Source: Acidobacteriaceae bacterium (GTDB lineage Bacteria > Acidobacteriota > Terriglobia > Terriglobales > Acidobacteriaceae). Taken from it: a stretch of DNA of 39,148 nt. Position numbers and translations under genes: made by a program. This document shows, piece by piece, positions 1 to 39,148 of this stretch. The notes under the pieces were generated by a model. That model was not told the origin of the DNA, ran no database searches, and saw only the letters and a list, made by a program, of their open reading frames with translations. Each line of letters begins with the position of its first letter. The first letter of the stretch is position 1. The stretch spans positions 1-39,148 of the forward strand of contig PLQW01000260.1 of the NCBI GenBank assembly GCA_003160215.1. Reading direction: 5' to 3'.

Positions 1-18
1 CTTAAAATAGAAATGCTC

Positions 19-101
19 TAGTGCTTTATCGAACGCGCGCCCAACGCTCTGTTCCGTTCCTCTCCACTCTTCTGCTGAAGCGCGTCTCCGATAAAGCACT
101 A
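19..101. repeat. 13-bp perfect inverted repeat downstream of the benzoyl-CoA operon
   Basis: TAGTGCTTTATCG at 19-31 is repeated as its exact reverse complement at 89-101. GC-rich inner flanks (ACGCGC near 32-39 and GCGCGT near 80-85) extend the pairing with small bulges. It lies 20 bases past the stop of the last operon gene on the minus strand, so it could act as a transcription end, but no clear T-run follows. A small mobile-element relic is the other reading. No gene was found in bases 1-121. Confidence 0.5.
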
Positions 102-121
102 ACGTCATCCAGGGGCAAACC

Positions 122-1360
122 TTATGCACTCATGGCACGCAGAACCTCTAGTATCTCCGACTCTGCAAGAACGCGGCTGGACCGTTTAGCCAGGTCCAGT
201 ATGGCCTTCACGATTTCGGGTGTACTGGGGAGACCTCGAGTGCTGAGATAGCAGACAACGTTGGACGTGCCCGACATTGGACCTACTTCGATTTCCTGGG
301 TCCGGCCAATCCACGCAGCCGGCACTCCCGAATAGACCCGGTCGGCCAGCCATACGTCACCTTTCTTCTGGGCCTTGATGACTGCGGATGCATGAACTCC
401 AGTGGCGGTGCGGAAGGCGTCGCGTCCAACGATGGGCATGTTAATCGGCAGGGGAACTCCGGTGGCGGTGGAGACCATTTGAACGTAATCCGGCAAGCGC
501 GAAAGATTGTCGTGGCGTACACCCAGGAGCTGGAGGTTGACCAGAAGCTGCTCCATTGGAGTGTTGCCCACGCGCTCGCCGATGCCCAGTGCCGTACCGT
601 GGACCCGGGTGGCGCCGGCCTCGATCGCCGCCAGACTGTTGGCCAGATCTAACCCGCGATCACGGTGACCGTGCCAGTCGATGCCAATCTCGGCGCCGAG
701 TTCCATGACCAGTGCTTTCACCCACGTGACCAGGTTCCACACACCTTGCGGAACCGCCGCGCCGCAGGTGTCGCACAGGCAAAGGCGCTTAGCTCCGACT
801 TCTACCGCTGCGGTCAGGAGGACGCGCAGGTGCTCGGGAGAAGAGCGGACCGTGTCTTCCGTAACGTACATCACTTCCAGCCCCTCCCGGACTGCGAACC
901 GAATGGCCTCGCGCGTGTGGCGTACAATATCCGATAACTCCCACTCTTCGGCGTACTGGCGGATGGGGCTGCTGCCAATGAAGACGCAGGCTTCAATAGG
1001 CACGCCGGTTAGTTGAGTGACCTCCGCGATGGGTTGAATGTCCACCATCAGGGTCCGTGCGGCGCAGTTGGCCCGGATGCGTAGCCGCTGGTCGGAGATC
1101 TCGCGGCACAGGCGCAGGACAGCATCGCGCTGGTGTACACCGGCGCCGGGTAGGCCAACGTCGGCCGTCTCGATGCCCAGGCTTTCCATGAAGTAGAGTA
1201 GTTCGACTTTCGTGTCAAGCGGAGGATCGCTGACGGATGGGCTTTGCAGCCCGTCGCGCAAGGTCTCGTCGTCGAGCATGACGTGACGCGGATAATGCGC
1301 TCTTCGCGGGCCTGCTTCCGCCCAATCGTGGATGAGGTTGCTCTCTTCGCTTGGGTTCAT
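122..1360 (-). CDS. HMGL-like / 2-isopropylmalate (homocitrate) synthase family protein
   Basis: A 412-residue member of the DRE-TIM metallolyase family, which condenses acetyl-CoA with a 2-oxo acid or cleaves such products. The signature LDDETLRDGLQSP sits at about residues 29-41. The metal-binding HGHRDRGLDLANS and the GATRVHGTALGIGERVGN segment follow near 230-265. A C-terminal part containing TGVHASAVIKAQKKG resembles the linker subdomain of LeuA, but the full LeuA regulatory domain is absent. The ATG at 1360 has a strong GGGAGGAG ribosome site. It is the last gene of the benzoyl-CoA operon, 15 bases behind the TPR gene. No such enzyme belongs to the known benzoyl-CoA pathway, so its substrate is unknown; ordinary leucine biosynthesis is possible but unsupported by neighbours. 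Confidence 0.8.
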   Translation of the reverse strand: MNPSEESNLIHDWAEAGPRRAHYPRHVMLDDETLRDGLQSPSVSDPPLDTKVELLYFMESLGIETADVGLPGAGVHQRDAVLRLCREISDQRLRIRANCAARTLMVDIQPIAEVTQLTGVPIEACVFIGSSPIRQYAEEWELSDIVRHTREAIRFAVREGLEVMYVTEDTVRSSPEHLRVLLTAAVEVGAKRLCLCDTCGAAVPQGVWNLVTWVKALVMELGAEIGIDWHGHRDRGLDLANSLAAIEAGATRVHGTALGIGERVGNTPMEQLLVNLQLLGVRHDNLSRLPDYVQMVSTATGVPLPINMPIVGRDAFRTATGVHASAVIKAQKKGDVWLADRVYSGVPAAWIGRTQEIEVGPMSGTSNVVCYLSTRGLPSTPEIVKAILDLAKRSSRVLAESEILEVLRAMSA

Positions 1361-1375
1361 AGTCTCCTCCCGCGG

Positions 1376-2161
1376 TCAGGAGGTGCCGCTTTGGGCTCGA
1401 CCGAATTCATGGGCACGCCGGAGGAGATCTTCCGCGCCGTTCTCATCCCCTTTGCTGCGCCGAATTATGGCCAGATGGAACAGGCTGCTCACTTCTCCCA
1501 CGGCCTCATCGAGACTGCGCCGGAACTCGCGCTCGGCGGCTTCCGTTTCGCCCCGCCGCTCGTGAATCACGCCGATGTGGTAATGCGCCATCAAGTACTC
1601 TGGCGTGAGTGCGATGGACTGTTTGAAGTGATTCGAGGCTTCTTCCAGTTGCCCGGCGTGAAACAAGGACACCGCCAACCGATAGTGTGCGGCGTTGTAG
1701 TTGGGGTCAATCTCCAGGCAACGGCGAAAGGCGCGAATGGCTTCCGGCATGTTGCCGCGGTGATACCAGGCAACGCCCAGATCGTAATGCGCCAATACAA
1801 AAGTGGGAGCTGCTGCCGTCGCTATTTGATAGCGCTCGATAGCCAGATCGAGCGTGCCTTGATGGAAGTAGAACGTGCCTAACATGTGATTGGCCAGCAC
1901 ATGGTTCGGTTCGGCTTGCAACAGGTGCTCCAGTTGCTGACGGGCTTCGCGGCTGTGGCCGTCTTTTTCTTCCACCAGCGCCAGCAGGAGCCGGTGATCG
2001 AGGTAGGCATCGCGCAGGAACAGCCCGCATTCGGCACAGAATTTATCGTCCTTCGCAGCCGGCTGGCCGCAGCGAGAGCAGCGCAGCGTGAGCTGCGGTT
2101 GTGTGCTTCTTACGGCGGATTTCGTGGCCTTTCGAGCAGGTTTCTTTTTTGTCTTTGTCAT
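1376..2161 (-). CDS. zinc-ribbon TPR-repeat protein
   Basis: A 261-residue soluble protein. A Lys-rich start (MTKTKKKPARK) is followed by a zinc ribbon with two CxxC pairs (CSRCGQ and CAECGL, about residues 29-47) and then about five tetratricopeptide repeats to the C-terminus, with typical helices such as NHMLGTFYFHQGTLDLAIERY. TPRs bind partner proteins. The start at 2161 was chosen because a longer reading would overlap the preceding GNAT gene by over 100 bases; the ribosome site here is weak. It lies 35 bases behind the acetyltransferase gene and 15 before the HMGL-like gene. Function is not recognised; a scaffold or assembly role for the operon's enzymes is only a guess. Confidence 0.78.
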   Translation of the reverse strand: MTKTKKKPARKATKSAVRSTQPQLTLRCSRCGQPAAKDDKFCAECGLFLRDAYLDHRLLLALVEEKDGHSREARQQLEHLLQAEPNHVLANHMLGTFYFHQGTLDLAIERYQIATAAAPTFVLAHYDLGVAWYHRGNMPEAIRAFRRCLEIDPNYNAAHYRLAVSLFHAGQLEEASNHFKQSIALTPEYLMAHYHIGVIHERRGETEAAEREFRRSLDEAVGEVSSLFHLAIIRRSKGDENGAEDLLRRAHEFGRAQSGTS

Positions 2162-2196
2162 GGCAAGTCTCACTTTGTGGATAACAAGCGGCCCCT

Positions 2197-2709
2197 CTAG
2201 CCGCCGGCGGAATCTTCCGGCCGAGTTGGATCCAGAATGCACTCCAGGCAGATCCTGCTGGAGGGCTTGAACCCTTGACTTCTGAAGAACCCCAAGAGGC
2301 CGAGATGGTCCCACGAAACTTCGGTCCGCAAGGTTGTGATTTGCAGGGCCCCCAGATTGAGGCGCAACTGTCGCATCAGCGCCTTCCCGACGTTTTTCCC
2401 GCGAACGCGAGGATCCACCGAAATAGCGTCAATGGAAGCTGAAGGCTCCACCACCCCATACTCACCGTAGTAAAGGGAGCCAATTACGAAGCCCACAACT
2501 CGGTTGTCCACTTCCGCCACCAGCGAGATCTGCAGGCCTGCCTGGGTTATGGCACGCTGCAGCATGAGCTCGAAATAGCGGGGACGGCGGCGCCCGCTAG
2601 CCGCGGCATCAATCGCCACAATGACGCCCAAATCGTCCTGGCGCATGGTACGCACCAGCACCGCATCGGTCTCCAGCACACCTGTTTGTTCCGGGCCCTC
2701 GGTCGCCAT
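2197..2709 (-). CDS. GNAT-family N-acetyltransferase
   Basis: A 170-residue GNAT acetyltransferase that would move an acetyl group from acetyl-CoA to an amine, often a protein lysine or N-terminus. The fold is visible as VRTMRQDDLGVIVAID near the start, ISLVAEVDNRVVGFVIG in the middle, the acetyl-CoA loop DPRVRGKNVGKALM near residue 105, and a late GLLGFFRSQGFKPSSR strand. The ATG at 2709 is fixed by an AGGAGGAAA ribosome site 2-3 bases upstream. It is 19 bases behind the SDR gene in the benzoyl-CoA operon. In Rhodopseudomonas palustris, acyl-CoA ligases such as BadA are controlled by lysine acetylation, so a similar control role is plausible here but inferred. Confidence 0.85.
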   Translation of the reverse strand: MATEGPEQTGVLETDAVLVRTMRQDDLGVIVAIDAAASGRRRPRYFELMLQRAITQAGLQISLVAEVDNRVVGFVIGSLYYGEYGVVEPSASIDAISVDPRVRGKNVGKALMRQLRLNLGALQITTLRTEVSWDHLGLLGFFRSQGFKPSSRICLECILDPTRPEDSAGG

Positions 2710-2728
2710 GGTTTCCTCCTGTGACCTG

Positions 2729-3460
2729 CTACACACTACCTCCCAGAAATTGGCCCGCGTCCACGCGCAGAATCTGGCCGGTGATACGGCCTGCACCCGG
2801 ACCGCACAGAAAGAGCACGGCGGCGGCTACATCGGAAACTTCGAGCAGATTCCCCAGCACACTTTCCGCTTCCGCGGCTTGGCGGGCGGCTCCTGGCAAT
2901 GCTTCCGTCAGTGGTGTTCGTACCCAGCCGGGCTCGATCACGTTCACCAGAATTCCAAAGCGGCCGGTTTCGCGGGCGACGCTTTTGGCTAGACCCAGCA
3001 GTCCAGCCTTGCTGGCCGAGTAGGCCGAGGTGCCGAACTTACCGCGCGATCCATTGATGGAACCCATCAATACCACGCGGCCGCCCTGCCCTTGTCGCAT
3101 CAGAGGAATGGTATGCCGCAACAGCAAAAAAGCGCCACGTAAATTGACCGCTTGGATCGTGTCCCAATCTTCGACGGTAAGCTTCCACACGACCGCTTCA
3201 CGCGAAATTCCGGCGGCGTGAATCACCAGATCGAGCCGCCCATTCTGCTGAAAGAACTGTTGCACGGCGGAGCCCACGGAATCGTCGCTGCGCACATCGC
3301 AATGCAGCCAGGGAATGTCATTGTCGGGCGGCGGCGAGAGATCGAGAGAAGTTGCCACGGCTCCAGCTTGTTGCAAGGTGCGAACGATGGCGCTTCCGAT
3401 TCCTCCCGACCCGCCGGTGACCACGGCAGTCTTGCCCGCCAATTCTTTGGCGCTGGTCAT
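2729..3460 (-). CDS. short-chain dehydrogenase/reductase (SDR)
   Basis: A 243-residue classical SDR using NAD(P)H to interconvert an alcohol and a ketone. Visible motifs are the cofactor loop TGGSGGIGSA (about 15-24), the HAAGIS segment equivalent to NNAG, the catalytic Ser in GSINGSRG, and YSASKAG carrying the catalytic Tyr and Lys. The ATG at 3460 shares four bases with the bcrD stop and has a GGAGG site upstream. The position directly behind the reductase genes suggests a 3-hydroxyacyl-CoA dehydrogenase acting after ring cleavage, for example on 3-hydroxypimelyl-CoA. That substrate is inferred from context; FabG-like activity is the alternative. Confidence 0.85.
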   Translation of the reverse strand: MTSAKELAGKTAVVTGGSGGIGSAIVRTLQQAGAVATSLDLSPPPDNDIPWLHCDVRSDDSVGSAVQQFFQQNGRLDLVIHAAGISREAVVWKLTVEDWDTIQAVNLRGAFLLLRHTIPLMRQGQGGRVVLMGSINGSRGKFGTSAYSASKAGLLGLAKSVARETGRFGILVNVIEPGWVRTPLTEALPGAARQAAEAESVLGNLLEVSDVAAAVLFLCGPGAGRITGQILRVDAGQFLGGSV

Positions 3461-4335
3461 TGCGATACCTCCACCTGACCAGCCAGCATACGATGACGAT
3501 AGGCTCCCCACAAAGCCGCCCCCAGCGCGCCGGCGTAGATGGCGTTGGGGTGGGTGCGGATTTCCACGTCGAGGCCGTCTTTGCGTGCGCTTTCCTGCAA
3601 AGCCTGCGCTAAGCCGGTGTCCGCGGAGAGACCGCCGGTGATCGCCACATGGCCATGCACATCAATCGCCCGCAGCAGTTTCAGGTAGCGGCCAGCCATG
3701 GAAAGATGAATGCCTTTGAGAATGTCGGGGGTGGAGATTCCCCGGCTGACCATGTTGATTACATCGGTCTCCGCCAGGACGGCGCAGATGCTGCTGACCA
3801 CTTGTGGATTGCCGGCGCCGCAGGAGAGGGAGCCAACGTCCTGCAAAGCGATACCCAGGTAGCGGGCAATATTTTCCAGGAACTGGCCGGAGCCGGAAGC
3901 GCATTGCCCGGTCATGCGGTAGCTGAGCACGCGGCTGCGCTCGTCAATGCGCATGGCGCGCGCGTGCAAGGCCCCGACGTCGAGAACGGCGCGGACCTCG
4001 GGCATAAGAAAAATGGCGCCGCGAGCGTGGGTGGTCATGCCGTAGAAGTGCCCTCGGCGAAAATCCACCAACTCGCCCTCGCCGGTGCTGGCCACATAGC
4101 AAACCTCTTGCGCAGCCACGCCAGCCGCGCGGAGTGCCGCCTCGTATCCCTCATTGACTACCTTGCGCAACTCGCGGCGCCGTATGCGCTCGGTAAGCAG
4201 CGTAAGCACCTCGGTCTCACCGCCGCTGGTAGTGAGCAGCACGGCAATCTTCACCGCGCTGGAACCCACATCGACGCCAGCGGTAATCTGCCCCTCCGCA
4301 GATCGAGTCCTCGACGCAATGGTGGTGGTTGTCAT
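3457..4335 (-). CDS. bcrD: class I benzoyl-CoA reductase, subunit D (ATPase/activator)
   Basis: A 292-residue BadF/BadG/BcrA/D-family ATPase. With BcrA it hydrolyses ATP and passes low-potential electrons from ferredoxin to the BcrBC ring-reducing module. The ASKHA phosphate loop GVDVGSSAVK is at 20-29. The two conserved cysteines that bind the bridging 4Fe-4S cluster are C145 (GQCASGSGQFLE) and C184 (SSICAVLAETDV). The second nucleotide motif ITGGLSADTG is at 232-241. It overlaps bcrA upstream and the SDR gene downstream by ATGA. DVGALHARA at 119-127 takes the place of the DIGGQD found in BcrA. The related HgdC activator of 2-hydroxyacyl-CoA dehydratases is less likely because a second, larger ATPase subunit is adjacent. 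Confidence 0.9.
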   Translation of the reverse strand: MTTTTIASRTRSAEGQITAGVDVGSSAVKIAVLLTTSGGETEVLTLLTERIRRRELRKVVNEGYEAALRAAGVAAQEVCYVASTGEGELVDFRRGHFYGMTTHARGAIFLMPEVRAVLDVGALHARAMRIDERSRVLSYRMTGQCASGSGQFLENIARYLGIALQDVGSLSCGAGNPQVVSSICAVLAETDVINMVSRGISTPDILKGIHLSMAGRYLKLLRAIDVHGHVAITGGLSADTGLAQALQESARKDGLDVEIRTHPNAIYAGALGAALWGAYRHRMLAGQVEVSQ

Positions 4336-5663
4336 GGATTGGCCTGTGCGCTACGCCGGGCGAACAAAGCTGCGCCCAGAGCGCCGGTGTAAATCGAATC
4401 GGCGGAAATGTTCAGCGTCCGCTCGCCGTAATTCTCTTGCACCAACTGGCGCAGTGCGTCCACTGCCGCCGGATTGCGGGCCACCCCGCCGGTGAACGTG
4501 AACTCGTCACTGACGCCTCCGGAGCGCGCCAGCAGCGACATTGCTCGCAAAATGATGGCGCGATGCAGTCCCGCCAGTATGTCCTCGCGATTCTGGCCGA
4601 GGGAGAGGCGCTCGCGTAACTCCGCACCGGCAAAGACCGTGCACGTGCTGTTGATCTTCACCCGGCGCTGGCTCTGTTGGGCAAGCGGTCCCAACTCATG
4701 CAACCCCAGGTTCATTTCATCCGCAATGTAACCCAGGTAACGCCCGCATCCGGCAGCGCAGCGGTCATTCATCTGGAAGCTGACAACTATTCCGTCGGCG
4801 TCCACTTGGATTGCCTTGGTGTCCTGTCCCCCGATGTCCAGCACCGTCCGGGTGCTGGGGAACATGGCATGCGCGCCCAGTCCGTGGCAAAGAATCTCGC
4901 TGCGAATCTGCTCCTTGGGGAAAGGCAAGCGTTGGCGGCCATATCCTGTGCCCACCGTTCCGGCCTCTACGATCTCGGCGCGACAGGTCGCCTCCACCAC
5001 GGCGCGCAGCCGCGGCGCCTGCTCCTGCACCGCCCTCGTCGCCGACGCCAGAGTCGGCTCCAGCGCGCCCCGCAATTGTGTTTCGAAGCTACCCTGACCG
5101 GTCGAGTTCTCCACCACCAGGATGGCCGCGTCGAACAGCCCGCATAGCATGTCGAAGGTGATTCCACGTGAATCGTTGTGCTGCTCCGCCAACTGCATGT
5201 AGTCGGCGGTGGCAAGATCGCGGAAGAAGTCGCTCTTGCGCACCGCCAATTCGCTGAAGTGGACCGCGGTCCGCTCGACCATCCCATCCAGGATGCTTTC
5301 GAGCGCAGTAGTTAGTTCGCTACGATGAGCGCTGTGGCGCGCATCGCCGGTGGCGCGGAGCAGGGCTTCCCGCAGTCGCGCGAGCTGATCGAGATGCTGC
5401 CGAAACCGGAAGTTTCGCTGCAGCGAGGAAAGGAAAGCTTTCTCGACCTGGGCCAGGGCCGGATCGCCGCCGATGGCCTGCCGAGTGAGCGTGAAGCGGG
5501 TCCGGACCATCGCTTCCTCCCGCACCACCTGGCAGGCGACATCGTAATTACTGCGGCTGTTGGTGATGCCGCGGCCGATCACCTCGCCGGCGTCGTTGAG
5601 GACGACTGCCTTAGTGGTAGTAGAGCCGAGATCAATGCCGACATGGACCCGCAGTGTACTCAT
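4332..5663 (-). CDS. bcrA: class I benzoyl-CoA reductase, subunit A (ATPase)
   Basis: A 443-residue ATPase subunit. The phosphate loop GIDLGSTTTK is at 9-18 and the second motif DIGGQDTKAI at 276-285. Between them lies a long helical insertion of over 200 residues that simple HgdC-type activators lack. The cluster ligands are C302 (in DRCAAGCGRYL, with a further C306) and C341 (NSTCTVF). TGGVARN at 391-397 completes the nucleotide site. The length and insertion resemble, from memory, BcrA/BadF of the Thauera/Rhodopseudomonas type rather than the shorter Azoarcus BzdP/Q; this needs a tree. ATGA overlaps join it to bcrB and bcrD. Confidence 0.9.
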   Translation of the reverse strand: MSTLRVHVGIDLGSTTTKAVVLNDAGEVIGRGITNSRSNYDVACQVVREEAMVRTRFTLTRQAIGGDPALAQVEKAFLSSLQRNFRFRQHLDQLARLREALLRATGDARHSAHRSELTTALESILDGMVERTAVHFSELAVRKSDFFRDLATADYMQLAEQHNDSRGITFDMLCGLFDAAILVVENSTGQGSFETQLRGALEPTLASATRAVQEQAPRLRAVVEATCRAEIVEAGTVGTGYGRQRLPFPKEQIRSEILCHGLGAHAMFPSTRTVLDIGGQDTKAIQVDADGIVVSFQMNDRCAAGCGRYLGYIADEMNLGLHELGPLAQQSQRRVKINSTCTVFAGAELRERLSLGQNREDILAGLHRAIILRAMSLLARSGGVSDEFTFTGGVARNPAAVDALRQLVQENYGERTLNISADSIYTGALGAALFARRSAQANP

Positions 5664-6964
5664 GGGTTCGCGCCTGCGCGCTTTTGCTCGAGCATCTGCA
5701 AATAGCTCTCGATGCGGTTCTTGATGTTCGCGGCGGAGAAGTAGCGAGGATCCACCAGGTCGCTTTCGATGAAGCCGCCGGGGACGCCGGTGCGCTGCTC
5801 GAGTTGGCGCAGCATCAGGAGCTGGCCCACGCTAAAGGAGTTGCAGCTCTTGATGCTGTTGATCATGAATCCGTCGGCACGATACTCGCGGATGTAACGC
5901 TCCAGCAGCTCAACACGCGTTGGCAAGCCGAGATTGGTGTAACAGCCCATGCAGTATTCCGCCAGCGTCTCCAAGGGGCGTGCGGGATCGTGGCGGAAGC
6001 CGCCGTCGTACAGTCCTCCAACCTTGGTATAGCTGCTGGCTACTACCACCGCGCCTTCGTCGTAGAACATCTTCCAGAACTCGCGGAAGCTGGTCCAGTT
6101 AGGAGGACCTTCCATCACCAGCCGGTAGCGTTCCTTCTCCTGCGATCCTTCCGGCGTCAGCGGACCCAAACCTGAGCGCAGACGCTCTTCTACCTCTTCG
6201 TGAAGCGTGCGGTAGTAGGCCACACCTTCGGCGGTCCCACGAAACGCGGTGAACATTGGCCCGATGTAGTACACACCGCCGAAATAAGCATCGATGGGCG
6301 AGGGTACGTGCTTGGCCGATTCCAACACCCAGACCAAGTCATCTTCCGCCTGCGCCGAGAGCCGCAGCATTTCGCGCAGACGGTCCTCGTCGTAGCGCAG
6401 GCCGCTTACTTGTTCAAGTTTGGGAATCACTTCCGTGCGCAACTGCTGGACGATGTAGTCGACGTGATGGGGCAGAATACAGCCTTCGGACTGGTACGGC
6501 ACATGGAGCATGGCTACCGGGCAGTCGTATTCCTGGCGCAGCAGTTCGAACCACTTCATGAACGTGAAACAGCCGGTATAGGAGAGCAGAAGCAAGTCCG
6601 GTGGCGGCAGCTTTTCGCCGGTGGGACCGATGTTGCCCTTCTTCAACATTCCGATGTCGCACTTCACGTAGGTGCAAACGTCTTCGCTATGCCCGTGCTT
6701 CTCCGCCTCGGCAATGTAGTCGCCCGAAAGCTTGCGCATGCCGGACTGGAGCGCATTGATTTCAGGAAGCATCGGAAGCAGATTGAAGGAGCGCACCAGT
6801 TCGGTAAGATTGCCGGGAACGAAGGTATAAACCACCTTGCGGCCTTCTTGCGGAGCATGCGAGAGCGCGGTGTAGTGGCCCGCGATCATCTGCTTTTGCA
6901 GAGACATGCTGCGTTCCTTGCCGGCTTCCGTGGGGACGCGAGGGCTGGCGGATGCAGCAGTCAT
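5660..6964 (-). CDS. bcrB: class I benzoyl-CoA reductase, subunit B
   Basis: A 434-residue HgdB-family protein. BcrB and BcrC form the module that binds benzoyl-CoA and reduces the ring to cyclohexa-1,5-diene-1-carbonyl-CoA. Candidate cluster or active-site cysteines are C97 and C102 (VCTYVKCDIG), C132 (YTGCFTF), and the later EYCMGCYTNLG and IKSCNSF. The start at 6964 overlaps the bcrC stop by ATGA. An internal ATG 19 codons later (MSLQKQ) is an alternative start, because the first residues are low in conservation signal. A much longer in-frame reading upstream would run inside bcrC and is not credible. Confidence 0.9.
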   Translation of the reverse strand: MTAASASPRVPTEAGKERSMSLQKQMIAGHYTALSHAPQEGRKVVYTFVPGNLTELVRSFNLLPMLPEINALQSGMRKLSGDYIAEAEKHGHSEDVCTYVKCDIGMLKKGNIGPTGEKLPPPDLLLLSYTGCFTFMKWFELLRQEYDCPVAMLHVPYQSEGCILPHHVDYIVQQLRTEVIPKLEQVSGLRYDEDRLREMLRLSAQAEDDLVWVLESAKHVPSPIDAYFGGVYYIGPMFTAFRGTAEGVAYYRTLHEEVEERLRSGLGPLTPEGSQEKERYRLVMEGPPNWTSFREFWKMFYDEGAVVVASSYTKVGGLYDGGFRHDPARPLETLAEYCMGCYTNLGLPTRVELLERYIREYRADGFMINSIKSCNSFSVGQLLMLRQLEQRTGVPGGFIESDLVDPRYFSAANIKNRIESYLQMLEQKRAGANP

Positions 6965-8133
6965 GCTTGGCTCCACAGGCGGATGGAATCGGAGAATGTG
7001 CCCGCCTGCTCGCGAATGACGGCGAACTGGCCGGTGTCTTCGGAATATTTGAATTGCGTGTGGGGGATGCCTTCGCGGTCGAGCCTGGATATGAGCATGG
7101 GCTGCTCCAGCAGGGCGGGATCGCAGAAACTGGGCGCGCAAAAGATGACCCCTTCGGCCCGGTTGCGGCGGACCGATTCCACGAGTGCCCGTCCGTGTTC
7201 GCCCTCCGGCAGGTAGCGCGCCGCCGTTTCGGCGCTCTTGGTAAGGAAAGCCTCGACCAGGGCTTGCAATGGATCGCCGGCGCACGAGATATCACCCATG
7301 GTCCAGCGGAGCCCCAGAAGCAGGTCGTCATCCACGATCCAGCATCCGGCGCGTTCCAACGTAAGCAGCAGGCCCAGGGGCGGCTGCTCGCAGAACGTTC
7401 CCACTAACACGATCCGGCTCTGGTCACGATCGCGGCGCTCGGTTTCTAAAGGCGCCAGCCGCAGATATTCCCGCAGCAGCATGGTGTGATCTTCAGGCGG
7501 GAGGAGGTTCCCTGCTCGCAACAGCAGATACACTTCAGAGGTGGGGTAGACCCAAGGCTGGCGGCTGCGGGCGCTATACAGCTCGCGGATGGTGGAGCGG
7601 TTTTCGTTGTATACGGCGATGCTCTGTCGCAGGGCTTCATCTTCGATCGGCCGGCCGGCCAGGCGGCAAAGGTCCGCGCGCAGCGTCTCCAGTTCACGGC
7701 GCCAGTAAACCCCACCCACTTCGGGATCGAAGTTCTGCGGCAAATCCACGTAGCGGACGTAACGCTCCGGGAACAACATGGTCCACATGCCTGACAAATT
7801 GCGGATTACATCGCAGATGGAGGGAAACAACATGCCATCCAGCACGTCGAGCCGGCGGGTAAGAGCGAGTTCGATGGTACTGCGGGGAATATGGCAGATG
7901 TAGCTCTGGAAGTAGGCATCGCCGCGGATGATCTCTAGTCGCTCTCCCGCGCCCATAATGCCGACCGGCAACATTCCGGCCGCATGGATCAACTCACGCG
8001 GAACGTAGATGGGCATGTAGCCAATGGCTTTGCGCCCGGTCTCAGCTTCCTTCCAGGTCCGCACCGCCGTCAGGTCAAAGTCGTCGTTCAATTCCTGCGC
8101 GCCCTTGATTAGGTTGACGAGTTCCGGGCTCAC
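6961..8133 (-). CDS. bcrC: class I benzoyl-CoA reductase, subunit C
   Basis: A 390-residue HgdB-family subunit, the partner of BcrB in the ring-reducing module. The N-terminal part GYMPIYVPRELIHAAGMLPV (37-56) is typical of the family. Cysteines stand at C80 (YICHIPRS), C107 (FPSICDVI), C248 (GTFCEQPP), C284 (DISCAGD) and C332/C337 (FCAPSFCDP), the usual places for cluster and substrate contacts. The start is GTG at 8133, overlapping the stop of the short crotonase-like reading frame by GTGA. The following bcrB overlaps by ATGA, so the two subunits are translationally coupled. Length fits BcrC/BzdN. Confidence 0.9.
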   Translation of the reverse strand: MSPELVNLIKGAQELNDDFDLTAVRTWKEAETGRKAIGYMPIYVPRELIHAAGMLPVGIMGAGERLEIIRGDAYFQSYICHIPRSTIELALTRRLDVLDGMLFPSICDVIRNLSGMWTMLFPERYVRYVDLPQNFDPEVGGVYWRRELETLRADLCRLAGRPIEDEALRQSIAVYNENRSTIRELYSARSRQPWVYPTSEVYLLLRAGNLLPPEDHTMLLREYLRLAPLETERRDRDQSRIVLVGTFCEQPPLGLLLTLERAGCWIVDDDLLLGLRWTMGDISCAGDPLQALVEAFLTKSAETAARYLPEGEHGRALVESVRRNRAEGVIFCAPSFCDPALLEQPMLISRLDREGIPHTQFKYSEDTGQFAVIREQAGTFSDSIRLWSQA

Positions 8134-8234
8134 GCTGTCACCCCCGACTGGCGCCAGCGCGGCGGCCGCTTCTCAAGAAAGGCCTGTCCTTCGTGTTCAA
8201 ACGTCAGCCCGGCTTTGCTGGTGGAACTCATCAT
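8130..8234 (-). pseudogene. 34-codon crotonase C-terminal tail, probable dch remnant
   Basis: Between oah and bcrC, where Thauera-type clusters carry dch (cyclohexa-1,5-diene-1-carbonyl-CoA hydratase), only 34 codons remain. The frame starts with ATG at 8234 overlapping the oah stop (ATGA) and ends with TGA overlapping the bcrC start (GTGA). Its translation contains EGQAFLEKRPPRW, the usual ending of crotonase/enoyl-CoA hydratases (consensus EGxxAFLEKRxPxW), preceded by MMSSTSKAGLTFEH. It therefore looks like an in-frame internal deletion that removed nearly the whole enzyme but kept both gene junctions. An assembly deletion or a true small coupling peptide are alternatives. Nothing of the crotonase active site is left. 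Confidence 0.6.
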
Positions 8235-9337
8235 GGTTTACTTGTGCCCGCAGCCTGTGCCGTCCAGGGGGCAATCTCTTCAATTAGTTCATCGCTCCAC
8301 GGCACGCCTTCCGCTAAACGCCGGCGCAACAAGATGAAATCCACCTCCCGCTGCTCCTTGCTCCCGTAATGGAAGGCGCGGAAGCCGGCGCGCGCCTCGG
8401 TCATCATGTTCAACGACAGCCAGGCACGATTGGTTTCGCGGTTGCGGTCCCAGTGTTCCAGCTTGTGTTTGCGGAGGCTCTCGATGGTCTTGGTGAGGCA
8501 GTCGGGCATGGTGTACAGCAAGTTGGTGGACAACGCATCTACGGCCTCATCGAGAAGGGTCAGATCTACGGAACCCTTGGCGAGTAGCAACTTGCCTTGT
8601 GCGCGTTGGTCTCCGGTTTTCGCTTCGCCGATCGACAGCCGGCCGTATTCATCAAGCACACGATCGGTAACCACCAGTGGATTCGGTCTCCACTTCCCGT
8701 CCACCTTCAGCGCCGGGACAATCTGGGTCAGGCCTCCAAGCCAGTAGAAGCGGTGCGCACTCCAGGGTTCACCTAGCGTGCCACTGGCCATGGCGCGTTC
8801 CATTCCAACAAATAAAGGCAGAAAATCCGTGGACCCGCCATCTGGCGCCGATCCGTGCCGCGGGCCGGCCTGGCTGAAAACCGCCAGGTCGCTGGCCACG
8901 GAAAAATCGCACGCCATGCCCACCTCCTGACCTCCGCCGACACGCATCCCGTTCACCCGGCAAATCACCGGCTTGTCACATTGCAGGACGGCGGTCACCA
9001 TGTCGTTGAACAGCCGCATGTATTGGCGGTACTCCCCGGGATTGCCCGCGTAAACTTCCGCGTACTCACGCGTGTTGCCCCCGGCGCAGAAAGCGCGTGA
9101 TCCGGCGCCGGTCAGAACTACAGCCACCGCCGCCCGGTCGTTGCTGGCGGCGCGCAGCGCCAGAATGATCTCCTTCAGCATGTCGGTGGTATAGCTGTTG
9201 AGTTCGGACGGATTGTTCAGGGTTATCCAGAGGTTGTGCAGTCCTTCGACTGGCGCGCCCGATCGATCTTTCACCACTCGCTGTTCTACCAAAATGAAAT
9301 GGGTGGGAAACGACTCCACTAAGTTGTGGTCATGCAA
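8231..9337 (-). CDS. oah: 6-oxocyclohex-1-ene-1-carbonyl-CoA hydrolase
   Basis: A 368-residue crotonase-superfamily hydrolase (Oah/BamA/BzdY) that adds water and cleaves the alicyclic ring to 3-hydroxypimelyl-CoA. The oxyanion-hole segments are GAGSRAFCAGGN (77-88) and GGGQEVGMACDFSVASD (134-150). The family-specific AGPRHGSAPDGGSTDF follows at 157-172, and the long C-terminal extension with LRRRLAEGVPWSDELIEEI matches the family length of about 370-380. The start is TTG at 9337, eight bases after AAAGGAG; a nearby ATG at 9333 is out of frame and stops at once. It lies 13 bases behind had. BamA homologues mark anaerobic aromatic degraders. Confidence 0.93.
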   Translation of the reverse strand: MHDHNLVESFPTHFILVEQRVVKDRSGAPVEGLHNLWITLNNPSELNSYTTDMLKEIILALRAASNDRAAVAVVLTGAGSRAFCAGGNTREYAEVYAGNPGEYRQYMRLFNDMVTAVLQCDKPVICRVNGMRVGGGQEVGMACDFSVASDLAVFSQAGPRHGSAPDGGSTDFLPLFVGMERAMASGTLGEPWSAHRFYWLGGLTQIVPALKVDGKWRPNPLVVTDRVLDEYGRLSIGEAKTGDQRAQGKLLLAKGSVDLTLLDEAVDALSTNLLYTMPDCLTKTIESLRKHKLEHWDRNRETNRAWLSLNMMTEARAGFRAFHYGSKEQREVDFILLRRRLAEGVPWSDELIEEIAPWTAQAAGTSKP

Positions 9338-9350
9338 AATCGTATCTCCT

Positions 9351-10436
9351 TTACTGCGGGCCCTCGTGATCCGGGACCAGAATCACGCGTTTGCGAATTT
9401 CATGGCGGGCCACCGCCTCCAGCAGAGTAGGCGCCTCGTCCAGCGGATGCCGCTCCACGTAAGGTTCCAGAACCACTTTACCTTGCAGCACCAGCGCGAG
9501 CGCGGCCGGATACTGTTCCGGCGGGCAACCCCAGTTGCCGCGCGCTGTAGCATCGAACGCCATAAGGTTGGAGAGCCGCAGTTCGACTTTCTTGGGCGTG
9601 AACCCGACCACAGCCAGGTAACCGCCATGGTCGAGCAGTCCGAACGCAATGGTTTGGCCTGCCGGCGTCCCACTGGTCTCGAAGATTTTCAGCCCGATGC
9701 CCTCGCGCCCGGACTGTTTGACAAAGGAGCGCACCGCGGATTTCAGTTCCTTCTCGTTCGCGGAACTGGCATCCAACGTCTGCGATGCGCCGTGCCGGGC
9801 CGCCAAGTCAAGCCTAGCTTGGTCGACGTCAATGGCCACAACGGCCGCCCCCATGGCGGCAGCGATCTGGACGCCGAATCCACCGACTCCTCCCACGCCC
9901 ACAAATACAGCCACGTCCTCCGCTCCTAAGCCAGACCGTCGAATCGCCTCGAAAGGGGTAGTGACCGCATCGGCGACCACGGACAGGAGATCAAGAGTGA
10001 TGCCTGGCGGCAGATTTTCGGGAACCGGACAGAGTCCACGGGCGGGAACGCGAACGTGAGTCGCAAAGCCTCCATCGCCGTCGTTGCCGGGCATGAACTG
10101 CCGCCGGCAAATAGTGGGTTGGCCGGCTCGACATGGACCACAATCGCCGCACGGGATCACAGCAGGAACGATTACGTTGCGGCCTTCCCACTTCGTGGCA
10201 CCCTCGCCCGCTGCCATGACGCGACCCGAGATTTCGTGTCCGAGAGTGAGTGGCAGTGGGGCGCGCGTGGGCACCCCGTCGTAAGCGAAGCCGACATCGG
10301 TATGGCAAACGCCGCAGCCGGCAACCTCTATCACCACTTCGTCAGCCCGCGGCCCAGGAAGCGAGAATTCGTATCTCTCCAGCCTTTGAGCGGGAGCCAT
10401 CAGACGGTAGCCATAGCCGCCTAGCGTGGACGACAA
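9351..10436 (-). CDS. had: 6-hydroxycyclohex-1-ene-1-carbonyl-CoA dehydrogenase
   Basis: A zinc-dependent medium-chain alcohol dehydrogenase of about 361 residues that oxidises 6-hydroxycyclohex-1-ene-1-carbonyl-CoA to the 6-oxo form with NAD+. Catalytic zinc ligands are in CGVCHTD (41-47) and GHE (66-68). Structural zinc cysteines are C96, C99, C102 and C110. The NAD loop is GVGGVGGFGVQ. The substrate assignment rests on adjacency to oah and bcrCBAD. I prefer the TTG at 10436: it follows an AGGGGGG ribosome site by 9 bases, gives a family-like N-terminus, and leaves room for the upstream promoter. ATG at 10499 (382 residues), TTG at 10511 and ATG at 10400 are alternatives. Confidence 0.88.
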   Translation of the reverse strand: MSSTLGGYGYRLMAPAQRLERYEFSLPGPRADEVVIEVAGCGVCHTDVGFAYDGVPTRAPLPLTLGHEISGRVMAAGEGATKWEGRNVIVPAVIPCGDCGPCRAGQPTICRRQFMPGNDGDGGFATHVRVPARGLCPVPENLPPGITLDLLSVVADAVTTPFEAIRRSGLGAEDVAVFVGVGGVGGFGVQIAAAMGAAVVAIDVDQARLDLAARHGASQTLDASSANEKELKSAVRSFVKQSGREGIGLKIFETSGTPAGQTIAFGLLDHGGYLAVVGFTPKKVELRLSNLMAFDATARGNWGCPPEQYPAALALVLQGKVVLEPYVERHPLDEAPTLLEAVARHEIRKRVILVPDHEGPQ

Positions 10437-10494
10437 GCAGGGAATCCCCCCTGCCCCAAGATCGCTTCTAACTGCGACGCTCGGGGGAGTGGCT

Positions 10495-10536
10495 ACCATA
10501 CCGTGCGACAACCCGGAACTCTGTGATCTAAATCAC
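10495..10536 (-). promoter_or_regulatory. CRP/FNR-type operator and promoter for the benzoyl-CoA operon
   Basis: The perfect palindrome GTGAT-CTAA-ATCAC lies at 10523-10536, matching the shape of CRP/FNR-family sites. If its centre (10529.5) is placed at -41.5, as in class II activated promoters, transcription would start near 10488. The expected -10 hexamer at 10500-10495 then reads TATGGT, four of six bases like TATAAT. This leaves a leader of about 50 bases before the preferred had start. AadR (R. palustris) and AcpR (Azoarcus) are FNR/CRP-type activators of anaerobic aromatic genes, which fits the context. The exact regulator cannot be told from the site. Confidence 0.6.
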
Positions 10537-10825
10537 CAAGGCGAGTGAGGACGATTGGACGGAGAGTCCAGGCGGGTGCAGTTCACTTCAGAATGTCTTT
10601 CGCCTCCGATGGATGGTAATCAAAAGTGCTCCGGGATTAGGGCTGGTGCTACTCTAGAGTTTTCTCAGTGATCTCCGTGCCTCCCTGGTTAATTTTCATT
10701 TCTATGGGTGGGCCGCAGGCCCATATAACGCTCAGGATGACGGAAGTAGGGGTCAGGTTACCGGCAACCGATTACCGATAACTGACAACTGACAACTGAC
10801 AACTGACAACTGACTACTGGCTACT
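10537..10825. repeat. non-coding stretch ending in ACTGACA heptad repeats
   Basis: No gene is seen between the operon promoter and the TPR gene end. A short hairpin TGGGCC-GCA-GGCCCA is at 10710-10724, and GCTCAGGATGAC at about 10731-10742 matches part of the repeat near 20050. From 10781 the heptamer ACTGACA occurs four times in a row, followed by the variants ACTGACT and ACTGGCT. The array runs straight into the TAG stop of the TPR gene on the minus strand. Confidence 0.7.
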
Positions 10826-11378
10826 GCTTGTTCAGCTTGTCGAGCGCCTCCTGGGCCCTCTTCGCATATGGCCCATTGGGAAGGATCTTCAGGTAGGCTT
10901 CGTAATTTTCCACGGCGCCAGCGGTGTCGCCGGTTTTATTCAAGACCTCTGCCAGTTTGAACGTGGCCTCGGCATCGTGGGGCTTATATTCCAGCGCCTC
11001 GCGATAGCGGCTGATGGCGGCGGGATAATTTTGCTTGACCTTGACGTAGAAGTCGCCGATCTCCACGCACTTCATCGCCCGCATGGGATTGTAGGGCGTG
11101 AATTCATCGACATCGCTTGCGCTGTCGCCCAGTTCCGCTTCGGGATGCTTCTTGGCATCGTCGGAGGGAGGGGAAACGTCGATTCGCGTCTGTTTGCTGG
11201 AGCTTTCCCCGGCGGGAACGTTGTCAGATCGCGGCGGAGATTTGCGATTGTCTTTGGGTGGAGGGGCTGATTTATCGGTGGGAACCTGTTCGACCGGCTG
11301 CTGGTCTTGCGCGACCGCAATACCCGTAAACCAGAGACAAAGTACGGCGAGAATCAAATAACGGAAACGCACTCCCAT
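10821..11378 (-). CDS. exported TPR-repeat protein
   Basis: A 185-residue protein with a signal peptide (MGVRFRYLILAVLCLWFTGI, cut after about AVAQ), a charged Pro/Ser/Lys-rich linker to about residue 95, and two to three TPR units: AMKCVEIGDFYVKVKQNYPA, AISRYREALEYKPHDAEATF and GDTAGAVENYEAYLKILPNG. It is likely periplasmic and resembles small BamD/YbgF-like TPR proteins only in general form. The start at 11378 was chosen because the signal peptide begins there; the ribosome site is weak. The stop codon touches a heptad-repeat array. No specific function is recognised. Confidence 0.8.
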   Translation of the reverse strand: MGVRFRYLILAVLCLWFTGIAVAQDQQPVEQVPTDKSAPPPKDNRKSPPRSDNVPAGESSSKQTRIDVSPPSDDAKKHPEAELGDSASDVDEFTPYNPMRAMKCVEIGDFYVKVKQNYPAAISRYREALEYKPHDAEATFKLAEVLNKTGDTAGAVENYEAYLKILPNGPYAKRAQEALDKLNKQ

Positions 11379-11430
11379 ATTGTATTGGAACCCGGAAATC
11401 CAGTTCAGGACTCGTTGAGCGGATGGCGAC

Positions 11431-11877
11431 TCACCGTCGCCGGATGTGCAGCACCTTCTGTACTTCGGCGACCACGTCGCCGGCTTCATCCTTCACCTCG
11501 ACCACGAATGTCGGCTCATACTTCTCCTGGGTCGCGAGCTTTTCGCGAATGTCGTCGAGTTGCGCGTCGGTCAAGCGAAACTCGGCCTTGACTCTTCCCT
11601 TCCCGGGTTTGCGGAAGCGGATGCTGGCGGCTTTGTCCCAGACAATGTAGTCGCGGCCCAGGTTCTCCATCAGCATCAGCATATAAAACGGATCGGCCAT
11701 GGAGTAGAGCGAGCCCCCATAGTGGGTGCCGACATAGTTGCGGTTCCAGAACCGCAACTTCATTTCGACGTCGACGGCTTTGTGGTCGGCGCTCCACTTG
11801 ACCCGAATCCCGGCGCCGAAGAACGGCGGCCAGATGTTGATAGAGCGGAGCATGAGTCGTTGGAGTTTTGTGCTCAT
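11431..11877 (-). CDS. DUF4442 hotdog-fold (thioesterase-like) protein
   Basis: A 148-residue protein of the DUF4442/PaaI-like hotdog superfamily. The conserved centre reads [20 protein letters not shown] (about 42-61), where HYGG occupies the place of the active-site loop of acyl-CoA thioesterases. [20 protein letters not shown] strand and a C-terminal [14 protein letters not shown] follow. Family members are assumed to act on acyl thioesters, but no substrate is known. It is 52 bases upstream of the exported TPR gene on the same strand and could be co-transcribed with it. A link to the benzoyl-CoA operon is not indicated. Confidence 0.75.
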
Positions 11878-12247
11878 TTGCGAAGCGTCGACCGGAGCAG
11901 CGCTGCCGCATCAAGGGTCGACAAACAAGAATGATGATAGACCTTGGGGCGGGTTCAGGTTTTGTGTTTGGTAGAGCTGGCCTTCTTGAGCATTAGGGGC
12001 CGAGAACGACAAAAAGCAGATCCCTCGCGGGCTGAAGCCCGCTCGTGATGACAAAAATAAGAGGCTTACCCGCGCACTCTTCGACAGGCTCAGGGGGCAG
12101 GCTCTAAAGGTGCGCCCCTTACAAGTCCATTGCAGACAATGGCTCCTTCAGCAGCCTTGCTAGACCAGTTGCTCATACAACACTTCAACAATGCCTGAAC
12201 GCACAAAATATATGGTGAGATCTGAGGTTGCAAGAGGGAAAATGAAG
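11878..12247. other. non-coding stretch with a small hairpin repeat
   Basis: No convincing gene is seen. A hairpin GCGGGCT-GA-AGCCCGC lies near 12029-12044 inside a segment (CCTCGCGGGCTGAAGCCCGC, then TCGTGATGAC) that resembles other short dispersed repeats in this window. Confidence 0.5.
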
Positions 12248-12274
12248 AAGGCCGTCCACCATGAAGACGGCCTT
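12248..12274 (-). terminator. hairpin terminator for the OmpA-like gene
   Basis: AAGGCCGTC (12248-12256) and GACGGCCTT (12266-12274) form a perfect 9-bp stem with a 9-base loop. On the minus strand it is followed by CTTCATTTTCCC, a weak T-rich tract. It lies about 90 bases past the OmpA-like stop at 12366. Confidence 0.6.
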
Positions 12275-12365
12275 TCTAGGATGGGCGACTTCGTCCACCA
12301 ACTCCTCAAGGAGGAGAACTTTCAGCGCGGTCGATCCCCCTCCGACCGCGCCTCTTCCCCGGTCA

Positions 12366-13103
12366 CTACTGCTGTTGCATCTGCACCGAGGAGCTGAGCT
12401 GCGCGGACGAAGCCGACTCGGTCGCATTGTTCGTCATCAGGGTTACATCCACGCGGCGGTTCTTGGCTCGCCCGGAGGCGCTGGTGTTCATGGCTACGGG
12501 ATTGTCCTTGCCCAGACCGATTAGGTAAATCTTGTACGCTGGAACGTTACATTTCTGGGCCAGGTACTGGATGACGGCGTCGGCGCGGCGCTGGCTGAGT
12601 TGGTAGTTGTAATCAGCCGGTCCGACCGAATCGGTGTAGCCTTCGACTTGAACGATGTAATGCTTCTGGCTGCCCATCTGCTGCGCGAACTCGTCGAGTG
12701 CCTGTTTGTCCTTGCGCGTGAGATCGGCCTTGTTGAAGGCAAACAGAACCGTGGTGTCGCTGACCGGCTTGTAGTTGTCCAGATTCTCAACCGTACCGGC
12801 CAGGCTGGTCACGCGATGCGAGGCCTGAGTAGCGTTCTGATTGGCCTGGTCGGCAGCCTGACCCGCAGCCAGGGCCTTCTGATCTGCGGTTGCCGCCTGC
12901 GACTTCGCCTGCTGAATGCCCTGTTGGGCACGGGAGTCGGTGTCCCGGATGTCGTGAGTATTTTTCGCGGTTAGATCATCTAATTCATTGACCTTGTTTA
13001 TCGTCGGCGCCACTTCGTTGCGGACATACTTTTTGGTGGCGCAGCCCACGGTAAACGACAGGCTGCCGGCCACCAGCGCTGCTACAAGGGTAAATCGATT
13101 CAT
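12366..13103 (-). CDS. OmpA/Pal-like peptidoglycan-associated lipoprotein
   Basis: A 245-residue protein with an export signal ending SLSFTVGC, so C21 is the likely lipid-modified cysteine, although the residue three before it is not the usual Leu. A helical, Ala/Gln-rich segment (about 30-110, heptad-like, Lpp-type) follows. The C-terminal OmpA domain (about 118-225) has VLFAFNKADLT, VEGYTDSVG, YNYQLSQRRADAV and GRAKNRRVDV, the residues that bind diaminopimelate in peptidoglycan. A Ser/Gln-rich tail ends in MQQQ. It probably ties the outer membrane to the cell wall. The ATG at 13103 has AAGGAG nine bases upstream; it is divergent from uvrC. Confidence 0.88.
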   Translation of the reverse strand: MNRFTLVAALVAGSLSFTVGCATKKYVRNEVAPTINKVNELDDLTAKNTHDIRDTDSRAQQGIQQAKSQAATADQKALAAGQAADQANQNATQASHRVTSLAGTVENLDNYKPVSDTTVLFAFNKADLTRKDKQALDEFAQQMGSQKHYIVQVEGYTDSVGPADYNYQLSQRRADAVIQYLAQKCNVPAYKIYLIGLGKDNPVAMNTSASGRAKNRRVDVTLMTNNATESASSAQLSSSVQMQQQ

Positions 13104-13477
13104 GGAATGAACTCCTTGCAAACTTTCGGCGGCGGCATTCGAGTTTGCGCCGGCCTCTGGAGAAGGGATGAGCAACCATGCTGCCATTGGGGGATAGCTG
13201 CAGCGACAGAAAAGACCTTTTAGTTTCAATGGGTTGGAACGAGCCGTGGAGCGATCGGTCCGGGCCACGAGACCGGGCCGGATAATCCTGACGCGAGGAG
13301 TAGAATTTTTACCACGTTGAGGCGGTTGCGGGCGTCCGATCCGGATGTCGAAGGCGCGACGATTTTGCGCGGGATGTAGGTGGAAGTGCCCGCGGCTGAA
13401 TCCCGAGCGAAGAGCCGAGCGACCCAAATCATGCTTCAAAGCGACCGACTCGTTTGGGTTCCTGTCATCAGAGCTGA
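13104..13477. other. divergent intergenic region ompA-like / uvrC
   Basis: These 374 bases should hold the promoters for the OmpA-like gene (minus) and uvrC (plus). No clear consensus boxes, repeats or small genes were recognised. Confidence 0.5.
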
Positions 13478-15304
13478 ATGGACCTTCACCAGAAAATTCG
13501 GACATTGCCAGCCTCGCCCGGCGTGTATCTCTACAAGAACGCCGACGGCGAAATCATCTACGTGGGCAAGGCCAACAGCCTGCGCGCCCGCGTGCGTTCC
13601 TATTTTCTGGAAGGCGCCGCCGACAACGCCAAGACCGGATCGCTGCTGCGGGAAGCCGTCGACCTCGACTACATCGTCGTGGACAACGAGAAGGAAGCGC
13701 TGGCGCTCGAGAACAACCTGATCAAGCAGAAGAAACCGCGCTACAACATCCTTCTGCGCGACGACAAGACATACCCGTACATCAAACTGACGATCGGCGA
13801 GCGGTATCCGCGCGTCTATCCGACGCGCCGGTTGCGCCGCGACGGATCGCTCTACTTCGGGCCTTATTTCCCCACGAGCCTGGCCTATCGGATCGTAGAC
13901 CTCATCCACCGGCACTTTCTGATTCCCTCGTGCAAGCTCGACCTGAATCGTTACTATCCGCGACCGTGCTTGCAGTACTACATCGGGCGCTGCCTGGGGC
14001 CGTGCGTTGAAGGGCTCACCACGCCCGAGCGCTACGCCGAAGCCGTACACGACGTGCGGATGTTCCTCGAAGGCCGAGGCGCCGATCTATCGCGCTCCTT
14101 GCAGCAGCGTATGGCAGCCGCGGCCGAGCGCCAGCAGTATGAACTGGCGGCAAAGTATCGCGATCTCATCTCGACCGTCGAGTTGCTGGACAAGAAGCAG
14201 CGCATCGCCGCGGTTGAGGGTGACGATGCCGATGTCTTTGGATATCACTACGAAAATGAGATGCTGGCGGTGAATCTTTTTCACATGCGTGGCGGCAAGA
14301 TCGTGGACAAGCGCGAGTTCTTCTGGGAAGACCTCGGCGATATGCCCGGCACTGCGGGCTTCGAGCCGGGAGAATTCTTTTCGGCGCTGCTGAAGCAGGT
14401 TTACCTGGATCAACAGTATGTGCCGCACACGATATATGTTGCGGTGGACTTCGAAGATCGCATCCCGCTGGAGGAAGTGCTCTCGGAAGGCCAGAAGCGG
14501 CGGGTGCAGATTCACGTACCGCAGCGCGGCGACAAGCGCTCGCTGATCGACCTGGTAGGACAGAATGCTAAGCAGTCGTATGATCAGCGCTTCCGCGTCA
14601 TGAAGCCGGCGGCCAAGGCGATCCAGGAAGCCTTGCAGGACGCGCTCATGCTGCCGGAGTTGCCCAAGCGGATTGAGTGCTTCGACATCTCGCACATTCA
14701 AGGCGCCGAAACGGTCGCCTCGATGGTGGTCTGGGAAGACGGCAAGATGAAGAAGTCCGACTATCGCAAGTTCATCATCAAAGGCGTCGAGGGTGTCGAC
14801 GACTTCGCCTCGATGCGCGAGGTGGTAACCCGCCGTTACAAGCGAGTTCAGGAAGAAAAGCAGAACATGCCGAGCCTGGTGCTGATCGATGGCGGCATCG
14901 GACAACTGCACGCTGCGGCGCAGGCGCTGGAAGCGCTGGGCATCATCAACCAGCCACTGGCCTCGATCGCCAAACGCGAGGAGATCATATACGTCAACGG
15001 GCAGGAGGACGAGCCGGTGGTGCTGGACCGCCGCTCGCCGGTGCTGCACCTGGTGCAATTGGTCCGCGATGAGGCCCACCGCTTTGCCGTGACCTTCCAT
15101 CGCAAACGGCGGCAGATTCGCGACCGCCAGACCGAACTACTGGAGATCCCCGGCGTGGGTGAACGGACCACCAACCGCCTGTTGCAGCACTTCGGCAGTC
15201 TGCAAGCGGTGAAGCAGGCGGACGCCGCAGCGCTGACGTCGGTGGTGAGTCGTCCACAAGCAGACGCGATTCTGCGCTATTTTGGAAAGGAAGAGAGCAG
15301 TTAG
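13478..15304 (+). CDS. uvrC: excinuclease ABC subunit C (UvrC)
   Basis: A 608-residue UvrC, the nuclease that cuts DNA on both sides of a lesion in nucleotide excision repair with UvrA and UvrB. The GIY-YIG domain is at the N-terminus (SPGVYLYKNADGEIIYVGKA, 13-32). Four cysteines C152, C164, C172 and C176 match the 4Fe-4S ligands described for UvrC. A UVR helix pair for UvrB contact (QQYELAAKYRDLIS) follows near 220, then the RNase H-like endonuclease domain with CFDISHIQGAETVASMVV and VLIDGGIGQLHAA. A C-terminal helix-hairpin-helix (EIPGVGERTTNRLLQHFGS) ends it. Length is normal. The ribosome site is weak; the start fits the family N-terminus. Confidence 0.96.
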   Translation: MDLHQKIRTLPASPGVYLYKNADGEIIYVGKANSLRARVRSYFLEGAADNAKTGSLLREAVDLDYIVVDNEKEALALENNLIKQKKPRYNILLRDDKTYPYIKLTIGERYPRVYPTRRLRRDGSLYFGPYFPTSLAYRIVDLIHRHFLIPSCKLDLNRYYPRPCLQYYIGRCLGPCVEGLTTPERYAEAVHDVRMFLEGRGADLSRSLQQRMAAAAERQQYELAAKYRDLISTVELLDKKQRIAAVEGDDADVFGYHYENEMLAVNLFHMRGGKIVDKREFFWEDLGDMPGTAGFEPGEFFSALLKQVYLDQQYVPHTIYVAVDFEDRIPLEEVLSEGQKRRVQIHVPQRGDKRSLIDLVGQNAKQSYDQRFRVMKPAAKAIQEALQDALMLPELPKRIECFDISHIQGAETVASMVVWEDGKMKKSDYRKFIIKGVEGVDDFASMREVVTRRYKRVQEEKQNMPSLVLIDGGIGQLHAAAQALEALGIINQPLASIAKREEIIYVNGQEDEPVVLDRRSPVLHLVQLVRDEAHRFAVTFHRKRRQIRDRQTELLEIPGVGERTTNRLLQHFGSLQAVKQADAAALTSVVSRPQADAILRYFGKEESS

Positions 15305-15371
15305 GATTTAGCCGTTGGTAATTAGAGGTTGGCGGTTAGCATTGAGTCTGCACAGGCCAGTGTAGTTTTTG

Positions 15372-15399
15372 GCTAATTGCTAATTGCTAATTGCTGATT
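15372..15399. repeat. GCTAATT heptad array
   Basis: Three exact copies of GCTAATT (15372-15392) and a fourth GCTGATT (15393-15399) lie between uvrC and the DUF4337 gene, ending 12 bases before its start codon. Degenerate units (GGTAATTAG, GGTTAGC) extend upstream to the uvrC stop. Confidence 0.85.
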
Positions 15400-15411
15400 C
15401 CGCGGAGGCAC

Positions 15412-15954
15412 ATGAGCGACGAACTGAATGAACTGAAAGAAGCGGCAGAGCGGGCGAAAGAAAACAAGGCGATGGCTCCGGTCAGCCTGACCATGGCAAT
15501 TCTGGCAGTACTGGTGGCCACGGTTTCGCTGCTCGGCCATCGGGCACATACGGAAGAAATCCTGATGCAGACCCGGGCGACCGACCAGTGGGCCTATTAC
15601 CAGGCAAAGAACATGCGCCGCAACAATCTGGAGGCGCTCGACGATGTACTGACGGCGCTGGAGAACACCAAGGCCGAACGCGCCGAGCAGGTGCAGAAAC
15701 ACTTCCACGAAGAGATTGACAAGTATCGCGATCAGCAGAAGGACATCCAGAACGAAGCGCGCGGACTGGAGGCGGAAGTGGGACGCGCCAGCCGTCGCGC
15801 CGACCGCTTCGACCTGGGCGAGGTGTTTCTGGAGATCGCGCTGGTCGTCACCTCCATTACCTTGCTCACGGACAAGCGCGCGTACTGGTACTTCGGCTTT
15901 GTTCTCGCGATCCTCGGCGTGATCAGCGCAGCCAGCGGATTTCTGGCGCACTGA
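15412..15954 (+). CDS. DUF4337 membrane protein
   Basis: A 180-residue protein with a charged cytoplasmic start, a transmembrane segment (VSLTMAILAVLVATVSLLG, about 24-42), a long helical middle rich in Glu, Lys and Arg (about 45-135) that should form a coiled coil, and two C-terminal membrane segments (VFLEIALVVTSITLL and YWYFGFVLAILGVISAASGF). This is the layout of the DUF4337 family, whose function is unknown. The ATG at 15412 follows GGAGG closely; a heptad-repeat array sits directly upstream. The coiled coil suggests oligomer formation. Confidence 0.82.
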   Translation: MSDELNELKEAAERAKENKAMAPVSLTMAILAVLVATVSLLGHRAHTEEILMQTRATDQWAYYQAKNMRRNNLEALDDVLTALENTKAERAEQVQKHFHEEIDKYRDQQKDIQNEARGLEAEVGRASRRADRFDLGEVFLEIALVVTSITLLTDKRAYWYFGFVLAILGVISAASGFLAH

Positions 15955-16107
15955 GGGCGGGAGCCTGCCTTCGTCGCTCTTGAGATTCGCAGAGACATCC
16001 GCCTTGGATTTGTCATCACGAGCGCAGCCGGGGGTCCCTGGCGAGTGCTGGTTTTGCACTCGCTGGGGTGAAGGAGCGACTGCTAACTGCTAATTGCCGG
16101 TTTACTT

Positions 16108-16725
16108 ATGGCCATCATCGTCATTGGCGGACACTCTCGCAGCGTGGGCAAGACCAGCGTGGTCGCCGGTCTGATTGCCGCTCTCCCCGAGTTTCACTGG
16201 ACGGCCATCAAGATCACGCAATACGGACACGGGATTTGTTCCGCCAACGGCGAACTCTGCAACTGCGCCACCGACGACCACAGTTGGGCCGTGACCGAAG
16301 AGCCCGATCGCAGCGGCGATAGCGACACCTCTCGCTTTCTTCTCTCCGGCGCAGCTCGCTCGCTCTGGGTGCGTACCCGCCAGGGAATGCTGGCTGAAGC
16401 CATGCCTCGCGTGCGCAAGGAACTCGCCGGCGCCGAGAACGCTATCGTCGAATCCAACTCGATAATGCGCTTCCTGCGCCCCGACCTTTACCTGACGGTG
16501 CTCGACCCGACGACCGCCGACTTCAAGACCTCGGCACAAGAATTTCTCGATCGCGCGGACGCCGTGATCCTGCACGACGGCAGTGGCGATGTTGCCTGGG
16601 CGAACGTCTCACTCAAACCAGTGGCCGCCAAACCGAGATTCCACATCCGCCCGCCGCAGTATGTGACACCCGAGTTGATCGAATTTGTGCGGGAGAGAGT
16701 CCGCCATGGAGCATCGAGGGTGTAG
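16108..16725 (+). CDS. P-loop NTPase, MobB-like
   Basis: A 205-residue protein with a Walker A loop GGHSRSVGKTS (7-17) near the N-terminus. DTSRFLLSGAARSLWVRT (about 72-89) recalls the D(T/S)xRxxxAGA signature of MobB-type GTPases of molybdenum-cofactor attachment. A distinctive CSANGELCNCATDDHSW (about 44-60) carries three Cys and a His and may bind a metal. EsNSIMRFLRPDLYLTVLDP, holding a possible Walker B strand, follows. No MoCo genes are next to it, so a MobB role is doubtful; I would call it a MobB-superfamily protein of unknown role. A degenerate heptad repeat (CTAACTGCTAATTGC) precedes it and no good ribosome site is seen. Confidence 0.7.
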   Translation: MAIIVIGGHSRSVGKTSVVAGLIAALPEFHWTAIKITQYGHGICSANGELCNCATDDHSWAVTEEPDRSGDSDTSRFLLSGAARSLWVRTRQGMLAEAMPRVRKELAGAENAIVESNSIMRFLRPDLYLTVLDPTTADFKTSAQEFLDRADAVILHDGSGDVAWANVSLKPVAAKPRFHIRPPQYVTPELIEFVRERVRHGASRV

Positions 16726-16804
16726 GCACGTGGAGCGCGACCATCCCGCCAGCGTGCCGCGATCTTCAACGGCTGCGAACGCTTGAAATCTTTCAGGAGG
16801 ACAC

Positions 16805-17209
16805 ATGTCCACATTTGGCTTCATCGAATACAACGACGCCAGTCCGGAGGTGCGGGCGGTGTATGACGACATCATGGCGACGCGCAAGACCGATTCGATC
16901 AGCAATTTCTGGAACGCGATCGCCCACGATCCGGAACTGTTGAAGCGTACCTGGGAGGACACCAAGCAGATCATGGCGCCGGGCGCGCTGGATGCGGTGG
17001 TGAAGGAGCTGATCTACGTTGCGGTGAGCGTGACCAATGGCTGCCCCTATTGCGTCGCTGCGCATACGGTCTCGGCGCGAAAGAAAGGCATGAGCGACGA
17101 AATGTTCCACGAGATGATGTCCGTGGTCGGCATGGCGAATGAAAACAACCGGCTGGTGAACGGCTATCAGGTCGAGATCGACGAGCAGTTCAAGACGCCG
17201 CTGAAGTGA
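16805..17209 (+). CDS. carboxymuconolactone decarboxylase / AhpD-like protein
   Basis: A 134-residue CMD-family protein. The motif KELIYVAVSVTNGCPYCVAAH (about 60-80) carries the redox CxxC (CPYC) and the following His of AhpD-like alkylhydroperoxidase helpers. The rest is all-helical as expected. Such proteins reduce peroxides or other thiol-linked oxidants; true carboxymuconolactone decarboxylases lack the CxxC, so that activity is unlikely. The ATG at 16805 has an excellent AGGAGGACAC ribosome site. It stands 79 bases after the P-loop gene. Confidence 0.88.
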   Translation: MSTFGFIEYNDASPEVRAVYDDIMATRKTDSISNFWNAIAHDPELLKRTWEDTKQIMAPGALDAVVKELIYVAVSVTNGCPYCVAAHTVSARKKGMSDEMFHEMMSVVGMANENNRLVNGYQVEIDEQFKTPLK

Positions 17210-17370
17210 GACCTTGGCAGCGAACAGGCCGTCCATGCCTCGCCCCGCGCAGAGATGCCGAGGGTCACTGTCTTCGGCACCTTTTACTTTATTTCGTGGT
17301 GCAATGGCGATTGATCGCCAGCTATTTCGTATCGCCGCCTCTGCGTTCGTTACTGCAGAGGGTTACCCAG

Positions 17371-17403
17371 AAAAATCCCGGCAGCTTACTCAGGGCTGCC
17401 GGG
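17371..17403 (-). terminator. Rho-independent terminator for the PEP-CTERM pair
   Basis: CCCGGCAGC (17377-17385) and GCTGCCGGG (17395-17403) form a perfect 9-bp GC-rich stem. On the minus strand it is followed by ATTTTT (17376-17371). It lies 57 bases past the stop of the PEP-CTERM gene at 17460. Confidence 0.85.
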
Positions 17404-17459
17404 TAGTGTGCGTATCGTATACTTCGCTTAATTCTTAACCATCTTTTCGGCTGGACAAG

Positions 17460-18092
17460 CTAGCCAATTACCTTCTTGCGCAAAATTCCCGCGAGTCCGA
17501 GGATGCCAGAGCCGAACAACATGAGGCTGCTGGGCTCAGGAGTCGTCGGAGCCGTCGTGCCGGTCAACGTGAAGGATTCCGAACCAATCTGCGTGTCTGA
17601 GGATCTGTCCCAAGCCAAGGACGGCCCGTCGTTCTCATCCCAATAGACGGTATCGCTGCTAAAAGAGCAGCCGGCGGTGGTGCAGGCATTCTGCAGGGTC
17701 AGCCAGCCCGCGCCTGACCAGGGAATGTTGGTGAACGCAAAGACTGCCTCGTACACATCAAAAGTACCGTTGTTAAGCAGTAACCGTTTGAAAATGGGCG
17801 TTAACGTCTGCGGAGTACCGCCAAACGATGTAGACCCGATCGACATGTCCACGCTCGTCAGGACAGGATTCCCGGTGAGTACCCAGTAAACGATAGCCAG
17901 GTCTTCGATACTGGAGCCACTTGGCACCGTGAACGAGTCGCTAACGGCGTTGCCAGCGTTAATTCCCCAAGCCGCCTTGTTGCCATTGTAGGGACCGTTG
18001 GAATACAGGGTGGCGTCGGCCATAGCTGGAGCAACAGCCAGCATCAGGCAGCATACGGTAAGTAGTGACAATGAAGCGATGGACATTTTCAC
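17460..18092 (-). CDS. PEP-CTERM exported protein
   Basis: A 210-residue protein with an N-terminal signal peptide (MSIASLSLLTVCCLMLAVAP, cut after about AMA), a body of beta-rich Ser/Thr/Gly/Asn sequence, and a C-terminal PEP-CTERM sorting tag: TPEPSSLMLFGSGILGLAG followed by ILRKKVIG. Such proteins are handled by an exosortase/archaeosortase and end up outside the cell or in the matrix. Two cysteines (ACTTAGCSF) may form a disulfide. The GTG at 18092 fits AAAGGAG spacing better than the ATG two codons later. Its 3' end is nearly identical to the next gene upstream, pointing to duplication of at least the sorting tag. Confidence 0.85.
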   Translation of the reverse strand: MKMSIASLSLLTVCCLMLAVAPAMADATLYSNGPYNGNKAAWGINAGNAVSDSFTVPSGSSIEDLAIVYWVLTGNPVLTSVDMSIGSTSFGGTPQTLTPIFKRLLLNNGTFDVYEAVFAFTNIPWSGAGWLTLQNACTTAGCSFSSDTVYWDENDGPSLAWDRSSDTQIGSESFTLTGTTAPTTPEPSSLMLFGSGILGLAGILRKKVIG

Positions 18093-18209
18093 GGATCAAA
18101 CTCTCCTTTGGCTTCAAATCACATAGGTTCAAATCACAAATTGCGTTGTTGGTGGACGCGCCAGGCCGTGACCGGAGTGGACGAACCTGGCGCGCTGTGA
18201 CTGGACAAG

Positions 18210-18794
18210 CTAGCCGATTACCTTCCGACGCAAAATTCCCGCGAGTCCAAGGATGCCAGAGCCGAACAACGCCAGGGTGGAAGGCTCGGGTGTAGTAAAA
18301 GGGGCAAACGTTGCATTGGGTACGGTGCCAAAAGACACCTGGCTTCCATCAGAAGCCACCAGGCTGCTGCAATAGCCCCCTGAATTACAGATGTCACCCC
18401 CCTGGGCGCCGTTGTCGTAATAGTAAAGGTTGACGTAATCGCCATTGGCAAGCGTAAACATCAATCCATAGAGAGTCACATTGGCGGCGCCGGTATTCGT
18501 GTAAGTGATCTGTGCTGGATAGTACAAAAGGTCATCCCAGGTTATCGAATCGACTCCACCACAAGGAACTCCTCCGAAGGCACAGGGGTCAATCCCTGTG
18601 ACCGCGGACCCGTCGATCGTGCCGATTGCGCCGGTTATGCTCCACACGCCGCTGCCTTCATTGGTGCCGAACAGAAGTCCGCTGCCCGTCTGCCCATTAG
18701 CGTTAAAGTGGAACGTAAAGGCGTCAGCCATTGCCAAGCCCGTAGTGGCTAGAGCAAAAACCAGGATGGAGAGAATTACAGTGATCCGCTTCAT
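18210..18794 (-). CDS. PEP-CTERM exported protein
   Basis: A 194-residue protein beginning with a signal peptide (MKRITVILSILVFALATTGL, cut after about AMA). The body has FHFNANGQTGSGLLFGTNEG and paired cysteines (DPCAFGGVPCGG and DICNSGGYCSS). The C-terminal sorting tag is TTPEPSTLALFGSGILGLAG followed by ILRRKVIG. The body resembles the widespread PEP-CTERM proteins with a beta-sandwich of unknown function. The ATG at 18794 has AAGGAG. It is in tandem with the previous PEP-CTERM gene 117 bases away and likely shares its terminator. The exosortase itself is not in this window. Confidence 0.85.
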   Translation of the reverse strand: MKRITVILSILVFALATTGLAMADAFTFHFNANGQTGSGLLFGTNEGSGVWSITGAIGTIDGSAVTGIDPCAFGGVPCGGVDSITWDDLLYYPAQITYTNTGAANVTLYGLMFTLANGDYVNLYYYDNGAQGGDICNSGGYCSSLVASDGSQVSFGTVPNATFAPFTTPEPSTLALFGSGILGLAGILRRKVIG

Positions 18795-19074
18795 TGCTGC
18801 TCCTTCTTCCACTGTTGCCAGTAGATTGGTAAATGATTGGTGGTAAACACGCCGGCCAGGACCGGGGAGGTGAACGAAGCTGGCGCGTCGATTTTGCAAA
18901 CGAACCGAGGTTGCGACTCGCTCGCATTTAGCGATGGTTGAGGAAGCGCCGGCCACGAGAAACCGCAAGCGAAGTCTCAACCTCTGAAATGTCATCTACT
19001 GCTTTCCCGAAAGCACTGCTGGGCCGATGCCAGCCGCTTTCCACTGTCAACGGCTCGTTGCCTCAGCCAAGTCA

Positions 19075-19401
19075 TCATTGGACAGCCTGGGAAAGGGCGC
19101 TTGCCCAGCCCGATTGAAAGAGCACCTCGGCTGCAAACCCTTCCGGCGCACAGTCGTCCCCAGGTTCCACACGAACTGCGACGCCCTTGCCATAGAGTTG
19201 CATCCCCATGGCTTGAGCTTGCAAAGGCGGCATATTAACGATCACCTGGATCGAATCGCCAGGTAAGGGCGCGGAGTCGGTATGGATGAACACCCCGTAG
19301 CCGCTGATATCGCGCGTGGTTCCCTTACTCTCACGCCGAACCCCGTCCGTCCCCTGCCACTGAAATGTTGCCGGCACCGATATTCGAAAACGTGGCCCCA
19401 T
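19075..19401 (-). CDS. PilZ-domain protein
   Basis: A 108-residue PilZ domain with RFRISVPATFQWQG at the start, the DISGYGVFIHTD strand carrying the DxSxxG motif for cyclic-di-GMP, and PLPGDSIQVIVNMPP afterwards. The N-terminal RxxxR half of the binding motif is not clear in this reading. A longer form from GTG at 19569 would add ERRK before the start, but the spacing to the next Arg still does not match, so c-di-GMP binding is uncertain. The ATG at 19401 was preferred because AAAGGAG lies just upstream. It would act as a c-di-GMP or stress adaptor; no partner is adjacent. Confidence 0.75.
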   Translation of the reverse strand: MGPRFRISVPATFQWQGTDGVRRESKGTTRDISGYGVFIHTDSAPLPGDSIQVIVNMPPLQAQAMGMQLYGKGVAVRVEPGDDCAPEGFAAEVLFQSGWASALSQAVQ

Positions 19402-19569
19402 TTTTCTCCTTTCTTGCCTACCCTTAGGTACGTCCTGTACCGAGCTGATCTGCACTTGCTGCCTCGAACTGCCAAAATCCTCGTGCAAGCCGGAAGATAA
19501 GCCGCCTTCCCGGAACCCACAAGAGCTACAAAGACCCGAACTACTTGTCTCAAGTGCAATCTTTTGCAC

Positions 19570-20298
19570 AACTAAATTGGTCTGGGTCGGAAGTTACGGC
19601 TTGGACACTTGCAGCAAGACTAAGCAGGGCAAAGGTGTGTACCAGCACCGAGATGAACGGAACAACAAGCGGCTGAACTAAGAGACGAAAGTACTGTCCC
19701 AAGAGGCAGACTTCCATACTTACGGAGCGAGTGGCTTCAACTGGTTATATCCTCGGCGAGAAATTCGGGGTAAGGCGCAAGTAGCGAGATTCTCTGCGGC
19801 AAAATGGGATGGCACGAGCGTTTTCCGGCGATTTGCGTTGCCCGATTCTGCCAGCCTACGAGCGCGGCGGGGAGAGTCTGGCAGAGTTGGCGCGGCAGTT
19901 TGGTGTGGGCCGGGACTTATGGTCGCCAGCCATCTCAAACTTGCTGCTGCGCCACACGGCCACACTATGATTTCTCGCAGCTATAGGGGGTCCTTCGACT
20001 CCGCGCCCGCCCGACCCGCAAAAGAGGCGGGTCGGAAATTCTCTGCGGGCGCTCCGCTCAGGATGACATCTCACATTCATGAATAATCCAGGCTAGTGAG
20101 TCCCGGACCACCGAAAGCGATGAGCGGGCAGCTTGATCTCGGTGTCTAACAGGCAAGTCGAACCTGCTTGAAACTGAACGTCATTCAGTTTCGCGACCAT
20201 CGTCGCGAGTAGCACAATCCGGCGATCCGTGCCAAAAGCTGCGAGATTTCGGCTAAACTGCGCCACAGATGGCGTGCGGGTTGGTACAATTTCCGCGC
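19570..20298. repeat. non-coding stretch with a dispersed hairpin repeat
   Basis: No gene is supported in these 729 bases. A perfect 9-bp inverted repeat CCGACCCGC (20011-20019) / GCGGGTCGG (20027-20035) lies inside a segment from about 19988 to 20070 that continues CTGCGGGCGCTCCGCTCAGG and ATGACA. Part of it recurs near 10731, and a short TTCTCTGCGGC piece occurs near 19790. It looks like a genomic dispersed repeat. Confidence 0.6.
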
Positions 20299-20907
20299 AT
20301 GAGAAAGACGCAAGATACGCAGGAACGGATTCTCCGCGCCGCAATACATGAGTTTGCCTATCACGGATTTAATCGCGGCATTGTCCACATCGCCAGGAAA
20401 GCCCGCGTCAACGAGATTACCATCTACCGCTTGTTCAACGACAAGGACGGCCTCTGTCGCGCAGCCCTACGGGATGCCTCGCGCAGCAACACTCTCGTCA
20501 CCCATCTAACTTCCATCTTGGCGCAAGACACGCTTCCCTGCCTAAGTGAAACCATAGCCGAACTGGTGCGGCTTACCCTCGGACCAACACGGGACTATTA
20601 CCGCCTGCTTTACCAAGCGGCGCTGGCACGCCCCGATCTGCTGAAGGAGTGGGACGAAGACAAACTGCGGCCCCACACCCATCCCCTGCTGACCGAGTAC
20701 ATCCGACGACTGCAAGCCCAGGGGGACCTTGTGCCCGAGTGCCCGCCCGAACAGGCATCCCGCGACATCTTCGGTATTCTGCTTGGGGCGTTTACCCGCA
20801 ATGTGCTCACCCCCGGCGGAGAACTTTCCGATCCCGACCCAGTCGAAGCCGTCCGGCACTTCTTCCAGATACTGGACCGCCGTGCTGTCGACCGCATGAA
20901 TGGCTAG
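20299..20907 (+). CDS. TetR-family transcriptional regulator
   Basis: A 202-residue regulator. The N-terminal helix-turn-helix is typical of TetR: TQERILRAAIHEFAYHGFNR, then GIVHIARKARVNEITIYRLF and NDKDGLCRAAL. The C-terminal part is an all-helical ligand and dimer domain ending in HFFQILDRRAVDRMNG. The ATG at 20299 was chosen because it fits the domain start; an in-frame ATG ten codons upstream is possible and neither has a clear ribosome site. It stands alone with non-coding sequence on both sides, so its targets and ligand are unknown. Confidence 0.87.
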   Translation: MRKTQDTQERILRAAIHEFAYHGFNRGIVHIARKARVNEITIYRLFNDKDGLCRAALRDASRSNTLVTHLTSILAQDTLPCLSETIAELVRLTLGPTRDYYRLLYQAALARPDLLKEWDEDKLRPHTHPLLTEYIRRLQAQGDLVPECPPEQASRDIFGILLGAFTRNVLTPGGELSDPDPVEAVRHFFQILDRRAVDRMNG

Positions 20908-21173
20908 TCTCGTGCTCCAATTGTGATGGCCATCACCGTTGCGTGGTTAATGTAAGAAAGTGCTTGCATACACCTTGCAGAGGGGCTACTGTGACTTCCC
21001 ATTACAGCATCCGCTGACTGTTTTAGCATTAATGCGCCGCGGCAGTTGGCTAGTATCTCTGGGAAAAGTTCTTTGCAAGGCTGAAAGGTGAGTTAAGCTC
21101 GGCTGTGTTTGTTGTGGCTGAATCACCTATCTGGCCCGCCATATCGCAGTGTGAATTCTGTGGGGGATAACCG

Positions 21174-21944
21174 ATGGGATCGGGACCGATACCTAAGATC
21201 AGGATTGTCATCGCAGCTTCCAGCCTTATGACGTGCCATTTACTTGCACGGGAACTGGAAAGACGCCCAGATCTTCAGGTGGTAGCGACGGTTGGAACTA
21301 AGAATGGCCTGTTCAAGTCTTTACAACATAACAAACCCGACATAGCTTTAATCAGCGTTCATTTGCAAGATGAGCTCTTCATTGGCTTTGCACGCTTGCA
21401 AGAGATAAGCCGTCAGTTTCCTAACCTTCCATGGGTCCTTCTGCTTGATCGTACGGAACCTCAACTTGTGGTTGATGCGTTTCGCGCCGGCGCAAGAGGA
21501 GTATTCTCGTGCTCTGAATCGGAGACGAAGCTGCTGTGCAAGTGTGTCCGCTGTGTGGTTGAAGGGCAAATTTGGGCCGATAATGTCCATGTGGACTATA
21601 TTGTTCAGGCTTTGAGCGGTGCATCTTCGGATTCGGAAAGTTCCCGAGGCGAAGCACTTTCCCTGCTGACGGCGCGGGAGGAAACAGTGGTTCGACTTGT
21701 GGCCCAGGGTCTCTCGAATCGCGACGTCGCGCAGCACCTTGGTCTGAGCGAGCACACCATCAAAAATGGTCTGTTCCGCATCTTCGAGAAGCTTGGGTTT
21801 TCCAACCGAGTGGAGCTGGTGTTGTATGCCATCGCAAAGCTGAACCAGGCTGAGTTCCCGTCGATGGACTTACCCAGCGCCAGTATAACGGTCAACAATC
21901 GAGCGCCAAGGCCAGGACTATCAATGGGCGGCCCCGGGGCCTAA
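21174..21944 (+). CDS. LuxR/NarL-type regulator with degenerate receiver domain
   Basis: A 256-residue protein with a receiver-like N-terminus (about 8-130) and a LuxR helix-turn-helix (about 164-220: LTAREETVVRLVAQGLSNRD, then VAQHLGLSEHTIKNGLFRIF). The receiver lacks the usual acidic pair (IVIAASS instead of a DD motif), and the phospho-acceptor Asp is replaced in IALISVHLQDE, where VDxxMP is expected. It is therefore probably not phosphorylated and may be constitutive or ligand-controlled. The start has GGGGGATAA upstream. No histidine kinase is adjacent. Confidence 0.85.
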   Translation: MGSGPIPKIRIVIAASSLMTCHLLARELERRPDLQVVATVGTKNGLFKSLQHNKPDIALISVHLQDELFIGFARLQEISRQFPNLPWVLLLDRTEPQLVVDAFRAGARGVFSCSESETKLLCKCVRCVVEGQIWADNVHVDYIVQALSGASSDSESSRGEALSLLTAREETVVRLVAQGLSNRDVAQHLGLSEHTIKNGLFRIFEKLGFSNRVELVLYAIAKLNQAEFPSMDLPSASITVNNRAPRPGLSMGGPGA

Positions 21945-22080
21945 ACTAACGCGTTCGCCAGCAATGGCAACGGGCCAATAACAGACTTGGGACCTCGGTT
22001 CAAAGACCATTCCCTCGCACTAGTAAGTCCAGAACACCCTCGAAGGCCTGGGTGTAACCGACGCAAGTCTCTGCATCCTC

Positions 22081-22102
22081 GGCTACCTGGGTAGCCCTTC
22101 TT
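22081..22102 (+). terminator. possible weak terminator after the LuxR-type gene
   Basis: GGCTAC (22081-22086) and GTAGCC (22091-22096) form a 6-bp stem with a CTGG loop, followed by CTTCTTT. The stem is short and it sits about 135 bases past the stop. Confidence 0.35.
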
Positions 22103-22153
22103 TGCAAGCGCGTGGGGCGTATGCTACTTTCAATAGATTGTTAGAGGTACGCC

Positions 22154-22945
22154 TTGCGCACTCAAGTGCCGGCCGGGCTGAACCGCAAAGAGGCTGAGAT
22201 TTACTCCCACCTCGATCCGGAGCGGCTGCCCCACCACATCGCCATCATCATGGACGGAAATGGCCGTTGGGCCAAACGCCGCCATTTGCCCCGCATCGCG
22301 GGACACCGCTCGGGTGTGGCTGCGGTGCGCTCCACGGTTGAAACGGCGGCAAGTATCGGTATTCCTGCCCTCACCCTGTATTCGTTCTCGACCGAAAATT
22401 GGAAGCGGCCCAAGGGTGAAGTCAGCTATCTCATGAACCTGCTGCGCCGTTACCTCAAGATGGAGCTGCCCACCTTGATGGAGAACAACATCCGGCTGCA
22501 GTACATTGGCCGCCAGCAGGAACTACCCCAGGAAGTTCAGGAGCGCATGGCGTGGGCGCGCGAGATGACCGAAAAGAACACCGGTATGGTGCTCACCCTC
22601 GCGCTCAACTACAGTTCCCGAACCGAGTTGGTTGACTCCTTCAACGCGCTGGTGCGCGAAGCCTCGCGCAACGGAGGCATCGAGCACCTGAAGATCGATG
22701 AGAGGTCGATTGCCTCCCACCTTTACACCAACGGCTTGCCGGAGTTGGATCTGGTGATCCGCACCAGCGGGGAGATGCGGCTCAGTAATTTCCTGCTGTG
22801 GCAGGTGGCCTACGCCGAAATCTACGTGACCGAAACGCTGTGGCCCGATTTTCGAGGGGTGCAGTTGCTGGAGGCCATCGAAGCTTTTCAGAAGCGCGAG
22901 CGCCGCTTCGGCGGACTGGTCAATGACAACGGGCACACCTCGTGA
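22154..22945 (+). CDS. uppS: undecaprenyl diphosphate synthase (UppS)
   Basis: A 263-residue cis-prenyltransferase that extends farnesyl diphosphate with isopentenyl units to the C55 carrier lipid used in peptidoglycan and O-antigen synthesis. The diphosphate site HIAIIMDGNGRWAKRR (28-43) includes the catalytic Asp34. GHRSG, YSFSTENWKRP and RTSGEMRLSNFLLWQVAYAE follow in the usual order; the third is a slight variant of RxGGExRxSNF. The start appears to be TTG at 22154, preceded by AGAGG. It begins the operon uppS-cdsA-dxr-rseP and overlaps cdsA by four bases (GTGA). Confidence 0.95.
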   Translation: MRTQVPAGLNRKEAEIYSHLDPERLPHHIAIIMDGNGRWAKRRHLPRIAGHRSGVAAVRSTVETAASIGIPALTLYSFSTENWKRPKGEVSYLMNLLRRYLKMELPTLMENNIRLQYIGRQQELPQEVQERMAWAREMTEKNTGMVLTLALNYSSRTELVDSFNALVREASRNGGIEHLKIDERSIASHLYTNGLPELDLVIRTSGEMRLSNFLLWQVAYAEIYVTETLWPDFRGVQLLEAIEAFQKRERRFGGLVNDNGHTS

Positions 22946-23880
22946 AACGCGTCCTAACGGCGGTCATCCTGATTCCACTGGTCGTGCTGGCGCTGTTCCT
23001 GGCGCCGATGTGGCTGTTCACGTTGCTCGTCCTCGCGGTGGCAATCCTGGCGGCGAGAGAATTTCTGGGAATTGTGGAGGCTGACGGCTTTCGGCCCTTT
23101 CGAGGATTGAGCTACCTATTCCTGGTGTGCGGCTTTCTGGTGCAGGCCTCGACTTTCGTCACCGACTGGAGATTGTTCCAGAATTTTGGCGCCGCCGCAT
23201 TTGTCGCAGGCATGGGTGCTCTGGCGGTGCTGCTGGTGTCGCCTCTTGTCCTGCTCGTCGCAAGCATGCGACGCGATCCTCTGGCGGAAGCTCTGCCCGA
23301 TGCAGCCGTGTCGTTCATGGTGCTGCCGTACGTGGGCGTTACGCTCTCCTGCATGGTCACCCTGCGGGCCATGGAAAATGGCGCGCTTTTCCTGTTGTAT
23401 GTCATGCTGCTGGTCTGGACCGGCGATATCGCCGCATTCTACGTGGGCCGCGCCATTGGCAAACACAAGCTGGCTCTCCGGGTGAGCCCCGGAAAAACGT
23501 GGGAAGGGGCAATCGCGTCGGTGCTGGGCGCCGTAGTCGCCGCTCTCTTGCTGTTCCACTTTCTCCTGCCCATCTACAAAGGCCTGATTCAGCTTCACCT
23601 TGTTTCGCCGTACTCCGTGGCCATGGTTCCGCGGGAACCCGCGCCCATTTGGCTGGTCGTCTTCTTCGCGGTGTGCATCAACGTCGCGGCCCAACTTGGC
23701 GATCTCGTGGAATCGGCCATGAAGCGCGGGGCTGGATTGAAAGACTCGGGATCGCTTCTTCCCGGGCATGGAGGAATGCTCGACCGCATTGACGCGCTCT
23801 TGTTCGCGCTACCGGTCGCGATCCTGTTTTATTTCGCCGGCCTCTGCGTTTACCTCGGAACAAGTATTATTCATAGCTGA
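22942..23880 (+). CDS. cdsA: phosphatidate cytidylyltransferase (CdsA)
   Basis: A 312-residue integral membrane enzyme forming CDP-diacylglycerol from phosphatidate and CTP, the branch point of phospholipid synthesis. Many hydrophobic helices are visible (VILIPLVVLALFLAPMWLF onward). The C-terminal signature includes RVSPGKTWEGAIAS, AQLGDLVESAMKRGAGLKDS and LPGHGGMLDRIDALLFALP, carrying the metal-binding acidic residues. The GTG start overlaps the uppS stop. Length is slightly above the usual 270-285 because of a longer middle section. It is followed by dxr with four bases between. Confidence 0.93.
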   Translation: MKRVLTAVILIPLVVLALFLAPMWLFTLLVLAVAILAAREFLGIVEADGFRPFRGLSYLFLVCGFLVQASTFVTDWRLFQNFGAAAFVAGMGALAVLLVSPLVLLVASMRRDPLAEALPDAAVSFMVLPYVGVTLSCMVTLRAMENGALFLLYVMLLVWTGDIAAFYVGRAIGKHKLALRVSPGKTWEGAIASVLGAVVAALLLFHFLLPIYKGLIQLHLVSPYSVAMVPREPAPIWLVVFFAVCINVAAQLGDLVESAMKRGAGLKDSGSLLPGHGGMLDRIDALLFALPVAILFYFAGLCVYLGTSIIHS

Positions 23881-23884
23881 AGTG

Positions 23885-25096
23885 ATGAAACGAATCGCCA
23901 TACTGGGCTCGACCGGATCGATCGGGAAGAGCACCCTAAATATCGTCGAGAGCTTCCCTGACCGCTTCTCCGTGGTCAGCATGGCGGCGGGCAATAACGT
24001 GGAACTCGCCTTCGAGCAGGCGCGCCGCTGGCATCCGCAGATATTGTCGATGGCGACCGCCGATGCCGCCAGCCAGGTTCAAGACAAGCTGAACAAGGCA
24101 GGCCTTGGAAGTGCCGTTGAAACGGTGCACGGCTCGGCTGGATCGGTCAGGGTCGCGACTCATCCCGACGCCGACTTTGTCGTTAGTGCCATTGTGGGCG
24201 TCGCCGGACTGGAAGCTACTTACGAAGCGGTCAAAGCCGGCAAGACGGTCGGCTTGGCAAACAAGGAATGCCTGGTCGCGGCGGGCGACCTGATTACCGC
24301 TGAGGCCCGCAGGCAAGACAAGCCGCTGCTGCCGATCGACAGTGAACACAATGCGATTCACCAAGCCATGCGCGGTGGCCGTCGCAACGAAGTTCACCGG
24401 GTTTGGCTGACCGCGTCGGGCGGACCCTTCCTGCACACTCCGGCCAGCCAGTTTGCCAACATCACCGTCGAGCAGGCGCTCAACCACCCGACCTGGAAGA
24501 TGGGCAAGCGCATCACGATCGACTCGTCAACACTGATGAATAAAGGCTTCGAGGTGATCGAGGCTTGCCGGTTGTTCGATATGCCTCCCAGCCAGGTCAG
24601 CGTTCTTGTGCATCCTCAGAGCACGATTCACTCCATGGTCGAGTTCGTGGACGGCAGCCTGCTCGCCCAACTCTCGGTAACCGACATGCGATTACCGATC
24701 CTGTATGCCCTCTGCTATCCCGACCGCATCGAGTCTGACCTGCGCTTTCCGGTGGAGGAGCTGCGGCGGCTGGATTTCCTGCCTCCCGACTTGGAAAAGT
24801 TTCCCTGCTTATGTTTGGCTTACCAGGCAGTCGAAGCAGGAGGCTCGAAGACGATTGCCTTGAATGCAGCCGACGAGGTGGCGGTGGCGGCATTCCTCGA
24901 AGGTAGTATTGGATTTCCGGATATTCCGGCTACAATAGAAGCGGTTGTTAGTGAAACGCCAGCGCGGGTTCCGGAATCGATAAAAGAAGTATTGGCTATG
25001 GATGATAATGCGCGTCTCCGAGCGCGCGACCGCATCCAACATGTGGGCTCCAGAGAAATGGCCGTCCCGACTCCCCCGGCGATCCGGCACAAGTAG
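23885..25096 (+). CDS. dxr: 1-deoxy-D-xylulose 5-phosphate reductoisomerase
   Basis: A 403-residue enzyme converting DXP to 2-C-methylerythritol 4-phosphate with NADPH, the second step of the MEP isoprenoid pathway. The NADPH loop is GSTGSIGKST (8-17). GLANKECLVAAGDL follows near 123. The metal ligands are in IDSEHNAI (D152, E154) and MNKGFEVIEA (218-227). The substrate segment LTASGGPF (175-182) and HPTWKMGKRITIDSS are intact. An upstream in-frame extension would overlap cdsA by over 100 bases and was rejected. With uppS and the nearby ispG it supplies precursors for undecaprenyl phosphate. Confidence 0.95.
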   Translation: MKRIAILGSTGSIGKSTLNIVESFPDRFSVVSMAAGNNVELAFEQARRWHPQILSMATADAASQVQDKLNKAGLGSAVETVHGSAGSVRVATHPDADFVVSAIVGVAGLEATYEAVKAGKTVGLANKECLVAAGDLITAEARRQDKPLLPIDSEHNAIHQAMRGGRRNEVHRVWLTASGGPFLHTPASQFANITVEQALNHPTWKMGKRITIDSSTLMNKGFEVIEACRLFDMPPSQVSVLVHPQSTIHSMVEFVDGSLLAQLSVTDMRLPILYALCYPDRIESDLRFPVEELRRLDFLPPDLEKFPCLCLAYQAVEAGGSKTIALNAADEVAVAAFLEGSIGFPDIPATIEAVVSETPARVPESIKEVLAMDDNARLRARDRIQHVGSREMAVPTPPAIRHK

Positions 25097-25120
25097 CTCC
25101 CCTTAGGACTGAAAAGGTTT

Positions 25121-26458
25121 ATGGAATCGTTTCTAATTGCGGTAGCTTCAATGGCGGTGGTGCTCGGCATCATGATCCTGGTGCACGAGTTCGGCCATTA
25201 CGCTGCCGCTAAATGGTTTGGCGTACGAGTAGATGTGTTTTCCATCGGTTTCGGCAAGCGTCTTACGGGCTTCCGCCGTGGTGGAACGGACTACCGCATC
25301 AGCGCACTGCCGCTGGGCGGATACGTGAAAATGGCCGGCGAAAGTCCGCTGGAATCGCGCAGCGGCGCTGCTGACGAGTTCATGTCGCATCCTCGCTGGC
25401 AGCGCTTCGTGATCGCCATCGCAGGCCCGGCCATGAACATCATTCTGGCCGTCGTCCTTCTAACCGGCGTCTTCATGGTGCACTACGAGCATCCTGTTTA
25501 TCTGGACCAGCCCGCCGTGGTGGGATGGGTGCTTGAGAACTCGCCGGCGGCCAAGGCGGGTATTGAGCAGGGCGACCGCATCGTGCGCATCGAGGGCCAG
25601 CAGAATCCCACCTGGGAAGATGTCCTGCTAAAGGTGGCTATCGCCTCCAAGGGACCGATGGATGTCGCCATCCAGCGCGGCAACGAGATCCTGGAGAAGC
25701 AGATCCAGCCAGAGATTGAAGGGTCAGACCCATACGCCACCGTTGGATGGTTGCCGGACCAGCCGATTACGGTAACCGAACTTGAACCGAACATGCCGGC
25801 GGCACAGGCCGGATTGAAGCTGGGCGACGAGATCGTCGCGGTGAACGGCACACCGATGCGATCGCTGCTTTCCGTGATCCACTACCTCCGGCAAAACGGT
25901 AGCAAGCCGGTGGACGTCACTGCGGTTCGCAACGGGCAGCAGTTAAGCTTCAGGATAACGCCCGTCCAAACCGAAGAAGACGGGCAGAAGAATTATCGTC
26001 TGGGCTTTCAATCGAGGCCGGTGCAAATCGACAAGTTGCCCTTCGCTCAGGCGCTCAATCGTTCCATCGAGGAAAACAAAAGGTATTCGCTGCTGATCGT
26101 GGATTTGGTCCGCAAATTAGCCCAGCATAAGGCGTCCATCAAGCAGATGGAAGGCCCCATCGGCATCGCACGCGCTTCCGGAGATGCGGCGCGTCAGCCG
26201 GGGTGGACCCCTCTGCTTAGCTTGATGGCGATGATCAGCCTCAACCTTGGCATCTTCAACCTGCTGCCGATCCCCATCCTCGATGGTGGCATCATCCTGT
26301 TGCTGGTCATCGAGGGCGTGCTACGACGGGAGATCAGCATGAGGATCAAGGAACGCATCTATCAAACGGCGTTTGTCTTCTTGATACTGTTCGCGGTCGT
26401 CGTGATTTACAACGACCTGATGAAAGCGCTTCCAGGACTGGCGCAACGGCTTCCTTGA
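25121..26458 (+). CDS. rseP: RseP-type site-2 intramembrane metalloprotease
   Basis: A 445-residue membrane protease. The zinc motif HEFGH is at 22-26 in the first transmembrane helix. Two PDZ domains follow in the periplasm (VVGWVLENSPAAKAGIEQGD, and ITVTELEPNMPAAQAGLKLG with DEIVAVNG). The second catalytic motif is NLGIFNLLPIPILDGG near the C-terminus, where Asp is the third zinc ligand. In other bacteria it cuts anti-sigma factors and signal-peptide remnants. The two PDZ domains match the E. coli type. It is the last gene of the operon and is followed by strong terminators. Confidence 0.94.
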   Translation: MESFLIAVASMAVVLGIMILVHEFGHYAAAKWFGVRVDVFSIGFGKRLTGFRRGGTDYRISALPLGGYVKMAGESPLESRSGAADEFMSHPRWQRFVIAIAGPAMNIILAVVLLTGVFMVHYEHPVYLDQPAVVGWVLENSPAAKAGIEQGDRIVRIEGQQNPTWEDVLLKVAIASKGPMDVAIQRGNEILEKQIQPEIEGSDPYATVGWLPDQPITVTELEPNMPAAQAGLKLGDEIVAVNGTPMRSLLSVIHYLRQNGSKPVDVTAVRNGQQLSFRITPVQTEEDGQKNYRLGFQSRPVQIDKLPFAQALNRSIEENKRYSLLIVDLVRKLAQHKASIKQMEGPIGIARASGDAARQPGWTPLLSLMAMISLNLGIFNLLPIPILDGGIILLLVIEGVLRREISMRIKERIYQTAFVFLILFAVVVIYNDLMKALPGLAQRLP

Positions 26459-26484
26459 CGGCATAGCTTCTTGGATAACGAACC

Positions 26485-26509
26485 AACGGGGCGCATGACG
26501 CGCCCCGTT
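26485..26509 (+). terminator. hairpin after rseP
   Basis: AACGGGGCGC (26485-26494) pairs perfectly with GCGCCCCGTT (26500-26509) around a 5-base loop, 27 bases past the rseP stop. Only a short T-run follows, so it may work together with the next hairpin. Confidence 0.7.
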
Positions 26510-26522
26510 GCCTTTGGTGCAT

Positions 26523-26554
26523 AAAAAAGGCCCCTGCCGGCAGGGGCCTTTTTT
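26523..26554. terminator. bidirectional Rho-independent terminator (rseP / M48 gene)
   Basis: A perfect 16-bp-armed palindrome: AAAAAAGGCCCCTGCC followed directly by its reverse complement ending in TTTTTT. It has a T-run on both strands, so it can end both the rightward rseP operon and the leftward M48 peptidase gene, whose stop is 17 bases away. Confidence 0.95.
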
Positions 26555-26570
26555 ATATAGTAGTGAAGAT

Positions 26571-27704
26571 TTACGAAGGCGAAGCGGAGCCGTCGTTGCG
26601 CTTCAGTGTCGGCCGGTCGTCGTCGGTCGAAGTGCCGCTTCCGCTTCCGTTATCGGTGGAGGGATTGTCGGCAGTGGCACGCCGCAGCGTCGGCCGGTCT
26701 TTGTTGTCTTTGTCGTTCTGTACCTTGTGCCGGTTCTCAATCGAGGCCAGGCGCCCTTTGACTTGGTCGAATTCCGACGTGTTCACAATGTATTCGTCTC
26801 GCGGGGGAAGCACGGTTTTCATTTCCTGCTGCGCATGTTCCACGCGGTCCGGTGTCATCGGGTGAGAGGAAAAGGCTTTCGCCAATGTGCCCGGCTTCTT
26901 CTTCTCCTGAGCTGCGATTTTCTCGAAGAACGCGATGAACGACTGCGGATCGTATCCCGCCTTGTACATGTACTCCATGCCCAGGAAATCGGCTTCGGCC
27001 TCAAAGTTGCGCGAGAACTTCATGAAAGTCAGCGGTACGCCGATGCTCAAGGCAGCCTGCGTGCCTTGGTACACCGCCCAGCCTCCCGGCACGAAGATCA
27101 GCGGAATGCTGGCCAGGTTGACGATATTGCCGCGGGTCTGCTCACGCGCCACATGACATGCGGCAACATGGGCGATCTCATGCGCCATGACGCCGGCCAG
27201 CTCCGCTTCATTGTCCGCAGCCAGGACGAGTCCAGAGTTCACGTAGAAAAATCCGCCCGGCAGCGCGAAGGCATTGATTTCGTCGGTGTCAATCACCTTG
27301 ATCGTGAACGGCACCTTCGCATCCGAGCTGCGCACCAGATTTTGCCCGATGCGGTTCACATACTCCGTGACGACCGGATCGCTGACCATCTTGGCGCCGT
27401 GCTCCACCTGCTGCGAGTACGCACGCCCCATCGCGACCTGCTTGTCGAGCGAGTACCAATTGCCCATTCCCTTGTTGCAGCCGACGTTCCGGTTGCCGAT
27501 GGCGTCAATGTTTTTCAGGGTGCTGGGACTGGGTGCGTTCTTGTCCGGCTTCTCCGGCGCGGGGGGATTCGAGGTGTCCTGAGCGGGCGGATTCGACGTG
27601 GCGTTCGGGTCTTGCGATGAAGAGCTTTGGTTCTGAGCAACGCCGAACGGAACCAGCAGCAGCGCAAGAGCGCCGCAACAGAGGAAACGCGATAGGCAAC
27701 GCAT
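26571..27704 (-). CDS. exported M48-family zinc metalloprotease
   Basis: A 377-residue protease with a signal peptide (ending GVAQ, about residue 24), a Pro/Ser/Asn-rich linker, and an M48 catalytic domain. The zinc motif HEIAH is at 175-179 and the third ligand is in NFEAEADFLG near 235. SSHPMTPDRVEHA follows, as in BepA/LoiP-type periplasmic proteases that look after outer-membrane proteins. The C-terminal tail is disordered and repeats a small motif, DRPTLRR and DRPTLKR. TPR repeats found in BepA are absent. ATG at 27704 has AAAGG eight bases upstream; GTG at 27713 is an alternative. Confidence 0.9.
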   Translation of the reverse strand: MRCLSRFLCCGALALLLVPFGVAQNQSSSSQDPNATSNPPAQDTSNPPAPEKPDKNAPSPSTLKNIDAIGNRNVGCNKGMGNWYSLDKQVAMGRAYSQQVEHGAKMVSDPVVTEYVNRIGQNLVRSSDAKVPFTIKVIDTDEINAFALPGGFFYVNSGLVLAADNEAELAGVMAHEIAHVAACHVAREQTRGNIVNLASIPLIFVPGGWAVYQGTQAALSIGVPLTFMKFSRNFEAEADFLGMEYMYKAGYDPQSFIAFFEKIAAQEKKKPGTLAKAFSSHPMTPDRVEHAQQEMKTVLPPRDEYIVNTSEFDQVKGRLASIENRHKVQNDKDNKDRPTLRRATADNPSTDNGSGSGTSTDDDRPTLKRNDGSASPS

Positions 27705-28038
27705 GATGTACACCTTTTTCGGGCCGGATCGCGGGCCAGATAGAACCCGGCCTTTGAGACCCCTAAGCCCTGTTATAAACCCAAAGCGGGCGGATTTGTT
27801 GCCCGGTGAACCTTTTATTTTCGTGGGGTTACCGGCAAAAGCCCAACAGTATTTCGAGGCTCTCGATAGTCAGATGAGTCTCCTCCTCAAAGGGTTCCAT
27901 ATATTGGACGGCTGAGTTCCGAAATTCGCGTCAGTTGGGCCGATCAGCGGGGCTGGGCGGTTCCGGGATTGGTGTATCCGCTTGCACGGGTAGTGCGGCC
28001 CTTCGGACCCGCCGTGTTAAACTTTTAAGCAGTCCTGT
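27705..28038. other. divergent intergenic region M48 gene / ispG
   Basis: These 334 bases must contain promoters in both directions. No clear consensus boxes, repeats or small genes were recognised. Confidence 0.5.
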
Positions 28039-29274
<1,236 letters not shown>

Positions 29275-29286
<12 letters not shown>

Positions 29287-29302
29287 CAACAGGCAACTAG
29301 CG
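29275..29302. repeat. ATTAGCA heptad array overlapping the ispG stop
   Basis: Four heptads: ATTAGCA, ATTAGCA, ACAGGCA and ACTAGCG. The ispG stop codon TAG (29284-29286) lies inside the second unit. Confidence 0.8.
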
Positions 29303-29448
29303 AACAGATATTTGACGACTCTTTGTTCTCTCTGTCGCCAAAGGACGCGACGAGCACGGTAGCACGTCAAGTCGAGATACACGTGGAAAGGATTTATTTC
29401 TAAGGGCAATGTTGGCTGGCAAGGGCGGATACTGCATTCATTGTGAGG

Positions 29449-29984
29449 TCATCTAAGGGCATCTTCCCCGCTCCTGCGGCGGCGAAGCCTTGCAATCACG
29501 ACAGCTGTCAAGACACCGAAGGTAGCACTAACGACAGCCAAGATAGCGGCAGTCGTACCTGAAACGTCTTCGCTGAAGTTATCGGCAATCCTGAATGAAG
29601 CGTAGAGCGTAGTCCAAAACACAATCCAGAATCCGACTCCATACCACATCCAAGTCCAACGCTCGTCGTGCTTTCTCGAGTATCCTTTGTTTCGGTAAGA
29701 CTCGGCAACCACGGCTTGGATGATGCCAAACGAGAGCAGAAACATAATAAGTTTGACGGCCATGACAAAGGCTGTCGGGCGGCTTGCCCCTCTTGAGCAA
29801 GAATGGCCTGCGATTGCATATCTAGTTGTGCGATTTGCGCCGGACTGAGGTTGCGACGCTGGCTCTCTAGGCGGACGGCTACGAGTGCCTCTGGAAGGTA
29901 GTCGGCCTCATGGGCCAACATGTCACTCAACTCCTCGTCAGTCTTTTCAGTCAGCGTCTTCTCGAAATCGTAGGGCACTGACAT
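29449..29984 (-). pseudogene. split small membrane protein gene (apparent frameshift)
   Basis: Two minus-strand frames appear to be halves of one gene. The first (ATG at 29984) gives a soluble, acidic start, MSVPYDFEKTLTEKTDEELS and so on to GQAARQP near 29770, after which its composition becomes implausible. The second frame (ATG at 29763, 104 residues, to 29449) gives MAVKLIMFLLSFGIIQAVVA, with membrane segments at about 4-22, 43-57 and 70-91 and a basic RLRRRRSGEDALR end. The reading passes from one frame to the other around 29760-29790. A real frameshift, a sequencing indel or two overlapping coupled genes would all explain it. The family is not recognised. Confidence 0.55.
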
Positions 29985-30145
29985 ACATTATTACTTCGCT
30001 GATGCTCCTCTTTGCAGCCGGATGAAAACTTGATCTTGTCGCGGATATTCGGACGGCAGAATTCTTTCACTAAAGTGGATAGTATTCAAGCTCTTTTGCT
30101 CACGACTTGTCCGAGAGTCTTTGTATTCTCGATCACGAGGTCCCC

Positions 30146-30892
30146 TTGAGGTCTGCCACGAAAAAATTGCGAACGAGTTCGACGCGCGACCATCGCGACA
30201 AGCCGGTCTCCGCGGCCACGCTGAAGCTGCGCCTGCTGAAGCGGCTCAAGTGCACGCTGAAGTACGAAAAGCTGGCGTGGGACTCGGGCGCGAAGCTCGT
30301 GGCGGGCGTGGATGAAGTCGGACGGGGATCGCTGTTCGGACCCGTGGTCGCGGCGGCCGTAATCCTCGACCCGAGCTATCGCATTCGCGGGCTGCGCGAT
30401 TCCAAGTTGCTGGACCGCGAAACGCGCGAAAAGCTGGCGCCGCGGATTCGCGAGCACGCGCTGGCTTGGGCGATCGCGGCGGTGGACGTCGCCACCATCG
30501 ATCAAATCAACATTTATTGGGCCTCGAAACGCGCCATGGAAGTGGCTGTCGGAAAGCTCACGCTTCCTCCCGACCACCTGCTGATCGACGCCATGCGCAT
30601 AAACTTCGAATGCGCGCAGACGCCCATCATCCACGGAGACGCCCTTTCGGCCTCGATCGCCGCGGCTTCCATCATCGCCAAAGTCGAGCGCGACGCTATG
30701 ATCACCGCATGGGACCCGGTCTTCCCGGAGTATAGGCTTGCGTCCAACAAGGGCTACAGCACGCCTCACCACCTGAAGACGCTGCGCGAGAAGGGCCCAA
30801 GTCCGCTGCATCGCTTGTCGTTCGCGCCGGTGTGGACGTCGGCGGCGCCGCAGGAGGTGCTGGAATTCATGCTGGAGGGGGATAGCAACTAG
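30146..30892 (+). CDS. rnhB: ribonuclease HII
   Basis: A 248-residue RNase HII that cuts RNA in RNA-DNA hybrids and removes misincorporated ribonucleotides. The signature GVDEVGRGSLFGPVVAAAV gives the first two acidic residues D56 and E57. The next is in LLIDAMRIN, and the last acidic site in the segment ASIIAKVERDAMITAW. An N-terminal basic extension of about 45 residues precedes the catalytic fold. The start is probably TTG at 30146 after GAGG; TTG at 30107 is an alternative. The end (GAT AGC AAC TAG) is again made of heptad-like sequence. msrA follows 41 bases later. Confidence 0.93.
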   Translation: MRSATKKLRTSSTRDHRDKPVSAATLKLRLLKRLKCTLKYEKLAWDSGAKLVAGVDEVGRGSLFGPVVAAAVILDPSYRIRGLRDSKLLDRETREKLAPRIREHALAWAIAAVDVATIDQINIYWASKRAMEVAVGKLTLPPDHLLIDAMRINFECAQTPIIHGDALSASIAAASIIAKVERDAMITAWDPVFPEYRLASNKGYSTPHHLKTLREKGPSPLHRLSFAPVWTSAAPQEVLEFMLEGDSN

Positions 30893-30933
30893 CGCCCTTG
30901 CAACAACTCAGCCGCTCGCGCATCTTATCGAAC

Positions 30934-31479
30934 ATGCCTAATACAGAGACGGCGATTCTCGGCGGCGGATGCTTCTGGTGCGTGGAAGCTGCTTTCCAGC
31001 AGTTGGAAGGCGTCCATGCGGTGGTGTCGGGCTACATGGGCGGGCGCGTCCCCAATCCGACCTATGAGCAGGTTTGCAGCGGACGCAGCGGCCACGTAGA
31101 AGTCGCGCAGATCACCTTCGACCCGGCCATCATCAGCTACGAAGATTTGCTGGAGGTGTTCTTCACCGTTCACGATCCGACGACGCTGAACCGGCAGGGC
31201 AACGACGTCGGCGAACAGTATCGCTCGGTCATTTTCTACCGCGATGAAGCGCAGCGCAAAACCGCGCAGGCCGTGATCGATGACCTCACCAAGGAACACG
31301 CCTTTGCCAATCCCCTCGTGACCGCCATTGAACCGGCTTCAACCTTTTACGCTGCCGAGAACTATCATCAGGACTACTTCAAGAACCATCCCTACCAGCC
31401 GTACTGCATGTTCGTGGTCTCGCCCAAGGTGAAGAAGATTCGCGAGAAGTTTGCGGCTCGCCTCAAAGCAGGGGTCTAG
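30934..31479 (+). CDS. msrA: peptide methionine-(S)-sulfoxide reductase (MsrA)
   Basis: A 181-residue MsrA that repairs oxidised methionine. The active-site motif GCFWC (12-16) holds the catalytic Cys13. Further typical segments are GYMGGRVPNPTYEQVCSGRS, GHVEVAQITFDP, FFTVHDPTTLNRQGNDVGEQ, YRSVIFY and AENYHQDYF. The second cysteine of the motif is C16, and VCSG supplies another. The ATG at 30934 fits the family start; upstream in-frame codons are unlikely to be used. It has no export signal, so it acts in the cytoplasm. Confidence 0.95.
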   Translation: MPNTETAILGGGCFWCVEAAFQQLEGVHAVVSGYMGGRVPNPTYEQVCSGRSGHVEVAQITFDPAIISYEDLLEVFFTVHDPTTLNRQGNDVGEQYRSVIFYRDEAQRKTAQAVIDDLTKEHAFANPLVTAIEPASTFYAAENYHQDYFKNHPYQPYCMFVVSPKVKKIREKFAARLKAGV

Positions 31480-31544
31480 AAGTAGCGATTGCAATAGCAG
31501 AGGCTAGATGAAGTCTCCGTCTTTCGCGAAATCCGGATTCAAAC

Positions 31545-31949
31545 TCAATCGCCATGCTTGTGGCGGTCGGCCATGCCGAGACTGCGGACCGTGTCGTTCT
31601 CAAAGTCAAATTCGATCAGCACCGCCGGCTCATTCCCCACCACCCAGCCATCGTGACCCGGGTCGATAACAACGACTTGAGGAGCGCTAAACTCCACGAT
31701 GCAGCCGTCCTCGTACTCGATGTGGATCTGCCCCGAGGCCAGAAACCCGGCGTGGGCATGCATGCATAGATCGGTGCCGCTGACGGGCTTCATGTGCTTC
31801 GACCAGCGGAATCCCGGCGGATAGATGACGCGCTTGATGCGAGCCGCGCCGGCGGCGGCAATATCGAGCTGCACCGTACCGACCTCACGGTGCTGAGTTC
31901 CCTTCATGGGTGCGAGCAGAGGATTGGCATCACTCATGGCCTCGCTCAT
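31545..31949 (-). CDS. cupin-fold protein
   Basis: A 134-residue single-domain protein with the layout of a small cupin: GFRWSKHMKPVSGTDLCMHA, then HAGFLASGQIHIEYEDGCIV, and VVVIDPGHDGWVVGNEPAVL. His residues (KHM, MHAHAG) stand where cupins bind a metal, though the full two-motif pattern is only partly kept. The start at 31949 has GGAGG eight bases upstream; the second ATG five codons later is also possible. The substrate is unknown and the neighbours give no hint. Confidence 0.7.
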   Translation of the reverse strand: MSEAMSDANPLLAPMKGTQHREVGTVQLDIAAAGAARIKRVIYPPGFRWSKHMKPVSGTDLCMHAHAGFLASGQIHIEYEDGCIVEFSAPQVVVIDPGHDGWVVGNEPAVLIEFDFENDTVRSLGMADRHKHGD

Positions 31950-32085
31950 CAGAACGTCCTCCGAAGTCTGCACGGACTGTCGAATCGCTTCACGGCCCTT
32001 ATGTCGTATGGGCGCGCGTCCGGCGTGTTTTTGAGGATACCCCAACCCGCCAACGTCCGCCAGAAACATGAGAAAGACTTTCTTT

Positions 32086-32158
32086 CACCACGGAGAACAC
32101 GGAGGGCACGGAGAAAAAAAAGGAATTGACCTCCGTGATCTCCGTGTCCTCCGTGGTG
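32086..32158. repeat. long imperfect inverted repeat (CACCACGGAG ... CTCCGTGGTG)
   Basis: The segment begins CACCACGGAGAACACGGAGG and ends with the near-perfect reverse complement CTCCGTGTCCTCCGTGGTG, with a central A-run (GAAAAAAAAGG). Inside, the unit CACGGAG or its complement CTCCGTG recurs. It could fold into a long hairpin. A degraded similar piece (GTGATCTCCGTGCCTCC) is near 10668. It looks like a dispersed repetitive element. Confidence 0.75.
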
Positions 32159-32281
32159 ACAAACACATTCCTCCCCCTCCGTCGTAGTCAGTGGCAGAGA
32201 TAAGGAAAGGCGCGGCTGCCGCTCTGCGGACCCTCCTCCGCTCCTGCGCCGAACCCCCTGATTCCAGGGCAAATCCAGTCC

Positions 32282-32324
32282 TTGACATTGCTGATTGCGA
32301 TATTATAATTGCACATTGTAATAT
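32282..32324 (+). promoter_or_regulatory. consensus sigma-70 promoter inside a palindromic operator
   Basis: TTGACA (32282-32287) and TATAAT (32304-32309) are exact consensus boxes separated by 16 bases. Transcription would start at about 32315-32317, only 6-8 bases before the ATG at 32323, so the message would be nearly leaderless. A 25-base palindrome at 32300-32324 (arms ATATTATAAT and ATTGTAATAT, nine of ten pairs matching) covers the -10 box and the start point. This is the expected place for repression by the XRE protein encoded next. Confidence 0.8.
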
Positions 32325-32844
32325 GAAGCTGGGCGAAAAAATCCGTTACCTCCGGCTGGTCGAAGGCACTCTGCGCGGCATGGGCCGCGAAATGACGCAG
32401 CAGGACCTGGTGGTTGCACTAAAGAAGGAAATGGGCAGCGGGCTCAGCCAGTCTTACGTGTCGCAGATCGAGAGCGGGGCGCGCCCGCACCTGACCAATG
32501 CGTCCCGCATGCTGCTGGCGCGCTTTTTCAAGGTGCATCCCGGCTATCTGGTGGACGATCCCGAGGGCTATCACACCGAGCTGACCAGCGATCTGCGCGC
32601 CATGGAAGACCGGCTCGACCTGTGGCTGATCAACGGGGCGGAGCAGTTTGCGCGCGATCCGGAGGTGAGCGAGGCGCTGTTGCAAGTGGCCAAACATAAA
32701 GACTCGCGCAAGTGCCTGCTGCTGCTAGGTGCGATTCTGGAAGCGCCAGAACTCGTGGACCGATTGACTGAGGTGTTGAAGCCGGGCGCAGGTGAGCCGC
32801 ATGGTAGCGCGCGAAGAAGGAAATCGGCGGGAGCAATCCTATGA
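32323..32844 (+). CDS. XRE-family helix-turn-helix regulator
   Basis: A 173-residue DNA-binding protein. The N-terminal XRE fold (about 1-75) has KIRYLRLVEGTLRGMGREMT, QQDLVVALKKEMGSGLSQSY and VSQIESGARPHLTNASRMLL. A helical C-terminal part (about 85-150) ends in a basic tail. No ribosome site precedes the ATG, in line with the very short leader. It heads the operon with NfeD-like, flotillin and PspA genes and overlaps the next gene by ATGA. It is likely the operon's own regulator, acting on the palindrome that covers its promoter; this is inferred from position. Confidence 0.85.
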   Translation: MKLGEKIRYLRLVEGTLRGMGREMTQQDLVVALKKEMGSGLSQSYVSQIESGARPHLTNASRMLLARFFKVHPGYLVDDPEGYHTELTSDLRAMEDRLDLWLINGAEQFARDPEVSEALLQVAKHKDSRKCLLLLGAILEAPELVDRLTEVLKPGAGEPHGSARRRKSAGAIL

Positions 32845-33440
32845 CGTGGGAAATTTTTTATCTCGTGTGCTTTCTGTTCGGAGTGACGATGATCGGGCTG
32901 TCGTTCCTGGGCGGAAGCCTGCACCTGCCGCACATGCACTTGCACTTGCCCCACGGAGGCCCACACGCCGCGGGCGGCGCTCATGGTGGAGGCGCAACCG
33001 GCTCGGACATGTCGTTTTTCAACTTCGCAACGATTACGGCATTTCTGGCGTGGTTTGGCGGGACAGGCTACCTGCTGACGCGCTACTCCTCGCTGGTGGT
33101 AGCGGGGGTATTGACGCTGGCTGTCGTCGCTGGAGTAGTGGGCGCAACGATCATCTTCTGGTTCGTGGCCAGAGTACTGCTCAAGTATGACCGCGATCTT
33201 GATCCGGCGGATTACGAGCGCGTGGGCGTGTTGGGCCGCATCAGCAGCCCGATTCGAGCGGGCGGTACGGGCGAAATCATTTTCTCGCAGGAAGGCACCC
33301 GGCACACCTGCGGCGCCCGCAGCGAAAATGGCGAAGCCCTGCCGCGAGGCAGTGAGGTCATCGTTACCCGATACGAGAAAGGTATTGCATATGTACGACG
33401 ATGGGAAGAAATGGCGGAAGAAGAAGTAGCTGGCAACTAG
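32841..33440 (+). CDS. NfeD-like membrane protein with His-rich loop
   Basis: A 199-residue protein with an N-terminal membrane helix (FYLVCFLFGVTMIGLSFLGG, 6-25), a His/Gly-rich loop (HLPHMHLHLPHGGPHAAGGA, about 28-47, with a further H after it), two more membrane segments (about 59-80 and 84-111), and a C-terminal OB-like domain (VGVLGRISSPIRAGGTGEII onward). This is the layout of NfeD proteins, which pair with flotillins in membrane domains. The loop, with eight or so His, could bind metal ions and is not a standard part of NfeD. The stop is supplied by a heptad-like AACTAGC. Exact family assignment is from layout and context. Confidence 0.78.
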   Translation: MTWEIFYLVCFLFGVTMIGLSFLGGSLHLPHMHLHLPHGGPHAAGGAHGGGATGSDMSFFNFATITAFLAWFGGTGYLLTRYSSLVVAGVLTLAVVAGVVGATIIFWFVARVLLKYDRDLDPADYERVGVLGRISSPIRAGGTGEIIFSQEGTRHTCGARSENGEALPRGSEVIVTRYEKGIAYVRRWEEMAEEEVAGN

Positions 33441-33526
33441 CAATTAGCAACTAGTTGTTCGTGCTCAGTATCCGGAAGATAGAAGGTAGCTTAAGGGTGC
33501 AGGCACCGACAAGAATAGTAAGACCA

Positions 33527-33589
33527 AATGCTAAGTGCTAAGTGCTAAATGCTAAGTGCTAAATGCTAATCGCTAGTTGCTAATTGTTA
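33527..33589. repeat. nine-unit heptad array (AxTGCTA)
   Basis: Nine consecutive 7-base units: AATGCTA, AGTGCTA, AGTGCTA, AATGCTA, AGTGCTA, AATGCTA, ATCGCTA, GTTGCTA, ATTGTTA. The array lies 20 bases before the flotillin start. A second short array (ACTAGCA, ATTAGCA, ACTAGTT) begins at the stop of the NfeD-like gene (about 33436). It is the longest array in the window. Confidence 0.9.
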
Positions 33590-33608
33590 GCTGCCTTTAA
33601 GGAGGCGT

Positions 33609-35084
33609 ATGGGATTCCACATTCCAACTGAAGTATTGATTATTGCCTGGACAGCAGTAGCAGCGGTCGTGCTGTTGATCAGCGTCTTTGCCAGACTCTA
33701 CCGCAAGGCAGGGCCAAACGAGGTCCTGGTGGTTTACGGATTCCGCGGTACTCGCGTGGTGAAGGGGCACGGCACGGTCATCTTCCCCATGGTTGAGACC
33801 TACCGCGATCTTTCGCTGGAATTGATGTCCTTCGACGTTGCGCCGCAACAAGACCTCTACACCAGGCAGGGCGTTGCTGTCACCGTCGAGGCGGTGGCGC
33901 AGATCAAGGTGAAATCCGATCCGGAATCCATTTTGACCGCGTCCGAGCAGTTTCTCACCAAGGCACCGCAGGACCGGGAAGCGCTGATCCGGCTGGTGAT
34001 GGAAGGGCACCTGCGCGGCATCATCGGGCAGCTCGCGGTCGAAGAGATCGTGAAGCAGCCCGAGATGGTCGCCGACCGGATGCGCTCCACCTGTGCCGAT
34101 GACATGAACAAGATGGGGTTGGAGGTGATCTCGTTCACCATCAAAGAAGTCCGCGACAAGAACGAGTACATCGCCAACATGGGGCGTCCGGACATCGCAC
34201 GTATCAAGCGGGATGCCGACGTCGCCACAGCCGAAGCGGAGCGCGACACCGCGATCAGGCGTGCCATAGCGTTACGCGAATCCGCCATCGCCAAAGCGCA
34301 AGCCGACCAGGAGCGTGTAGCCGCCGAGACCGCCTCACAGGCGCGGCAAGCGGAGGCACAACGCGACCTCGAGGTGAAGAGGGCAACCTACACCGAGATG
34401 GTGAAACGCCAGCAGGCGCAGGCCGACAAGGCGTACGAGATTCAGACCAACATAATGCAGCAGCAGGTGACCGCCGAAGCCGTAAAGGTGCAGCAAGTCG
34501 AGAAGGAACAGCAGGTGAAGGTGCAAGAGGCCGAAATCCTGCGCCGCGAGAAGGAACTGATCGCCACCGTGCTGAAGCCGGCCGAAATCGAGCGCCAGCG
34601 GATCGAGACGTTGGCCGACGCCGAAAAGCAGCGGCTGACGGTCGAAGCGGAAGGCCATGCCAGCGCGATTCGGGCGCAGGGCGAGGCGGAAGCCGAGATC
34701 ATCTTCAAGAAGGGCGACGCCGAAGCGCGGGCGATGAACGTGAAGGCCGCAGCGTACCAGGAGTACAACCAGGCCGCGGTCGTGGACAAGCTCTTCACCA
34801 ACATGCCGGAAATCGTGAAGGCGCTGGCCAGCCCGTTGGCCAATGTCGATCGCATCACCGTGGTTTCCACTGGCGACGGCAACTCGGCGGGGATGCACAA
34901 GATCACCGGGGACATTGCGCAGATGGCGGCGCAAGTGCCGGCACTGTTCGAGGCGCTCTCAGGCATGAAGATGTCGGAGTTGCTGGGCAAGGTAAGGACG
35001 CTCGGCGACAAGACGAATCGGCCGGACGAACTGCCGCCAAGCGAGGGCGACGGTAAGTCCAAGGGAGCAGGGGCAGGTAAGTAG
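33609..35084 (+). CDS. flotillin-family (SPFH/band 7) protein
   Basis: A 491-residue flotillin. One N-terminal membrane helix (about 8-28, ending RLYRK) is followed by an SPFH domain (about 32-190, with RGTRVVKGHGTVIFPMVETY) and a long Ala/Glu/Lys/Gln-rich coiled coil (about 195-390). A Gly-rich C-terminal part (ALASPLANVDRITVVSTGDG) with a charged tail ends it. Flotillins form membrane microdomains and, with NfeD proteins, affect fluidity and protein sorting. The AAGGAGG ribosome site is strong. It resembles B. subtilis FloT (YuaG), which also sits next to a NfeD protein (YuaF). Confidence 0.92.
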   Translation: MGFHIPTEVLIIAWTAVAAVVLLISVFARLYRKAGPNEVLVVYGFRGTRVVKGHGTVIFPMVETYRDLSLELMSFDVAPQQDLYTRQGVAVTVEAVAQIKVKSDPESILTASEQFLTKAPQDREALIRLVMEGHLRGIIGQLAVEEIVKQPEMVADRMRSTCADDMNKMGLEVISFTIKEVRDKNEYIANMGRPDIARIKRDADVATAEAERDTAIRRAIALRESAIAKAQADQERVAAETASQARQAEAQRDLEVKRATYTEMVKRQQAQADKAYEIQTNIMQQQVTAEAVKVQQVEKEQQVKVQEAEILRREKELIATVLKPAEIERQRIETLADAEKQRLTVEAEGHASAIRAQGEAEAEIIFKKGDAEARAMNVKAAAYQEYNQAAVVDKLFTNMPEIVKALASPLANVDRITVVSTGDGNSAGMHKITGDIAQMAAQVPALFEALSGMKMSELLGKVRTLGDKTNRPDELPPSEGDGKSKGAGAGK

Positions 35085-35181
35085 ATAGGTGCGACGCTTC
35101 GGCGGCACACAAGAATTGACTGAATGCTGAGTGCTGATTGCTGAGTGCTCGGAGCGAACAAGTTCACTAAAGGAGTTTGTT

Positions 35182-35841
35182 ATGGCATTACTCGATCGTG
35201 TAGCAACGCTGGTGCGGGCCAACCTCAACGATCTCGTTGATCGGGCGGAGAATCCCGAGAAGATGTTGAAGCAGGTCATCCTGGACATGGAAAACCAGTT
35301 CATACAGGTGAAGACGCAAGTGGCCATCGCGCTCGCCGACCTTCATCTATTGCAGAAGCGGAAGAAAGAAAACGCCGACAAGCATGCCGAATGGATGCGC
35401 AAGGCCGAACTTGCCGTCGACAAGAAAGACGACGAGCTCGCCCGCGCGGCATTGGAGCGTGCTATGAGCTTCCAGCAGCTTACCGAGAGCTTCGAGAAGC
35501 AGATCGCCGATCAGGAGGTCCAGGTCGAAGCTCTGAAGTCGGCGCTCAAGAAGCTGGAGCTGAAGCTCTCCGAGGCCCGTGGCAAGGCTGATCTGCTGAT
35601 CGCGCAGCATCGCCGCTCGCGGGCGGTAAGCCGGGCCGCCGACGCTCAAACCCTTCCGACGGGAGAGAACCGTACCTTCGAACGCATGCGATCCAAAGTC
35701 GCCCGTGAAGAAGCCCTGGGCCGCGCCAAAGGGGAGATACTCGGCGACGACGTTGATGGCCGGCTCGATGCGCTGGAGCGCGAGCAGAAAATCGACTCCC
35801 TCTTGGAGGAGATTAAGGCGAAAAGACGCCTGAGCGCGTAG
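35182..35841 (+). CDS. pspA: PspA/IM30-family membrane-stress protein
   Basis: A 219-residue ESCRT-III-like protein. The amphipathic N-terminal helix (MALLDRVATLVRANLNDLVD) binds damaged membrane. The rest is almost fully helical and highly charged: AENPEKMLKQVILDMENQFI, QVKTQVAIALADLHLLQKRK, a central AARGKADLLIAQ-like hinge (EARGKADLLIAQHR), and a C-terminal helix around IDSLLEEIKAKR. It forms large scaffolds that protect the inner membrane. AAGGAG precedes the ATG. No PspF/PspBC genes are nearby; here the partners are an XRE regulator, a NfeD-like protein and flotillin. Confidence 0.93.
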   Translation: MALLDRVATLVRANLNDLVDRAENPEKMLKQVILDMENQFIQVKTQVAIALADLHLLQKRKKENADKHAEWMRKAELAVDKKDDELARAALERAMSFQQLTESFEKQIADQEVQVEALKSALKKLELKLSEARGKADLLIAQHRRSRAVSRAADAQTLPTGENRTFERMRSKVAREEALGRAKGEILGDDVDGRLDALEREQKIDSLLEEIKAKRRLSA

Positions 35842-35847
35842 AGAAGC

Positions 35848-35961
35848 TCTGATTAAGTCTGGTTCTTTGAAGGGGACGGCCTTCAGGCCGTCCGTAAATG
35901 CCCGATATGACGACTGGGCTTTAGCCCCTGAGGCACCCCCACCCCAATTGGCTTAATCAGA
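35848..35961. repeat. 114-bp element with terminal inverted repeats
   Basis: TCTGATTAAG (35848-35857) and CTTAATCAGA (35952-35961) are perfect 10-bp inverted ends. Inside are a perfect 8-bp hairpin GGACGGCC-TTCA-GGCCGTCC (35874-35893) and GGGCT-TT-AGCCC (35916-35927). It begins six bases past the pspA stop. It has no coding capacity and looks like a MITE- or REP-type element that could also end pspA transcription. Confidence 0.65.
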
Positions 35962-36109
35962 CCTTCCTCAGAGCAATTCCGGGGGTTGGTGTATCTGGTA
36001 GTGTGCGCCTTCAGACCCGCGTTGGCCAGTCCTCGTAGAAACTGGGCTTCAGAGTCTATGTGAATACTCGTTTTGAGTTGGCTCGGTGGAACGAATTGCG
36101 CAAAAGCGA

Positions 36110-36261
36110 GCCCCGAATGGGGCGAAAGAGCTTAGCCCAGCGCGGAAGCGCTGGGTAAAGTGGGAGATTAAGACCGAGTACCGTAGGGACGGCAGAGGTT
36201 CTAACACAGACTCTTCCCCCCCGGCATATGGCGGTAAAGTGCCGCCGGGTTAAAACCCGGC
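36110..36261. repeat. REP-like cluster of hairpins
   Basis: Perfect short hairpins follow one another: GCCCC-GAAT-GGGGC (36110-36123), CCCAGCGC-GGAA-GCGCTGGG (36136-36155), and GCCGGGTT-AA-AACCCGGC (36244-36261). The first two are separated by 12 bases, like bacterial REP doublets. The surrounding sequence 35962-36486 contains no supported gene. Confidence 0.6.
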
Positions 36262-36486
36262 TTCCTTCGGGAGGTTCACCGGGACGCGGTGCTGAAAGCG
36301 CCGCTCTACCCGAGCCGACAGCTCCAGCCACTCTGAAATCCTCTAGCTGGTTTTCATCAAGGGCACCTCCTGTTGAGGGCTCACATTGGCTTTTCCCCAC
36401 CAAGATACTGGGGCGCCCACCTTACGGCTGGGTTCCTCCAGAAATGTGTTCCCTTTAGAATCTGTTAGTTAGCCAGCACCACCCAC

Positions 36487-36530
36487 AGATCACCCAGAAA
36501 TCACCGCTAGATCACCCAGAAATCACCGCT
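36487..36530. repeat. 22-bp perfect tandem duplication
   Basis: A 22-base unit beginning AGATCACCCAGAAATCACCG occurs twice head to tail (36487-36508 and 36509-36530), with the inner motif ATCACC repeated four times in all. It lies about 200 bases upstream of the PEP-CTERM gene start. Confidence 0.85.
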
Positions 36531-36695
36531 GGTGCATTGATCCCGCGAGCGAGCTGACCTATTGTGCGCTCACGAGAGCGGGAAATTGCGAAAACTACCT
36601 GCTCTCAAAGGGGAACGCTTCTGGAGGTGGGACAACCATCTCGCCTCCGGAAGCGAGGTGAGTCCACAACCACAACCCGGCGCCGCTCGACTTCG

Positions 36696-36731
36696 ACCGT
36701 CGCCACAACCCATGACCACAAGGAGGTCAAT
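36696..36731 (+). promoter_or_regulatory. conserved leader copy 1 with SD inside an inverted repeat
   Basis: The leader contains CGTCGCCACAACCCATGACC and then the ribosome site. TGACC (36713-36717) and GGTCA (36725-36729) are complementary around ACAAGGA, so the Shine-Dalgarno AAGGAGG lies in and beside a small hairpin. The same arrangement precedes starts at 37588, 38440 and 38581. Confidence 0.65.
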
Positions 36732-37475
36732 ATGAAAACCCAAGTGATGTGTAAAGACTTTAGCCTCGATAGCGAAACATCAAAATCCCACCCCGAAAGA
36801 AAGACAACGAAACACGTAAGGCTTGGAATTTCAGCCATGGCCCTTTGCTACCTGGCTATGGTCATCGGCAGTGCCGTGTTGCCTTGCGGGGCGGAAACCG
36901 TCACCAGCGGCACCATCGGCGGCGCCGCAACTGGACCTGTTGTCGTCGCTAACGGTGGGGGCTTTGGAGATTGGGCCGGTTCGCCCGAGAGCAACCCGAA
37001 CCAAATCACAGTGACGGCAAACGCCCTCCCCGGCGGCGTTTTCTATGCAAACCTCAACTTTGCGTCGGATGGCAATCCCTTGAGGGAGTACGGCATGACA
37101 TGGAACATGACAAACAACAGCCAGCAGGATTGGTACTCGATGCACTTCACAATTCAATACGCGCCGTTGGAAGACTTTTCGGTGACCTTCGACGCGGGGG
37201 AAACCGGTCTGCAGGCGCCCCACAGCAGCGTTTATGGCCTAGACAATTGGAGCAACACCAATATCGATTTCTCCGGCGGAGCTATCTCCGGAGCTGGCGG
37301 GCTGGCAACCTTCTACCTCCCGCTGGACGTTAACGGCCTGTGCTGTAGCGGTAACTTCATCGTCTTCGCGACTCCGGACTACAGCCCCTCCACTCCCGAG
37401 CCATCCAGCCTGATGTTGTTCGGCTCAGGGATCCTCGGCATTGGCGGACTGCTGCGAAAGCGCTTCCTCGGATGA
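36732..37475 (+). CDS. PEP-CTERM exported protein (MKTQ leader family)
   Basis: A 247-residue protein. It starts MKTQ, has an unusual 30-residue charged segment (SETSKSHPERKTTKHVRLG), and then a hydrophobic export segment (ISAMALCYLAMVIGSAVLPC, about 33-52). The body is beta-rich with NPNQITVTANALPGGVFYAN. The C-terminal sorting tag is STPEPSSLMLFGSGILGIGG followed by LLRKRFLG, close to the tags of the pair at 17460-18794. The ATG at 36732 follows the strong AAGGAGG. It would be cleaved by an exosortase-type enzyme. Its function is unknown. Confidence 0.85.
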   Translation: MKTQVMCKDFSLDSETSKSHPERKTTKHVRLGISAMALCYLAMVIGSAVLPCGAETVTSGTIGGAATGPVVVANGGGFGDWAGSPESNPNQITVTANALPGGVFYANLNFASDGNPLREYGMTWNMTNNSQQDWYSMHFTIQYAPLEDFSVTFDAGETGLQAPHSSVYGLDNWSNTNIDFSGGAISGAGGLATFYLPLDVNGLCCSGNFIVFATPDYSPSTPEPSSLMLFGSGILGIGGLLRKRFLG

Positions 37476-37511
37476 TGCGAGCGCTACTCGATGGGACCTT
37501 CTGTCCCGGTG

Positions 37512-37587
37512 AGGAGCAGCTTCGCGGTGAAGTTGCTCCTTACTCTCTTCTACAACCGCCGCAACCCATGACCATAAGGAGGTCACC
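37512..37587 (+). promoter_or_regulatory. conserved leader copy 2: stem-loop plus SD inverted repeat
   Basis: A 12-bp stem (37512-37523 with 37529-37540, one G-U pair) encloses a GCGGT loop. Fifty bases on, TGACC (37569-37573) and GGTCA (37581-37585) flank ATAAGGA. The stem's right half CGCGGTGAAGTTGCTC is identical in copy 3, while the left half differs but still largely pairs there. Confidence 0.65.
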
Positions 37588-38265
37588 ATGAAAAGCCAAA
37601 TTGCAGACACCGAAATCATCGTACGGACCGCCGATACAACCCCGTCGTGGGGAGCAAGCGCCGTGAAGAACCTTGCCGCTACCGTATTGCTTAGTCTGGC
37701 AACACTTTCGTTCGCCAATGCACAAGTCCCGGATTGTGCTCCGGGCAAGCTCTCGGACTACGAAAAGATGGGCGCTCAAGGCTGCCTGATCGGCGACAAG
37801 AAGTTCTCGAACTTTCAGTATCACCAGGGAGCCGCTGGGCTGCCCAGCGACGCCATATCGCTCACGCCCGGAACCACGCCCGACACTGACGACCCCGGGT
37901 TGCTGTTTGAGGCCAAGTGGGCCTCAGCTTCCGAAGACTCATTTGTGTCCTACAACGTGGAGGCTCAGCCCAACGGCAAACCGATCACCGGCGCTAGCCT
38001 GCAAATGCAATTCGGGGCAATCACCGGCACGGGAAAAGCGAAGATCTTGGCCGACATGTGCTCCGCGGACGGCTCGACCGACAGCTGCGGGTCTCAAAAA
38101 CTCGAGCTCAAGGTAGTCCTGAGCGCCAAGGGACGGAAGACCCCTGAGGCCAGCGGTCAGTTCAAGGAGCCCCAGAAGGCAATCCGCGTGGTTACCCCGA
38201 TCGACGTGGCTCCAGGCAGCGGAGGCAGTGCGGACCTGGACGGCTTCATGTCGGTATTTCGATAG
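37588..38265 (+). CDS. exported protein of unknown function (MKSQ leader family)
   Basis: A 225-residue protein. It begins MKSQ with a 25-residue polar segment before the signal peptide (KNLAATVLLSLATLSFANAQ, cut after about residue 45). The mature part is about 180 residues, with cysteines in DCAPGKLSDY, GCLIGDK, DMCSADGSTD and SCGSQK that may form two disulfides, and beta-type sequence around FEAKWASASEDSFVSYNVEA. No PEP-CTERM tag is present; it ends LDGFMSVFR. The ATG has AAGGAGG in the shared leader. I do not recognise the family. Confidence 0.78.
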   Translation: MKSQIADTEIIVRTADTTPSWGASAVKNLAATVLLSLATLSFANAQVPDCAPGKLSDYEKMGAQGCLIGDKKFSNFQYHQGAAGLPSDAISLTPGTTPDTDDPGLLFEAKWASASEDSFVSYNVEAQPNGKPITGASLQMQFGAITGTGKAKILADMCSADGSTDSCGSQKLELKVVLSAKGRKTPEASGQFKEPQKAIRVVTPIDVAPGSGGSADLDGFMSVFR

Positions 38266-38361
38266 AGCCGGACGTCGTTCTGTCAATAGGCAAGAGCGAC
38301 GGCCATTTGGGGAATGCGAATGGACAGTTTCGCACCCTCCAAAGTTCCAACTCTATGGCGT

Positions 38362-38580
38362 GAGAGCAACCTACGCGGTGAAGTTGCTCTCCACTTTCAA
38401 CCACCACCGCCAACAACCTACGACCACAAGGAGGTCAATATGAAAACGCAAACGATCCGCACCAACGAAATGACTCCGCAGCCGTTCTTGGGACGGCGTG
38501 CCAACCAAACCACTCACAACCCGACCGGCGCCGTGTCACTTTTGCCCGTCGCCACAACCTGTGACCAAAAGGAGGTCACT
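38362..38580 (+). other. leader copies 3 and 4 with a short MKTQ reading frame between
   Basis: Copy 3 has a 9-bp stem (38362-38370 with 38383-38391) and CGACC/GGTCA (38421-38425, 38433-38437) around the SD, followed by ATG at 38440. Copy 4 has TGACC (38562-38566) and GGTCA (38574-38578), followed by ATG at 38581. The 47 codons from 38440 to 38580 (MKTQTIRTNEM and on) have no signal peptide before reading in frame into the next start. They look like the front piece of a lost family member, or an N-terminal extension of the next gene. Confidence 0.55.
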
Positions 38581-39148
38581 ATGAAAACGCAGGCTATCGC
38601 ACCGAAGACAGGTATTGAAACTTCAACCCCAAACCAACAGCCGAAAGGACAAACTCAAATGAATCGAATCAGCTTCCTCATCCGAAAACTCGCCAACACC
38701 GCTCCAAAAGCGGCTTTGCTGGCTATCATCGCGGTAGGCTCGTTTGTCTTGTCCCCAATGGCCTTTGCAGGCTGCTCGTTTTCCCCATCGGCGGTTACGT
38801 TATACGCGACCCCCGGGCAATCGGTGTCGTCTAACTTCACGATAAGTGGGATATCTCGGATAGGGGGGGTTGGGTCACCGGATGGTTCTCGACAAGCGGA
38901 AGCAGCTTCACGAATCCGTACGTCGCTTACAATGGTCCTCCTCCTCAAACCATATACCCGCAGAGCGGTGGGGTGTCGTTCCAACTTCCCGCATCGTCCA
39001 CTGGCTACTTCGGTGTCTACATACCTCCTTATGCCACTGCGGGACAGAGTGAGGTCTTGCAGACGAAAGTCAAAGATTGGTTTACTACCTGTACTGCGAC
39101 GTTAACCGTCGTCGTGATTACCTCCCCAGCCCTTAGTACCGAAATGAA
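38581..39148 (+). pseudogene. frameshifted exported protein (MKTQ leader family), runs off the window
   Basis: From ATG at 38581 the frame gives MKTQ, a polar segment, then a signal peptide (NRISFLIRKLANTAPKAALL and IIAVGSFVLSPMAFA, beginning near 38659) and a beta-rich start (CSFSPSAVTLYATPGQSVSS). At a run of seven G (38863-38869) the sensible reading moves to another frame: from 38868 it gives GWVTGWFSTSGSSFTNPYVA and stays open to the window end, while the original frame becomes Arg-rich and stops at 39105. One extra G would restore it. A sequencing error, a true mutation or phase variation are all possible. The family is not recognised. Confidence 0.7.

Follow-up and report, generated by a model that had tools for sequence, protein, structure and literature searches.

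The window, i.e. the whole analysed stretch of 39,148 nucleotides, carries on its minus strand an operon for benzoyl-CoA degradation. Had, Oah, BcrA, BcrB, BcrC and BcrD each score above the respective NCBIfam equivalog cut-off, the only exception being a 34-codon frame located between oah and bcrC. The start of bcrB was set at the start of the profile match, within the open frame 5660-7285. The features are as follows.

9351-10511, minus strand: had, 6-hydroxycyclohex-1-ene-1-carbonyl-CoA dehydrogenase (TIGR03201, 436.6 bits, above cut-off)
8231-9337, minus strand: oah, 6-oxocyclohex-1-ene-1-carbonyl-CoA hydratase/hydrolase (TIGR03200, 540.3 bits; cut-off 464.45)
8231-8234, minus strand: ATGA, overlap of the oah stop with the remnant start
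8130-8234, minus strand: dch remnant, 34 codons in frame, head plus tail (by comparison with the intact L036 dch)
8183-8186, minus strand: CAGG at the deletion junction, present at both breakpoints in the intact L036 dch
8130-8133, minus strand: GTGA, overlap of the remnant stop with the bcrC start
6961-8133, minus strand: bcrC, benzoyl-CoA reductase subunit C (TIGR02263, 531.6 bits; cut-off 421.15)
5660-6928, minus strand: bcrB (TIGR02260, 711.3 bits, above cut-off)
4332-5663, minus strand: bcrA (TIGR02259, 584 bits, above cut-off)
3457-4335, minus strand: bcrD (TIGR02261, 364 bits, above cut-off)

A short-chain dehydrogenase gene (2729-3511, minus strand) immediately follows bcrD and is perhaps a member of the operon. 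The operons nearest to that of the window, with a BcrC 88-90% identical, are found in Acidobacteriota MAGs. The initial annotation, made from the window alone, had reported that dch is missing between oah and bcrC and that a 34-codon frame lies there, overlapping oah by ATGA and bcrC by GTGA; all this is confirmed at the coordinates given above. An operon-encoded Dch, expected for a class I operon of the Bcr type, is therefore represented in the window by the 34-codon remnant only.

The frame translates into MMSSTSKAGLTFEHEGQAFLEKRPPRWRQSGVTA, followed by a stop codon. It was compared with the intact, 261-codon dch which separates oah from bcrC in L036, a locus from the same genome as the congener G004. 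In the remnant, the codons as far as FEHEGQ match the beginning of dch, and those from AFLEKRPPRWRQSG onwards match the end; in the intact frame FEHE.Q lies near the beginning and AFLEKRPPRWRQSG stands at the end, and the two pieces are joined in the window. The frame had been described as the tail of a crotonase: the tail stands, but not the tail only, since the first codons match the dch start. The alignment confirms that the frame is the head and the tail of a dienoyl-CoA hydratase (Dch) joined in frame. The single CAGG at the window junction is matched by two CAGG tetramers in L036, separated by 690 nt (230 codons), and the proposal of a clean internal deletion is supported by this spacing and by the intact gene in the same position. 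Of the last 54 nt of the remnant, 46 agree with the L036 dch end, a value reached at that place by none of 20,000 shuffles, which rules out a frame arisen by chance.

Against the end of the L036 dch, the last 16 sense codons of the remnant show 6 synonymous and 2 nonsynonymous changes. Had the whole window branch drifted neutrally, about 5-9 nonsynonymous changes would be expected, the probability of finding two or fewer ranging from 0.10 to 0.008 for an assumed dS of 0.15 to 0.245. The small number of nonsynonymous changes weakly favours, given that dS is assumed, a recent deletion. The loss of the dch interior is taken as real, and as probably recent.

In four loci of the same genus (L035, L037, L038 and L064) dch is absent as well, and is replaced by a frame of 10 codons (MSAATKARLA or close variants of it), whose ends overlap oah (ATGA) and bcrC (GTGA). 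Over its first 30 nt, the frame of L037 matches the start of the window remnant at 22 positions. All together dch is absent from five genomes of the genus, which show two different remnants. The same junction in related genomes, pointed to by the initial annotation as a check, thus holds an intact dch in L036 and a 10-codon stub, not the 34-codon frame, in the four congeners; the 34-codon form was found at none of the relatives' junctions that were read. That its product could be a functional micropeptide under selection would agree with the 2 nonsynonymous changes observed where drift predicts more, but a recent deletion gives the same substitution pattern and the congeners make a different, 10-codon product, so that this reading is regarded as very improbable.

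These relatives also bear on the suggestion that the assembly had lost about 0.7 kb, or, more generally, that an assembly or binning artefact hides an intact dch in the real genome. The 34-codon form is known from one assembly only, as such an artefact would predict. The bases common to the two breakpoints, however, number only about 4, too few to collapse an assembly graph, and no Dch above cut-off is found on any contig of the window's genome. A collapsed assembly is also made unlikely by the four congeners, dch-less at the same place, which keep a different stub together with both stop-start overlaps; all of them are MAGs of one 'palsa' series and are therefore not fully independent evidence. 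An artefact is accordingly considered a slim chance. The trees disagree on whether the genus underwent one deletion or two: the window's genome (G000) groups with the 10-codon clade both in the tree of the hcr cluster described below (97/95) and in the combined tree (88/90), whereas in the operon tree L036, not the window, groups with that clade (82/47).

In order to evaluate how general the loss is, BcrC was searched in larger sets of genomes. A scan of genome contigs gave 34 loci, and BcrC above cut-off was found in 32 of 396 genomes of the phylum, 7 of 399 of the class and 24 of 148 of the class of G110, the sets being overlapping. Forty-five operons having oah and bcrC together were kept, and a tree was built from Had, Oah, BcrC and BcrB. 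Loci lacking a visible oah beside bcrC were left out (L043, L057, L059-L061, L065, L066, L113, L120, L123-L129, L131, L136, L138-L140, L211, L220, L223, L226-L228), as were second copies of genomes or operons, among them L005-L011, L052, L056, L112, L114, L116, L117, L121, L134, L209, L210, L212-L215, L217, L218, L222 and L224. The pairs L009/L201 and L010/L202 were not placed; L201 and L202 belong to G009 and G042, both with dch and outside the tree.

The gene is present in 23 of the 45 operons and absent from 22, and dch-less operons are found in several families. At least 8 changes in dch presence are needed on the tree, 7 of them forced by well-supported branches. If dch was never regained, and with the outgroup chosen here, there are 11 loss lineages, or 10 if the genus of the window lost dch once. 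On this assumption, the tree shows that dch was lost repeatedly among the surveyed operons. One operon branch (L049 at 8749-9228, L115, L219, L225, L122) carries a GNAT-type acetyltransferase gene (Pfam) between oah and dch or bcrC; it precedes dch in L049 and L115, and is kept in L219, L225 and L122, from which dch is gone. A divergent arrangement, in which bcrC is preceded by a Dch-like and a Had-like (35%) gene, was observed in L211 and L012 (G058), where the Oah-like gene scores 162.9 bits, far below the cut-off of 464.45.

The junctions left by the losses are compact. In 10 of the 11 loss lineages bcrC is still reached through an uninterrupted series of stop-start overlaps (L216 lies outside the junction-level reading), and in the eleventh, represented by L122, a gap of 2 nt precedes bcrC. 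The series may run through a micro-frame, of 34 codons in the window, 10 in its congeners, 30 in L042 and 8 in L039, for which an origin from dch is unproven; elsewhere it consists of a direct ATGA, GTGA, TTGA or TGATG overlap, or of a 25-codon frame (L205). In L207 the overlap is longer and holds a candidate start, and in L219 and L225 the stop of the GNAT gene overlaps bcrC. The start of the L042 frame resembles the dch of its close relatives, and its stop lies 11 nt inside bcrC; remnants resembling dch are thus known from the window, its congeners and L042. By eye, no dch likeness is seen at the oah-bcrC junction of L205 (G110), whose frame has GTGA and ATGA overlaps, or at that of L039, whose frame VSRRGKAA has a GTGA overlap at either end. 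In L206 (G332) the BcrC frame extends upstream without interruption as far as a GTG that overlaps the stop codon of oah, which gives a long extra N-terminus, and the corresponding DNA appears partly palindromic by eye.

Translational coupling by stop-start overlaps of the ATGA or TGATG type is a known system (see PMC6728339, PMC12548453). In several dch-bearing operons oah, dch and bcrC are joined by such overlaps too, the oah-dch junction of L036 having none; the overlaps found after dch loss show continuity, therefore, and not selection by itself. From the arrangement of its overlaps, the window stub would keep bcrC translationally coupled to oah.

The genes around the stub are maintained. 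When the window was compared with L036, L037 and L038, dN/dS values of 0.057-0.172 were obtained for the had, oah and bcr genes (bcrA and bcrD being absent from the L036 comparison), a pattern which shows purifying selection on Had, Oah and Bcr, and the pathway is therefore probably still running. This weighs against a decaying or altered pathway, in which the reductase product is left unhydrated and the operon is either being lost or put to a different use. A central step lacking a confirmed gene and a stub of recent appearance would fit decay, but the remaining genes are intact, two of the genomes compared (L037 and L038) themselves carry the 10-codon stub, and dch-less operons occur in several families; decay is rated as doubtful.

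A hydratase encoded elsewhere is the best fit among the three options left by the initial annotation, the others being an altered pathway and an assembly error. It is favoured by the candidate described here, called Dch2, and by the unlinked crotonases of dch-less genomes. In the window's genome (5.34 Mb, 93.8% complete), where a search for Dch homologues had been advised, no contig gives a TIGR03189 match above the cut-off of 292.5 bits. The matches found are Dch2, at 144.3 bits, followed by three others at 81.9, 79.1 and 55.2 bits; none of the four lies on the contig of the window (C18). Dch2 is the best candidate:

G000, contig C149, 113935-114708: Dch2, a Dch-type crotonase of 258 aa (TIGR03189, about 144 bits)

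The operon Dch of L036 also remains below the cut-off, with 232 bits, and Dch2 is 36% identical to it. TIGR03189 is the best NCBIfam match for the Dch2 of both G000 and G004, in G000 (L098) with a lead of just 0.1 bit over the next model; for the Dch2 of L104 it ranks seventh. The L036 Dch has 29 PDB matches, of which none carries the name dienoyl-CoA hydratase.

Dch2 lies beside genes resembling a 4-hydroxybenzoyl-CoA reductase. The alpha subunit is above cut-off (1022.8 bits against 994.55), the beta subunit is a best match yet below cut-off (321.9 against 404.55), and the gamma subunit is ambiguous (171.2 against 257.8, and outscored by a glyceraldehyde dehydrogenase model with 180.8). The neighbourhood further holds TetR-type, rhodanese and Amidohydro_2 genes. 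A fuller cluster is seen in L104 (G068, 5115-15899), L107 (G065, 5320-15173) and L192 (G201, 3571-17215), and a reduced form in L098 of the window's genome (3694-11412). Its order is tetR, enoyl-CoA hydratase, aldehyde dehydrogenase, a short BoxB-like protein (Pfam PaaA_PaaC), Dch2, rhodanese (not seen in L107), hcrC-hcrA-hcrB and amidohydrolase, an odd pairing of an oxygenase-like protein with a 4-hydroxybenzoyl-CoA-reductase-like enzyme. The same-genus regions L098-L103 and L203 give no BoxB-like or aldehyde dehydrogenase match.

Orthologues of Dch2 are present in all 9 same-genus genomes, including three without an Oah above cut-off (G001, G003, 71% complete, and G006, 74% complete), which implies another, native role for Dch2. 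In the crotonase tree, operon Dch (100/99), hcr-linked Dch2 (99/93) and other unlinked crotonases form one larger group (95/92), within which Dch2 is a clade of its own; under midpoint rooting, and with only ten ordinary enoyl-CoA hydratases in the set, this group is separate from the latter. Residues were compared by L036 numbering. His70 and Pro138 are found in 29/29 operon Dch, 14/14 Dch2, 18/19 other rows and 0/9 ordinary enoyl-CoA hydratases, the single other row without them (L023) grouping with the ordinary hydratases; Tyr229 is found in 29/29, 14/14, 15/19 and 0/9, respectively. Three positions fixed in operon Dch are replaced in Dch2: Ser66 by Asp (14/14, as in 8/9 ordinary hydratases), Val135 by Cys (14/14) and Arg211 by Tyr (13/14).

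The presence of paralogues was then related to dch loss, a paralogue being defined as an unlinked TIGR03189 match of at least 120 bits, a threshold set after the scores were seen. An unlinked Dch-type crotonase was found in 21 of 22 dch-less genomes searched and in 5 of 20 dch-bearing ones (Fisher p 2.5e-6, related genomes inflating the test). A tree-aware pairs test showed the same trend (about 3.8 to 0.2 of 7 pairs), which was not significant (median p 0.125). In a smaller set of operons, with G341 scored as lacking Dch, the figures were 16/18 and 5/18. In the larger set G341 was scored as positive for a counterpart of the G404 Dch, broken by the end of contig C18 and readable for about 47 residues, L041 for a partial match of 122 bits, and L063 for a second operon-type Dch; L058, L062 and L067 are in the tree, outside the paralogue search. 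Two operon-type Dch matches, on contigs C27 and C34 (239.2 and 242.2 bits), were observed in the genome of L063 (G081). The dch-bearing G009, outside the tree, also has Dch2, and G042, likewise dch-bearing, shows no second TIGR03189 match above 99.2 bits. The paralogues come from several clades, so no single enzyme replaced Dch everywhere.

The dch-less genome of L051 (G076, probably the same as G839; 84% complete) has no Dch-type paralogue, and is in line with the main rival explanation, namely that Oah, besides opening the 6-oxo ring, also hydrates the dienoyl-CoA by 1,4-addition, making dch dispensable. According to the available part of PMC5742626, the OAH of Thauera alone hydrates a fluorinated 1,5-dienoyl-CoA, an activity formerly thought unique to DCH, but its conversion of the non-fluorinated dienoyl-CoA is negligible. 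A convergent change in Oah was looked for and rejected. Columns 12, 36 and 184 passed the filter, the first and the last with mixed residues, and Leu at column 36 is the sole case of one new residue shared by three lineages. This column holds Leu in the window, L064, L039, L119 and L208, Ile in L040 and L051, and Val or Ala in the dch-bearing rows with a residue there. The change is conservative, however, and absent from other loss lineages, with Val in L037, L038, L042, L111, L204, L205-L207, L118, L216, L054 and L122 and Ala in L225. That paralogue presence parallels dch loss also speaks against this rival. An Oah performing both steps is retained as an unlikely alternative, ahead of the others considered.

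The explanation preferred, with somewhat better than even confidence, is that dch was deleted in the window's operon, that hydration is now performed by Dch2 in trans and that the stub keeps bcrC coupled. A deletion spanning about 690 nt, with a direct repeat of 4 bases at its borders and possibly caused by these short matches, took out the dch interior, leaving the in-frame stub of 34 codons. The 1,4-hydration of cyclohexa-1,5-diene-1-carbonyl-CoA would then most likely be carried out by Dch2, encoded on another contig. Points against Dch2 in this role are its low TIGR03189 score and separate clade, the replaced residues Ser66, Val135 and Arg211, its occurrence in genomes without Oah above cut-off, and, for the trans reading in general, the paralogues of five dch-bearing genomes and the lack of one in the genome of L051. 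Ribosomes finishing oah would pass through the ATGA and GTGA overlaps of the stub to bcrC, and by this relay the deletion would not have uncoupled the reductase genes.

A broader reading, advanced tentatively and held less probable than its opposite, is that the Acidobacteriota operon sheds dch repeatedly, unlinked crotonases of several clades hydrating in trans, that the short stop-start overlaps bordering each gene spare the operon polar damage, that short matching stretches favour clean excision, and that rebuilt overlaps or micro-frames, maintained by selection, relay ribosomes to bcrC. If so, the micro-frames (dch-like those of 34, 10 and 30 codons, unproven those of 8 and 25) would be selected deletion footprints which gene callers discard. 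They constitute a natural experiment on how an operon can shed a gene from its middle and keep the following one coupled. Annotators would score the benzoyl-CoA pathway as incomplete here, though selection maintains its other genes. Should the hydratase work in trans, operon dch would be a poor marker of the pathway, and Dch2 and its kin would become enzymes assignable by a direct assay; should Oah perform both steps, the 2-fluorobenzoate work on OAH would be extended. In the open literature, judged by title and start of abstract, no report of dch loss in Acidobacteriota was found, and nothing combining overlapping genes, gene loss, microhomology and operon; the available part of PMC3794298 mentions neither 'hydratase' nor 'Acidobacteria'.

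The window system is a variant of the known class I benzoyl-CoA degradation, in which the hydratase gene of the operon was lost and probably replaced in trans. With the class I operon of the Thauera, or Bcr, type (had-oah-dch-bcrCBAD) it shares, as L036, L044 and L055 do, the order had-oah-(dch)-bcrC; it differs in that dch is a 34-codon stub and the hydratase, if any, is unlinked. Compared with Dch as defined by TIGR03189, Dch2 has His70, Pro138 and Tyr229 in common, whereas it scores 144 bits against 292.5, forms a separate clade, is linked to hcr and not to bcr genes, and has Ser66, Val135 and Arg211 replaced. As in known cases of stop-start translational coupling, the window stub has a 4-nt overlap at each end; the difference is that in the window a deletion remnant seems to bridge two genes that were formerly not neighbours.
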